A stretch of DNA of 47,325 nucleotides from Candidatus Nomurabacteria bacterium RIFCSPHIGHO2_01_FULL_40_20 (lineage in GTDB: Bacteria; Patescibacteriota; Minisyncoccia; Phycocordibacterales; UBA9973): positions 4,152 through 51,476 of the forward strand of contig MFTO01000011.1 in assembly GCA_001786835.1 (NCBI GenBank), given 5' to 3'. The translations under genes were made by a program, and so were the position numbers. The notes below the pieces were generated by a model. That model ran no database searches. It saw only the letters and a program-made list of their open reading frames with translations, and was not told the origin of the DNA. This document shows, piece by piece, positions 1 through 47,325 of the stretch (its first letter is position 1; every line of letters starts with the position of its first letter).

Positions 1-14
1 ACTTTCGGGAAATA

Positions 15-52
15 GAGCTCTAGAGTTAACTCTAGAGTTAACTCTAGAGCTC
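15..52. repeat. Perfect 38-bp palindrome built from CTCTAGAGTTAA units
   Basis: GAGCTCTAGAGTTAACTCTAGAGTTAACTCTAGAGCTC equals its own reverse complement; the 20-bp core recurs at 12878-12897. Confidence 0.9.
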
Positions 53-106
53 GGAAACATATTTAGCATTAGTGAGCGACCGCTTCTTATTGCTAAAAAT
101 GGACTT

Positions 107-403
107 TTATTTCTTCTTTAAGAAAATTTTGCTGATGATTATGGAAACCAATACGGCAAAGAAGGTTACCGTTAGCGCGTAAAAAAGTTTGTTGTTCAGT
201 CCGGTGAGCTCGCCGAAGAAATAGGTAAATACGCCTTTAAGAGTTTCATCCCAAGCGAGCGCGGTGATGAGCGCCAGCCCAGCGATAACGATGGTCACCA
301 CCCTGCCTATAAATTCGTTCTTTATCTCGCGCACGTTTTTTTTATTCACCATGTTGTCCATTAGTTCTTCCATCTGGGGTAACTCTACTTTATTCTTTTC
401 CAT
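107..403 (-). CDS. Small two-TM membrane protein, DUF5654-like
   Basis: 98-aa ORF, two hydrophobic segments; promoter-like TGCTATAAT 6 nt upstream of the ATG. Confidence 0.7.
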   Translation of the reverse strand: MEKNKVELPQMEELMDNMVNKKNVREIKNEFIGRVVTIVIAGLALITALAWDETLKGVFTYFFGELTGLNNKLFYALTVTFFAVLVSIIISKIFLKKK

Positions 404-418
404 AGGTAAATTATAGCA

Positions 419-492
419 CCCGGATAGTAGATTTTGCCAATGCTTTGAAAAACAAAACGCACTTTAGCGCTTTGGCAAAATTCACTACCGGG
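419..492. repeat. Palindromic element, family 3 (CCCGgTAGTAGATTTTG...CAAAATTCACTACCGGG)
   Basis: Imperfect long inverted repeat; homologous to 27048-27118 inside the cysteine desulfurase ORF. Confidence 0.75.
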
Positions 493-497
493 TAACA

Positions 498-2255
498 CTA
501 ATACACTTCCTGTTGATAACACTTTTCGCAATACACTATTTCTGGTCGCTCGGGGGCATATGAAGTTTCGAATTCATTGTAGCACTCTTCCTTCATGCAT
601 TTTCTATGCCAGAGCTTCCAAGGATTGCGATATTCCAAACGTTTGTAATGCCTGCAATTTGGACAAAATCTAGGCAGGGGTAAATTGTGAGTTTTATAAA
701 ACTTTAACTCTTCTTCAGTAATTCGAAAAGCAGTAGTACACTGATGTAAACATTCCCCTTTATGCGGACAACTTATAATTTCCTTTAAAATCTCATCCTC
801 GACATCTTCTATCAAATCTGGAATATCTTCTGAACTCTTTGTTATTTCGTATTTCTTTTCTTCAGCTTCTCTAAAATTATACCTCTTATTCTTAATTTCT
901 TCTTCTGACAAAGGAGATAATTCTTGAGCATCACTTTCATTATAAGCAAACGGCGAAAGCTCAAACGGAAAGAATTCTCCGAATTTATATATACGTCCAT
1001 TTGCGCCAACATAAGGCATGGAATTCATATGTTCTATTATTTTCGGTAAAATTTCTTCATATTCTTCTTTGGTGTACTGCTTGTTTAAAATACAATATTG
1101 TTTGTTGCGAATCCCAAAACACCCAAATAAATTAGAAGAACCTCCACACCATCCAGAATAATATAACTCTGAAGATGCAGATAGTAATGCTAGAGAAAAT
1201 AATACCTTACTCATAGTGGTTCCCCCACTCGTATATTCATAACATAGTTCTGACCCCAGTCCTGTATTATTTACATCATAAGAATCTTTTATGGCAAAAC
1301 ACCTACTGGTCCATTTTACATTTTCCATATCGTAAGCCTCAAAACAGCTATGCGCATTTTTAACATTTGCAAGCGCATGTCCGGTAGCATTGGTAGATTT
1401 GATAATGTCTGCGTATTTGTGAATTGATGTTTGCGTAAGATTATCAAATTCTTTTATTAATTCTTCAAATATCTTATAACTACCTAAATTTTTTTCTTTA
1501 ATTAGCTTTTCATACTCTTCTTTTGAATATTGTTCGTTTCTAAAAACATATTGCTTATTACGCAAATTTGATGACATAAAACAATTCGAACAATTTACAC
1601 AATCAAAAAGAAAATAGGAATTCAGGCACGTCCTAGTATAAACAGAATAAAAGGTATCATAGTTGTTTGCCCCGTATACTAAATAAGCACAACGCTCACA
1701 TGCATCAATGCAAAGAGAGTCAAAAATCTGCCTGGAGTGATCTATATTTTTTGAATAATGGACATCTTCGGCTATAACAACCGAATAGGATAAATAAACA
1801 TTCTTGCAATCCCGAATGATATTAGAATAATCGGAGTTGGTTGAATTTGCTTGAAAAAGGTGTAATCTTGGAACTTTATCAAATAATTTTTTAAACTGTT
1901 CAAAAAAAGGCTTAGAGAAATCATAATCTTGCGCATAGGAAAATGGATCCCAAGCATCAGAAAGCCAACATTCACGACAAAATACAGGAAATATGCTCGC
2001 GGTAGGATAAGCAGAGAAAATATTCTTCTGACAATTACCGCAAGTGGTTTTAAATAAGCTACGTTCATTACGCCAAGCATAACGCCTAATTTGCCGACAC
2101 TCCGGACAAAAAGTCGGCGGAGGAGCTTTGATTTTTTCGTAAAACGAAAAATCGTCCGGTTCAATGGTGAAGTCTTTTTTGCAATTTTGACAATTCGTAG
2201 ACACTGAGTTTTTCGAATGTGTTTTTGTTTCTTGTTTCATTTTCTTTATCAACAC
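498..2255 (-). CDS. Cys-rich zinc-ribbon protein of unknown function (paralog 1)
   Basis: 585 aa; CxxC pairs at both termini (CQNC, CPEC, CGNC, CREC ... CPNC, CEKC); internal NKQYxxxNxQYxKEEY repeats; paralogous to the next ORF. Confidence 0.75.
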   Translation of the reverse strand: MLIKKMKQETKTHSKNSVSTNCQNCKKDFTIEPDDFSFYEKIKAPPPTFCPECRQIRRYAWRNERSLFKTTCGNCQKNIFSAYPTASIFPVFCRECWLSDAWDPFSYAQDYDFSKPFFEQFKKLFDKVPRLHLFQANSTNSDYSNIIRDCKNVYLSYSVVIAEDVHYSKNIDHSRQIFDSLCIDACERCAYLVYGANNYDTFYSVYTRTCLNSYFLFDCVNCSNCFMSSNLRNKQYVFRNEQYSKEEYEKLIKEKNLGSYKIFEELIKEFDNLTQTSIHKYADIIKSTNATGHALANVKNAHSCFEAYDMENVKWTSRCFAIKDSYDVNNTGLGSELCYEYTSGGTTMSKVLFSLALLSASSELYYSGWCGGSSNLFGCFGIRNKQYCILNKQYTKEEYEEILPKIIEHMNSMPYVGANGRIYKFGEFFPFELSPFAYNESDAQELSPLSEEEIKNKRYNFREAEEKKYEITKSSEDIPDLIEDVEDEILKEIISCPHKGECLHQCTTAFRITEEELKFYKTHNLPLPRFCPNCRHYKRLEYRNPWKLWHRKCMKEECYNEFETSYAPERPEIVYCEKCYQQEVY

Positions 2256-2257
2256 TT

Positions 2258-2271
2258 TTGACGGCCGTCAA
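2258..2271. repeat. TTGACGGCCGTCAA palindrome
   Basis: Perfect 14-bp palindrome in the 28-bp gap between the two paralogs; the TGACGGCCGTCA core recurs near 21577. Confidence 0.7.
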
Positions 2272-2283
2272 TTTTGTTATATC

Positions 2284-4032
2284 CTAATAAACCTCCCGCT
2301 GGTAACATTTCTCACAGTATACTATCTCGGGCTTATTGGGAGCATATGGGGTCTCAAACTCAACTTCACACTTACCTTTGTGGTTTGAGTGTTTTTTGTC
2401 ACACATACATTGCCTGTGCCAGAGCTTCATCGGATTCCTCCACCCCACCCTTTCATAGTGCCGACAATTGGGACACAAAACGGGAAGAGGTAAATTTTTT
2501 CGCTGTAAAAAAGAAAGTTCGCTTTCTATGATTTTGAAAGCGCCGGTGCATAAATGCGTGCAATCTCCTCGATGCCCACACTCTAGGACTTCTTTCAAAA
2601 TATCGGAGGTGACCTCAAAAATATCGTCTGGGATCTCGCTATTTTTTAATGTAATCTCATATAATCTCTTCTCTCTTTCTACCCAGTTGAAAGATTTTTC
2701 ATCAGCAGTATTTTTATCAAGCGGGAAATATTCTTGCGCTAAGGTCTCGTTGTACCCCCAAGGAGAGAATTCGGGAGGGAAAAATTCACCATACTTATAC
2801 GGTATGTTGTTTTTTGTAATGTAAGGCATCTTGTTCATATGCTCTTTGATTTTGGGAACCAGTTTATTATATTCTTCTTTGGTGTATTGCTTGTTTAAAA
2901 TGCAATACTCGGCATTTTTCAACTCCATGCACCCAAAACAATCAGAACAGTTTTTGCAAAAAGCCGAATACTCCAAATCCGCTGAAATCAGGCAAATCAT
3001 ACTGAAAAATTGCCGAGAGGAATTCGCAGTAGGAGCGACACTCTCGTACTCAAGCTCGCCACCTAAAACTCCAGCGCAATCCATTATGTCTTTGCTGTCT
3101 ATAACCCGAAATGAGTATTTTATGTTTTCACTACCACGAACATCAAAAGATTCACCTACCCTATTGGAATTTATAATGAATTCGCCAGTGGCATTGTTGG
3201 AATTTACAATGTTTGCATATTTGACTATGGTATTTTCTTGGAGATTCTTGAATTCTTCTTTTATTTTTTTTAATTCGGAAAATTTATTCAGCTGTAAATC
3301 TTCCATCAATTTATCATATTCAACCTTTGTGAATTGTTTATTTCTGAACACATATTTTTTATTCCTCAGTCCCGTGCTAAGAAAGCAATCTCGACAATTG
3401 TGACAATCAAGCAGGAACAAAGAATCCAGACAGTTCTTCGTTCTGAAAACATAATGGCAATTATAATTACCCTCGGAGTCTACGTTGTAAGAGCATTGGT
3501 CCAGTTTTTGGACACCCAAATTGTCAATTGAATCTTTGGAATTATCAATACTATCCGAATAAGAAACATCCTCGCACTTTATTACCGAATACGAAAGATA
3601 GGCGTTTTTATTGTCCAGAGTGTAGTTCGTGTAGTCGCTATTAACCAAATTTCCGGTCCTGTAATTGAGCAAGTGCGGAACATTTTTTAGTAACTTATAA
3701 AACTGGGAGAGAAACGGCACATCCCAATTTATTTTTTCCGCATAATCTCTAGGGTCCCATTTATCACTCGTCCAGCAATCATTGCATAAGACAGAAAACT
3801 CGTTGCCCTCCGGATACATAGTGATAACTTGCTTCTTACATAAAGAGCAGGGCTTTTTATGTAGCGAGCGGTGATTGCGCCAGACTAATCTCCGGATCAA
3901 TCTGCACTCCGGACAAAAAGTTGGCGGAGGAACGCGGATTTTTTTGTAGAACGAAAAATCATCCGGCTCGATGGTGAAATCTTTATGACAATTCTGACAA
4001 TTTCTATTTTCTAGTTGGTGAGGCATAAACAT
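2284..4032 (-). CDS. Cys-rich zinc-ribbon protein of unknown function (paralog 2)
   Basis: 582 aa; same domain layout as 498-2255. Confidence 0.75.
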   Translation of the reverse strand: MFMPHQLENRNCQNCHKDFTIEPDDFSFYKKIRVPPPTFCPECRLIRRLVWRNHRSLHKKPCSLCKKQVITMYPEGNEFSVLCNDCWTSDKWDPRDYAEKINWDVPFLSQFYKLLKNVPHLLNYRTGNLVNSDYTNYTLDNKNAYLSYSVIKCEDVSYSDSIDNSKDSIDNLGVQKLDQCSYNVDSEGNYNCHYVFRTKNCLDSLFLLDCHNCRDCFLSTGLRNKKYVFRNKQFTKVEYDKLMEDLQLNKFSELKKIKEEFKNLQENTIVKYANIVNSNNATGEFIINSNRVGESFDVRGSENIKYSFRVIDSKDIMDCAGVLGGELEYESVAPTANSSRQFFSMICLISADLEYSAFCKNCSDCFGCMELKNAEYCILNKQYTKEEYNKLVPKIKEHMNKMPYITKNNIPYKYGEFFPPEFSPWGYNETLAQEYFPLDKNTADEKSFNWVEREKRLYEITLKNSEIPDDIFEVTSDILKEVLECGHRGDCTHLCTGAFKIIESELSFLQRKNLPLPVLCPNCRHYERVGWRNPMKLWHRQCMCDKKHSNHKGKCEVEFETPYAPNKPEIVYCEKCYQREVY

Positions 4033-4309
4033 TCATAAATTTATACGAAAAGGGCTCGGCGTATTTTTCTAAAATACTTCGTTCATATAAGTCGAGTTTG
4101 TTGTAGGCGAGTATAAAATTTTTAATGACGCTCCATTCTTCCCTGCCAGCCGGTTTAATATCTCTCGAAGATAGAATATTTTCCATAACACCCAAAGCTC
4201 TCTTTTGAGCATTTTGGCTTGCTTCTATTTTTCCAGAATCCAAAAAAGAAAACATTCGTCCAATCTCTGGATATAGATTCGCCATATAAAATAAAGAATT
4301 CTTTTCCAT
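4004..4309 (-). CDS. Hypothetical protein, 101 aa
   Basis: ORF overlapping the start of the downstream paralog by 29 nt. Confidence 0.5.
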   Translation of the reverse strand: MEKNSLFYMANLYPEIGRMFSFLDSGKIEASQNAQKRALGVMENILSSRDIKPAGREEWSVIKNFILAYNKLDLYERSILEKYAEPFSYKFMNVYASPTRK

Positions 4310-4318
4310 ATTTTCTTG

Positions 4319-4675
4319 TTATTTTAAGTCAATAAATTTATAAATTATTTCTGTAGCTTTTTTTACTATTTCTTCGTCATTAATACCACGAGATTTATTA
4401 CCTAAATTGGGTTTAATATTTACCATAGAGTCAAATTCTAAAACACCATCAGGATTTTCTTCAAAACGAATGTTGAAACCCCAAACATTTTCAAATTTTG
4501 ACCCAGATTTTGTGAGAAGTTCAGAATCTTCTATGTGATAGTCCCCTCCGAGCACAACCCGACCATCCACGATATCCACCGCGCCTTTTATCATTGTTCC
4601 ATACCAAAACTCCGCTAACTTTTTCACTTCTTCCATACTTATTTTATTTTCCAAAATTTTTATTTCCATAATCAT
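4319..4675 (-). CDS. DUF5674-like protein
   Basis: 118 aa, ILENKISMEEVKKLAEFWYGTMIKGAVDI... pattern. Confidence 0.7.
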   Translation of the reverse strand: MIMEIKILENKISMEEVKKLAEFWYGTMIKGAVDIVDGRVVLGGDYHIEDSELLTKSGSKFENVWGFNIRFEENPDGVLEFDSMVNIKPNLGNKSRGINDEEIVKKATEIIYKFIDLK

Positions 4676-5304
4676 TATTTTCTATCTGTGAATTCATATA
4701 AATTTACCCGCGCTGGGCGGATAACTCGTTCGCCCAGTTTATAGCCTTTTTGGATTACGGTTGCAACTTTATGGTCATCTTCTTTTTTGTCAGTTTGCAC
4801 TGTCTCGATAGACTCATGTATACTTGGATCGAAATCCTCTCCAACATTTCCTATTTCTTTCACTCCATACTCTTCAAAAATAGAATCCATTTGCGCATGA
4901 ATATACTCCACCCCCTTGCGCCAACCTTTGTCCACTTTCTCCCAGGTCTCGCGATTGGCAAAAGCGAGATTAAAACTGTCCATTACAGTCAAAAATCGCG
5001 TAAGTATCCGCTCGCGCATGCTCTCGGAGAGTATGGTCTTCCGACTCTCCTCATCTTTTTTATAATTAGCAAAATCCGCTCGCTCTTTCTGCCAGCCAGT
5101 TAGGTATTCTTCTTTTTCTTTTTTGACCTGTTTTAAATCCGCGCGAAGTTTTTTGAGAGTTTTCTTTAAATCCTCTTCGCCGTCAGCATTATATTCAAAT
5201 TCAACTATGTCATCCTCTTCTGTAGGATTTTCTTCTTTAGTTTTCCCGACCCCTGTCGGGATCCCGACTTCGGTCGGGACTTCATTGTCTTCTTGCATAG
5301 CCAT
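4675..5304 (-). CDS. grpE: Nucleotide exchange factor GrpE
   Basis: Coiled-coil then LTRFLTVMDSFNLAF...GVEYIHAQMDSIFEEYGVKEI...GYKLGERVIRPARVNL; terminus overlaps the next gene. Confidence 0.92.
   Translation of the reverse strand: MAMQEDNEVPTEVGIPTGVGKTKEENPTEEDDIVEFEYNADGEEDLKKTLKKLRADLKQVKKEKEEYLTGWQKERADFANYKKDEESRKTILSESMRERILTRFLTVMDSFNLAFANRETWEKVDKGWRKGVEYIHAQMDSIFEEYGVKEIGNVGEDFDPSIHESIETVQTDKKEDDHKVATVIQKGYKLGERVIRPARVNLYEFTDRK
5245..5280. repeat. Tandem GTCGGGA hairpins inside the grpE N-terminal coding region
   Basis: CCCGACCCCTGTCGGG followed by TCCCGACTTCGGTCGGGA. Confidence 0.7.
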
Positions 5305-5318
5305 ATCTTAGCACAAAA

Positions 5319-5420
5319 ATAAAAAAACGAAAATTGAAAAAATTTAAGCGTCGTGGGTCCCCTGTCTTTTTGTCTCCGAGGACGAAGGCGCAAGAATTTT
5401 TATAATTTTCGTTTTTTTAT
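5319..5420. repeat. Palindromic element, family 5, between rpsI and grpE
   Basis: 17-bp perfect arms ATAAAAAAACGAAAATT/AATTTTCGTTTTTTTAT around a core GCGTCGTGGGT..CCTGTC.TTTTTGTCTCCGAGG.CGAAGGCGC shared with mnmA. Confidence 0.8.
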
Positions 5421-5827
5421 CGTTTTGACCACTGCGGAGCCTTTCTAGCTTTCTTGAGTCCGAATTTTCGGCGCTCTTTGGCTCGAGGGTCTCGTTTTAA
5501 GTAGCCTAGAGTTTTGAGTTTACTGCGTAATTCCCCGTCTGACTTTATTAAAGCGCGAGCCACACCGTGACGCACGGCTTCTGATTGTGAGTGCATTCCT
5601 CCACCCATGACTTTTACTTCTATGCTCCATTTTGACGCAATTTGCCCTTTGACGACTGGGTCATTTATCAAGCGACGTTCATCTTCAGTTTTGAAGTACT
5701 CTTTCGCATCGATGCCATTTACCACAAAAGAAGCTTTGGAAGCAGGAGTAATCCGCACTCGAGCGGTAGAAGTTTTTCTTCGTCCCAATCCTTCAAAATA
5801 TTTTTTCTTGTCTTTTTTTTCTGTCAT
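5417..5827 (-). CDS. rpsI: 30S ribosomal protein S9
   Basis: GRRKTSTARVRI ... KKARKAPQWSKR C-terminus. Confidence 0.97.
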   Translation of the reverse strand: MTEKKDKKKYFEGLGRRKTSTARVRITPASKASFVVNGIDAKEYFKTEDERRLINDPVVKGQIASKWSIEVKVMGGGMHSQSEAVRHGVARALIKSDGELRSKLKTLGYLKRDPRAKERRKFGLKKARKAPQWSKR

Positions 5828-5840
5828 GTGGTCTCTTATG

Positions 5841-6206
5841 TTATTCTTCTACTTTTAAATTCTTCAACATTTCCCTCTTTAATTTATTCTTCGGCAACAT
5901 TCTATCCACCGCCAGTCTTACCAACTCTTTGAATCCTTTGGTTTTTACTGTATAAACTCCGGATATAGTTTTTAAACCCCCAGGATATCCAGAATATCTG
6001 TTGTGAGAAAGACTTTCTAATTTCTTCGGAGTTATGCGAATCTTTGAAGCGTTCACCACCTTGACAGGAGAGCCGGAATACATGTTTCTAACAAAAGAAA
6101 CTTTGTCCTTGCCAATGAGAGCTGTAGCGACTATGCTCGCCACTCTGCCTAGAGCCATCCCGCTTGCGTCTATCGTCTTTTCAGTTGTTTTCTTGCTTTT
6201 TTGCAT
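5841..6206 (-). CDS. rplM: 50S ribosomal protein L13
   Basis: DASGMALGRVASIVA ... VRLAVDRMLPKNKLKREMLKNLKV. Confidence 0.95.
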   Translation of the reverse strand: MQKSKKTTEKTIDASGMALGRVASIVATALIGKDKVSFVRNMYSGSPVKVVNASKIRITPKKLESLSHNRYSGYPGGLKTISGVYTVKTKGFKELVRLAVDRMLPKNKLKREMLKNLKVEE

Positions 6207-6233
6207 TTTCTTATACTAAGATAATTTTATTAT

Positions 6234-6587
6234 TTATACAAATTCTATTATCGCCATTTTAGCACTGTCTGATTTTCGCACGCCTAATTTTAAAACTCTG
6301 GTATACCCTCCGTTCTGATTTATGTATTTCGGAGCAATGGTTTCAAAAAGTTTTTTGGTTTCAGACTTGCGACCAAAAAGTGTTGACGCGACAAGTCTTT
6401 TATTTGTCATCGTATTTGACTTTGCTCGGGTGACAAGACCCTCAATAAAAGGACGAAGTTCTTTGGCTTTCTGTTCGGTCGTCTTGATTTTACCTCGCAC
6501 GATTAAATTGAGCGCCAAAGAATTGAGAAGCGCTTTTCTTCCGTTTTTATCTCTGCCAAATTTTCTGTTTTTATTGTGATGTCGCAT
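6234..6587 (-). CDS. rplQ: 50S ribosomal protein L17
   Basis: MRHHNKNRKFGRDKNGRKALLNSLALNLI. Confidence 0.96.
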   Translation of the reverse strand: MRHHNKNRKFGRDKNGRKALLNSLALNLIVRGKIKTTEQKAKELRPFIEGLVTRAKSNTMTNKRLVASTLFGRKSETKKLFETIAPKYINQNGGYTRVLKLGVRKSDSAKMAIIEFV

Positions 6588-6624
6588 TTAAGTTATAAAG
6601 TTGAAAGTTATAAAGTTCATAAAG

Positions 6625-7620
6625 TTATTCCTTAAGATTCAAACCGAATTTACCCAAAACTTTTTTTATTTCGGTAATTCCTTTTTCTCCTATGCCTTCG
6701 ACTTCGAGCAAATCCTCTCGTTTCTTCCTTGCGAGTCCGCCCAAGGTCCTGATGTTGGCAGTGGTAAGCGCGTTTAGAGTCCTAGTAGAGAGTTCCAGGC
6801 TGTCTATTCTAGTTTTTAAAACATCGGTAAAATCATCTCCTCTCTTTGCTTCATCTTCTCCCTTTTCTCCTGCCTGCGGGGAGATATCTTTTTTACTTAC
6901 TTTCATATCCTTTTTTATTTCTTCTTCCGGCTCCTTGAAATCAATTATTGCTTTTAATTGATTTATCATTATTTCAATTGATTTAGCAAGCGCTTCGCGC
7001 GGAGAGAGCGTGCCATTGGTCTCAATCGCAATACGCAAGCGATTGTGATTGGTGTTGTCGCCCACGCGCATATTTTCAACTTCGTAAGAAACGCGCCGAA
7101 TCGGAGTGAAAATACCGTCGACAGCGATGGTGCCGACGTCTACTTTTTCTTTCTGTAAAATTTCTTTCGGCACAAAACCCAAACCTTTTTCGATTTTCAT
7201 TTCAATGCTCAAATTCACTTTGCCTGTTACCGAAGCAATATGCAAATCAGGATTTAAAATTTCCACTTGCCCGCCTCCTTTGATATCCCCCGCTGTGACT
7301 TCTTTCGGACCCTTGATAGAAAGGGTGACAATCTGAGGTTCGTCGGAAATCATTTTAAAATTAACTTTTTTCAAATTCAAAATCATCACAATCACATCTT
7401 CTTTGACTCCTTCTATCGTCTGAAATTCGTGAGCAATACCGTCTATTTTGATTGAAGTGACGCTGGCGCCCGGAAGAGACGATAGTATGATTCTTCGCAA
7501 ACTATTGCCTAAGGTATGGCCGTATCCAGGATATAGACCGTCTATTTCAAATACTCCTTTGTCGCCTTTTTCTTCCACAACACGAGGCTTTGAAGGCATA
7601 ATTACTTTATATTCAGGCAT
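6625..7620 (-). CDS. rpoA: DNA-directed RNA polymerase subunit alpha
   Basis: GYGHTLGNSLRRIILSSLPG; C-terminal domain with helix-hairpin-helix. Confidence 0.98.
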   Translation of the reverse strand: MPEYKVIMPSKPRVVEEKGDKGVFEIDGLYPGYGHTLGNSLRRIILSSLPGASVTSIKIDGIAHEFQTIEGVKEDVIVMILNLKKVNFKMISDEPQIVTLSIKGPKEVTAGDIKGGGQVEILNPDLHIASVTGKVNLSIEMKIEKGLGFVPKEILQKEKVDVGTIAVDGIFTPIRRVSYEVENMRVGDNTNHNRLRIAIETNGTLSPREALAKSIEIMINQLKAIIDFKEPEEEIKKDMKVSKKDISPQAGEKGEDEAKRGDDFTDVLKTRIDSLELSTRTLNALTTANIRTLGGLARKKREDLLEVEGIGEKGITEIKKVLGKFGLNLKE

Positions 7621-7688
7621 ATTTTTTATTTTTATCCACCGCCTTTTCGGCGGGAAAATTATTTTTAATAAAAACTTCTTTTAAAAAA

Positions 7689-8294
7689 TTAACGACTATA
7701 AAATTCAAGCACGGCGTTCAAATCTAGGAAAGTCTCTATATTCTTCGGCTTCTCCAACACATGCCCTTCCATTTTTTCTACATCAAAATTAATCCAAGTC
7801 GGAAAATTATAATCTTTCAAACGCAGGGCCAGATTTTCAAAAATTTTCTTTGTCTTTGAACCTTCACGGACTTTTACGACATCTCCTTTACGCACTTCAT
7901 AGGAAGGAATAGTTATTTTATGTTCACCCACTACAAAGTGTCCGTGGGAAACCATTTGTCTAGCGGCTCGTCTGCTTGGCGCCAAACCCATTCGGTAAAC
8001 TGTATTATCAAGACGGGATTCCAAATGTTCGTAAAACTTGTCTGCGGTACCTGCTCCTTTTACTAGGGTCGCCTTTTTAACATAATTTGAGAGCTGACGT
8101 TCAGTAATACCGTAAGAAAAACGAATCTTCTGCTTTTCAATAAGCTGAGTCCCGTATTCTGAGAGAGCCTTTGGGCGCTTACCTCCCACGCCTCCGAATT
8201 TCGGAGAAGAAGTGGAAAACTTTACGGTCTGACATTTGTCATACACTCCGGGACCTAGTCTTTTACAAATTTTGAATTTTGGCTTTGTTTGCAT
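7689..8294 (-). CDS. rpsD: 30S ribosomal protein S4
   Basis: S4 domain RLDNTVYRMGLAPSRRAARQMVSHGHFVVG. Confidence 0.97.
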   Translation of the reverse strand: MQTKPKFKICKRLGPGVYDKCQTVKFSTSSPKFGGVGGKRPKALSEYGTQLIEKQKIRFSYGITERQLSNYVKKATLVKGAGTADKFYEHLESRLDNTVYRMGLAPSRRAARQMVSHGHFVVGEHKITIPSYEVRKGDVVKVREGSKTKKIFENLALRLKDYNFPTWINFDVEKMEGHVLEKPKNIETFLDLNAVLEFYSR

Positions 8295-8314
8295 ACTTTT
8301 TACTTTATAACTTT

Positions 8315-8767
8315 TTAAACTCTGCGAGGCTTTTTAGCTTTCGGCCCATTATGAGGCACCGGTGTCGCGTCTTTGATTGAAGTAATCTCTATGCCATGCG
8401 CCATGAAAGCTCTGATTGCCGGCTCTCTTCCACTTCCTACTCCTTTGACCACTACGTCTGCATCTTCCACCCCGATTCCTGTTGCCTTGCCACCCACTAT
8501 GTCGCCAACTTTAGACGCTGCAAAGGGTGTTCCCTTTTTTGCTCCTCTAAAACCCAGCGAACCTGCTGAAGACCAAAAAAGAACGTTGCCCATTTTATCT
8601 CCAAAAATAACTTTAGTGTTGTTAAAGGTAGCCTCAATATTCAAAATACCGGAAGTTAATTTCTTCTTTGGTAATTTTAGGGGGGGTGCCTTTGTTTCCT
8701 CGCTTACGGATTTTACCTCTACTGGCGACCCTTCACTTGATTCTTTTGTGACTTTTGTTTTTCCCAT
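8315..8767 (-). CDS. rpsK: 30S ribosomal protein S11
   Basis: IEATFNNTKVIFGDKMGNVLFWSSAGSLGFRGAKKGTPFAA...HNGPKAKKPRRV. Confidence 0.97.
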   Translation of the reverse strand: MGKTKVTKESSEGSPVEVKSVSEETKAPPLKLPKKKLTSGILNIEATFNNTKVIFGDKMGNVLFWSSAGSLGFRGAKKGTPFAASKVGDIVGGKATGIGVEDADVVVKGVGSGREPAIRAFMAHGIEITSIKDATPVPHNGPKAKKPRRV

Positions 8768-8839
8768 CCCGATACTAAAATTTTAATTAATAATTTTTAA
8801 TCTTTATGCCCCGTAATCAAAAATTTAGTACGGGACAAG
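8765..8839 (-). repeat. Family 1 TIR element overlapping the rpsK start codon
   Basis: Minus strand: TCCCGTACTAAATTTTTGATTACGGGGCATAAAG...TTAAAATTTTAGTATCGGGATG; strongly similar to the infB leader. Confidence 0.85.
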
Positions 8840-8849
8840 TTTTTAATTT

Positions 8850-9230
8850 TTATGTCTTGCTTTCTTTTCTTTTACCGGAAGCCATCGTTTTCCTCACATT
8901 TCCCCGAACAGTGCGAGAATTTGTCTTAGTTCTCTGTCCACGAACCGGAAGACGTTTTGTGTGCCGAATACCGCGAAAGCTTTTAATATCTTTTAATCTT
9001 TTAATATTTCCTGCCACTTCTCTTTTTAAGTTTCCTTCGATGGTTTTTGCTTCTATAATCACCCGGATTTTGTTTTCTTCTTCTTCTGTCAAATCCTTGG
9101 CGCGCTTGCCACGAGCAATCCCCGCCTGGTCCAAAATACGCCTTGCAGATGAAATACCTATTCCATAAAATATCGTCAATCCAATTTCCAACCTTTTTTC
9201 ATTTGGCACTGTTATTCCTAGAATTCTCAT
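8850..9230 (-). CDS. rpsM: 30S ribosomal protein S13
   Basis: RILGITVPNEKRLEIGLTIFYGIG...GIRHTKRLPVRGQRTKTNSRTVRG. Confidence 0.97.
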   Translation of the reverse strand: MRILGITVPNEKRLEIGLTIFYGIGISSARRILDQAGIARGKRAKDLTEEEENKIRVIIEAKTIEGNLKREVAGNIKRLKDIKSFRGIRHTKRLPVRGQRTKTNSRTVRGNVRKTMASGKRKESKT

Positions 9231-9232
9231 GA

Positions 9233-9343
9233 TTATTGTTTTTGTTTATGTTTGGGATTAGAGCAAATAACGCGCAAATGTCTTTGGCGTTTTACCATTT
9301 TACAATTGGCGCAGATTTTTTTAATTGACGCTCTGATTTTCAT
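9233..9343 (-). CDS. rpmJ: 50S ribosomal protein L36 (absent from the ORF track)
   Basis: Manual translation [36 protein letters not shown]. Confidence 0.95.
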
Positions 9344-9460
9344 AATTGATTTATAAATTGATTTTCACATACAAAACAAAAACAAGGAAAAATCCTTATT
9401 TTTCAATGCCTTTTGCCATTTAAAAACCGTAACTACAATAATACACCATTTCCTATAAAA

Positions 9461-9706
9461 TTACAACCTTTTTACTATCCTCCCCTTACCTCCATATGGG
9501 TCGAGCACGACTTCGACCGTATCTCCTATTAAAACTTTAATTCTATGCATCCGCATCTTGCCGGAGAGATAGGCCAAAATTTCTTTTTCACCTTCCCCGA
9601 CATCCTCTTTGGGACTTTGTATTTTTAGTCTAAATAAGGTAGACGGCAGAGCTTCGGTAATTACTCCTTTCACCGTCATAATTTTTTCATTTTTAAAATC
9701 ACTCAT
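9461..9706 (-). CDS. infA: Translation initiation factor IF-1
   Basis: VKGVITEALPSTLFRLKI...ILAYLSGKMRMHRIKVLIGDTVEVVLDPY. Confidence 0.96.
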   Translation of the reverse strand: MSDFKNEKIMTVKGVITEALPSTLFRLKIQSPKEDVGEGEKEILAYLSGKMRMHRIKVLIGDTVEVVLDPYGGKGRIVKRL

Positions 9707-9720
9707 TTATAAGTTCTATA

Positions 9721-9749
9721 ATTCTAACAAAATAAAAGTCTATCGTCAA
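9721..9749 (-). promoter_or_regulatory. Sigma-70-like promoter for infA
   Basis: Minus strand TTGACG-17 nt-TAGAAT about 14 nt upstream of the infA ATG. Confidence 0.65.
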
Positions 9750-9761
9750 ATGTGACATAGA

Positions 9762-11072
9762 TTACTCGGGATAGATCGTAGTTACTTTTACATGTTTTGC
9801 TTTTTCGGGAACAGTCCTCCGCCAAAAAGGTTTTAATGATAAATCTGCAGATTCGATATTAGAGTACTCCAATAACACCTGTTTAAAATCTTTTTTCTTC
9901 TTACCCAGCATATCAACAATTATCTTTTGCTCATCTACTCTGTAGATTATCTTGGTTTTGCCAGAAAGATTAAAATTTATACTTTTTACGTCTTTGGAAG
10001 GAGTCGCGGGATCCAAGAGTTTAAAGTCTAAATTTTTTATATTTAATATGTAAACATCGCTGTCGTCATATTCAGTAATGGAATTTTTCGCAATCAGTTT
10101 TGTAAGTTTATCCTCTTCGAGTAAAAAACCATATAATGTCCCTCTGACTTTTATGGATACAGTGCTACTCCCCTCCTTTTGATCAACAGTCTCTTCGTCA
10201 ATATTTAAAAACACAGCGTCTTTAAAGAGAATGAAACCGGGCGGAATCTGATCAATCGCCTTTTGTAAAAGTTTTGTCTGGAGGGTACTTTGAAGCGAAG
10301 CAAGAGTATTTTCCTTATCTCCTTCTCCAATAACCGGCAGATTGCCTAGTAAACCGCCCGTCATCTCTCCTTTGCTTCTTCCATAAAACTTTTCATACTT
10401 GGGACCGCCCTTGAAGCCAAAGATCTTGAAGTCTAGTGGTCCGCTATTGTACGCCTCGCCCGGCTCTGTCGCATACACACCCACTTCTACGGACCCGGGA
10501 GTGCCATCTCCGCTCCTCCCCGGCACAACAATTCTTTTTTCTGTCTTGTATATTTTTCCATTCGAGCCTTCGAGTCTGGTGTTTATATCAAGTGTCTGAC
10601 TAGCAGAACTGTAATCGTTATAGATAATTACAGTCCCCGAGGCGGGAACGGCCACATCTTTCTTCTCTTGTGCTTCTATATTTTTACTCTCTTCTCCGCT
10701 TATAACCACCAAATCAAAAGGCAGTGGCGCTGTGGTAGAATCGAGCACGGCGGAAAAATCTTCCGCCAAAACGATGTCTTTGGATAAAGGAATGACTGTA
10801 ATTTTCGCTCGAGTAAAGAAAAAAGACAAGGCAAAAAGAAAAAAAATGATTGAGCCCAAAGCCACAAACCAAATCAAATTGCGAGGCTTGTCGGCATCAT
10901 TCCCTTCCAAACCTTGATGCACTATTTCATTTTCAATTTGAGAAAAAGTTTGTGGCTGTTTTTTGGGTTGAATTATTTCTTTCGGGTGGACGGGCTCTGC
11001 AACTTTGCCTTCGCTTGCAAGTTTGTTCGCGCGCTTTATTTTTACCATGTCTTCAAATATTTTTTTTGCCAT
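9762..11072 (-). CDS. Single-TM protein, possibly baseplate J-like, linked to the PilM-like gene
   Basis: 436 aa with one TM helix (LIWFVALGSIIFFLFALSFFF) and a beta-rich extracellular region VPASGTVIIYNDYSSASQTLDINTRLEG. Confidence 0.5.
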   Translation of the reverse strand: MAKKIFEDMVKIKRANKLASEGKVAEPVHPKEIIQPKKQPQTFSQIENEIVHQGLEGNDADKPRNLIWFVALGSIIFFLFALSFFFTRAKITVIPLSKDIVLAEDFSAVLDSTTAPLPFDLVVISGEESKNIEAQEKKDVAVPASGTVIIYNDYSSASQTLDINTRLEGSNGKIYKTEKRIVVPGRSGDGTPGSVEVGVYATEPGEAYNSGPLDFKIFGFKGGPKYEKFYGRSKGEMTGGLLGNLPVIGEGDKENTLASLQSTLQTKLLQKAIDQIPPGFILFKDAVFLNIDEETVDQKEGSSTVSIKVRGTLYGFLLEEDKLTKLIAKNSITEYDDSDVYILNIKNLDFKLLDPATPSKDVKSINFNLSGKTKIIYRVDEQKIIVDMLGKKKKDFKQVLLEYSNIESADLSLKPFWRRTVPEKAKHVKVTTIYPE

Positions 11073-11089
11073 GCTTTAGTCCTTTTATT

Positions 11090-12262
11090 CTAGCGAAGAA
11101 AACGATTGATGTAAATAGAGTCGATAATAACAGCAGGGTCACGAGTTTCTTCTTCTTTGAGAGTTACTATGCCATGAAGAGCTTGCGCGCCCAGAAAAAC
11201 AACCCGGAATTTCGACTCGGTTAGGATGTATTGATTAAACTGTTCGTTCTTTATGGTATCCGAAAAAAATAAAGATAAGTGAGGGTCCACTGTCACAAAT
11301 ACTGTGGAAGGAATAGAAATATCATTGGTCAATTTGCTCAAGAATTCTTGGAAATTTTTCAGCCATTCGTTTTTTGCCAAAGTTATGGCCGGCTCGACTT
11401 TTTTCAAGATTGTTTCTTCCATGTGACCATCTTTATACAAAGAAAGATAAGTTTTTGATTCCTCAAGCGATATATCCAGCTTGTCCGCTATATTTCTTAT
11501 TAGAAAATTACAACCCATCGGAAATGAAATAGATTCACGCAAAACATCTTTTTTTATCATGGAGATATCGGTAACTTCTCCTCCAATATTCACCAGTAAA
11601 AAATTCTCTTGATTGATAAATACGTCTCGCGCTACCGTAAAAGAAGCGATAATAAAAGAAGAAAATTTTATATTTTCGTGACCAAAATGCCTGCCAATCG
11701 CCTTGTTTATCCCGTTCAAGACTTTTTCTTGGGCAAGCGACACGAAAATATTCATCTCTACTTCTTTGACGCTTTGATTGAAGGGATTCGCCGAATCATA
11801 GCCGTTGAGCCGAGTCTTCATATTTTTCAGCTCGATTGGTTTTACTTTATTTTCAGTATGCGCGTACTTTACTCCATATTCTTCTTCAAAAATCTTGACT
11901 TCTTTCTCGATGAGCTCATTGGCAAGTTTTGAGGTGAATAAAAATGAATCTTTTTTTGTGTATTTAATAACTCTTGTCTGAGAAACAAACCAAGGAGAAG
12001 ATAAAACAACAAAGACCCGTCTAGGCGCACCTTTACCCGCAAGACAAATTTTAGAAGAAACCGTTTTAAGCGTCTCCATCGTGTTCCTTAAAAATTTCTC
12101 TACATTTACTTTCTCTTCTAAGATAATTGACTCGCTCACATTCATTATGATTTTTGGAGTGCCGTCTTTCCCCATATAAAAAAGCGCGCCGGAAACTGCG
12201 GAAGAGCCAACGTCAAAAACCAACGCCAATTCCTCCTTTTTCTTCTTAGAGAAAATTCCCAT
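11090..12262 (-). CDS. PilM/FtsA-fold actin-like ATPase
   Basis: LALVFDVGSSAVSGALFY...LLVNIGGEVTDISMI...FPMGCNFLIRNIA. Confidence 0.65.
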   Translation of the reverse strand: MGIFSKKKKEELALVFDVGSSAVSGALFYMGKDGTPKIIMNVSESIILEEKVNVEKFLRNTMETLKTVSSKICLAGKGAPRRVFVVLSSPWFVSQTRVIKYTKKDSFLFTSKLANELIEKEVKIFEEEYGVKYAHTENKVKPIELKNMKTRLNGYDSANPFNQSVKEVEMNIFVSLAQEKVLNGINKAIGRHFGHENIKFSSFIIASFTVARDVFINQENFLLVNIGGEVTDISMIKKDVLRESISFPMGCNFLIRNIADKLDISLEESKTYLSLYKDGHMEETILKKVEPAITLAKNEWLKNFQEFLSKLTNDISIPSTVFVTVDPHLSLFFSDTIKNEQFNQYILTESKFRVVFLGAQALHGIVTLKEEETRDPAVIIDSIYINRFLR

Positions 12263-12286
12263 ATAAGTATTGTATCATAAAAGAAA

Positions 12287-13951
12287 CTATGTGAGCACGG
12301 CTTTGATGCGCCGGATGCCAGATGCTACGGCTTCTTCTTTTTGGATTTTGAACACCCCGAGTTCACTAGTGTTTTTCACGTGCGGGCCTCCGCAGAATTC
12401 TTTGGAAATTATGTTGCCGTTTTTGCTTGCCCCGTCCTTGGCGGGGTCTTCAATAAAATACACCGAAACAGTCTCTGGGTATTTGGCGCCAAATTCCATT
12501 TCGGCGCCGAGCTTTTCGGCTTCCGCCAAAGGCATTTCTCTCCGAACCACATCTAGCCCTCGCGAAATTTTGTCGTTGACCCAGTCTTCCACCTTTTTCT
12601 TTTCAACGTCCTCAAGTTTGTGGTCGCAAAGAAAATCTATCCGCAAACGCTCCTCGGTGATATTGCTCCCCCTCTGTTTTATATTTTTATCCACCACCGC
12701 CTGAAGCCCGGCCAAAAGCAAGTGATGCGCGGTGTGAAGTTTTATCGTCTGTGGCTCATGGTTCGCAAGTCCTCCTTTAAACATCCCCGCGCTTGCGGTC
12801 TGCGAGAGTTTTTGATGCTCGGCTAATTTTTTATTAAAATCTTCCACATCAACACTTGTCCCTCGCTCTTTGGCTAGCTCTAGAGTTAACTCTAGAGGGA
12901 AACCATAAGTGGTGAACAAAACAAACGGGTCAGTGCCTTTTTTAAATTCTTTCATACCTTTCTCTAATGTCTCCCGAAATTTATTTTCTTCTTTCTGTAT
13001 TTCTCCCCTGTCATCAAGCGCGTAAACACCCTCATAAATCTTTTTTATTTTTTCAACTTTTTTGGCAAGCGGAGTTTTGGAAAATCTTACTGCCCGCCTG
13101 ATTAAACGCCGGAGCACATAACCGCGCCCGGTATTTGACGGCATTACCCCGTCGGAAATCAAGAAAAGAGATGCTTTCACATGGTCCGCCACAATTCGTT
13201 CTTCGCGAGTTTTTTCACTATTAAAAACATCTGTCTCATAGTTATTTTTTTTATTCTGCACTGTCGCCAGCAGACGTTCAAAACCCATACCGGTATCTAT
13301 GCCCAGAGTGTCTAGTTTTTTAAGTGTCGCAACGCCCTGATCTAACTTTTCTCTAGAACCATCGCAAAAATATTCGTTGAAAACGATATTCCAAATTTCT
13401 ACATCGTCACCATTTGCATTCTTGCAATATATCTCCGTCGTCGGTCCGCAAGGACCCTCGTCCCCAGTCGGCCCCCAAAAAACATCAGCGCCATCTTCGC
13501 GAATATCTTTTATACCTAATTCTTCCCAAATCTTTTTTGACTCCTCGTCTTTCAGCACCACGCCTTCGCCCTTGTAATACGTCACATAGGAAATTTCTAA
13601 ACCCAATTCTTTGGTCATAAATTCATGCGCATATTCTATTGCCTCGCGCCTGCCATATCCGCCAAAAGAAAAATTGCCAAGCATCTCAAGAAAAGTGTGG
13701 TGGGTATCGTCGCCCACTTCGTCAATGTCTCCGGTTCGCACGCACTTCTCTACGCTCACAACATTCTTGGTGCCAAAATCCCGCAAGGCATTTTCCGGTG
13801 CCGTGTAATAGCCCTTAAATTGTTGCATCCCGGCAGTGGTAAACAAAACCGAAATATCCCCCTCCGGCACCAAGGAAGATGAAGGCACGATTTTATGCCC
13901 CTTATCTTTAAAAAACTTTAAAAACTTTTGTCTGACGGTATGTGAATCCAT
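12287..13951 (-). CDS. alaS: Alanyl-tRNA synthetase, short form lacking the C-Ala domain
   Basis: FLKFFKDKGHKIVPSSSLVPEGD; GPTGDEGPCGPTTEIY; HTAHHLL; CGGPHV; ends directly after GIRRIKAVLT. Confidence 0.93.
   Translation of the reverse strand: MDSHTVRQKFLKFFKDKGHKIVPSSSLVPEGDISVLFTTAGMQQFKGYYTAPENALRDFGTKNVVSVEKCVRTGDIDEVGDDTHHTFLEMLGNFSFGGYGRREAIEYAHEFMTKELGLEISYVTYYKGEGVVLKDEESKKIWEELGIKDIREDGADVFWGPTGDEGPCGPTTEIYCKNANGDDVEIWNIVFNEYFCDGSREKLDQGVATLKKLDTLGIDTGMGFERLLATVQNKKNNYETDVFNSEKTREERIVADHVKASLFLISDGVMPSNTGRGYVLRRLIRRAVRFSKTPLAKKVEKIKKIYEGVYALDDRGEIQKEENKFRETLEKGMKEFKKGTDPFVLFTTYGFPLELTLELAKERGTSVDVEDFNKKLAEHQKLSQTASAGMFKGGLANHEPQTIKLHTAHHLLLAGLQAVVDKNIKQRGSNITEERLRIDFLCDHKLEDVEKKKVEDWVNDKISRGLDVVRREMPLAEAEKLGAEMEFGAKYPETVSVYFIEDPAKDGASKNGNIISKEFCGGPHVKNTSELGVFKIQKEEAVASGIRRIKAVLT
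12878..12897. repeat. 20-bp palindrome CTCTAGAGTTAACTCTAGAG inside alaS
   Basis: Identical to the core of the 38-bp palindrome at 15-52. Confidence 0.85.
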
Positions 13952-13955
13952 CTCA

Positions 13956-14459
13956 TTAATTATCTTCTCCGTTTTGTTTTTTATATAAATTAGATTTTTT
14001 TAGTCCTGCTTCCACAAACCAAAGCGCTACAAAAACAAAAAGAGTCAGAATAGTCGCAATCACAGCTAGGGAATAAAGTCCAAAACCAACTGCAACTCCG
14101 ATCCCAGCGGCCACCCACAAACCTCCGGCGGTAGTGAGTCCAACCGGACGATTGCCTTGAAACATGATAGCTCCAGCACCCAAGAAACCGATGCCAACAA
14201 TTATCTGGGACGCAATTCGGGAAGGATCAAAATTAGAAAACGCTCCATACTCCTCTGCCACAAGCTCAGAGATAGCCACAAAAAGCGCTGCGCCCATTGA
14301 CACTAAAGCATAAGTGCGGATGCCTGCTGTCTTGTGCGCCCACACCCGCTCTATACCCAAAACCACGCCTAAGCCCAGCGCCACAACTAGTTTAAAAATA
14401 ATATCGCTATTTTGTGTTAAAAATTGTGTCATAGAAGTATTATACAACGATACCTCCAC
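13956..14459 (-). CDS. MgtC/SapB family membrane protein
   Basis: VVLGIERVWAHKTAGIRTYALVSMGAALF...GIGFLGAGAIM...GLTTAGGLWVAAGIG. Confidence 0.9.
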   Translation of the reverse strand: MEVSLYNTSMTQFLTQNSDIIFKLVVALGLGVVLGIERVWAHKTAGIRTYALVSMGAALFVAISELVAEEYGAFSNFDPSRIASQIIVGIGFLGAGAIMFQGNRPVGLTTAGGLWVAAGIGVAVGFGLYSLAVIATILTLFVFVALWFVEAGLKKSNLYKKQNGEDN

Positions 14460-15600
14460 CTAAAACAACATCTTTATCATAAAGGACAATAGACTGCCCG
14501 GAAGCGACTAAAACCGATTTTTCAAAAAATACTTTTGCGGAAGACGGTCTTCCGCAGATTACTTGGCAAGATAAAAACTCGCCATGATAGCGAATTTGCG
14601 CAGTATAACCTTTTCCTTCTTTTGGCAAACCCCCAATCCAATTCACATTTTTTATCTGTAAATAAAAATTTGAAAGATTTTTAGCGTCGTGGGTTCCCTG
14701 TCCTTTTTTGTCTCCGAGGGCGAAGGCGCCAAAATCTTTTAAATTTTTATTTTGCGATACATACAAAATATTTTTCTTGATATCTTTACCAATCACATAA
14801 TACGGTTTATCGTTCGGAGTTTTTTTTGTGATAGTAAAACCACGTCGTTCCCCTAAAGTAGAAAATACTACCCCCATATGATGCCCAACAATTTCTTTTG
14901 TTTCAGTAAGTAAAACTTTTCCTTTTTTTTCTTTAATATAGTGTTTCAAAAATTCTTTCAAATCCACTTCACCCAAGAAACAAATCCCTTGGCTATCTTT
15001 TTTCTCTGCTACTGGCAGTTTGTATTTCTTAGCCAAAACGCGAACATCTCTTTTTTTTAAATGCCCTATTGGGAACAAAATTTTGGAGAGTTGTTTTTGA
15101 TTTAAAGTCCAAAGAAAATAACTCTGGTCTTTGGCAGGGTCAAGTCCAGATTTTAGATTAAAGATTTTAGATTTGAGTTTTTTGTTTTTTTGCTTAACTT
15201 TAATCTCTAATCTTTCATCTATTCTCGCGTAGTGCCCAGTCGCCACATAGTCTGCGCCCATAGAAAGCGCTTTTTTAAGAAATGCGCCAAACTTCACTTC
15301 TTTATTGCACATCACATCCGGATTCGGCGTCCGACCAGCTTTGTATTCCGCAATCATATAATCCGCCACCTCTTTTTTGTAAACTTTTTCAAAATCAAAT
15401 GTTAAAAATGGAATGTTCAGATGCGTCGCGACACGCATAGCGTCTAACCGCTCTTCTTCTTCATTACACGGCAAAAAATCCGGATGCCAGGTTCGCATAA
15501 AAACCCCGACTACTTCAAAACCTTGCTTCTTGAGCAAGGTTGCGCTGACAGCAGAGTCTACCCCACCAGAGAGCCCTATAAAAACAATTTTTTTCTTCAT
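14440..15600 (-). CDS. mnmA: tRNA 2-thiouridine synthase MnmA
   Basis: GLSGGVDSAVSATLLKKQGFEVVGVFMRTW; DPAKDQSYFLW; carries an in-frame palindromic insertion. Confidence 0.95.
   Translation of the reverse strand: MKKKIVFIGLSGGVDSAVSATLLKKQGFEVVGVFMRTWHPDFLPCNEEEERLDAMRVATHLNIPFLTFDFEKVYKKEVADYMIAEYKAGRTPNPDVMCNKEVKFGAFLKKALSMGADYVATGHYARIDERLEIKVKQKNKKLKSKIFNLKSGLDPAKDQSYFLWTLNQKQLSKILFPIGHLKKRDVRVLAKKYKLPVAEKKDSQGICFLGEVDLKEFLKHYIKEKKGKVLLTETKEIVGHHMGVVFSTLGERRGFTITKKTPNDKPYYVIGKDIKKNILYVSQNKNLKDFGAFALGDKKGQGTHDAKNLSNFYLQIKNVNWIGGLPKEGKGYTAQIRYHGEFLSCQVICGRPSSAKVFFEKSVLVASGQSIVLYDKDVVLGGGIVV
14660..14752. repeat. Palindromic element, family 5, in-frame inside mnmA
   Basis: 22-nt arms AAATAAAAATTTGAAAGATTTT/AAAATCTTTTAAATTTTTATTT (1 mismatch); core shared with 5346-5392. 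Confidence 0.85.
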
Positions 15601-15601
15601 T

Positions 15602-16519
15602 TTATTTTAAGTACTTAGCAATATTTGTCTTGTGCTCCCCGTAGGAGCGAGCATAGTGTATCACTCCACCCCCATCGTGCAAGTAATACAAATATTTTGA
15701 TTCTACCGGACTTATAGACGCCTCAATAGAAGAGAGCCCGGGGTTTGCAATCGGGCGAATTGGCAGTCCACGCTCTTTATAAGTCTCCGGAGCAGAATCT
15801 ACTTGAAGCGCTACCCCGAGTTTTAACCTTTTCCATAAAATTCCGGAAATCATTCCCCTGTCTTCTTCACCACTCGCTTCGCGCTCGATGATAGAGGCCA
15901 TAGTGATGATATCTTTTTCGCTTTGGCCAGACTCTGCAATCGCGCTTTTAAGTGGAGTAATCTTTTCTTCATAATTTTCCTGCAAAGACTCTAGCACGGT
16001 TTCTTCACTTGACTCTGGCAAGAAAAAATAAGTATCGGGGAAAAGATATCCTTCAAGGTCCCCGGATTTTTCTAAAAAAATATTTTTATCAAACAAAGGT
16101 AAACGAATTGAAAATAAATCCGCAATTTGCGCGCGGTCAAAACCTTCCGGGATGGTTATCTTGAGTGATTCCACATTGCGCTTGCCGAGGGCTATGCGTC
16201 GAGCAAGAGTAAAAACTTCCATTGGATGTTCAAAAAAATAATAACCCGCGATTACTTTCTTTTCATCGCCGTAGAGCATCACCAATGTTTCAAACGCCAG
16301 ACGGGATTTGATTAAATGGTTTTCTTTAAAAACTCTCGAGATAGAACGCAAACTGGCGCCTTCTTCAATCCTTTGCATTGTTTCTTTAGGAAAACCCTTC
16401 GGGGGCACAATCATAAAAAAATAAAATAAGAAAAGAAAGATAAAAATAATAAGAAGATAAATATCTCTCCTTGGTTTTTTTGTCTCTAGTTCGTTTGAAA
16501 ATTCTTGATTCTCTTCCAT
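15602..16519 (-). CDS. mltG: Endolytic transglycosylase MltG (YceG-like)
   Basis: TM helix; EGYLFPDTYFF; MASIIEREA; LPIRPIANPGLSSIEASISPVESKYLYYLHD. Confidence 0.93.
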   Translation of the reverse strand: MEENQEFSNELETKKPRRDIYLLIIFIFLFLFYFFMIVPPKGFPKETMQRIEEGASLRSISRVFKENHLIKSRLAFETLVMLYGDEKKVIAGYYFFEHPMEVFTLARRIALGKRNVESLKITIPEGFDRAQIADLFSIRLPLFDKNIFLEKSGDLEGYLFPDTYFFLPESSEETVLESLQENYEEKITPLKSAIAESGQSEKDIITMASIIEREASGEEDRGMISGILWKRLKLGVALQVDSAPETYKERGLPIRPIANPGLSSIEASISPVESKYLYYLHDGGGVIHYARSYGEHKTNIAKYLK

Positions 16520-16522
16520 GGA

Positions 16523-17848
16523 TTAAATCGGTAAATTCGGAGGCGGAGAAGCTTCTTTGCTCTCGATACGTTCAAGGGTAGGTACTTTCAAAATCTGGCC
16601 CGGGAAGTGCCACAGCGTCGCCAGCTCTTCCACGTTTAAAATAAAAGTATGCGGATGAAAATACGCTTTGATAAAAATATCGAGAGTAATAACTTCGGGA
16701 ATAGGCCAATGCCAACGAGTTTTGGAAAAAATATGATGACGAAGCGGAAGGTGGAAAAATGATCGTTCGCGATATTCGTGAAGCATTCTATTGGCTAAAA
16801 GTAAAACTGTTTTACTTGAAGCTGTAAATATACCGCTATAGGCATCGCCTTGGGTAGAATTATGACGTTCAAAACTGTTTAAATAAGGGTTTGAGTACTG
16901 ACGGAGTATCAAACGAATATTTCTAGAGTTATTAGTCCTATGCCCAACTGGAAATACTTCTTTTTTAGCTACATACATCAACCTGACACCAGTCTCAAAA
17001 CCAAGTTTTAAAGTTTTGTTATTAATCGCGGCAACCACTTCATCCAACCATTTAGGCATACGAACTTCTCTGGAATATGTGCCGGGTCTGTCGGCCTTTT
17101 CACGGGTACTGATATAAGGTTCTGCCAGTTTTTCGAGCACTATGTGTCCTTCTTCCACCCAATCATGCTTCTGCCACCATGTGCCGTGAGTATGATACAT
17201 TTTCTTTGATGGCGTAACGACAATCTGCATCCATGCTTGTTCTCCTTTCCCCAGGGAACCAAAAAACTCAATTACTGGAGAAATGGGGTCTACCTTGAAT
17301 TCTTCTTTAGGGTCTTTGTCTAATCCGTAGTCTACATAGCTCCTGATTGGATAGGCTTCATGTTTTTTTAACTCAAATTCACACCCCCATCCGTTCCATT
17401 CACTCTCGGACGATATTTCATCCACTGCGAGAGTATAATCCTCCACCACTTTTACTTGCGCCTGCGGATACTGCGCATACATCTGGGTTTCAATTAGACT
17501 TTTGATACGTGAAGGCGTGCGAATGTAAAAATGAACCTGCCCTTCAATGGAAGCAATTTCAAGGGAAAACCAAAACCACACCGCACCCTGCCAATATTCC
17601 TCTTTGCCTCCCTTTTTGCTCCAGTGATACAGCGCGTTGGTGAAAAAAAGCTCCATGGCTTTGGGGGAACGCAACACCTCTCTCGGCGGAATTATCTCGA
17701 GCAACACAAATTCAATGCCGGAGATAAAGTCCTGCTGAATATAATGCACCCAAAACCTCCAAGCTATGATGCCTAAGACCACTACCCCCGCGTAAGGGAG
17801 TATTGCCCGTAAGACATCAAAAGCAAGACCGAATAATGCATCAATCAT
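16523..17848 (-). CDS. Conserved membrane-anchored protein of unknown function
   Basis: 441 aa; N-terminal TM then a long soluble domain; similar in style to N-terminal parts of CPR secretion ATPase partners (inference). Confidence 0.45.
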   Translation of the reverse strand: MIDALFGLAFDVLRAILPYAGVVVLGIIAWRFWVHYIQQDFISGIEFVLLEIIPPREVLRSPKAMELFFTNALYHWSKKGGKEEYWQGAVWFWFSLEIASIEGQVHFYIRTPSRIKSLIETQMYAQYPQAQVKVVEDYTLAVDEISSESEWNGWGCEFELKKHEAYPIRSYVDYGLDKDPKEEFKVDPISPVIEFFGSLGKGEQAWMQIVVTPSKKMYHTHGTWWQKHDWVEEGHIVLEKLAEPYISTREKADRPGTYSREVRMPKWLDEVVAAINNKTLKLGFETGVRLMYVAKKEVFPVGHRTNNSRNIRLILRQYSNPYLNSFERHNSTQGDAYSGIFTASSKTVLLLANRMLHEYRERSFFHLPLRHHIFSKTRWHWPIPEVITLDIFIKAYFHPHTFILNVEELATLWHFPGQILKVPTLERIESKEASPPPNLPI

Positions 17849-17908
17849 TACTCCTTATTTTAATACAATAGAATTAGAAAGTAAAACTTAGCGCAAACTT
17901 TAAAAAAG

Positions 17909-18937
17909 TTAAACTGCGGAGTAAAGTCCGTTTTTATTCTTTTTGAAATATTTCGGATTTGCCAGATTTACCAGTATAGTGTTTTTCTTGAAATAGCGCT
18001 CTTTCATAACTTTCTCCACAACTTTTTCTTTTTCCATTGGTCCCTCTTTTTTTAGAATGTCGCGAATCACATCGCGCGCGATACCGGTTTTGTAACCCCA
18101 TTCTGCGAGCGCGTAGAGTCCACGACCAACAAGCACAAACCGAGGGTCTTTGATGAGTTCGTTGTGAGTGGTAGCGTAATGCGCCTTTCTGCTAAAAGTC
18201 TTGGCTATAGCATCCGTAACTTCTTTGAAGTGCATCGGGGAACCATGGCGACGCATCACTAAATACGCGTAGTCTTTCACCCCGCGTGTGCGCACATTTT
18301 GTGAACTTGATTTTCCCCATTCCCCAAGAGGATTTTTAGAAATCTTTTTGGATATAGAAAGCCACCTTTTGGCAACCTCTTCATTTTTGTATTCTTCGGC
18401 AACATCTTTCATGTGCTCAAAAAATCTTTTGATTAGCTCGGTCTCCGGAATCAAGTCTTCGTCTTTCAAACTCGCATAAAGCTTTTTTAGTGATTCATGC
18501 ACACGCAGAGCCATTTCATCGTCTATACTCCAACGAGTTTTGAAATGCTCATCTTCTTTGTGCTTTTTAAAGTGGTCGCATAGGGTGAGATGAAAATGAA
18601 TATGGTTTTGCATTGCTTTGTCTTTGGAAAAATGATGCAGAAGGTCATGCTCGGAAACAATTCCACCTAGTTCGGAAACCAAATTTTTCAACTCATCAAA
18701 AAAAGCTTGCTCGTTTTTATAAACCGAAGACTTTCTTATCATATTGATAGCCCCCTCTTCTATCTGACGCACTCGCTCGCGAGTTATGCCATACTTCTTA
18801 CCTATCTCCTCTAGAGTTTTTCTCTTTATATCACTAGAAAGACCAAAACGGCTCATGATAACATCGGACGCTCTGTCTCCTAGATGGGAAGTGATTTTTT
18901 TAGTAATTTGTTTCGGTTTAAATGATGTGGTGGGCAT
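17909..18937 (-). CDS. Sigma-70 region 4-like HTH fused to a HARE-HTH-like domain
   Basis: RKTLEEIGKKYGITRERVRQIEEGAINMIRK plus C-terminal SPMHFKEVTDAIAKTF...LIKDPRFVLVGRGLYALAEWGY; start moved to the internal Met (MPTTSFKPK) because the ORF-track start lies within a consensus promoter. Confidence 0.75.
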   Translation of the reverse strand: MPTTSFKPKQITKKITSHLGDRASDVIMSRFGLSSDIKRKTLEEIGKKYGITRERVRQIEEGAINMIRKSSVYKNEQAFFDELKNLVSELGGIVSEHDLLHHFSKDKAMQNHIHFHLTLCDHFKKHKEDEHFKTRWSIDDEMALRVHESLKKLYASLKDEDLIPETELIKRFFEHMKDVAEEYKNEEVAKRWLSISKKISKNPLGEWGKSSSQNVRTRGVKDYAYLVMRRHGSPMHFKEVTDAIAKTFSRKAHYATTHNELIKDPRFVLVGRGLYALAEWGYKTGIARDVIRDILKKEGPMEKEKVVEKVMKERYFKKNTILVNLANPKYFKKNKNGLYSAV

Positions 18938-18982
18938 AAATTTATATAAGGGTCTGCAATGTTTTATTTCGTATACTTTGTT

Positions 18983-19010
18983 ATTATACACAAAGTTGAC
19001 TTAGTGTCAA
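18983..19010 (-). promoter_or_regulatory. Sigma-70-like promoter
   Basis: Minus strand TTGACA-16 nt-TATAAT. Confidence 0.75.
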
Positions 19011-19023
19011 ATGTATTATAAAC

Positions 19024-20847
19024 CTATTTCCCGCGCTCCGCTTTTACCCTACCCAACTCTGTAAGGTATTTCTTGCGAAGACGCACAGAATTTGGGGTAA
19101 TCTCTAGATACTCATCAGAGCTCATTACTTCGAGTCCCCGTTCTATGTTCAAAATAAAGGCTGGTTTGAGATAAATTGCCTCGTCCGTCCCTGAAGCGCG
19201 CATATTGGTGAGTTGTTTGCCTTTGGAAGGATTGACCGTAAGATCGTCCCCTTTCAAGACGTTCCCAATGACCATCCCTTCGTAAACTTCCGCGCCGTGT
19301 TCTATATAAAGAAGTCCGCGGTCTTGGAGATTGGCCAGAGCAAAAGCCACTGCTTTGCCGGAAATCATGGAAATCATAGAGCCATATTCACGTTTTTTGA
19401 TTTCGCCTGAATATTCTCTAAACCCGCTAACTCGGGAGGACATAATGCCTTCGCCCTTGGTATCAATAATAAACTCTCCGCGATATCCCAGCAGTCCGCG
19501 GGTTGGAATATCAAAAATAATTCTAGCTATACCGTTCTTTTCCCGCATATCTTTCATCAATCCCCGACGTTTGCCGATTTTTTCTATCACTCCGCCGGAA
19601 TATTCCATCGGCACGTCTATCACCAGCTCTTCATAAGGTTCTTTTTTTATTCCGTTTTCTTCTTTTAAAATAACTTCCGGCTCGGAAACCTGCATCTCGT
19701 ATCCTTCTCGGCGCATATTCTCTAATAGTATCGCTATATGAAGCTCACCCCGTCCGTAAATTTTGAAAAAAAATGGGCCAGTTTGATTACCTTGGTCGGG
19801 GGAAAAGTCAACTCGGAGCCCCACATTGATTTCCAACTCTTTTTCCAAGCGTTCTTTGAGTTGGCGAGATGTTACAAATTTTCCCTCACGTCCCGCAAAA
19901 GGAGAATCGTTCACTAAAAAATTTAAAGAAAGTGTGGGTTCGTCAATGGCGATATGAGGCAGTGCCTCCACGGACTCATTTTCACAAATAGTTTCTCCTA
20001 TGAATATGTCCGGAATGCCGGCTATCATCACAATATCACCCGAAGTCGCCTCGGCGACGTCTTTCCTTGCTATCCCCTCAAAACTGAAGAGTTTTGTTAT
20101 TTTACCGACCCGAGTGCCATTTTCTCCTGCCTGCGCAGGCAGGCCTTTTACAAAAGTTAGGCTACCGGATTTTATTCTTCCGGAATAAATACGCACAATC
20201 GCGAGCCTGCCTAAAAAATTATCATATGCTAAATTAAAAACCTGCGCCGACATTGGCTCATCTTCGCGGGTAGAAGCGACAGGCACTTTCTCTAAAATTA
20301 AATCAAGAAGCGGAGAAAGATCTTCCGATTTGTCTCCAAGATTTTTGAACGCTTTCCCCTCGCGCCCAATAGCGTAAATAGTATCAAAACTTGCTTGGCT
20401 TTCATTTGCTCCAAGCTCAAAAAAAAGTTCTAAAACTTCTTCGTGCACTCGGTGAGCATCAGCTGCTGGCTTATCTATCTTATTGATAACCACGATTGGC
20501 TTGAGTCCAAGCTCAAGAGATTTTTTCAACACAAACCGAGTTTGAGGCATAGGACCCTCAACGGCATCCACGAGTAAAAGCACCGAATCAATCGCGCGGA
20601 GCACTCGCTCTACTTCGCTTCCGAAATCCGCATGACCGGGAGTATCCACAATGTTTATTTTTGTACCCTTATAGGTAATAGAAGTATTTTTGGAGTAAAT
20701 AGTAATACCGCGTTCTTTTTCTAAGTCGTTTGAATCCATAGACACACCCTCATCCAAAAGGCCTCCGTTTTGTTTCATCAAGGCGTCAGTGAGAGTGGTC
20801 TTGCCATGATCCACGTGTGCAATTATCGCTATGTTTCTGATTTCCAT
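19024..20847 (-). CDS. typA: Translational GTPase TypA/BipA
   Basis: NIAIIAHVDHGKTTLTDALMKQNG...DSNDLEKERGITIYSKNTSI. Confidence 0.97.
   Translation of the reverse strand: MEIRNIAIIAHVDHGKTTLTDALMKQNGGLLDEGVSMDSNDLEKERGITIYSKNTSITYKGTKINIVDTPGHADFGSEVERVLRAIDSVLLLVDAVEGPMPQTRFVLKKSLELGLKPIVVINKIDKPAADAHRVHEEVLELFFELGANESQASFDTIYAIGREGKAFKNLGDKSEDLSPLLDLILEKVPVASTREDEPMSAQVFNLAYDNFLGRLAIVRIYSGRIKSGSLTFVKGLPAQAGENGTRVGKITKLFSFEGIARKDVAEATSGDIVMIAGIPDIFIGETICENESVEALPHIAIDEPTLSLNFLVNDSPFAGREGKFVTSRQLKERLEKELEINVGLRVDFSPDQGNQTGPFFFKIYGRGELHIAILLENMRREGYEMQVSEPEVILKEENGIKKEPYEELVIDVPMEYSGGVIEKIGKRRGLMKDMREKNGIARIIFDIPTRGLLGYRGEFIIDTKGEGIMSSRVSGFREYSGEIKKREYGSMISMISGKAVAFALANLQDRGLLYIEHGAEVYEGMVIGNVLKGDDLTVNPSKGKQLTNMRASGTDEAIYLKPAFILNIERGLEVMSSDEYLEITPNSVRLRKKYLTELGRVKAERGK
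20126..20143. repeat. 18-bp perfect palindrome CCTGCCTGCGCAGGCAGG inside typA
   Basis: Read directly; encodes part of GLPAQAGEN. Confidence 0.8.
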
Positions 20848-20868
20848 ACTTGTGCGCCTTTGGCGTAA

Positions 20869-20890
20869 AATAAAAACCCGTGCGGGTTTC
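20869..20890 (-). terminator. Terminator-like hairpin in the typA 5' leader
   Basis: Minus strand AAACCCGCACGGGTTTTTATTTT. Confidence 0.45.
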
Positions 20891-20942
20891 TATAAGAATA
20901 ACACGAAAAAAATTATAAGGCAAATTGTGATATGATAAAGGG

Positions 20943-21542
20943 ATGGAAAAAGCGGAAAAATTAAAAGAACTTCATGAAAAATGGCAGAAAGAATGTAAAT
21001 GCGCTCTTAAAGACACAGGTGTGCGAGCCGTTTTTGGTGATGGCAACCCAGAGTCAGAGATTATATTTATCGGAGAGGCGCCGGGCAAAAAAGAAGATGA
21101 ACTCGGTATTCCCTTCGTGGGCTCGGCTGGAAAATTTTTGAACGAAATGCTTGAAAATATAGGGGTGGAGCGCAAAGATATCTATATCACCAACATTGTA
21201 AAATATCGTCCGCCCGGCAATCGCGACCCAGAACCTGAGGAAAAGTCTGACTGTCGAGAGTGGCTGATAGAGGAGATAAATTTTATCAATCCAAAGCTAC
21301 TAATATTTCTAGGCCGACATAGTATGAACGATTTTTTCCCGCTTGAAAAAATTTCAAACGTGCACGGCAAACTCTTAAAAAAGAAATTCAAAAACATTTC
21401 CTGCGAGTATTTTCTACCTCTGTATCACCCCGCCTCCGCCCTCTATGACGGCTCTATGCGCGAAGTCCTGATGACCGACTTCCAAAAGATTCCAAAAGTG
21501 CTGGAGAAAATAGATACGGGAATAACAACTTACGTCAAATAA
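20943..21542 (+). CDS. Uracil-DNA glycosylase, family 4
   Basis: GEAPGKKEDELGIPFVGSAGKFLNEML...NIVKYRPPGNRDP...YHPASALY. Confidence 0.93.
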   Translation: MEKAEKLKELHEKWQKECKCALKDTGVRAVFGDGNPESEIIFIGEAPGKKEDELGIPFVGSAGKFLNEMLENIGVERKDIYITNIVKYRPPGNRDPEPEEKSDCREWLIEEINFINPKLLIFLGRHSMNDFFPLEKISNVHGKLLKKKFKNISCEYFLPLYHPASALYDGSMREVLMTDFQKIPKVLEKIDTGITTYVK

Positions 21543-21567
21543 AAAAATTCTTTACTTTTCATAATAT

Positions 21568-21599
21568 TTACTATTATGACGGCCGTCAAGATAGTAAAC
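21568..21599. repeat. Palindrome with TGACGGCCGTCA core and TTTACTAT/ATAGTAAA arms
   Basis: TTTACTATTATGACGGCCGTCAAGATAGTAAA. Confidence 0.75.
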
Positions 21600-21630
21600 T
21601 TACATTCTCTTACTACGAAAAACAAAATGC

Positions 21631-21717
21631 TGGTGCGCCGGGGTGGATTCGAACCACCGTAGCCCTAAGGGCGACAGATTTACAGTCTGTTGTATTTGAC
21701 CACTCTACCACCGACGC
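21631..21717 (-). tRNA. tRNA-Tyr (GUA), CCA encoded
   Basis: GCGTCGG...CCGGCGCACCA acceptor stem; anticodon loop CTGTAAA; long variable arm CGCCCTTAGGGCTAC. Confidence 0.95.
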
Positions 21718-21776
21718 ATCAAAAAAGAACAACTATAAAATAGCACGAAAAAAACCTTTTTGCATCTTTTTTATAT

Positions 21777-24467
21777 CTATACCTTGGATTTAGGCTGCAC
21801 GCGGATAGAGCTTTTTACTTTGTTATTTTTCTTTTCAATCACCAATTCTTCCCCTTTCATGGAAACCAAGACAGTGTCGCCTTTTTTAACGCCGTTAGAT
21901 ATTATGTATGTCGCCACTGGATTTAGTATTTTAGTTTGAATCAAGCGGTTGAGCGGTCGCGCGCCAAAATGCGGATCATACCCGGCGCGTCCGAGATAAG
22001 TGAGAGCCGAGTCTGATACTTCCAAACTGATACCTTTGGCAATCAACCTGTCCTTTACCACTCCCACGCGAATATTTACTATTTCCTTTATCGCCTCGGA
22101 CGAGAGAATATCAAAAACAATTATTTCATCCAAGCGATTGATAAACTCCGGTCGAAAATGATCCTTCAACGCTTCCAGTACTTTATCTTTCATCTGATTG
22201 TAATCCTGTAGTGCATTATTATTGGAAAATCCGATAGCTTCCATTTTATCAATAAATTGCGAACCAATGTTAGAGGTAAGAATAATGATAGTATTTTTGA
22301 AGTTCACCACCCGCCCTTTGCCGTCAGTGAGTCGTCCTTCGTCGATAACTTGCAGAAGCATATTGAAGACTTCTGGATGCGCTTTTTCAATCTCGTCAAA
22401 GAGAACCACGGCATACGGGCGATGCCGGACCGCTTCGGTCAATTGCCCCGCTTCGTCATAGCCCACATAGCCCGGAGGCGAACCGATCAATTTCGACATG
22501 CTGTGACGCTCCATGTATTCCGACATATCCACGCGAATCACCGCACGTTCGTCATTGAACATAAATTGCCCGAGCGCCTTGGTGAGTTCGGTTTTGCCCA
22601 CGCCAGTAGGACCGAGGAATATAAACGAACCAATCGGACGATTTGGATCACCGATGCCGGCGCGGGAACGACGAATCACATCCGCAACCCTCTTTATCGC
22701 TTCATTTTGTCCTATCACTCGTTTCTTTAATTCTTCTTCCATTTTTTCTAGTTTCTCGCGTTCTTCTTCCAGCATCTTGGTAAGCGGTATGCCGGTCCAG
22801 CGCGAAACAACTTCGGCAATATCTTCCGCGGTGATTTCTTCTTTTAAGATTCTCCTTGATTTTTGAAGTTTTTTAAGTCTGATTAATTTCATCTCAAGTT
22901 CTTTTTTGAGAGCAGGAATTTTGCCATAGCGGATCTCGGCTGCGCGAGCCAAGTCCGCGCGCATCTCTGCGTTTTCCGCTTCGATGCGCATGATTTCCAG
23001 CTCTTTTTTGATAGAACGAATTTCTGTCACTGTGGAGCGTTCATTTTGCCATTTAAGTTCAAGTTCTTTGGTTTTTTCATGTAAATTGGCTATTTCTTTG
23101 TCTATCTCCTTGATTCTCTGCTTGATTTCTTTTTCTTTTTGTTTATCACCGCTCGAATCTGCCACTTCTTTTTTGAGCGCTTCTTTTTCAATTTCAAGTC
23201 GCATGATTTTCCTGTGCGCCTCTTCCAAGACCGGTGGCTTGTTTTCAAGTGAAATTTTCAAAGACGAAGAAGCCTCATCTATCAAGTCCACTGCCTTGTC
23301 CGGCAAAAATCTATTCGTGATATAGCGCGCGGAGAGATTGACTGCGGAAACAATAGCATCGTCCGTGATGCGCACCCCGTGAAAAAGTTCGTATTTTTCT
23401 TTAAGTCCTCGCAGTATCGCAATCGCATCTTCAAGTGATGGCTCTTCCACGTACACCGGCTGAAAACGACGCGCCAGCGCCGGGTCTTTTTCGATATGTT
23501 TTTGATATTCGCGGAGCGTGGTCGCGCCGATTGCTTTAAGTTCCCCACGCGAGAGCGCCGGCTTTAGCATATTGGACGCATCCATGGTGCCTTCCGCTCC
23601 TCCGGCGCCGACAATAGTATGAATCTCATCAATAAAGAGAATTACTTTTCCCTCCGCTTTTTCCACTTCTTTCATGATTCCTTTCAAGCGCTCTTCAAAT
23701 TCTCCTCGATATTTCGTGCCAGCAATAAGCGAGCCCAAGTCAAGCGAAACGAGCTCCTTGTCCTTGAGCGACTCCGGAACATTATTTTTGGCAATTCGTA
23801 GCGCCAGCCCTTCTACTACGGCAGTCTTGCCCACACCCGCCTCGCCTATCAATATCGGATTATTCTTTGTCCGGCGAGAGAGCACCTGCATAATGCGCAT
23901 AATTTCATTATCTCGTCCGATGACAGGGTCTAGTTTGTCTTCGCGCGCGAGTTTGGTAAGATTGCGCGTGTATTTCAAAAGCTGACGAAACTTTTTTGGT
24001 TCCGACACATCGGTAATATTTTGATTGCGAAGCTCTTCCAGCACCTTCATGATAGCGTCTTTACCTATCCTAAATCTCGCCAAATTTTCATGCGCCTCGC
24101 CCGGAACATCCAGTATCGCCATAAACAAATGCTCAGTAGAAACAAAATCGTCTTTCATAGTCTCTGCGAGTTTGACCGAGCGGTCTATCACTTGCGCCAA
24201 ATCCGGATTGAGATAAATCTGATACGACGGTGAAAGTGTGTTTTGCGTTTCGGGAAGCTCAATCGCTTCGAGTACTGAATCAGTAAGTAGCATCGTGTCA
24301 ACTTCTAATTTATCTAAAATCGAATTCACCATGCTCTCTTCTTGTAAAAGAAGCGCGGCGAGTAGATGCATGGAGGAAACGTGGTTTACTCCGCGCTCAA
24401 TAGCGAGCTCGTGCGCTTTCTTGATGGCATCTTTGGCTTTAATTGTGAATCTGTTTAATGGTGGCAT
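21777..24467 (-). CDS. clpB: ATP-dependent chaperone ClpB
   Basis: Clp N-domain, two AAA+ modules ([26 protein letters not shown]) and long M-domain coiled coil; start moved to [22 protein letters not shown]. Confidence 0.93.
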
Positions 24468-24504
24468 AATAGTTAGGTTATAGGTTCTAGTGTCTAGTAA
24501 TAAA

Positions 24505-25068
24505 TTATGGGTTGGGTGGAGGTGGAGGTGGAGGTGGAGAAGTGTCGGTATCTGTATTTGGGTCCGGGTTCGGCGGAGGAATAGTTTCGGGCTTGGCCAA
24601 TTCAACAATAGTAAAATCTTTTTCTTTTTCCACTGTTATCTTGGAAACTTTCTGTTCGCCTAAAATACTTTTTACAACATATACTTCCCCTTCTTTCGGT
24701 TCTTCAATTACGGAGGCTATGACGACTTTGTTATCACCTAAAAATAATCCGGTCCCTAAAATTTTATCTTCGCTCCCGTCGGCATTTGCTCCTTTCAAAA
24801 ATAAAGTGACCACGAGCGGTTTTATGGCTTTCAAATCTTCCAACAACTTTTTCTGTTCAGCGGATAATTCTTGAGTCTTGATAATTGTCTCTCCGGGCAC
24901 AATTTTCTCCACTGTCTCTCGCACTATCTGGGTCACCGGAATGGTGACAGACTCGGGGGCTTGTTCCATCAAAGTCACCGTGGTTATGCCGGTGGCAATA
25001 GAAATAACGAAAGAAAGCAGTATCGCCAAAAGTATCAGCTGTGATTTGTTTAAATCCTTTAGGTCCAT
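24505..25068 (-). CDS. Membrane-anchored protein with C-terminal Pro/Asn/Asp-rich tail
   Basis: 187 aa; N-terminal TM helix; tail [24 protein letters not shown]. Confidence 0.6.
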
Positions 25069-25148
25069 CCCGTACGAAATCCTACTATTATTTTTTCTAG
25101 TAAGACTTATTTTACCTCATAAGTGAACCCCGTAATTTCGTACGGGAT
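25067..25148 (-). repeat. Family 1 TIR element overlapping the start codon of the 187-aa gene
   Basis: Perfect 14-bp TIR ATCCCGTACGAAAT/ATTTCGTACGGGAT. Confidence 0.9.
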
Positions 25149-25201
25149 CCATACCCTAACTATACCACTTTTTTAATTTTTTCAAAATATTAAAAATAAG
25201 A

Positions 25202-25459
25202 CTATTTATATATCTCATGAGTACCGATGTTAATAAAATCAACAAATTCTTTGCCAGAAAATGCAAACATGATTCTATGTTGCCCTATCACGGTAAATGC
25301 CCAATATTCTTTGTATTTTCCGTGAAGTTTATGAGTATCGAGTCGAGTGTCAAAAGGATTCTTTTGAAAAATCTTTTCTCTTTCTTCTGCTTTTGTTTTT
25401 ATCATCTTTGGCATCTTTTTATATGCCTTTTTAAATTTAGATGTAAAACGAATTATCAT
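25202..25459 (-). CDS. RelE/YafQ-type toxin-like protein
   Basis: FTSKFKKAYKKMPKMIKTKAEEREKIFQKNPFDTRLDTHKLHGKYKEYWAFTVIGQHRIMFAFSG. Confidence 0.8.
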   Translation of the reverse strand: MIIRFTSKFKKAYKKMPKMIKTKAEEREKIFQKNPFDTRLDTHKLHGKYKEYWAFTVIGQHRIMFAFSGKEFVDFINIGTHEIYK

Positions 25460-25461
25460 AT

Positions 25462-25680
25462 TTACCTTAAACTTGATAAAGATTTTGATATTTTCAGTTT
25501 ACCTTGTTTTTTTTCTTTTTTATAAATAGCTATTGCTTGATCCGTGTCTTCTTCTTCAAATAATCTTTTTTTCCACTGCTTACCAATGTCAAGAAAACTC
25601 TCGTATTCTTTGCGAGGTATAATGACCAAATCATCATTGGATATAAAGTTTTTAGGAATGGTTATAGTAGCCATATACAA
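25462..25680 (-). CDS. Putative cognate antitoxin
   Basis: 72 aa, ends 2 nt before the toxin start; ATITIPKNFISNDDLVIIPRKEYESFL. Confidence 0.65.
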   Translation of the reverse strand: MYMATITIPKNFISNDDLVIIPRKEYESFLDIGKQWKKRLFEEEDTDQAIAIYKKEKKQGKLKISKSLSSLR

Positions 25681-25722
25681 ATATTAACAATTAATGGATA
25701 AAAAATCAAACACAGCACAATT

Positions 25723-27153
25723 CTAATAATACCACTTTCTGAGTTTGGACAAAATGCTTTCCATAACTTTGACCGTGTGGTCAATATCTCTCTTTTCAGT
25801 GTCTCTTCCGAGCGAAAATCGCAAGCTGGTTAGATTTTCTTTGCGCAATGCCCCGATCACGTGCGACGGCTTTTTGTCACCTGATTTGCAAGCGCTTTTT
25901 TCGGAAATGTAAATCCCACGGGCGGAGAGCTCGAGCACCAGCAGGTCGCTTGGAATTTTAGCAATTGTGATATTCACATTGTTTGGTAGTCTGTCTTCCT
26001 TATCGCCATTTAAAACTATTCTATAATTCTGCAGAATTAGAGAATGCTCAAGTAAGTGCAAAAAATAATCACGCAGTTTTGTTAAACGTTTTGTTTCGCT
26101 CTCTTTCATACTCTCTGTGATTTGGAGCGCCTCCGCGAGCCCCACTATAGCAGGCAAATTCTCTGTCCCCGAGCGCATTCCAAACTCTTGCTCTCCGCCA
26201 TACACTATATCTCCTATCGGTGTTCCTTTTCTTATGTATAGCGCCCCCACTCCTTTCGGCCCATAAATTTTCGCGCCATTGAAAGACATCAAATCCACAC
26301 CCAGCTTTTGCACATCTATCGGCAAATAATTCATCGCTTGCGTAGCGTCGGTGTGAAAAAAAGGCAAAAGTGGTAATTTAGAGGCTTGGGAGAGCGACGG
26401 CTCGAGCACGAGGAATTTTTCAGCAGAAAAATATCCGTACTCTAAATTACCACTTTTGCCTTTTCTATATTGCCTTATCTCCTTCGCAATCTCCCTTATC
26501 GGCTGAATCGTGCCGATTTCGTTATTGGCATACATTACCGAAACCAAAACAGTATTTTTCTTTATCGCTTTTTTAATTTTTTTAGGGTCTACTATTCCAT
26601 TCGGTTCAACTGGAATGTAGCTAACCTCTGCACGTTTAGTTTTTTCTAAATGCTTGCAAACTTCCAGCACGGAGGCATGTTCTATGTTCGTCGTAATTAT
26701 GTGTGGAGCAAGCAAGCGATTTTTTAGTGTCTGGTTGAGACCGCTCTCCTTAGAAGATAATGCGCGGGCGACCCGAAGACCGAAAAAATCGCTTGCTTGC
26801 ATAGCACAGATAACTCCAAGTACGCCCAGATTATTGGATTCCGTAGCTCCAGAAGTAAAAATTATCTCTCTTTTTTGCGCTTTTAAAATTTCCGCCACAC
26901 GCTCACGCGCGTCCTCTAAAATTTTTTTATTTTGCACACCCAGTTCATGTATTGCGCCGGTATTGGCAAAATGCACACTGGAGACTTTAGCTATAATCTC
27001 TAAAACTCGCGCATCAATCGGAGTCGCCGAAGCATTGTCTAGGTATACCCCGTTAGTAGATTTTGGTAATACTCGCTTTGCGAGCGCACTTTGTGCCTTA
27101 CCAAAACTCACTACAGGGTATATTATTTTCTTTTTTCCGTTTGATTTAGACAT
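25723..27153 (-). CDS. Cysteine desulfurase (NifS/IscS-like) with three palindrome-derived segments
   Basis: YLDNASATPID; TSGATESNNLG; HTDATQAMNYLPIDV; MSFNGAKIYGPKGVGALY; RSGTENLPAIVG; start moved to MSKSNGKKK. Confidence 0.9.
   Translation of the reverse strand: MSKSNGKKKIIYPVVSFGKAQSALAKRVLPKSTNGVYLDNASATPIDARVLEIIAKVSSVHFANTGAIHELGVQNKKILEDARERVAEILKAQKREIIFTSGATESNNLGVLGVICAMQASDFFGLRVARALSSKESGLNQTLKNRLLAPHIITTNIEHASVLEVCKHLEKTKRAEVSYIPVEPNGIVDPKKIKKAIKKNTVLVSVMYANNEIGTIQPIREIAKEIRQYRKGKSGNLEYGYFSAEKFLVLEPSLSQASKLPLLPFFHTDATQAMNYLPIDVQKLGVDLMSFNGAKIYGPKGVGALYIRKGTPIGDIVYGGEQEFGMRSGTENLPAIVGLAEALQITESMKESETKRLTKLRDYFLHLLEHSLILQNYRIVLNGDKEDRLPNNVNITIAKIPSDLLVLELSARGIYISEKSACKSGDKKPSHVIGALRKENLTSLRFSLGRDTEKRDIDHTVKVMESILSKLRKWYY
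26359..26464. repeat. Palindromic element, family 4, in-frame in the cysteine desulfurase
   Basis: Perfect 25-bp arms AAAAGGCAAAAGTGGTAATTTAGAG/CTCTAAATTACCACTTTTGCCTTTT; internal ATTTTTCAGCAGAAAAAT. Confidence 0.92.
26707..26800. repeat. Palindromic element in-frame in the cysteine desulfurase
   Basis: Perfect 18-bp arms GCAAGCAAGCGATTTTTT/AAAAAATCGCTTGCTTGC. Confidence 0.92.
27048..27118. repeat. Palindromic element, family 3, in the N-terminal coding region of the cysteine desulfurase
   Basis: CCCGTTAGTAGATTTTGGTAATAC...TTACCAAAACTCACTACAGGG; resembles 419-492. Confidence 0.8.
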
Positions 27154-27181
27154 AAAAGTAGTATATATTGAAAAGACATGG

Positions 27182-27262
27182 ATCCCGTACGAAATTACGA
27201 GCTCCATTTACAACATAACATAATTCTGTCTCAAAAAATAATGACGGGATTTCGTACGGGAT
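27182..27262 (+). repeat. Family 1 TIR element overlapping the start codon of the DUF4446-like gene
   Basis: Perfect 14-bp TIR ATCCCGTACGAAAT/ATTTCGTACGGGAT; the terminal AT plus G forms the ATG. Confidence 0.9.
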
Positions 27263-27716
27263 GGATATAAAGCTTCAGATAATTTTGTTTGCTTTCATTC
27301 TTCTGGCTATTTTTGCCGGTATTTTTTGGATTATCAAAACCGAAAGACGCTTGAAAAGATTTTTCCTCGGTAAAAAGGCAAAGGATTTGGAAGACACTAT
27401 AACTTTGCTTGAAGAAAACATCACCAAACTAAATTCTGCCAAAGAAAATATTGAAACAGAACTAAACCTCGTTAATCAGAAACTAAAAAAAAGCATTCGC
27501 GGGCTGGAGACTATTCGCTTCAACCCTTTCCCCGACCAAGGCAGTAATCAAAGTTTTGCCATCGGAATACTCAACGAAGAGAAAGACGGCGTAGTGCTTT
27601 CAAGTTTGTATTCTCGCGAACGTATGAGTGTCTTTGCTAAACCAATCAAGGCAGGTAAAAGTGAATACGAACTCACAATAGAGGAAAAAGAAGCGCTAAA
27701 AAAAGCAGAAGTATAG
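27261..27716 (+). CDS. DUF4446-like membrane-anchored coiled-coil protein
   Basis: TM plus coiled coil plus IRFNPFPDQGSNQSFAIGILNEEKDGVVLSSLYSRERMSVFAKPI. Confidence 0.8.
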   Translation: MDIKLQIILFAFILLAIFAGIFWIIKTERRLKRFFLGKKAKDLEDTITLLEENITKLNSAKENIETELNLVNQKLKKSIRGLETIRFNPFPDQGSNQSFAIGILNEEKDGVVLSSLYSRERMSVFAKPIKAGKSEYELTIEEKEALKKAEV

Positions 27717-27724
27717 AAAACTTG

Positions 27725-27791
27725 TCCCGTACTAAATTTTTGACTACGGGACATAAGGAAAAGAATTATTATTAAAATTTTAGTATGGGAT
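27725..27791 (+). repeat. Family 1 TIR element overlapping the infB start codon
   Basis: TCCCGTACTAAATTTT...AAAATTTTAGTATGGGAT(G). Confidence 0.85.
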
Positions 27792-29292
27792 GCAAAATAA
27801 AATAACTACAACCGAGAGACCACCAGTAGTGGTAATAATGGGGCATATAGATCACGGCAAATCTACTCTCCTCGACTACATCAGAAAAACCAATGTGGTA
27901 GACAAAGAAGTAGGGGGCATCACTCAATCCATTTCTGCTTATGAAGTGGTGCACAAAGATGAAAAAGGTGAAGATAGAAAAATAACTTTCTTAGACACCC
28001 CGGGACACGAAGCGTTTTCAAAAATGCGCGAGCGTGGCGCCAAAGTGGCAGACATTGCTATCTTGGTAGTTTCAGCGGAGGATGGTGTAAAACCGCAAAC
28101 GATAGAAGCGTGGAAAACCATTGTGGAAAGTAAAACGCCATGCATCGTGGCTATCAACAAGATAGACAAGCCCGGCGCGGATGTGGAAAAAACAAAAATA
28201 GCGCTCGCTGAAAATGAAATTTACTTGGAAAACTATGGCGGGCAAGTTCCTTTTGCGCTTATTTCTGCCAAAGTCGGCGAAGGGATAGACGAACTTCTTT
28301 CTCTGATCAATGTCTTGGGAGAATTAGAAAATTTTACGGGTAGTCCCGAAGAGAATGCGACTGGTTTTGTGATTGAAAGCAACCTTGACCCAAAACGCGG
28401 AATCCAAGCAACGCTCATCATCAAAAACGGCACTCTAAAAAAGGGAACGGTGGTTGTGGTAGAGGACAGTATTTGCGTTGTGAAAATAATGGAGAACTTT
28501 CAGGGTAAGAATATTGCCGAGGCCTCTTTCTCTTCCCCGATACGATTAGTGGGTTTTGATAAAATGCCCACCGTCGGCGGAGAATTTAAAACTTTCGCAA
28601 AAAAAGAACAAGCCGAGAAATATGCAAAAAACTTCAAAGAAAATTTATTCTCCAAAGGAAAAATAGAAGTAAAAGATATGTCTGGTAAAAAAATAATACC
28701 AATAATACTCAAAGCGGATGTGGCGGGAACACTGGAAGCCATAGAAAAAGAAGTCGCGAAAATTACCAGCGAAAGCGCAGAATTTAAAATTGTCGTTGGT
28801 GGAGTGGGACCCATAGGAGAGGCAGATATAAAACAAATCAGAGTCAGTGGAGATGAAATTGTAGTCGGCTTCAATGTTAAGTGTGAGAGTAACGCCAAAG
28901 ATATAGCAGAGCGCAACGGCATCACAATTTCCAATTTTGACATTATTTATAAACTGACCGAATGGTTGGAAGGAGAGATGGAAAAAAGAAGACCGAGGAT
29001 TGAGACCACGGAGGTAAGCGGTAAAGCAAAAATCCTAAAAGCTTTCAGTCGCACCAAGGAACGCCAGATACTGGGAGGCAAGGTCACCGAGGGACAAGTA
29101 GAGCTAAACGAGACTGTAAAAATCATGCGCCGAGATTTTGAAATAGGGCGCGGAAGAATTGTAAACTTGGAAAAAGGAAAAGCAAAGACTAGTGCGGTTG
29201 AAGAAGGCGCGGAATTTGGTATGATGCTAGAATCAAAAATAGAAATAGTCCCCGGAGATATCATAGAAGCGTCAAGTGTCAAGCAAGTATGA
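27790..29292 (+). CDS. infB: Translation initiation factor IF-2, short N-terminus
   Basis: [40 protein letters not shown]. Confidence 0.96.
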
Positions 29293-29612
29293 ACAATAGA
29301 CAAGAAAAAGTGACCAATTTAATAAAGGAACTGGGGGCGCAATTTCTGGGAAGAGAAAACAACAAGACCTCGCTTATAACCGTCACTTCCGCTACGGCTT
29401 CTCCCGACCTTAAGCGCGCCACTATTTTCATCACCGTCCTCCCCGAAGAGAAAGAGCATGAGGCGTTGGATTTTGTAAAAAGAAAACGAGGGAGTTTGCG
29501 CGAGTTTCTGAAAAAAAAATTGGAAATAAAAATAATTCCTTTTATAGATATTGAAATAGACCAGGGTGAAAAGAACCGCCAAAAAATTGACGAACTGCTC
29601 TTTAAAAAGTAG
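29289..29612 (+). CDS. rbfA: Ribosome-binding factor A
   Basis: Overlaps the infB stop by 4 nt; VTVTSATASPDLKRATIFITVLP-like pattern and KRGSLREFLKKKLEIKIIPFIDIEID. Confidence 0.88.
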   Translation: MNNRQEKVTNLIKELGAQFLGRENNKTSLITVTSATASPDLKRATIFITVLPEEKEHEALDFVKRKRGSLREFLKKKLEIKIIPFIDIEIDQGEKNRQKIDELLFKK

Positions 29613-29623
29613 GATAATAGGAC

Positions 29624-29698
29624 GGCCTGGTCGCCAAGTAGTAAGGCAACTCTCTGCAAAAGAGTTATACGTGGGTGCGATTCCCACCCAGGCCTCCA
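29624..29698 (+). tRNA. tRNA-Cys (GCA), CCA encoded
   Basis: GGCCTGG...CCAGGCCTCCA; anticodon stem-loop ACTCT CTGCAAA AGAGT. Confidence 0.95.
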
Positions 29699-29701
29699 AG
29701 T

Positions 29702-30673
29702 TTAAATTTTAATAAACTTCTTTGCGTAAATTTTTGTTTTTGCAGAAAAAGTATTGTTGTCATCATTGTCAATCACAATTTCAGCAGAGGCTCCCGCGTG
29801 ATCAATTTTATTTTTTAGTGGGTATTTAATACCCTCACGATCAAGTAATGTTTGCAATTGTGAAGTATCTCCATCAGTCCAAAGTGTAACATTTTTTCCT
29901 TGTGTTTCAAGGTCCTTAAGCATATCAAGTGTTTTTCTATTGAGTTCTTCTCCATTAAATAGTGTTCCCTCAATATCACAATACACACCTTCGATATTTT
30001 GACCCTTCATAACTTCGGGAACATTTTGCCGTATCGCAAATAAAAACTCTAAAATTTCTTTGTCTGTTTTATCGACTAAAGCAGGAAAATATTTTTTAGA
30101 TTCTGCAATCATTTGAACAAGTCTATTTGGATCTGCTTGTGAAATATCTTCGGCAGATCTAACATCACTAATTGCATGCAAAAGGTACGCTACTTTACGT
30201 TCAATTTCTTTATCTTGTATTTCTTGAAGTATTTGACCGCTTATTTTTTCATTTTCATTTTTGCGTAACGCATTTATTGCATCTTCGGGCGTAAAGGGTA
30301 GGCGAGCAAATTTTGTATTTTCCTTAGCTAGCAATAAGTCAATTTTAGGCTTAACTTTTCTTATTGAATCTAAATCAGAAAAAGCATACACTAAAATTTT
30401 TCTCATGTTATCTTGCCTCGTCAAATCTTCAGCAGTATCTACACCAGAGAATTCTGTTCTATTGTGTCTAGAGGTTTTTATTTCAACATTAATAAAAGCA
30501 GAATTATCTAATCCATTTAGATCAAGTGTTGCAAAATTCTTTTTTAAAGATTCAATAAATCTTTCATTATCATCATAAAAAGTGAATGTTTTTAAAATTT
30601 CAAGATTTTTTTGATTACCTATCCCTGCTCCTTCTTGGGCACCAGGAGAACTACCAGTTCGTTTTTTTTCCAT
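29702..30673 (-). CDS. Protein with C-terminal HAD-like domain
   Basis: VYCDIEGTLFNGEELNRKTLDMLKDLETQGKNVTLWTDGD...IVIDND. Confidence 0.55.
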   Translation of the reverse strand: MEKKRTGSSPGAQEGAGIGNQKNLEILKTFTFYDDNERFIESLKKNFATLDLNGLDNSAFINVEIKTSRHNRTEFSGVDTAEDLTRQDNMRKILVYAFSDLDSIRKVKPKIDLLLAKENTKFARLPFTPEDAINALRKNENEKISGQILQEIQDKEIERKVAYLLHAISDVRSAEDISQADPNRLVQMIAESKKYFPALVDKTDKEILEFLFAIRQNVPEVMKGQNIEGVYCDIEGTLFNGEELNRKTLDMLKDLETQGKNVTLWTDGDTSQLQTLLDREGIKYPLKNKIDHAGASAEIVIDNDDNNTFSAKTKIYAKKFIKI

Positions 30674-30712
30674 AGATTTTATGATTTAAGTTAATAATAC
30701 AATTAATAACAT

Positions 30713-31228
30713 CTAGTGTTCCATCATATGAATATCTGAAAATCGATAATCTTGAATTCTGTTATTTTTAAATAATTTATCCATCGCTTCATCTATACTT
30801 GGTTTAATCTCTCCATCAAGTGGAATTTCAGATGCATCTTTTTTACTTAAAGTGCTAACAATAACTTTATTCTCTTTCATATCAAACATAACAGTTTCCC
30901 CAATTCCAATCGTGCCCCAAGCTTTAAGAATATTTTCTTTTGTAAGAAGATCGGAAAAACTTCCTAATTTATCTCCAGACTTTATTTCAGAAATTTTTTC
31001 ATTTGCTAGAATTATGGTAAAAAGTAATTTGTCTTGAGCAGAGCCGTAATTTAAAAAAAGTCCATTTTTATAAGATCTATTATTTATATCTACATTTAAT
31101 AATGTTAAATTTCTATTTATTAATAAAGATAGAAGTTGTTTAGTTTTTTCTATACTATAAACAAAACTGGGCTTATCGTCTTTATTTATATTTGTACTAT
31201 GTTCGTTTTGATTAGATTTTCCTAGCAT
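30713..31228 (-). CDS. Hypothetical protein, 171 aa
   Basis: Long ORF with plausible composition; no recognised domain. Confidence 0.5.
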   Translation of the reverse strand: MLGKSNQNEHSTNINKDDKPSFVYSIEKTKQLLSLLINRNLTLLNVDINNRSYKNGLFLNYGSAQDKLLFTIILANEKISEIKSGDKLGSFSDLLTKENILKAWGTIGIGETVMFDMKENKVIVSTLSKKDASEIPLDGEIKPSIDEAMDKLFKNNRIQDYRFSDIHMMEH

Positions 31229-31453
31229 TTTATTTTATATTAGTTAATAATTTATTAATCATCATACAGAACAACTTCCCTCCTTTTCCAATATTATACT
31301 ACAAATACTATGCAGAAGTCAAAAATAAGCCTTATCTGTGTATATCTTGTTGTTTATAAGCCCTTCAAGTTCTTTCTGTAGCAAATTTTGAGAATATAAA
31401 AAATATCAAAGTTTGTAAATTAATGATAAAAAATGTTAGAATGCTCGGTAATT

Positions 31454-31535
31454 GCCCGGGTGGCGGAACTGGTATACGCGCACGACTTAAAATCGTGTCC
31501 CTTACGGGATGTGGGTTCGACCCCCACCTCGGGCA
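31454..31535 (+). tRNA. tRNA-Leu (UAA), CCA not encoded
   Basis: GCCCGGG...CTCGGGCA; anticodon loop CTTAAAA; long variable arm. Confidence 0.95.
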
Positions 31536-31551
31536 CAAATCAAATGAATTA

Positions 31552-31752
31552 CTAAAAATAATCAGGCATCCTAGTAAATCGGCGATGCCAGAGATAATAG
31601 ACAACTGCAATCAATAAGAAAATATAGAATAGAATTGGCCCCGGCAGATAGAGGTCAGCCATCTCGTAGAGGCTAATCCAGCTCAAAGAAATTGAACCGT
31701 TGACTGTGGCCACATTATCAAGTAGTCGTATTATTTGATTAAACGTGATCAC
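31552..31752 (-). CDS. Possible small membrane protein
   Basis: 66 aa with one hydrophobic segment LPGPILFYIFLLIAVVYYLW. Confidence 0.3.
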   Translation of the reverse strand: MITFNQIIRLLDNVATVNGSISLSWISLYEMADLYLPGPILFYIFLLIAVVYYLWHRRFTRMPDYF

Positions 31753-31862
31753 ACTAAGTATAATGCATCATGAGAGCATTTTGTTACAAATAACAATTTA
31801 TGTTGAGAATACTTAAAAAAAATGTTATAAACTAAAAGGCAAAAGAGTTTGAATATGAAATT

Positions 31863-31935
31863 GCGCCCATAACTCAGCTGGTAGAGTAGCTCCCTCTTAA
31901 GGAGAATGTCCCAGGTTCGATCCCTGGTGGGCGCA
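31863..31935 (+). tRNA. tRNA-Lys (CUU), CCA not encoded
   Basis: GCGCCCA...TGGGCGCA; anticodon loop CTCTTAA. Confidence 0.92.
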
Positions 31936-31969
31936 CAACAAATATAAATTTATCTTTTATAATACCCAG

Positions 31970-31998
31970 TTGGTATATGCTATATGTTTTAGTATAAT
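31970..31998 (+). promoter_or_regulatory. Promoter for the LAGLIDADG gene
   Basis: TTGGTA-17 nt-TATAAT, 6 nt before the ATG. Confidence 0.65.
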
Positions 31999-32004
31999 TA
32001 ATAT

Positions 32005-32655
32005 ATGGCTCATAGAAAAAGTAATGTCAAATTGATTTGGAATAGTAACTTTGCATATATAATTGGCGTAATATCCACTGATGACAATCTGTCTAGTGAT
32101 CTGAGACATTTGATTATTACCTCAAAAGATTACGAAATGGTTAAAAATTGTAAACAATATTTAGGGATCAATAATAAAATCACTCGAACATCAAGGGGAG
32201 GATCAAAAGAAAAAAAGTACTATATGTTACAATTTGGGGATAAAAATTTCTTCGAATTTCTGCTAGATTTAGGACTAACTCCTAGAAAATCGAAAACAAT
32301 GTCTGAGTTAAGAATACCCAAAAAATACTTTGCAGACTTTTTCAGAGGATGCATAGATGGTGATGGAAGTATATCGATATCAAAACACCTAGAAAGTAGC
32401 CATCCTCAGTACAAAATACGCTTATGTTCAGCTAGTAATAAATTTTTAGAATGGATACTAATGTCATGCCATAGTTCTTTTAATACCAACGGTGGTTCGA
32501 TATCAAAAACAGATAAATCTTCTGTTTACACTCTAACCTTCGGTAAAAGTGATAGTATAAAAATACTAAAGATGATTTATTTTAATAATGTGATATGCTT
32601 ATCAAGAAAGAAAAAGGTGGCATTAAAAATATTGGGCGGGTGGCGTAATTGGTAG
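32005..32655 (+). CDS. LAGLIDADG-type homing endonuclease-like protein
   Basis: Two motifs: FAYIIGVISTDDNL and FADFFRGCIDGDGSI; free-standing between tRNA genes. Confidence 0.85.
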   Translation: MAHRKSNVKLIWNSNFAYIIGVISTDDNLSSDLRHLIITSKDYEMVKNCKQYLGINNKITRTSRGGSKEKKYYMLQFGDKNFFEFLLDLGLTPRKSKTMSELRIPKKYFADFFRGCIDGDGSISISKHLESSHPQYKIRLCSASNKFLEWILMSCHSSFNTNGGSISKTDKSSVYTLTFGKSDSIKILKMIYFNNVICLSRKKKVALKILGGWRNW

Positions 32656-32718
32656 CCGCGCTAGTCTTAGGAACTAGTGGAGTAATCCATGGGGGTTCGA
32701 TTCCCCCCTCGCCCACCA
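32634..32718 (+). tRNA. tRNA-Leu (UAG), CCA encoded
   Basis: GGGCGGG...CTCGCCCACCA; anticodon stem-loop CTAGT CTTAGGA ACTAG. Confidence 0.95.
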
Positions 32719-32742
32719 GCACAAAATGAGTAGCATTTTGTG

Positions 32743-32824
32743 TGACTCGAAAGCCGGAGCATAGCGATGCGAGGCGGGGTCGCAGGATTTTTCAGCAGAA
32801 AAATACCTGTGACCGAGTCCCTCC
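32743..32824. repeat. Palindromic element, family 4, intergenic
   Basis: GGTCGCAGG ATTTTTCAGCAGAAAAAT A CCTGTGACC plus outer GACTCG/CGAGTC; 19-nt core (with trailing A) identical to 26415-26433. Confidence 0.75.
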
Positions 32825-32841
32825 CATAATGAATTCACTGT

Positions 32842-33840
32842 TTAGACTCTAAATTCCTTTCGTAAAAAGCCATTTTTTACCTCTATTTTTTCTTCCTCAT
32901 ATATTTTTGTATAGGAACCATCTTGATTTTTCTTTTCAATGTTCACTGTATACACGCCATCTGGCACTAAACAATAATAGTGCCCAATACGATCTATGAT
33001 TTTATGGGTCACCTCTTTTCTGTCTTCGGACTTTACTCGTAAAATACCATAAGCTATCGGCAAATTTGTATCTTTAAAAAAAACCGAGCCTCTGGCGTGA
33101 CCTCTCCACGCCTTTCGATTGCTCAAAAATAAAATTATGTACAGAGCTAGAATAACAACATTGTGGATTTTAATCGGCTCACCAAATAAAACCAACACTG
33201 AAGTTACAAATCCCACAAAAAAAGTGACATTAATAATCTGACCCAGGGCCTTGTCTCCCGCGTGGTAGAATTGATACTTGTATTGTTCTTGCTTGGCAAA
33301 TTCATGCCAATCAAAATCCAAGCGTTGCATTGGAATATTGTTGATTATTACAGCGTCATTTTTTTTGATTTCAATAAAATTTCCAAAATACAAATCGTTG
33401 TACACCACATCGCTCCCTCTGCCAAAAAGTTTACTGGACGGGAAAATATAACCTTTTTTCTTGGCTGTAATATGATAAAAGCCTGGTTCCACTAAGAATC
33501 CATACCTGCCGTCCTTGTCTGTAAGACTCGTTGCTACGATTTTATTATCTACATCCAACATGGAAATACTGGCGCCATAAATCGGCTCCTTGGTCTCATC
33601 GTCATAGACTGTACCCCATGGATGGCGCCATTTTTTGATTCCCAGACCATAGAGAAAAAGAGCCCAGAGCCGTATGACTATGTCGGTTATACCGGAAGGA
33701 TTTGTGAAAACAATCCGTAAAGCATTTACTGAACCCAGAAAAACAACACCAAACAAAGCCATGACTTTTGAAAAATAAAAGGCACTGAAAACAACCAAAA
33801 GCAAAACGCTTATTGAAATCAATATAAACTTTTTATGCAT
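32842..33840 (-). CDS. Membrane protein with carboxypeptidase-regulatory-like (Cna-B-like) domain
   Basis: GTVYDDETKEPIYGASISMLDVDNKIVATSLTDKDGRYGFLVEPGFYHITAKKKGY. Confidence 0.7.
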   Translation of the reverse strand: MHKKFILISISVLLLVVFSAFYFSKVMALFGVVFLGSVNALRIVFTNPSGITDIVIRLWALFLYGLGIKKWRHPWGTVYDDETKEPIYGASISMLDVDNKIVATSLTDKDGRYGFLVEPGFYHITAKKKGYIFPSSKLFGRGSDVVYNDLYFGNFIEIKKNDAVIINNIPMQRLDFDWHEFAKQEQYKYQFYHAGDKALGQIINVTFFVGFVTSVLVLFGEPIKIHNVVILALYIILFLSNRKAWRGHARGSVFFKDTNLPIAYGILRVKSEDRKEVTHKIIDRIGHYYCLVPDGVYTVNIEKKNQDGSYTKIYEEEKIEVKNGFLRKEFRV

Positions 33841-33902
33841 AATGATTTATACCTTTCTTTTTAAAGCCTCATGCTTGCGCAGAAATAGGTAGGAAGTTAC
33901 CA

Positions 33903-34484
33903 CTAACTACAAAATATCAGAAACGCAGTTGCTGACGCTATCCACGGGGCAGGATTCGCATAGGATAGATAATGATCATCCAACCATACAAGATGATCGT
34001 GCCAACGTTTACAAGCCTTGTCACTCATTCCCCAGGCAATACTTGAACCTGCTGAAGCAGACTGTGGTTCCACAGTATCAATTTGGCAATTCGCTTTATA
34101 AGCCTTCATCTCATCCAAATTCATCTTTACTCCCAAGTTTAAAACTGAATTAAGTGCAATCTTGTAATCTTCACTTGAAACCTTCATTTTTTCGACACCT
34201 TCATCTATATACGCTATGATTTGAGCTTGCTGTTCCTCGGTTGGATTGGGTAAAGCCATTAAGTCATCCAAGGAATCATCAAAAAAATCTTCATATGGAA
34301 TTTTACTATAAAGGTCACTGCCTGCCTGAAGTAAGGTACAAAATTTCTCTTGTACATCGGGGTTTAGGGTAGTGCTTTCTTTGGTCGATGTTGGAGTAAC
34401 ACCAGCCTTTGAAACAACGCTAACTATTATGATAATAATTACTACGGCTAACGAAACAAGCATTACAGCTGATTTTTTTAACAT
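33903..34484 (-). CDS. Secreted or membrane-anchored hypothetical protein
   Basis: 193 aa; N-terminal signal/TM segment. Confidence 0.55.
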   Translation of the reverse strand: MLKKSAVMLVSLAVVIIIIIVSVVSKAGVTPTSTKESTTLNPDVQEKFCTLLQAGSDLYSKIPYEDFFDDSLDDLMALPNPTEEQQAQIIAYIDEGVEKMKVSSEDYKIALNSVLNLGVKMNLDEMKAYKANCQIDTVEPQSASAGSSIAWGMSDKACKRWHDHLVWLDDHYLSYANPAPWIASATAFLIFCS

Positions 34485-34651
34485 ATATTATAAGTTAATT
34501 TTAAGTTAATAATAAATCTGCCATAATTATACAACTTTCTTTTAGATAATTGCACCATTGTTGGGGATAAATTACTGTTAACTTTTAGTCGATCCTTACG
34601 AAATTTTGCGAAGTAAAATATTTGAGTTCGAGTCTCCCTCCCAGCACAACT

Positions 34652-36037
34652 TCATTTAAAAAATATTTCTTTCCTTTTTACCTCTTTAAGACAAGCATTT
34701 TTATGTTTCTTACCAATCTTCTCGCAAAGATTCTCTCCGGCGCTTAGAGACCCCTCTTGGAGAATATACATGCCGACAGCTCCTCCGATGCAAGCTTCTT
34801 GTTTTACGTATGACCCGGCTTGCGCGCACAATTCCAAAACTGCTTCTGGCGTATGCATATTCTTTTTCATAGCCTCCATGCCTATCCCTCGCAAGCAATC
34901 CATTTCATAACCCAATTCAGCTTTTTTACATTCTTTAAATATATCTACAAAATTTTTACCTAGAGTTTGAGAAAAATAAACGGGAGCATATAAATGACAA
35001 TCTCCTTTAGAGCTTTTTCTGATTTTGCAAGTATTGAGAGGGTTGGCAGAATCCACATATTCTTTTTCTTTAGCAAGCTCTTCTTTGTTGAAGAATTCCA
35101 TATAAGCCCCATTTTGACAACTTGTAATCCCCGCCCCCCCATCCAAATTCTCTTCGCAAAGATTTAATGTTTTATCAATATCGCCCCCCGTAAAATACAT
35201 AAAGCCATGTCCAATGCCATGGTTGCAATTCCATAAATCAATTCCTCTTTTGTTCTCTGCGTAATTTTTGCACTCTTTACCCAAATCAAACACAAGATTA
35301 TCGCTAGACTTAAAATATTCTTCAAACAGCCCATGAATATATCCGGAATTACAAAAATCTTCTTGATACTCTACGGCTTCATGGAAGCTCTTATATTTCT
35401 CGTATCCGGCATGCCCGATAATATGTAAAAAATCATGGCACTGATCTGATATCTTTTGATTGAGTAAGGATAAATCTTGTAATTCCCTGATGGCTTGTCG
35501 AGGATCAGAGTCTTCTACAATTTTTTCTAATTTATCTTTCAACTCTTCATATTGTTTTACATCAAGAGCATTACTTCCTGTGAGTAAAAATTGTTCGAAG
35601 TCTTTTTGAAAAACAGTTATTACTCCTTCAAACTGTGGCCACAGGTGATCATGAAATTTATATGTACCAACTTTATCAAAGACAAAAGACCATGTTTCTT
35701 CTTTTTTTATTCCTTTACAGGCATCAAAAGATTTCGGCGAGAAAAGAGGGTCACAATGCGTTTTCAGGTTAGTGCCATCATAAAGAATATGACTCGGATG
35801 ATCGTTCCCTGCCGGCCAATGCTCTTGCTCTCCTATATTTACAAAAATAACTTCCGTGCCGACTTGAATGTTTATTTCGCTTGGGGTAAAACCTTTTTCA
35901 TTTATATGAACCGTCACAGAAATCGGAACGCTTTCTCTGAAAGTAAAAATGTTTGGGAATAATAAAAAAGAGATAAATATAAATGCCAAAATACCCCATA
36001 AAATAAGCCGTTTTTTTGATAAAAATTGTCTGTTCAC
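34652..36037 (-). CDS. Cupredoxin-like domain fused to a His/Cys-rich C-terminal domain
   Basis: VHINEKGFTPSEINIQVGTEVIFVNIGEQEHWPAGNDHPSH...VGTYKFHDHLWPQFEGVITVF; then CHDFLHIIGHAGYEKY...NCNHGIGHGFMYF. Confidence 0.7.
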   Translation of the reverse strand: MNRQFLSKKRLILWGILAFIFISFLLFPNIFTFRESVPISVTVHINEKGFTPSEINIQVGTEVIFVNIGEQEHWPAGNDHPSHILYDGTNLKTHCDPLFSPKSFDACKGIKKEETWSFVFDKVGTYKFHDHLWPQFEGVITVFQKDFEQFLLTGSNALDVKQYEELKDKLEKIVEDSDPRQAIRELQDLSLLNQKISDQCHDFLHIIGHAGYEKYKSFHEAVEYQEDFCNSGYIHGLFEEYFKSSDNLVFDLGKECKNYAENKRGIDLWNCNHGIGHGFMYFTGGDIDKTLNLCEENLDGGAGITSCQNGAYMEFFNKEELAKEKEYVDSANPLNTCKIRKSSKGDCHLYAPVYFSQTLGKNFVDIFKECKKAELGYEMDCLRGIGMEAMKKNMHTPEAVLELCAQAGSYVKQEACIGGAVGMYILQEGSLSAGENLCEKIGKKHKNACLKEVKRKEIFFK

Positions 36038-36076
36038 CTTCTAAATACTAGCACTTTAGGCAGAGTTATCCAAAGC

Positions 36077-36105
36077 TTGACATTTTACTCTAAATATGCT
36101 ATACT
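36077..36105 (+). promoter_or_regulatory. Consensus sigma-70-like promoter
   Basis: TTGACA-17 nt-TATACT, 6 nt before the ATG at 36112. Confidence 0.85.
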
Positions 36106-36111
36106 ACCCTT

Positions 36112-36795
36112 ATGAGTAAAATCAATAAATTTAATACGAACAATTTAATAATTTCTGCCCTAATATTTATAGGCATTTTGCTTGTAGCTGTTATTGTTAC
36201 TCTACCCCTTCAAACAAACGCCTGGAACGGTTACAGTCAAGAGAGTGAAGGTATTTTTCATACTTACAATTCAGCTTCAAATAGTTATCCCGGAAACGTA
36301 GTTGTCAGCGGAAATTCTTCTGTTCAAAACCCTGTCCCCGTAATCACTTCTCTAAACCCAAGCATTATAGCTTACAAATCCGGCGGGAGGGCAATCACAA
36401 TCACCGGGGAAAACTTTATCCCGAGTTCAGTAGCTAGAATAAACAACTCCGACCGTCCGACGACTTATGCGAGCTCTACTAGTCTGGTGGTCAGATTAAA
36501 CTCCTCGGATAGTTCAAAATTGGGAGATAACCTTATTACTGTCCGTAACCCAGGCCCAGGTGGAGGATTCTCAAATATAGCTATTCTTGAAGTCAGTAAA
36601 AATGTTGACGCTTCCGGCAGTATAATTAATGATGATAACGGAAGTGTCTTGGGTGCAAGCGCAGTAGGATCTGGATTTATGCCTTCTACATTTCTCCAGT
36701 GGCTTTTCCTTGCAATCCTGATACTCTTTATCCTCATACTTTGGAGAAAGACTTTCGCTAAGAAAAACGAGAAAACACCTCTCAAGCACGCTTAA
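36112..36795 (+). CDS. IPT/TIG-domain surface protein with N- and C-terminal TM segments
   Basis: PVPVITSLNPSIIAYKSGGRAITITGENFIPSSVARIN...LVVRL...ITVRNPGPGGGFSN; C-terminal FLQWLFLAILILFILIL. Confidence 0.8.
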   Translation: MSKINKFNTNNLIISALIFIGILLVAVIVTLPLQTNAWNGYSQESEGIFHTYNSASNSYPGNVVVSGNSSVQNPVPVITSLNPSIIAYKSGGRAITITGENFIPSSVARINNSDRPTTYASSTSLVVRLNSSDSSKLGDNLITVRNPGPGGGFSNIAILEVSKNVDASGSIINDDNGSVLGASAVGSGFMPSTFLQWLFLAILILFILILWRKTFAKKNEKTPLKHA

Positions 36796-36818
36796 AGTAA
36801 CTCTTATAATTTAAGACC

Positions 36819-36856
36819 AAAAAACGTCCTGAGCTTACTAGTGAAGGGCGTTTTTT
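36819..36856 (+). terminator. Rho-independent terminator
   Basis: AAAAAACGTCCT...AAGGGCGTTTTTT. Confidence 0.75.
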
Positions 36857-36892
36857 GCTTTACCCCGTACCAAGCTTTGCTTTGGTTCGGGG

Positions 36893-36921
36893 TTGACTTT
36901 TTCTATCTTTTGTGCTATACT
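36893..36921 (+). promoter_or_regulatory. Consensus sigma-70-like promoter
   Basis: TTGACT-17 nt-TATACT. Confidence 0.85.
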
Positions 36922-36949
36922 CATGAAGTAAACTGCACTTTGAAAAAAG

Positions 36950-37023
36950 TTTATGGCTATTCAAATAAGGTTTCTTGTGACTCTATTTAGAGAGTTGGGG
37001 AAATCTTAATGGATAGTCATAAA
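36950..37023 (+). promoter_or_regulatory. Structured 5' leader upstream of the 306-aa gene
   Basis: Nested stems TTTATGGCTATTC/GGATAGTCATAAA, AAGGTTTC/GAAATCTT, ACTCT/AGAGT. Confidence 0.6.
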
Positions 37024-37041
37024 AAATAAAAAAACAAAATA

Positions 37042-37962
37042 ATGAAAGACGAAGAAGCAAGAATCGAAGCCGCCGAAAAAAATCTGGAGGTTCAAACACA
37101 AGAAGAGATACTTGTAAAATTTTTTATAAGTATTGTGCTAGTAGGAATACTCAGTTTTTTATTAATCTTGGGAGTATTTGAAATAGCAGGAACTTATTTC
37201 AGGATTTTGGCCTGTGCGACATGCCTTATTGTAATTTACAAATTCTTTTTTGCAGCACCGGAAGCATACCACGCTTACTTGTTGCAGGACGGATTCAACT
37301 ACAAGTACAGAGCAAAATTCAAATTTGGAATAAAACTTCCTTGGGAAGATGTCATAGAGATCATAAATCTAAAATCTATGGCACTGATTGAAATTCCACA
37401 AGTTTTTTCAACAAATGATGGAGAAGCTAAAGGCACATTTTCTCTCCGTTACAAAGTAGATGCGGGAGGTCCAAGAGATCCACCGGAAGATAGATCCCTT
37501 AATCTAGCCATTTTCTGTTCTAATGAGGACGACGCAGTGCAAGAAATGGTAGAAACCCGTTGTTTAGGGATACTTCGTAGCGACTTCAACAGTAAAACTA
37601 CTGATGCAGTAGTGCAGACTGATTCGGAAGCAATTAGTGAGCTCCTGGATGAACAGTTGAAAATAATCGAGAGGCGTCTAAAAGTAAAAGTTCAAGAAGT
37701 GGAACTCAAGGATCTTGACTACACTCCTGAAACTCAAAAACTAAAGAATGCAGAGTTTAAGGGAGTGGTACTATCCGGGATTGTGGCACATCTCATGGAT
37801 CCTTCAGGTGGAGGATATACGAACCGTAAAAAAGCGGAAGAAGATGCAATACTTTTAATGCCAGATGTTAAGCTCGATAAAAAACAAATCGAGATTGTAG
37901 ACCTCAAAGAAATTGCAACGTCAGTTGTTGAAGCTATTTTCGAAAATCTAAAAAAAGACTAA
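37042..37962 (+). CDS. Membrane protein, possibly SPFH/band 7-like
   Basis: Two TM segments then DGFNYKYRAKFKFGIKLPWEDVIEIINLKSMALIEIPQVFST...RCLGILRSDF. Confidence 0.45.
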   Translation: MKDEEARIEAAEKNLEVQTQEEILVKFFISIVLVGILSFLLILGVFEIAGTYFRILACATCLIVIYKFFFAAPEAYHAYLLQDGFNYKYRAKFKFGIKLPWEDVIEIINLKSMALIEIPQVFSTNDGEAKGTFSLRYKVDAGGPRDPPEDRSLNLAIFCSNEDDAVQEMVETRCLGILRSDFNSKTTDAVVQTDSEAISELLDEQLKIIERRLKVKVQEVELKDLDYTPETQKLKNAEFKGVVLSGIVAHLMDPSGGGYTNRKKAEEDAILLMPDVKLDKKQIEIVDLKEIATSVVEAIFENLKKD

Positions 37963-37965
37963 AAG

Positions 37966-38511
37966 ATGGCACACGATTCAAAAAGTTCATCTAAAGAGAA
38001 GGAAGCTCCTTCAAAAACACCTAGTAGGATTAAAGTCTCCAAAGAGAGAGAAAATCCTATGGTCTGGATCTGGAGAGCTCTTATATTTATTATTGTTGTC
38101 TCTCTCATCTTAGGCATTAAAGACTGCGCAGGTTGCGGTAGCAAGTCTACCAGCGACGATAGCACCGAAAACGAAGACAGGACGGAAGTGCTTGTATATG
38201 AATTGGTGAATGTCAATGGCAAGACATACCAAGACAGCCTCGCTCGAGGCTTTGCTGGTTATCAAAGCAAAAAGCACTCCGACCCGTTTATATTTGAGAT
38301 TACTGAAGAGGTGCTCAAAAAGGGAGACTTGGACCGAGACATCCGATTTGAGTCTGACTACTCTATAGTAGTCATGCTCCCGGAAAGAGATTTCCCGAAC
38401 AAATGGTTCACCGTATACTACTGCGGTGAAGGACCATTGGTCATTTCCAAGCCAGTTGGCTTGGGAAAGGTTTACATCTACAAGTCAAAGGAGCCGATTC
38501 CTTGTTTGTAG
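37966..38511 (+). CDS. Membrane-anchored hypothetical protein
   Basis: 181 aa; TM segment ALIFIIVVSLILGI; starts 4 nt after the previous stop. Confidence 0.6.
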   Translation: MAHDSKSSSKEKEAPSKTPSRIKVSKERENPMVWIWRALIFIIVVSLILGIKDCAGCGSKSTSDDSTENEDRTEVLVYELVNVNGKTYQDSLARGFAGYQSKKHSDPFIFEITEEVLKKGDLDRDIRFESDYSIVVMLPERDFPNKWFTVYYCGEGPLVISKPVGLGKVYIYKSKEPIPCL

Positions 38512-38538
38512 ACAAAATGTAGACAAAACGATATGCAC

Positions 38539-38577
38539 AAAGGGCGGACTCATGACTGAGCTCCGCCCTTTTTTTTA
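38539..38577 (+). terminator. Strong rho-independent terminator
   Basis: AAGGGCGGA..TCATGACTGAG..TCCGCCCTTTTTTTT. Confidence 0.9.
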
Positions 38578-38600
38578 ATTCCAAATTTATTTTCTTTTTT

Positions 38601-38984
38601 CTACGGCGGGACGTAAGGAGACTGTACAGGAAAATCTTGCAGATGAACTGTCCCCCCCACGGTCGAACTATCGGGCGTCACGTCTTGTTCCAGTTTAAAA
38701 GTACTTACCAATAAATTTATGAGCGCCCAAACGCAGAACATTATCGTGAGCCCCACGAGCCCCCAAATCATGTGCTTTTTGCCATCGGTTCTTTTCTGTT
38801 CGTTCTCTTGGTTAACTAAAAACATAACTATTCCATAGAGAAATACCACAAAAGCGATAGCGAAAAGAAGCACAATAAGAGGGTTTAAAATAAACTTGTT
38901 GACATTGCCGATAAACGAATCAACGCTGGCATAAGCTATTTTAACCAAAAAGAAATCGTGGAATAAATCAGAAATAATATTCAT
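38601..38984 (-). CDS. Small two-TM VirB2/TrbC-like (pilin-like) protein 1
   Basis: FILNPLIVLLFAIAFVVFLYGIVMFLVNQENEQKRTDGKKHMIWGLVGLTIMFCVWALINLL. Confidence 0.6.
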   Translation of the reverse strand: MNIISDLFHDFFLVKIAYASVDSFIGNVNKFILNPLIVLLFAIAFVVFLYGIVMFLVNQENEQKRTDGKKHMIWGLVGLTIMFCVWALINLLVSTFKLEQDVTPDSSTVGGTVHLQDFPVQSPYVPP

Positions 38985-38993
38985 TATACTAAA

Positions 38994-39314
38994 TTAACAA
39001 GGCACTCCGGGTGATGGAATACAAGGAATCTGCACAGTACCTTGACTAGGATTACTAAGACCGAAAGTATTTTTCAAGATACTTACGAGGCCCCAGATAG
39101 AAACTATGACTACAAGTCCGATAAGACCCATAATCATTTTGTCTCGTCCTTTACTCTTTCCTTCATCGTCTCCAGCGAGAATATAAGAAGCAACTCCCCA
39201 GATAAAGTAAACGACAGCCAAGGCTATCAAGATAGGCATTATTGTGTTTAATAATTCTCCTATTTTACACAACACTGCGCTCAAGTCTCCACTTCCACAT
39301 AAGGATGGGTTCAT
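38994..39314 (-). CDS. Small two-TM VirB2/TrbC-like protein 2
   Basis: IMPILIALAVVYFIWGVASYILAGDDEGKSKGRDKMIMGLIGLVVIVSIWGLVSIL. Confidence 0.6.
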   Translation of the reverse strand: MNPSLCGSGDLSAVLCKIGELLNTIMPILIALAVVYFIWGVASYILAGDDEGKSKGRDKMIMGLIGLVVIVSIWGLVSILKNTFGLSNPSQGTVQIPCIPSPGVPC

Positions 39315-39433
39315 AACAATTTCAAATTTTAAATAATAATAATTTACCTCGACCTTTTATATTAACTTAATGAACACTCTATCTAAAAAGACACCGATTC
39401 AATTATATCACAAGCAAAACGCCCTACAAGGGA

Positions 39434-39895
39434 TTACGGCTGTTCGGGCAGTCCGGGGATAAACAAGGTATTGGAAGAATTCGGGACAATAGTCCTTCTC
39501 AAAATAAGCACCAGTCCCCAGACAGAAAACATCACCACCAAGCCTATGAGCCCCCAAATCATAAATTGCTTGCCTTGGGTCCTTTTGGTCTCATCTGCGC
39601 TATTCATAATAAATTGCATCACTCCCCAGATGAAAACAACAAAAGCCAAAGCGAAAAGAAGCGGGACTACTGACCTCGCCAAGATACAAGTGAAATAATT
39701 GAATATCCCCTCGAGCCCGCCGGCAGTGGCATAAGCCGTAGAGCAGGTCGTGGTGGATGCACCACCGCCACCCCCACTCCCACCGCTACCCCAATCGCCT
39801 CCTTGACCAAATTGAGCAGTAGACAAAATTGGTAACAAAACTAAAACTAAAGTAAATACTATCAAACCAATTTTTATAATATTTTTATTTTTCAT
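39434..39895 (-). CDS. Small VirB2/TrbC-like protein 3 with Gly-rich N-terminal region
   Basis: GQGGDWGSGGSGGGGGAST... VVPLLFALAFVVFIWGVMQFIMNSADETKRTQGKQFMIWGLIGLVVMFSVWGLVLIL. Confidence 0.6.
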   Translation of the reverse strand: MKNKNIIKIGLIVFTLVLVLLPILSTAQFGQGGDWGSGGSGGGGGASTTTCSTAYATAGGLEGIFNYFTCILARSVVPLLFALAFVVFIWGVMQFIMNSADETKRTQGKQFMIWGLIGLVVMFSVWGLVLILRRTIVPNSSNTLFIPGLPEQP

Positions 39896-39931
39896 ATTTA
39901 ATCTGCCTTTGGCAGAAAAAGTTACTTGTAA

Positions 39932-40318
39932 TCATTCCAATTTAGGTATAGTTGTGACAATAAGTTCCGCTATCGCCCAAGCTCCGAGCAAGACTGCAGC
40001 CCCGACCAAACTCCACAGCAAGGCGTCTTTGGCTTTGGTCAATTTCTCGGGATTACCCATGGCAGTGACGAAAAGAAAGCCGGAGTAAATAATTGCCAAC
40101 ACTATCAAAGGAATGCCGATTTTTATCACCGCTTTCAAAATTTCTTTCAAGAACTCCACAATTGAGTTGATTTTTATAGGGTTTTTAATTTTGATTGAAT
40201 TACTGGAAGGAGGTTCCACATTTATATCAAGTTGTGCCAAAGATATAATCGGACTAAAAACCAAAAAAGAAAGTAGAAATAAAAAGAGTATCTTGCTGGA
40301 AAGGCGATTAATTTTCAT
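39932..40318 (-). CDS. Small VirB2/TrbC-like protein 4
   Basis: IGIPLIVLAIIYSGFLFVTAMGNPEKLTKAKDALLWSLVGAAVLLGAWAIAELI. Confidence 0.6.
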   Translation of the reverse strand: MKINRLSSKILFLFLLSFLVFSPIISLAQLDINVEPPSSNSIKIKNPIKINSIVEFLKEILKAVIKIGIPLIVLAIIYSGFLFVTAMGNPEKLTKAKDALLWSLVGAAVLLGAWAIAELIVTTIPKLE

Positions 40319-40335
40319 GGTTTTATTATATCATA

Positions 40336-40767
40336 TTAAAATATTAGCCAAGAACTGGTGTAGCCCAAGAGTGTTAATATTGTATGAATAATTAGCCAAG
40401 CGGCCAAAGCTAAAATAAAGCCAAGGGCGACATTGCCGAAGATTTTCTTGGCTTTGGAGCGCTGTTCGGGTTGCACCCCGGAGAACATAAAGAGAAAGCC
40501 CGCATAGGCAAACATTATCGCTGCGATAGGCAACGCTATGACTACTAAAAGAAAATTTATGACCTTACTTATAAGTTCAAATATATGGTTAAACCCACAG
40601 GGATTTTTTATCTGATACTCCACGTTTTGCCCATCTACTACCTCCCCTTTGCCGTATTTTTCTGTGCCACACGGCACTAGGCCGTCTTGCGCAAGAGAGA
40701 AAAATGGAGTAAATACAGTTGTTATCAAGAGAAGAGCAATTAAAACTGATTTAACATTTTTTGTCAT
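40336..40767 (-). CDS. Small VirB2/TrbC-like protein 5
   Basis: ALPIAAIMFAYAGFLFMFSGVQPEQRSKAKKIFGNVALGFILALAAWLIIHTIL. Confidence 0.6.
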   Translation of the reverse strand: MTKNVKSVLIALLLITTVFTPFFSLAQDGLVPCGTEKYGKGEVVDGQNVEYQIKNPCGFNHIFELISKVINFLLVVIALPIAAIMFAYAGFLFMFSGVQPEQRSKAKKIFGNVALGFILALAAWLIIHTILTLLGYTSSWLIF

Positions 40768-40773
40768 AAAAAT

Positions 40774-42057
40774 TTATTTTATAAATAGATTGCTAATTTT
40801 ATTGCTCGCATCCCGAAGAGATGCCTCTGAGCTTAAGCTATTCGATAAAATATTGTCTATCATCTTTCTGAACACAGCGTCCGACTCTGTCGGCGATGGA
40901 TCAAGCCAACTTTTGGCAAATAAAGCCGAGGCATAAAAAGTAGGATAAAATGCGTCCGTAGGCTTAAGAGCAAGCAAGTCGCGCCTTGCAGGAGCTGTGC
41001 CTATGGTATTGGCATAGGGAAGAGCAAAGTTGCCGGTTGACATCAAACTCGCCACCGTAAGCGCGCTATTAAAATTCTTGGAAAAAGCCGATACCGCCAA
41101 ACCTATCACTCTCGACGAAGTGGCTTTGAAATTAGAATTTTTTAGTTGCGGGACCGGAGAAGCCAGAAAATCTTGATTTGGATTTTTATTTACAAGAGTC
41201 CGAAGTTCGCTCGCGAAACCGAAATAAAATGCCAGCTTCTCTGCGCTGAAAAAATCTTGCGAAATCGGCAGAGACCGATTCCAGGAATATTCGGCGCTCA
41301 AAGGATTGGAAAAATTAGTGAAGAAATCAAGCGTAGCGCTTATTTTGTCGCTATCGCTTAGGGCCGAGTAAAATCTCCCCCCTTCTTCTTTTACTATTTT
41401 GTTCCCTGTCTGCAGAAAAAGCATCGCCAAAATATCTTTGGCGTGTAAAATATTAAAATATTGCCCGAGTCCTACCGCGCCCTTGATTATCTGACTCGAA
41501 TCGTCTGTCTTTGTAATTACTCGCGCCATTTCAACCATCTCGCTCCAATTTGCCGGCGGATACACTATACCGCTATCGTTTAGCATGCTTCTGTTGTAAT
41601 ACATTACAAGCGGGTCAATGGCTATCGGAAAAGCCAAAATCCCTTTGGAAGTCAGAAAAACTTCTCCTGCCCCGGCAAAAGTATTTTTAAAATTCGCGAC
41701 CGGAAAGCTCTCGTAGGGTATTGTATATATTTTGTTGCTGTAATTATACGCTAAGTAGTCTGGCAAAAAAAATAAATCTGGACCCTTACCCGAGGCTAGC
41801 GCTTCAAGCAAATCTCGGTCGAAGTTTTCAGGAGATTTCTGTTCGTATTTTATAGTATATATTTTATAAGTATCATTGAAATCTTGCACCATCTCATGCA
41901 TGTAATCCGACTGAACTGTGCCCCACAGCACCACTGTGCCACCGGATCCTTCTTTTTGTTTCTTATCACCAAGTGGAATCGCACCAGAGAAAACCAAAAT
42001 ACCAAAAACGGCCAACGCCATAAATATTACTAAAACTATCATCTGAAAGTTTTTCAT
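40774..42057 (-). CDS. Extracellular solute-binding protein, family 1-like lipoprotein/membrane-anchored
   Basis: VVLWGTVQSDYMHEMVQDFNDTYKIYTIKYEQ...GKGPDLFFLPDYLAYNYSNK...FPIAIDPLVMYYNRSMLNDSGIVYPPANWSEMVEMARVIT. Confidence 0.85.
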   Translation of the reverse strand: MKNFQMIVLVIFMALAVFGILVFSGAIPLGDKKQKEGSGGTVVLWGTVQSDYMHEMVQDFNDTYKIYTIKYEQKSPENFDRDLLEALASGKGPDLFFLPDYLAYNYSNKIYTIPYESFPVANFKNTFAGAGEVFLTSKGILAFPIAIDPLVMYYNRSMLNDSGIVYPPANWSEMVEMARVITKTDDSSQIIKGAVGLGQYFNILHAKDILAMLFLQTGNKIVKEEGGRFYSALSDSDKISATLDFFTNFSNPLSAEYSWNRSLPISQDFFSAEKLAFYFGFASELRTLVNKNPNQDFLASPVPQLKNSNFKATSSRVIGLAVSAFSKNFNSALTVASLMSTGNFALPYANTIGTAPARRDLLALKPTDAFYPTFYASALFAKSWLDPSPTESDAVFRKMIDNILSNSLSSEASLRDASNKISNLFIK

Positions 42058-42068
42058 GATTGATTTTT

Positions 42069-42180
42069 AACGAATGAAATGAATATAAAAATCATCACCC
42101 TGTTAAATGTCCTTCGGACAATTTTTGCTTCAGAAAAATTATTTAACAGGGTTAGGAAAATCATATTCGTTTCACTCATT
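42069..42180 (-). repeat. Palindromic element, family 2 (CCCTGTTAAAT...ATTTAACAGGG), upstream of the solute-binding protein
   Basis: Nested inverted repeat; core and TTTTTATATTCATTTCATTC(A/G)TTAAAAATCA arm shared with 46379-46500. Confidence 0.88.
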
Positions 42181-42699
42181 GATTTTCCTAAATATTATAC
42201 CATAATGGTGCTCACCTGCATCAATTTCCCGTTCAAAAATAAATTCCTTTTTCTCAAAAATTTCTCGGGCTCTCTTTTCGGTGACGACATGTTCGGTCTT
42301 TGGCCCCAAAGGTGATTCGTCCGACCAGTCTATAAGAAGCACCTTGCCTGCAGGCTTGAGAATTCTTTTTATTTCATCTGTAAACTGGCTCTTATCTTCA
42401 ATCTGAAAAAGCACATTAGAAGCGATGACCCTATCTATGATACCAGAGCCAAGCTTGGTGCCGTTTATTTTTTCAACGTTGCCGAGGATGCACTCTACAT
42501 TTGAGAGGTGCGCGTCTTTGAGTTTATTTCTGATAGTGGTGAGAAAGTCCGCAATTACTTCTACGGCGTAAACTTTGCCTTTGGGCACCAAAGGCGCTAC
42601 CGCGATAGTATAAAAACCCGTTCCCGCTCCGAGGTCCGCCACAACCATATCCTCTTCAATCGCAAACTGATTTAAATTTTTTACGGGGTCCGCAAACAT
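42172..42699 (-). CDS. Class I SAM-dependent methyltransferase
   Basis: VVADLGAGTGFYTIAVAPLVPKGKVYAVEVI...ILKPAGKVLLIDW. Confidence 0.88.
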   Translation of the reverse strand: MFADPVKNLNQFAIEEDMVVADLGAGTGFYTIAVAPLVPKGKVYAVEVIADFLTTIRNKLKDAHLSNVECILGNVEKINGTKLGSGIIDRVIASNVLFQIEDKSQFTDEIKRILKPAGKVLLIDWSDESPLGPKTEHVVTEKRAREIFEKKEFIFEREIDAGEHHYGIIFRKINE

Positions 42700-42727
42700 T
42701 AAATATAATTATACCACAATAGATTTT

Positions 42728-45181
42728 TTACATGCATACAATAGAAGCGATACCGTCTCCCGCGCGCAAGCGCATAATGGTGACGCCTTGGGTCTGGCGT
42801 CCGGAAGTTGCGATGTCTTTGAGCGTTGTTCGAATCACTTGACCTTTTTTAGACATAGCGATTAATTCTTCTTCTCCTCCACCGAGAACTTTTGCCACGA
42901 TGAGTTTGCCGGTCTTGGAAGTAATTTTTGCAGTCTTGATTCCCGAGCCTCCCCTTTTTTGAACCTTGTACTCTCTAAGGGATGTCTTCTTGCCAAAACC
43001 ATGCGCGCTCATAGAAAGAAAAAAACCGTCGCGCTTCTCCCCCTTGATAACATCTACGCTGATGACTTCGTCTCCTTTGCCGAGTTTGATACCTCGGACT
43101 CCTCCGGCAGTGCGTCCCATCTCTCTGATGTCGGACTCTTTGAAACGAATGGACTGACCGGCGCTGGTCGCCACCATGACTTCGTCGCTCCTTTCCGTGA
43201 GCAAAGCCGAAATTAGCTGGTCATTTTTATCCAGTTTAATAGCAATAATTCCACTTCGGCGCACATCTTTAAAACTCTCTCCCGCCATTTTTTTGGCTGT
43301 GCCTCCTTTGGTCATGAGCATCAAGGACACGGTAGAATTTTTAAGGGCTTTGGGCATCGGCAGAACTGAAGTTACTTTTTCTTCAGAAGAAAGCGACAGA
43401 AAATTCATAACGGACTTGCCTCGGGTGGCGCGTCTGCCTTCCGGAATATCATACATCTTAATACTGTAGGCCTTGCCAAGGTTGGTAAAGAAAAGAAGGT
43501 CATTATGAGTTGAACCGGACACAAGCATCGTCACAAAATCCTCTTCCTTGGTCTCAAGATCTACTACGCCCACTCCTCCGCGTTTTTGCGATTTATATTC
43601 TCCCGGATCGGTGCGCTTGACATAGCCCCCAGCAGTAAAGACCAACATGGTCTCTTTTTCCGGAATCAAGTCTTCATCGCTGATTTCTTTGACCCCGCCT
43701 TTGACTATCTTGGTGCGCCTTTCATCTTTGTATTTTTCTTTTATCTCCGAGAGTTCGCTTGAAATAGTTTTTAATATTTTTTTTGGACTGGCCAAAAGTT
43801 CTTTTATCTCTTTGATAAAGTCTTGACGCTCTTTGAGCTCTTGCTCGACTGCTTTGCGCTCGAGGCCAGCGAGCTTTTGCAATTTCATTTCCAGAATTGC
43901 AGAAGCCTGCAAGTCGGAGAACTTGAATTCTTTCATCAAATTCACTTTGGCCACACTCGCGTCTTTGGAAGCGCGGATGACAGTGATGACCCGGTCTATT
44001 TTATCGAGCGCTTTTTTTAGTCCTAGCAGAATGTGTTCACGTTCTTCGGCTTTGCGCAGATCGTATTCGCTCCTTTTTTTGACCACTATTTGGCGATGAG
44101 CAATGAAGGAAGAAAGAATGGATTTTAGAGAAAGCGTTTCCGGCACGCCGTCCACCAAGGCCACCAGATTGAAATTGAAATTTTGTTCCAGTTGGGTATT
44201 TTTATAAATATAATTCAAAACTTTTTCGGGAGTAGCGCCATTTTTGAGGTCTATAACGATTCTGATATCTTTGGTTGATTCATCGCGAAGCCCCTTGATG
44301 CCGTCTAATTTTTTTTCTTGCACTAATTCCGCAATTGCCATTATCAAATTCGCTTTGTTCACCCGAAAAGGTATAGAAGTGATGATGATTTGGAAACTTC
44401 CGCCTTTGCCTTCCACTATTTCCGCTTCGCCTCGACAAACTACTCCGCCTCGCCCCGAAGAATAGGCGTGAAGCATATCTTTGTGTCCGTAAGCAATGCC
44501 TCCAGTCGGGAAATCCGGACCCAGAATATATTGCATCAGGTCTTCGGTCGTAGCCTCGGGATTTTCAATTAAATGATTGGTAGCATCCACAACTTCCCCC
44601 AAATTATGCGAAGGTATGTTTGTCGCCATACCGACTGCAATTCCGAGGGTGCCGTTCAATAAGAGCGAGGGCACCGCCGAAGGAAAAACAACCGGCTCCT
44701 TGCGGGTCTGGTCATAGTTGGGACGAAAGTCCACGGTCTCCTTTTCCATATCCCGCAGAAGCTCGCTCGAGATTTTAGACATCTTGGCTTCGGTATAACG
44801 CATCGCCGCCGCATTGTCCCCGTCAATAGAACCGAAATTTCCTTGCCCTAAAATGAGCGGATAGCGATAAGAAAATTCCTGCGCCATGCCCACCATGGAA
44901 TCATACACAGCCACGTCGCCATGCGGATGGTATTTCCCGAGCACGTCTCCCACCACCGCGGCAGATTTGCGGAACCGAGCGGAAGAAGTAAGCCCCATCT
45001 CGTGCATGGCGTAGAGAATCCTCCGGTGCACCGGTTTGAGTCCATCGCGCACATCAGGAAGCGCTCGCGCGGTGATTACCGACATAGCGTATGCCAAATA
45101 GGATTCTTTCATCTCGGAAATAATATCCACAGCGATTATTTCATCCTTATTGATTTTTTCTTCCAAATCTTTTTTCGCCAT
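42728..45181 (-). CDS. gyrA: DNA gyrase subunit A
   Basis: [25 protein letters not shown]...[10 protein letters not shown]...QKRGGVGV GyrA box. Confidence 0.96.
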
Positions 45182-45187
45182 TTTGAA

Positions 45188-45445
45188 CTATTGCGCCAAT
45201 GGAGCAGTGTTACCGGACATACTCTCATAGCCACCGACTAAATTATCTTTTAAAACAGAAAATGGTTTTAAGTCTTGCTTGATTTTCTCTTTTGTTTCTT
45301 TATCTTTTAATTCTCCACCCAGACTAAAAGTCCAAAGTAAAACCATAATAAAACAAATTACAATCATAGTGACATGCAAGATATGCCTGCGTTCTTCTTC
45401 GGGTTTGTTTCTCAAATGATGCACTACTTTTCTGATTCTTTTCAT
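45188..45445 (-). CDS. Small single-TM protein
   Basis: 85 aa; HVTMIVICFIMVLLWTFSLG. Confidence 0.6.
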   Translation of the reverse strand: MKRIRKVVHHLRNKPEEERRHILHVTMIVICFIMVLLWTFSLGGELKDKETKEKIKQDLKPFSVLKDNLVGGYESMSGNTAPLAQ

Positions 45446-45476
45446 ATTACTTTATGAATTTGATTACTTTATAACT

Positions 45477-46103
45477 TTACAAACTTTTTAATACGACCAC
45501 GACCCCATCTTTACCTTCTAAATCTTTACGCTTAATGGTGAGTTTGTCAACACTCTCCGCCTTCTCCTCGCCGAGTTCTTTTAGAAATGCTCGGAGCGAT
45601 GCGGAATCATAATCCATCGGAATAATCATCTTGGGTTCGAGCGAAGAGGCAAGCTTAGCTGAATCTTTGGCTGAAAGAGCTCCGTCTCCGCCGGTGGGAA
45701 TGAAAAGTATATCTGGCCCGTCTATCGCTTCGCGCGCTTCTTTGGAAAGCGGAAAGGAAGAAAGGGTGCCTAAAAAAACTAAATTGATATCGTCAATGGC
45801 AAGTGTATAAACGGTATTGATATATTTTTTGCTCGCCACACTGCCCTCGGTCATTATCCCTTTGATAAAAATTTCTTTTACTTCGTAATCTCCCGGACCG
45901 GTGATGGCAAAAGGTATGCGGTCGCCACGTCCGAGCTGTTCTATGCCATTATAATCCGGATGGTTCGTAGTGATAAGCGCGATGTCCGCGCCAAAATGCG
46001 CCGAGACGCCGGACTTGGAGTTTTTACTGACTGGGTTGAAGGCGAGAACCATCTCCCCTTGAGTAATTTTAAAAAATTGTTTGCCGAAATATGTGATAAT
46101 CAT
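45477..46103 (-). CDS. MBL-fold metal-dependent hydrolase-like protein
   Basis: MIITYFGKQFFKI...ALITTNHPDYNGI...GPGDYEVKEIFIKGI...PKMIIPMDY. Confidence 0.8.
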   Translation of the reverse strand: MIITYFGKQFFKITQGEMVLAFNPVSKNSKSGVSAHFGADIALITTNHPDYNGIEQLGRGDRIPFAITGPGDYEVKEIFIKGIMTEGSVASKKYINTVYTLAIDDINLVFLGTLSSFPLSKEAREAIDGPDILFIPTGGDGALSAKDSAKLASSLEPKMIIPMDYDSASLRAFLKELGEEKAESVDKLTIKRKDLEGKDGVVVVLKSL

Positions 46104-46290
46104 TCTCTATAGTATAGCAGAAAAATTCCAAAAAGAAAGACGAAAAAATATAAACTTGAGCCATCCACACACTCAACGGGGACTTGGCGGGAACTTGGCG
46201 GTTAAACCGCAAAGTGGATCGCCGAATGGATTGCTTGCAATTTTTAGAGATTGTAGTAGTATGGTTTAATAAGTAAATATTTTATTATTA

Positions 46291-46370
46291 GCGGCGCTAG
46301 GGTAACACTCCACGACAAGTTGTCGGGAACACCTAAGCCTTACATCCGCTACAGTTTGAGCGGATTTTTT
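46291..46370 (+). ncRNA. Unassigned structured RNA candidate ending in a terminator
   Basis: GGC.TAGG...CGACA-AGT-TGTCG...CCTA.GCC followed by ATCCGCTacagtttgAGCGGATTTTTT. Confidence 0.4.
46344..46370 (+). terminator. Rho-independent terminator
   Basis: ATCCGCT-8 nt-AGCGGAT followed by a T run. Confidence 0.7.
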
Positions 46371-46378
46371 GTTAAAAT

Positions 46379-46500
46379 AATGAGCGTAGCGAATATATTT
46401 TAACAACCCTGTTAAATGCCCTTCAGGCAATTTTTGCTTTTGCAAAAATTATTTAACAGGGTAAAGATTTTTATATTCATTTCATTCATTAAAAATCATT
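46379..46500 (+). repeat. Palindromic element, family 2, upstream of the S1-like gene
   Basis: CCCTGTTAAATGCCCTTCAGGCAATTTTTGC...AAAATTATTTAACAGGGT and an outer arm shared with 42069-42180. Confidence 0.88.
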
Positions 46501-46501
46501 T

Positions 46502-47325
46502 ATGCAAAAAGAAGAAACAGTAATAACAGAAAATTTGATACTAAAATCTATTGCGGACCGAAGTCGCACTAAGCCGGAAATCGAGTCTCTCGTGGAAGGA
46601 CCGGTGATTTTAATACAAAAATCATCTGTGTATGTGGACCTATCCCCTTTCGGCACAGGTATTATTTACGGACGCGAATTCATCAACGCCAAGGATATTA
46701 TTAAAAAAATAAATCTGGGTGACATCATCAAAGCCAAGGTAGTGGAGACAGAGAACGAAGATGGCTATATTGAACTTTCCTTAAAAGAAGCAAAACAAGC
46801 GCTCACTTGGAGTGAAGCGGAAAAGGCAATCAAAGAGAAAACAATACTGGAGCTCGAAGTCAAAGACGCAAACAAGGGCGGACTGATATTGGAGTGGCAA
46901 GGTCTCCAAGGATTCCTACCCGCTTCCCAACTCAAAGCCGAACACTACCCTCGTGTGCTTGATTCGGATAAAGACAAAATTTTGAAAGAACTGAAAAAAC
47001 TAGTCGGACAAAAAATAGGGGTTATGATTATTTCCACTATTCCCAAAGAGGGCAAGCTTATATTTTCTGAAAAAGACAACGACGGAGAAGAGAAAAAAGA
47101 AATCCTCGGCAAATACAATGTAGGCGACGAACTTCTCTGCACCATAGCGGGAATCGTGGACTTTGGAATATTCTTAAAATTAGAAGACGGCTTGGAAGGG
47201 TTGGTTCATATTTCCGAACTTGACTGGGGACTAGTAGAAGACCCGCGAGTACTTTTTAAGGTAGGTGAACAAATTCGCGCCAAAGTAATCGAAATCAAAG
47301 ATGGAAAAGTATCGCTCTCCATCAA
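46502..47325 (+). CDS. rpsA: S1-domain protein (30S ribosomal protein S1-like), 3' truncated by the window
   Basis: Manual translation MQKEETVITENLILKSIADRSRTKPEIESLVEG...; S1 repeats ending VGDELLCTIAGIVDFGIFLKLEDGLEGLVHISEL; no stop before 47325. Confidence 0.88.
   Translation, partial: MQKEETVITENLILKSIADRSRTKPEIESLVEGPVILIQKSSVYVDLSPFGTGIIYGREFINAKDIIKKINLGDIIKAKVVETENEDGYIELSLKEAKQALTWSEAEKAIKEKTILELEVKDANKGGLILEWQGLQGFLPASQLKAEHYPRVLDSDKDKILKELKKLVGQKIGVMIISTIPKEGKLIFSEKDNDGEEKKEILGKYNVGDELLCTIAGIVDFGIFLKLEDGLEGLVHISELDWGLVEDPRVLFKVGEQIRAKVIEIKDGKVSLSI

Follow-up and report, generated by a model that had tools for sequence, protein, structure and literature searches.

A dispersed repeat of Patescibacteria with a conserved core and copy-specific palindromic arms, found in frame in a cysteine desulfurase gene

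How does the gene for a conserved enzyme come to carry a perfect palindrome within its open reading frame, and what keeps the two arms of such a palindrome matched? These questions are raised by positions 26359-26464 of the window, i.e. the whole stretch of 47,325 nucleotides analysed here from Candidatus Nomurabacteria bacterium RIFCSPHIGHO2_01_FULL_40_20 (contig MFTO01000011.1). The source assembly (G000) is a 551-kb draft of 21 contigs that is 78% complete.

The palindrome and its host gene

Based on repeat search, folding and a covariance model, the element comprises 106 bases (26359-26464) with its core on the plus strand. The left arm (26359-26383, plus strand; AAAAGGCAAAAGTGGTAATTTAGAG) forms the 5' side of a stem, P1, and is site-specific, its sequence differing at all other copies. 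The right arm (26440-26464, plus strand) forms the 3' side of P1 and is the perfect reverse complement of the left arm. The arms enclose a conserved core of 56 nt (26384-26439, plus strand), which recurs in the genome, scores 100.9 bits with covariance model R1 and lies within a three-way junction. The core contains a GC-rich hairpin with a GA/GA internal loop (P2; 26387-26408, plus strand) and an AT-rich hairpin with ATTTTTCAGCAGAAAAAT (P3; 26409-26437, plus strand). The initial annotation had described perfect 25-nt arms around 56 nt in an intact reading frame, and this description holds, as the arms are 100% complementary by repeat search and the frame is open. Folded as DNA, 26359-26464 reaches -37.9 kcal/mol compared with -10.1 +/- 2.5 kcal/mol for dinucleotide shuffles (z -11.1), and 0 of 200 shuffles were as low.

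The host gene (25723-27207, minus strand) is an open frame of 494 aa that matches PF00266 (aminotransferase class V) as well as cysteine desulfurases of solved structure, and it encodes a group-I cysteine desulfurase (IscS/NifS group). Because the core strand is plus and the gene is on the minus strand, the insert is antisense to its host. Solved cysteine desulfurases align to the host protein in three blocks (residues 53-137, 168-246 and 283-490). Residues 247-282 are thus unmatched by solved structures, and the insert corresponds to about residues 248-283, in line with the earlier claim that the encoded segment is extra relative to known NifS/IscS-type enzymes. By coordinate arithmetic, the unmatched residues 138-167 and 247-282 correspond to palindromes at 26708-26801 and 26359-26464, respectively. 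In an AlphaFold2 model, insert residues 253-277 have pLDDT values below 50, and this low-confidence loop connects a helix (237-252) to the HTDATQA-bearing strand (283-287). The insert is probably a disordered loop in the modelled enzyme.

Among 30 relatives, the same loop contains the element in either orientation, or one of several unrelated palindromes, or is short; a conserved, non-palindromic segment was not found. The cysteine desulfurase loop is an insertion hot spot. A loop of fmt behaves in the same way, with the element recurring and unrelated palindromes in other species. Examples of the unrelated palindromes in the cysteine desulfurase (L159-L188) and fmt (L350-L378) loops are CCTCACCC...GGAGAGG, GGTCTGGC...GAGGACC and AAGGCCTTGCCTC...GAGGCAAGGCC.

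The host gene holds further palindromes that the initial annotation had overlooked. The core of the insert at 26708-26801 recurs in 8 of 80 genus genomes with 75-83% identity, mostly without the arms, and, judged from sequence, this insert may therefore represent a second repeat family constructed in the same way. Another, small palindrome (27061-27106) lies within the N-terminal extension, and a palindrome at the 5' end of the gene (27182-27262; ATCCCGTACGAAAT) has inverted relatives across the gene at 25057-25152.

A dispersed core with copy-specific arms

The 19-mer ATTTTTCAGCAGAAAAATA at 26415-26433 occurs again at 32787-32805, as had been noticed initially; the second occurrence is contained in a diverged version of the entire element (32731-32831, plus strand; 38.1 bits, E 3e-8), which lies just after a tRNA gene identified with Rfam. 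The initial annotation had not recognised that the full core of 70 nt recurs, at 5 other places in the assembly with 85-92% identity, nor that the arms change from copy to copy. With the covariance model, 12 copies are detected in G000 and 2-24 in each of nine relatives. At the DNA level, the core is present in 114 of the 147 genomes of the same family, and copies occur in 13 of 287 genomes sampled across the phylum (7 in the order of the window and 6 scattered elsewhere). The public matches that were listed and named are Patescibacteria, among them Nomura-, Zambryski-, Taylor-, Yonath-, Moran-, Wildermuth-, Kaiser- and Nealsonbacteria. The core search gave no match on phages, plasmids or IMG/VR viral contigs, and carriage by such vehicles was, therefore, set aside. 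No Rfam family matches the element in an Rfam search, and a search of open-licence papers returned nothing on such a repeat in Patescibacteria.

The diverged copy in the window belongs to a subfamily with a AGCCGGAGC...GCGAGGCGGGGTCGCGG core that also includes L321, L323, L340 and L343; in two of its members (the window copy and L321), a tRNA gene lies directly upstream. Inverted pairs of copies ~120-150 bp apart (G047:C6:67770/67891, G060:C36:4459/4616, G409:C4:55014/55139 and G344:C65:1218/1372) recall REPINs. Elsewhere in the window, 5312-5427 and 14653-14759 form a pair of repeats of the same design built on another core (GCGTCGTGGGTCCC...), with differing self-complementary arms, while 42050-42180 and 46406-46509 share a likewise T-shaped repeat in which arms ACCCTGTTAAAT enclose one GC and one AT hairpin.

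In a three-way junction model from 69 copies, P1 consists of the variable arms, P2 of the GC hairpin with its tandem GA loop and P3 of the AT hairpin. All 18 pairs of P1 vary on both sides, and 89.5% of the cells are paired across the 69 copies; P1 covariation is 0.603 compared with 0.166 after shuffling and at most 0.149 on sliding. P2 covaries at 6 of 7 pairs, with changes on both sides. P3 is mostly invariant, a conservation that is partly imposed by the pattern with which the loci had been retrieved, and its closing pair covaries (C-G/T-A). The conserved part of the element is a three-way-junction core of ~60 nt, sometimes accompanied by a subfamily-specific inner stem. Among the stem mismatches, G-T is more frequent than A-C (205 vs 90). 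Thus, some selection on stem folding is likely, and this counts against a purely copying origin.

The arms differ between copies and match within a copy. Identity of the outer 12 arm positions between copies is 0.363, where base composition alone predicts 0.372, while Watson-Crick complementarity of the arms is 0.82 within a copy (median 0.92) and 0.357 between different copies. The same holds in a subfamily that shares an inner unit (TAGTCTTAT.../...GAAGAGCTA): its outer arms are unique and near-perfect (e.g. AATTAAAATGCAAA/TTTGCATTTTAATT and AACAAATCTGGAAA/TTTCCAGATTTGTT), with complementarity of 0.83 within and 0.54 between copies. By eye, the near-identical copies L072 and L106 on one contig have in common an inner arm of ~40 nt on each side; beyond it, each continues into an outer palindrome of about 18-22 bp that differs from that of the other copy. 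Arms shared without shared flanks are rare (70 of 17,391 pairs of 187 copies). At two different loci (G014), however, L202 and L347 share outer arms and core and have differing inner arms that are still paired. That the arms are made at the insertion site, or very near it, is partly supported by the copy-specific outer arms.

Where insertions are orthologous, 61 positions have changed on both arms and still pair, compared with 8.2 expected under independence, and 39 changes are one-sided; these counts come from cysteine desulfurase, fmt, mnmA, uvrD, tsaD and other sites, the pairs lack phylogenetic independence, and separate insertions at one site would yield a similar pattern. For instance, three orthologous fmt copies have the arms GAAATCTATGATG, GAAATCTGGGATG and GAAGTCCAGAATG, each with a near-exact partner on the opposite side. 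At the orthologous sites L189/L192 and L193/L037, the arms are identical over 18 pairs. The core is, therefore, dispersed, while the arms are copy-specific, self-complementary and still matched while changing at shared sites.

Among 115 copies chosen regardless of genes, 21 (about 18%) lie in long ORFs, with 11 in antisense and 10 in sense orientation. Since both orientations are equally common in genes, a role as RNA of the sense strand need not be assumed there. By eye, the host genes include those for cysteine desulfurase, TsaD, PheT, MnmA, UvrD and RecG. Five of the 6 reading frames of the core contain no stop codon (mean of shuffles 2.7; P(>=5) 0.048). Copies in both orientations are thus present within conserved genes as open in-frame loops, and disorder of these loops is probable.

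Origin and upkeep of the arms

Twenty-two comparisons of filled and empty sites bear on where the arms come from; the set is incomplete because the combined flank search scored few candidates per genome. Both arms were never present in the empty site, and one arm was at times. A one-arm match reached p<=0.03 in 8 of 44 tests, with relatives that are distant and AT-rich DNA that is noisy, and one of the 8 (L195/L242) appears by eye to contain a decayed copy. At the cleanest empty site, upstream of recA in G125 (L193/L218), neither arm is present; the more distant G111 has similar sequence on the left side of this site. The empty sites of fmt and cysteine desulfurase show no unusual tendency to form hairpins. 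For L072, L106 and L084, no close relative with an empty site was found. The one-arm matches are suggestive only. Among the possible sources of the arms, an inverted copy of one flank has the most support, ahead of arms carried along with the core, and a pre-existing hairpin comes last.

We lean, if only slightly, towards the following explanation. The element would be a small non-autonomous hairpin repeat of Patescibacteria that is tolerated in proteins as disordered loops; its arms would be copied from flanking DNA in inverted form and then maintained, in both cases by replication template switching. A folded, single-stranded core hairpin would land at a new place. As it inserts, or shortly afterwards, the replicating strand would snap back on the hairpin and use 10-30 nt of one flank as the template for an inverted copy, giving rise to a perfect, site-specific stem. 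Later template switches would hold the arms matched. In genes, the insert would survive if a helix-strand loop tolerates ~30 extra residues and if its length preserves the frame, and the stop-free frames of the core would aid this survival. In other systems, template switching both makes and keeps perfect stems (PMC8794818). Counting against this explanation are the empty site in G125, which has neither arm, the excess of G-T mismatches and the outer arms that L202 and L347 have in common, and the one-arm comparison is weak. A bolder version, which we regard as possible and rather doubtful, is that insertion routinely generates an inverted instead of a direct target duplication, such that each copy builds its palindrome from local DNA and may carry old inner arms onward. 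Among open-licence papers, our literature search found no applicable report of inverted target duplication. A mobilising gene was not identified: the Y1 transposase domain PF01797 was not detected in four draft genomes with copies (G000, G123, G060 and G383) and was detected in others. Mobilisation in cis by a RAYT is, therefore, not supported.

Four other explanations were weighed. The element could be a structured RNA under selection, such as a terminator, an mRNA stabiliser or a protein-binding RNA, with arms that vary like the P1 of a riboswitch and are kept paired by compensatory substitution. The strong covariation, which includes P2, and the excess of G-T over A-C mismatches fit this idea, as do, by eye, plain terminator-like hairpins at the rpmE site in other species (L246 and L249). 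However, the orientation in genes is not consistent, slow compensation does not account for the unrelated outer arms of near-identical copies within a genome, and Rfam contains no match; overall, we consider a structured RNA unlikely. A selfish palindrome of the Rickettsia type, in which the arms are part of the mobile unit and look different because they drift quickly with pairing kept, receives slightly less credence from us. Carried arms would account for the shared outer arms of L202 and L347 at different loci and for the absence of either arm from the empty site in G125, whereas the scarcity of copies with common arms and different flanks speaks against them. Moreover, the arms are stable at the orthologous sites L189/L192 and L193/L037, and fast drift is thus not seen.

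If the core instead inserted into the tip of a hairpin that was already there, the arms would be older than the insertion. Their symmetry around the core and the plain hairpins at some intergenic sites in other species are compatible with this, but hairpins are not abundant at the empty sites of fmt and cysteine desulfurase, and none of the filled/empty pairs has both arms in the empty site, which makes this order of events very improbable. Finally, loop length does vary among relatives, as it would in an ordinary variable enzyme loop with a fortuitous palindrome. We give practically no weight to such a loop, and a chance palindrome is ruled out by the perfect 25-bp arms, the fold (z -11) and the dispersal of the core in the genome and the family. 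The copying of a flank during or after insertion, thus, remains the explanation that we prefer.

Relation to known repeats and implications

Rickettsia palindromic elements (RPEs) are 105-146 bp long and located in genes; they contain open frames and end in terminal inverted repeats of their own (PMC2229807), and the identity of their palindromes reportedly decays over time (PMC6649704). The initial annotation had drawn an analogy to RPEs. As a description of behaviour, the analogy stands: in both cases, a dispersed palindrome of ~100-150 bp is found between genes or, in frame and without stops, in conserved genes of a reduced, host-associated lineage, and the peptide insert is tolerated (PMC2229807). 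As family membership, it is not supported. While RPEs are described with conserved terminal inverted repeats and decaying palindromes, it is the core that is conserved here, and the arms are specific to each site and change without losing their complementarity. Because the conserved-arm feature fails, we do not classify the element as an RPE.

The element also resembles REPs and REPINs mobilised by RAYTs (Y1) in being a dispersed, non-autonomous hairpin repeat that in some cases forms inverted pairs ~120-150 bp apart. However, REPs are 20-40 bp long with a conserved palindrome and mostly extragenic (PMC3733652), whereas the palindromic arms here are not conserved and PF01797 was not detected in the four copy-bearing genomes. 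Bacterial MITEs (ERIC, Correia/NEMIS and RUP) are likewise small non-autonomous repeats, and some have open frames fused within genes (PMC2229807). In contrast to the constant terminal repeats of MITEs, the arms here are not constant between copies, and the direct target duplication of several MITEs was not seen by eye in the inspected copies or at the L193/L218 site. Quasi-palindrome and template-switch mutations create perfect inverted copies of nearby sequence and hold stems matched (PMC8794818, PMC7202029); they are a mutational process and not a dispersed element, while the process suggested here is tied to a conserved mobile core. Lastly, the coding palindromes of Nematomorpha mitochondria are perfect palindromes within protein genes with maintained arms (PMC6649704), but they lack a conserved core and are not dispersed. 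There is a real chance that the way in which the arms are made is new.

If our explanation is true, selfish palindromes within genes, as known from Rickettsia, would also be present in a major uncultured branch of the Bacteria, with the anatomy reversed, i.e. with a constant core and arms made on site. The copies would provide many natural replicates of the birth and upkeep of palindromes in essential genes, and template switching and selection on the stem could, therefore, be tested against each other by comparison. The repeated acceptance of unrelated palindromes by the same enzyme loops marks where proteins tolerate parasites that act at the level of DNA. In the annotation of Patescibacteria, such inserts are to be expected.

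Follow-up and report, generated by a model that had tools for sequence, protein, structure and literature searches.

A hairpin in a Candidatus Nomurabacteria cysteine desulfurase gene is probably a copy of a mobile palindromic family with a conserved core and target-specific arms

Selfish palindromes inside working proteins have so far been exemplified mainly by the Rickettsia palindromic elements (RPEs; Ogata et al., 2000, 2002, as cited in PMC10969869 and PMC6649704). In the accounts given by these citing papers, RPEs are short palindromic repeats of several families that occupy, in a reduced genome, intergenic positions as well as in-frame positions within unrelated housekeeping genes, and their host genes are presumed functional; the elements described here resemble them in all these respects. 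The GTAG/CGTC-tagged REPs (PMC3733652) likewise include palindromes in coding sequences, many of them in replication and repair genes, as is the case here for polA, ligA and recJ. However, these REPs measure 20–40 bp, have a tagged end and are often associated with a RAYT transposase, whereas the present elements are about 100 nt long, their arms are long and variable, and a link to a transposase is not clear. Quasi-palindromes and template-switch hairpins (PMC8794818, PMC8604942, PMC7202029) resemble our elements, as interpreted below, in that a flank is copied in inverted form, the arms are perfect and are homogenised, and spacers are inverted, in coding DNA as well, but they lack the dispersed, repeated core that lies at the centre here. 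Finally, the coding palindromes of Nematomorpha mitochondria (PMC6649704) also lie in translated genes, as long and perfect inverted repeats whose arms evolve in concert; conserved native residues are encoded in both arms, and their description includes no mobile core. A literature search on palindromes in Patescibacteria, the CPR and Nomurabacteria, with many subscription papers and all preprints outside its coverage, returned no relevant report, and intragenic mobile palindromes have apparently gone unreported in Patescibacteria.

The DNA analyzed here (the window; 47,325 nt) comprises positions 4152–51476 of contig C11 of the Candidatus Nomurabacteria draft genome G000 (0.55 Mb, 78% complete). 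Its cysteine desulfurase gene (nifS) was assigned by a match of the product to Pfam Aminotran_5 (E 7e-64) and by NCBIfam matches with E-values down to 2e-108, which, as the match falls into three stretches, all stay under the curated cut-offs. Comparison with relatives suggests that the true start is the Met of MSKS. The initial annotation had described two in-frame palindromic insertions in this gene, the one studied here with perfect 18-bp arms around a GC-rich core, and both proved to be real. The arms of this hairpin, which we assign to a family termed E2, read GCAAGCAAGCGATTTTTT and AAAAAATCGCTTGCTTGC, are 100% complementary over 18 nt and lie 57 nt apart; the core has a G+C content of 58% by direct count (33/57), and only the previously given start, 26707, was off by one. 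The core carries the motifs GGTCYTCGG (26773–26781) and CCAGAC (within 26726–26734). The second insertion, of the E1 family, has perfect arms at 26359–26383 and 26440–26464. With arms of at least 16 nt, the window contains four perfect inverted repeats, two of them in nifS, while 100 first-order Markov sequences contained none; two have arms of at least 18 nt, for which the analytical expectation in the window is 1.6e-4. The coordinates of the elements and their hosts are given in Table 1.

Table 1. Palindromic elements and host genes in the window.
Feature	Position	Strand	Remarks
E2, 3'-side arm (gene direction)	26708..26725	-	Encodes KNRLLA; from inverted-repeat detection and unfilled alleles
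E2, core with variable inner stem-loop	26726..26782	-	Motifs common to 22 aligned copies from many genes
E2, 5'-side arm (gene direction)	26783..26800	-	Encodes QASDF; compared with unfilled alleles
E1 element in the same nifS gene	26359..26464	-	Conserved core flanked by 25-bp perfect arms; codes for GKSGNLEYGYFSAEKFLVLEPSLSQASKLPLLP
Host gene, NifS/IscS-type cysteine desulfurase	25723..27207 (ORF)	-	494 aa; likely start near 27153; contains E1 and E2 in frame
E7 element (third family)	14660..14752	-	In frame in mnmA
E7 host gene, mnmA (tRNA 2-thiouridylase)	14440..15600	-	386 aa
E7 element, other copy	5319..5420	+	Between ORFs 4675-5304 and 5417-5827; arms differ from the mnmA copy

The initial annotation took an occurrence in unrelated proteins as the sign of a mobile palindrome, and confinement to one position of cysteine desulfurase orthologs as the sign against it. 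E2 was found in unrelated genes, which supports the first of these readings and shows that the core is mobile. The second E2 copy of G000 lies inside ligA, where it is read in the same frame as in nifS (SLGPRVARTVYLKKSGLNQTLENSS) and separates CPVC from CTNKKC, the two CxxC halves of a C4 zinc finger; its core is 83% identical to the nifS copy and its arms are different. Other species of the genus carry E2 in mnmA and, with host names that rest on a reading of the translations, in polA, recJ, leuS, a CCA/poly(A) polymerase gene, an rRNA-methylase-like gene and others, as well as at two other positions in nifS and at the position seen in the window. Among the 80 species genomes sampled from the genus, covariance models detected E2 in 61, with at most 20 copies per genome, and E1 in 76, although weak E1 matches may be generic hairpins. 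When an E2-subtype pattern was run against all GTDB species genomes, the named matches were Candidatus Nomurabacteria and one probable chance match in Corallococcus. Within the order, 105 of the 297 genomes and 66 of the 165 genera sampled carried the E1 core, whose identity reached 96% across families. Several palindrome families coexist in one genome, since E1 (six copies, most of them intergenic), E2 and E7 all occur in G000. No match above the gathering score was obtained in Rfam, and carriage by phages was rejected, as 2.9 million viral contigs contained no exact match to the E1 or E2 core pattern. Together with the allele comparisons below, these results make it probable that the hairpin in the window is a copy of a mobile palindromic family that inserts in genes and between them, with a conserved hairpin-forming core and target-specific arms, and whose coding copies are kept where they fall in frame and stop-free in a surface loop.

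The elements are present at a given site in some species and absent in others, and the same loops have been occupied repeatedly. In a set of 69 nifS alleles, site A (the loop of the window's E2) and site B (the loop of E1) contain, depending on the species, E1 or E2 in forward or reversed orientation, E3 (a further palindrome family, CCTCACCC...GGAGAGGG), simple perfect hairpins, or nothing. Unfilled alleles read xxxxF-(L)PHI, for example VVYAAIEQDF-LPHI, without the segment of the E2 3'-side arm. In situ inversion of the core as the origin of reversed E1 copies in nifS was not supported (CTGYTG in forward copies, TTGYTA in reversed ones). The mnmA site is likewise unfilled or holds different palindrome families among species; where the window has E7, the genomes G006, G024 and G072 have E1. 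In mnmA of G024 (L155) and of G072 (L188), a single gene carries E2 and E1 together in frame, about 165 codons apart. At the junction of an mreC-like gene and tgt, G057 is empty, with the stop codon next to the ATG, while E1 (G056) or other hairpins (G074 and G058) occupy the same point. No clear target-site duplication was seen at this junction, the single clean empty site compared. In tsaD, E1 in G056 is replaced by another hairpin in G057. The flanks of a G057 E1 site lie on separate contigs in G074 (L193 on C23, L207 on C74), which suggests that the palindromes break assemblies.

While the cores are 80–96% conserved, the arms of 15–27 bp are unrelated between copies and each pair is strictly complementary. 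All 21 E1 arm pairs showed double-sided changes, and their covariation score was reached by none of 500 shuffles and was far above that of slid controls. In G000, the cores of the six E1 copies are 85–92% identical to the nifS copy and their arms are unrelated; therefore, the arms were not simply brought in with the core. Unfilled alleles served as the reference for tracing the source of the arms. The 5'-side flank of the mnmA insertions, VSQ[DN]KN, agrees with unfilled alleles, whereas the 3'-side flank disagrees with them and mirrors the 5' flank. At offset 8 from NW, F was found in 14/14 filled and 0/12 unfilled alleles (mean BLOSUM –2.5 versus 0.12), as would be expected if the QDKN codons had been copied in inverted form. 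In nifS, an earlier native-arm test had given mixed results, confounded by arms that reach the conserved PHI and PFF codons, and was replaced by a revised one. The reconstruction with a native left arm then scored higher in 12 of 18 alleles, including 5/5 at the window's E2 site, counts that are not independent events as alleles of one site may share descent; at site B, E1 alleles mostly gave ties or ambiguous outcomes. For the window's own E2 the margin is small (38.2 versus 37.6), and its 5'-side arm is probably native nifS sequence and its 3'-side arm an inverted copy.

One native and one inverted arm, as in mnmA and mostly in nifS, points to replication template switching, a process known to form perfect hairpins, homogenise their arms and invert spacers (PMC8794818, PMC8604942). 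We infer that the arms are made at the target and not carried by the element. Tentatively, these palindromes may be order-wide mobile elements of Patescibacteria that carry only a small hairpin core, the long stem being built at each site from host sequence by snap-back template switching. In this scheme, the most economical one, the core would be inserted at the target, followed or accompanied by a template switch in which the nascent strand, ending in the core hairpin, would fold back on itself (snap-back copying, as in quasi-palindrome correction). The polymerase would then copy about 15–27 nt of the native 5'-side flank, and the return of the strand to its template would leave the inverted copy on the 3' side. 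The corresponding pattern is present at mnmA and at nifS site A, mixed at site B, and contradicted at the mreC-like/tgt junction, where most of the arm sequence of G056 is absent from the empty allele of G057. Another source is therefore needed there; the arms could have come from a donor or from a simple hairpin that preceded the element.

Such earlier hairpins are central to a different explanation, in which the element specifically targets the loop of a hairpin or quasi-palindrome that already exists, and the arms belonged to the target beforehand. Consistent with this, the position of a G057 E1 copy corresponds to a terminator hairpin in G058, simple hairpins without a core occur at the same nifS and mnmA sites, and the arms of one copy (L141) include AGCAAGGAC/GTCCTTGCT, which forms a core-less palindrome at another locus (L054). 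However, a strong hairpin is lacking at the site in most of the unfilled alleles of nifS and mnmA, and the 3' flank in mnmA has moved away from the native residues instead of keeping them, so that we regard this origin of the arms as unlikely.

Alternatively, the arms could be borne by the element and diverge rapidly while remaining paired, through compensatory change or arm homogenisation, with the core under selection. Orthologous insertions in polA (L017, L021 and L023) indeed have diverged arms that are still complementary. Some E2 copies in different genes also share additional inner arm sequence, CCTGATGCTTTT...AAAAGCATACAGG; thus, part of the arm can travel. Nevertheless, the contrast within G000 between closely similar E1 cores and wholly unrelated arms makes this explanation quite improbable.

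It is more doubtful still that the elements are conventional MITEs or REPs moved by a Y1 transposase (RAYT/IS200 type), whose terminal inverted repeats would be the arms. Y1 transposases (PF01797) were detected in 54 of the 80 genomes of the genus, and E1 counts were slightly higher in their presence (mean 8.8 versus 5.7, p 0.04). Yet E2 counts did not correlate with Y1 (rho 0.06), and among the 25 genomes without a PF01797 match, which include the 78% complete G000, 24 contain E1 and 19 contain E2. Conserved terminal inverted repeats, as expected of MITEs, were not found either, the arms being unrelated between copies. With the correlation weak or absent, the Y1 transposase is unlikely to be an obligatory mobiliser. 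Y1 transposase genes reach at most 13 copies per genome of 0.5–1.0 Mb in the genus, yet G000 has no match.

The consequences of insertion for the host proteins were assessed in a sample of 95 distinct copies that is biased toward strong matches and in which coding status was judged by ORF length. Inside long ORFs were 29 of 39 E2 copies and 17 of 56 E1 copies, and all six reading frames of the elements were in use. Therefore, no encoded peptide is conserved, and a peptide function of the inserts was rejected as improbable. In the predicted NifS protein, where an insert stretch reads GLRVARALSSKESGLNQTL, much of the AlphaFold fold scores >90, and the inserts appear as low-confidence segments at about residues 140–166 and 253–277, between helix 121–138 and strand 169–173 and between helix 237–251 and strand 283–287. 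As no peptide is conserved and the inserts lie in loops, tolerance is favoured, and the E1 and E2 peptides are probably tolerated rather than functional. The earlier suggestion of selected-for or tolerated insertions thus stands in its second part, with six frames in use and unfilled alleles common, and the first part fits less well. A selected function of the hairpins in nifS, as RNA or protein features such as a regulatory structure or a new domain, is highly improbable: palindromes do recur throughout the genus in the same loops of nifS, and stem covariation is strong, but family, orientation and frame vary at one site, many alleles are unfilled, and the same elements occur between genes and in unrelated proteins.

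In a comparison of descriptions, our elements agree with the RPEs of the cited accounts in being repeated palindromes that are read in frame within a number of unrelated protein genes. Because they have neither a conserved peptide nor conserved arms, we set them apart as a variant beside the RPEs rather than as members. They come from a different phylum and, in contrast to RPEs as portrayed there, only the core is shared, the arms are target-specific, and both orientations and six frames are used. Several families, spread over an order and located in nifS, mnmA, ligA, polA and leuS of tiny Patescibacteria genomes, would mark in-frame palindrome insertion as a recurrent process and not one peculiar to Rickettsia. 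The combination of conserved core and target-specific arms separates the moving part from the part copied locally, and the genus-wide allelic series of nifS and mnmA can serve as a natural experiment on how template switching acts within coding DNA. In protein comparisons, loops of this kind are open to being mistaken for family-specific insertions.

The window contains further palindromes. Two inverted copies with ATCCCGTACGAAAT arms and a loop of 53–54 nt (25067–25148 and 27182–27262; 79% identical) bracket the nifS region and are the only ones in the genome; one of them provides a spurious N-terminal extension of the nifS ORF. At 42097–42152 and 46406–46462 lie two copies of a separate family, whose arms, ACCCTGTTAAAT...ATTTAACAGGGT, are conserved, and a spacerless perfect 19-bp palindrome, GAGCTCTAGAGTTAACTCT/AGAGTTAACTCTAGAGCTC, is located at positions 15–52.

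Follow-up and report, generated by a model that had tools for sequence, protein, structure and literature searches.

A palindromic element family of Patescibacteria with one copy in frame in a cysteine desulfurase gene and another between genes

How does a single palindromic element family come to be coding at one place and noncoding at another? The question was raised by a window (the whole stretch of DNA analysed; 47,325 nucleotides of Candidatus Nomurabacteria bacterium RIFCSPHIGHO2_01_FULL_40_20, contig MFTO01000011.1, positions 4,152 to 51,476), for which the first-pass annotation had proposed that an element forming the N-terminal extension of a cysteine desulfurase, just before YLDNA, has a homologous intergenic copy. 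In its canonical orientation the family reads along the minus strand of the window, and the features compared were:

25723–27153, minus strand: gene of an IscS/NifS-like cysteine desulfurase, with MSKSNG at 27153 as its likely start (Pfam PF00266, PDB relatives, orthologue alignment, promoter comparison)
27048–27118, minus strand: coding element copy of 71 bp (core CCC..GGG), reading in frame with the IscS/NifS-like gene
27044–27047, no strand: TATA target-site duplication on the YLDNA side of the coding copy (direct-repeat analysis)
27119–27122, no strand: TATA target-site duplication on the start-codon side of the coding copy (direct-repeat analysis)
419–492, minus strand: noncoding element copy, 74 bp, flanks TAGCA / TAACA

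The two copies belong to the same family: local alignment gave a score of 65 (best of 2000 shuffles, 31), so that the proposed homology is significant, and the positions first assigned to both copies proved exact. The cores are bounded by CCCC...GGG at 27048–27118 and by CCCGG...CGGG at 419–492. When either copy was used as blast query against its own genome (550,711 bases, 77.7% complete), the other copy was retrieved, as were further copies on contigs C2 and C13 and fragments on C20; one further copy, on C10, was found with the covariance model. The copy at 419–492 lies between ORF 107–403(−) and ORF 498–2255(−), and the idea of one family coding here and noncoding there is supported by the pair. 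The first-pass annotation did not include the target-site duplications, the promoter context of 419–492 or the in-frame copies in further genes.

The coding copy reads YPVVSFGKAQSALAKRVLPKSTNG within a 494-aa ORF (25723–27207, minus strand), immediately ahead of VYLDNASATP, as had been claimed; the N-terminal reading of the desulfurase is MSKSNGKKKIIY-PVVSFGKAQSALAKRVLPKSTNGV-YLDNASATP. The 71-bp core and one TATA make 75 bp, in frame between the codons for KKII and YLDN, and without these 75 bp the sequence becomes the canonical KKIIYLDNASAT, the insert-free form that L042 has. The element site is empty in the IscS orthologues of relatives. Against a start of translation after the element, no ATG, GTG or TTG is found between it and YLDNA; an in-frame GTG is present inside the element itself. 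The start MSKSNG lies upstream (MxKSN is conserved in relatives; orthologue alignment), preceded by a leaderless −10 (TATACT-6 nt-ATG) that is likewise conserved, and the element is therefore placed within the coding sequence. From the sequence, the copy would be translated as an N-terminal segment of ~25 residues; tryptic peptides predicted across the insert junction are IIYPVVSFGK and STNGVYLDNASATPIDAR. In its fold the desulfurase agrees with human Nfs1 and E. coli IscS, and the closest cysteine desulfurases on named contigs are largely from Candidatus Nomurabacteria. The phmmer alignment to solved desulfurases begins past this insert and breaks at two others of the same gene:

26359–26464, minus strand: second in-frame palindromic insert, of another family; its 25-bp arms are perfect and most relatives lack it
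26708–26800, minus strand: third in-frame palindromic insert, another family

In the AF2 model pLDDT is low (about 30–65) at residues 1–32 and in both other inserts, and above 90 in most of the core; the N-terminal segment is probably disordered and close to neutral.

The family has inverted ends CCCnGTAGTGA...TCTACTAnnGGG enclosing two small hairpins; in the alignment, copies in one orientation read CCCnGTAGTGAnTTTTGG...CCAAAATCTACTAnnGGG, and the fold is a long stem topped by the two hairpins. For 37 aligned matches (36 copies and one read on the opposite strand) the covariation score was 0.399 (shuffles, 0.147; slid structures, ≤0.087), with base pairing in 97.5% of cells and double changes at 20 of the 30 pairs; this alignment was fitted to the model and leans towards structure. 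With the covariance model, whose E-values are rough, the family was found in 37 of the 80 genus genomes (matches 67–84 bp long) and, patchily, across the order (26/197 genomes; 23/140 genera). Shorter relatives of ~36–40 bp with the same arms are also present. In each of 20 carrier genomes the arm pattern occurs 1–14 times, the backwards control being almost absent. At G180:C20:16515–16788 four copies stand in tandem (67–69 bp each). The Rfam search of the window returned tRNAs only and no matching family; viral contigs contained no copies (exact 22-base pattern); and a literature search, with subscription papers mostly outside its scope, returned no paper tying such elements to Patescibacteria.

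For the study of mobility 76 copies were collected with their flanks; they are not fully independent (47 independent flank clusters after grouping of homologous flanking genes), and the genomes are drafts. A flanking direct repeat of ≥5 nt was present in 49 of the 76 copies vs ~5 expected (right flanks swapped between copies); usual repeats are TAGCA, TGCTA, TGTTA, TATAA, TCAA and TATA. The length of the duplication varies from 3 to 6 bp, partly from overlap of element ends and flanks, and some copies are diverged or lack a duplication. Insertion is confirmed by empty sites. Nothing interrupts the iscS promoter (TTTTCAATATATACTA..ATG) in the own genome or in most relatives examined; in G034, G011 and G005 the element is inserted there between two TATA copies.

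Further in-frame copies, in both orientations and in different frames, were found in TatD, a PEBP protein and two prepilin-like genes. TatD of G035 carries the insert and the site is empty in TatD of the own genome; the latter protein (L005, contig C20), although without the element, has other peptide inserts relative to G035 (NPSTGSGQVTPQR and HPASGGARG). In the PEBP protein of G079 the insert lies past the N-terminal hydrophobic segment. In one prepilin-like gene (KGFT-[insert]-GFTIIETM) the insert is confined to the own genome and G021; matches to this KGFT protein occur in 71 of 80 genomes, and nearly all of them, except own/G021, begin at query residues ~20–34, at, after or near the insert end. 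The second (G023 and G014; G-[F..TTGF]-VILFAVT) has no significant Pfam match. In both prepilin-like genes the insert stands ahead of a regenerated G/F site. Prepilin peptidase removes the leader at G/F and, since the insert precedes that site, would be expected to remove it together with the leader. In neighbouring pilin-like genes of relatives (L313, L315, L316, L317, L318) apparent inserts of several unrelated repeat families stand in frame just before the G/F cleavage site, the repeat at this leader place in L313 being GFTHTPRFGVTPKGGGFTLVEA; palindromic elements may possibly find a safe harbour in prepilin leaders. The in-gene count leaves out copies that lie a short way upstream of real genes (L167, L187, L191, L216, L218, L219); ORFs crossing elements in L160, L194 and L203 were rejected as genes (no Pfam match; they resemble frames opposite or upstream of genes).

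In our view the element is very probably a transposable palindrome of a MITE-like, non-autonomous kind, which was inserted in frame in IscS and persists where harm is low. The MITE traits present in the family are terminal inverted repeats, target-site duplication, short length, lack of a transposase gene and dispersal in many copies. In the mechanism proposed, an element of ~70–80 bp with near-perfect inverted ends and two small internal hairpins would be inserted into AT-rich T...A sites with a 3–6 bp target duplication by a transposase that presumably acts in trans and makes short duplications. Intergenic survivors would be those directly upstream of promoter cores, with the −10 and the start codon left intact; survivors in genes would be those in which element and duplication together are a multiple of three, the frame used has no stop, and the peptide falls where it can be tolerated (N-terminus, surface loop, cut-off leader).

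The noncoding copies bear on another reading, according to which selection maintains the element for a function in cis (as promoter-upstream element, attenuator or structured RNA), the in-gene copies being accidental. The window copy adjoins a promoter:

404–418, minus strand: leaderless extended −10 promoter adjoining the 419–492 copy, GGG-TGCTATAAT-TTACCT-ATG of ORF 107–403(−)

The copy is directly upstream of the extended −10, and its core end is 15 nt from the ATG. Of the whole collection 23/76 copies (16 independent clusters) directly adjoin TGnTAnnnT in fixed register; among TNNNA flanks the motif was found in 23/67, vs 4.5% of promoter-proximal TNNNA sites at the same loci (p ~1e-14, kinship uncorrected). 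It is directed at the adjacent ORF in 15 of the 23, and the distance from the matched element to the start codon is often 14–15 nt, which fits leaderless promoters. The register, the enrichment, the spacing and the strong structural covariation would all suit a cis-acting element, but the covariation could also come from transposition needing the hairpin. Moreover, presence at the same gene is patchy between close relatives, with clean empty sites; both orientations are found; and copies also adjoin TTGAC (8 copies) or TTATCCAC (8 copies) or sit in coding sequence. We regard selection for a cis-acting role as unlikely.

Copies may adjoin promoters either because the element chooses such targets or because harmless insertions survive there. 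On a more specific and tentative form of the MITE reading, which we put at somewhat under an even chance, insertion would be steered to the extended −10 (TGnTAtaaT) of leaderless promoters, in its melted state or as recognised by sigma, and TGnTA would be duplicated, so that a working promoter stays; the in-gene copies would be insertions into chance AT-rich sites that kept the frame, and prepilin leaders a safe harbour for several unrelated families. The copies adjoining TTATCCAC(A), a DnaA-box-like motif, are L171, L174, L204, L210, L161, L164, L203 and L212 (8/76 vs 0.065% of intergenic positions).

As to the enzyme, we also weighed whether this is an element of REP/BIME type for whose movement a RAYT (Y1, TnpA-REP) transposase is responsible. 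GTAG stands near the ends in both arms, with a conserved stem irregularity, and PF01797 is present in 55 of the 80 genus genomes. HUH/Y1 insertion is not expected to create flanking direct repeats, and those observed speak against movement by RAYT. Further, the GTAG is paired and internal, on both arms, and is not the unpaired terminal tag of the definition (PMC3733652); no copy lies within ~1.5 kb of 30 Y1 genes; and the Y1 gene is absent in the own genome (77.7% complete) and in G079, which has many copies. Movement by RAYT thus appears quite improbable. An IS1380-type transposase (PF13701) was tried as partner of the MITE-like element on account of its 4–5 bp duplication and CC ends, and was rejected: it was found in 1 of 80 genomes, at a locus without the end motif GTAGT(GA/AG)A. 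Searches with PF13701 and PF01797 and with the end pattern in 20 genomes gave no transposase with matching ends.

Domestication of the inserted peptide, giving IscS a new function (e.g., partner binding), would agree with the open frame and with the retention of three inserts in one gene; it is nevertheless highly unlikely, the insert being unconserved in orthologues and of low predicted order, and the inserts at the same desulfurase loops differing from relative to relative. Chance similarity or an assembly artefact, for which the draft state of the genome is the one argument, is refuted by the copy number, there being independent copies in many genomes, an insertion shared with G021 and significant scores.

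Other palindromes of the window were noted in passing. The family of 26359–26464 (also L232–L251) has matches in 63 of 80 genus genomes and consists of a conserved ~70 bp core between inverted arms that differ from locus to locus; over the 14 nt adjoining the core, complementarity averages 87% within one copy and 38% between copies, which looks as if each insertion had made an inverted copy of its own target. We know of no transposition mechanism that would yield inverted target copies. Cores related to the 26708–26800 insert occur in 8 of 80 genus genomes. A different intergenic palindrome with ATCCCGTACGAAAT-type arms lies at 25067–25148, 27182–27262, 27725–27790 and 8773–8830, and at least three more families have two window copies each (5319–5420/14660–14752; 42075–42174/46406–46462; 15–52/12865–12909).

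Palindromes that code for protein segments have been presented as peculiar to Rickettsia (and Wolbachia). The presence in Patescibacteria of an unrelated mobile palindrome, with its clear target duplications and empty sites, indicates that in-frame hairpin insertion is a wider route to peptide segments in reduced genomes, and provides a system with enough relatives to ask how such insertions are tolerated. In CPR proteins, selfish DNA may be the source of odd N-termini and loops, and the precise abutment on promoters makes target choice testable.

Among known systems, GTAG-tagged REPs/BIMEs (PMC3733652) are likewise small dispersed palindromes with GTAG and an imperfect stem; the family described here differs in having GTAG paired in the stem on both arms, in its target duplications and in the lack of RAYT linkage. 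With bacterial MITEs (Correia/NEMIS, RUP, ERIC; PMC2229807, PMC10969869) it shares terminal inverted repeats, target duplication, absence of own coding and an intergenic location near promoters, and it is distinguished from them by two hairpins on a long stem and by a new host group; the searches with PF13701, PF01797 and the end pattern gave no parental insertion sequence. The nearest parallel is offered by the Rickettsia palindromic elements that lie in frame (RPE; Ogata et al. 2000, 2002, in the account of PMC10969869 and PMC2229807), from which the present family is probably distinct and which are likewise short palindromic selfish elements, intergenic and in frame in unrelated conserved genes, with tolerated peptide inserts. 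RPE are ~105–150 bp long (~70–80 bp here), belong to another phylum and probably differ in sequence; their target duplication is marked '?' in PMC2229807 and is visible here; they have one conserved peptide and frame, whereas both orientations and several frames are used here; and the preference for promoter-adjacent insertion is a feature of the present family and not of RPE. In-frame insertion into unrelated conserved genes, the RPE-like trait, was found in IscS, TatD, the PEBP protein and the two prepilin-like genes.
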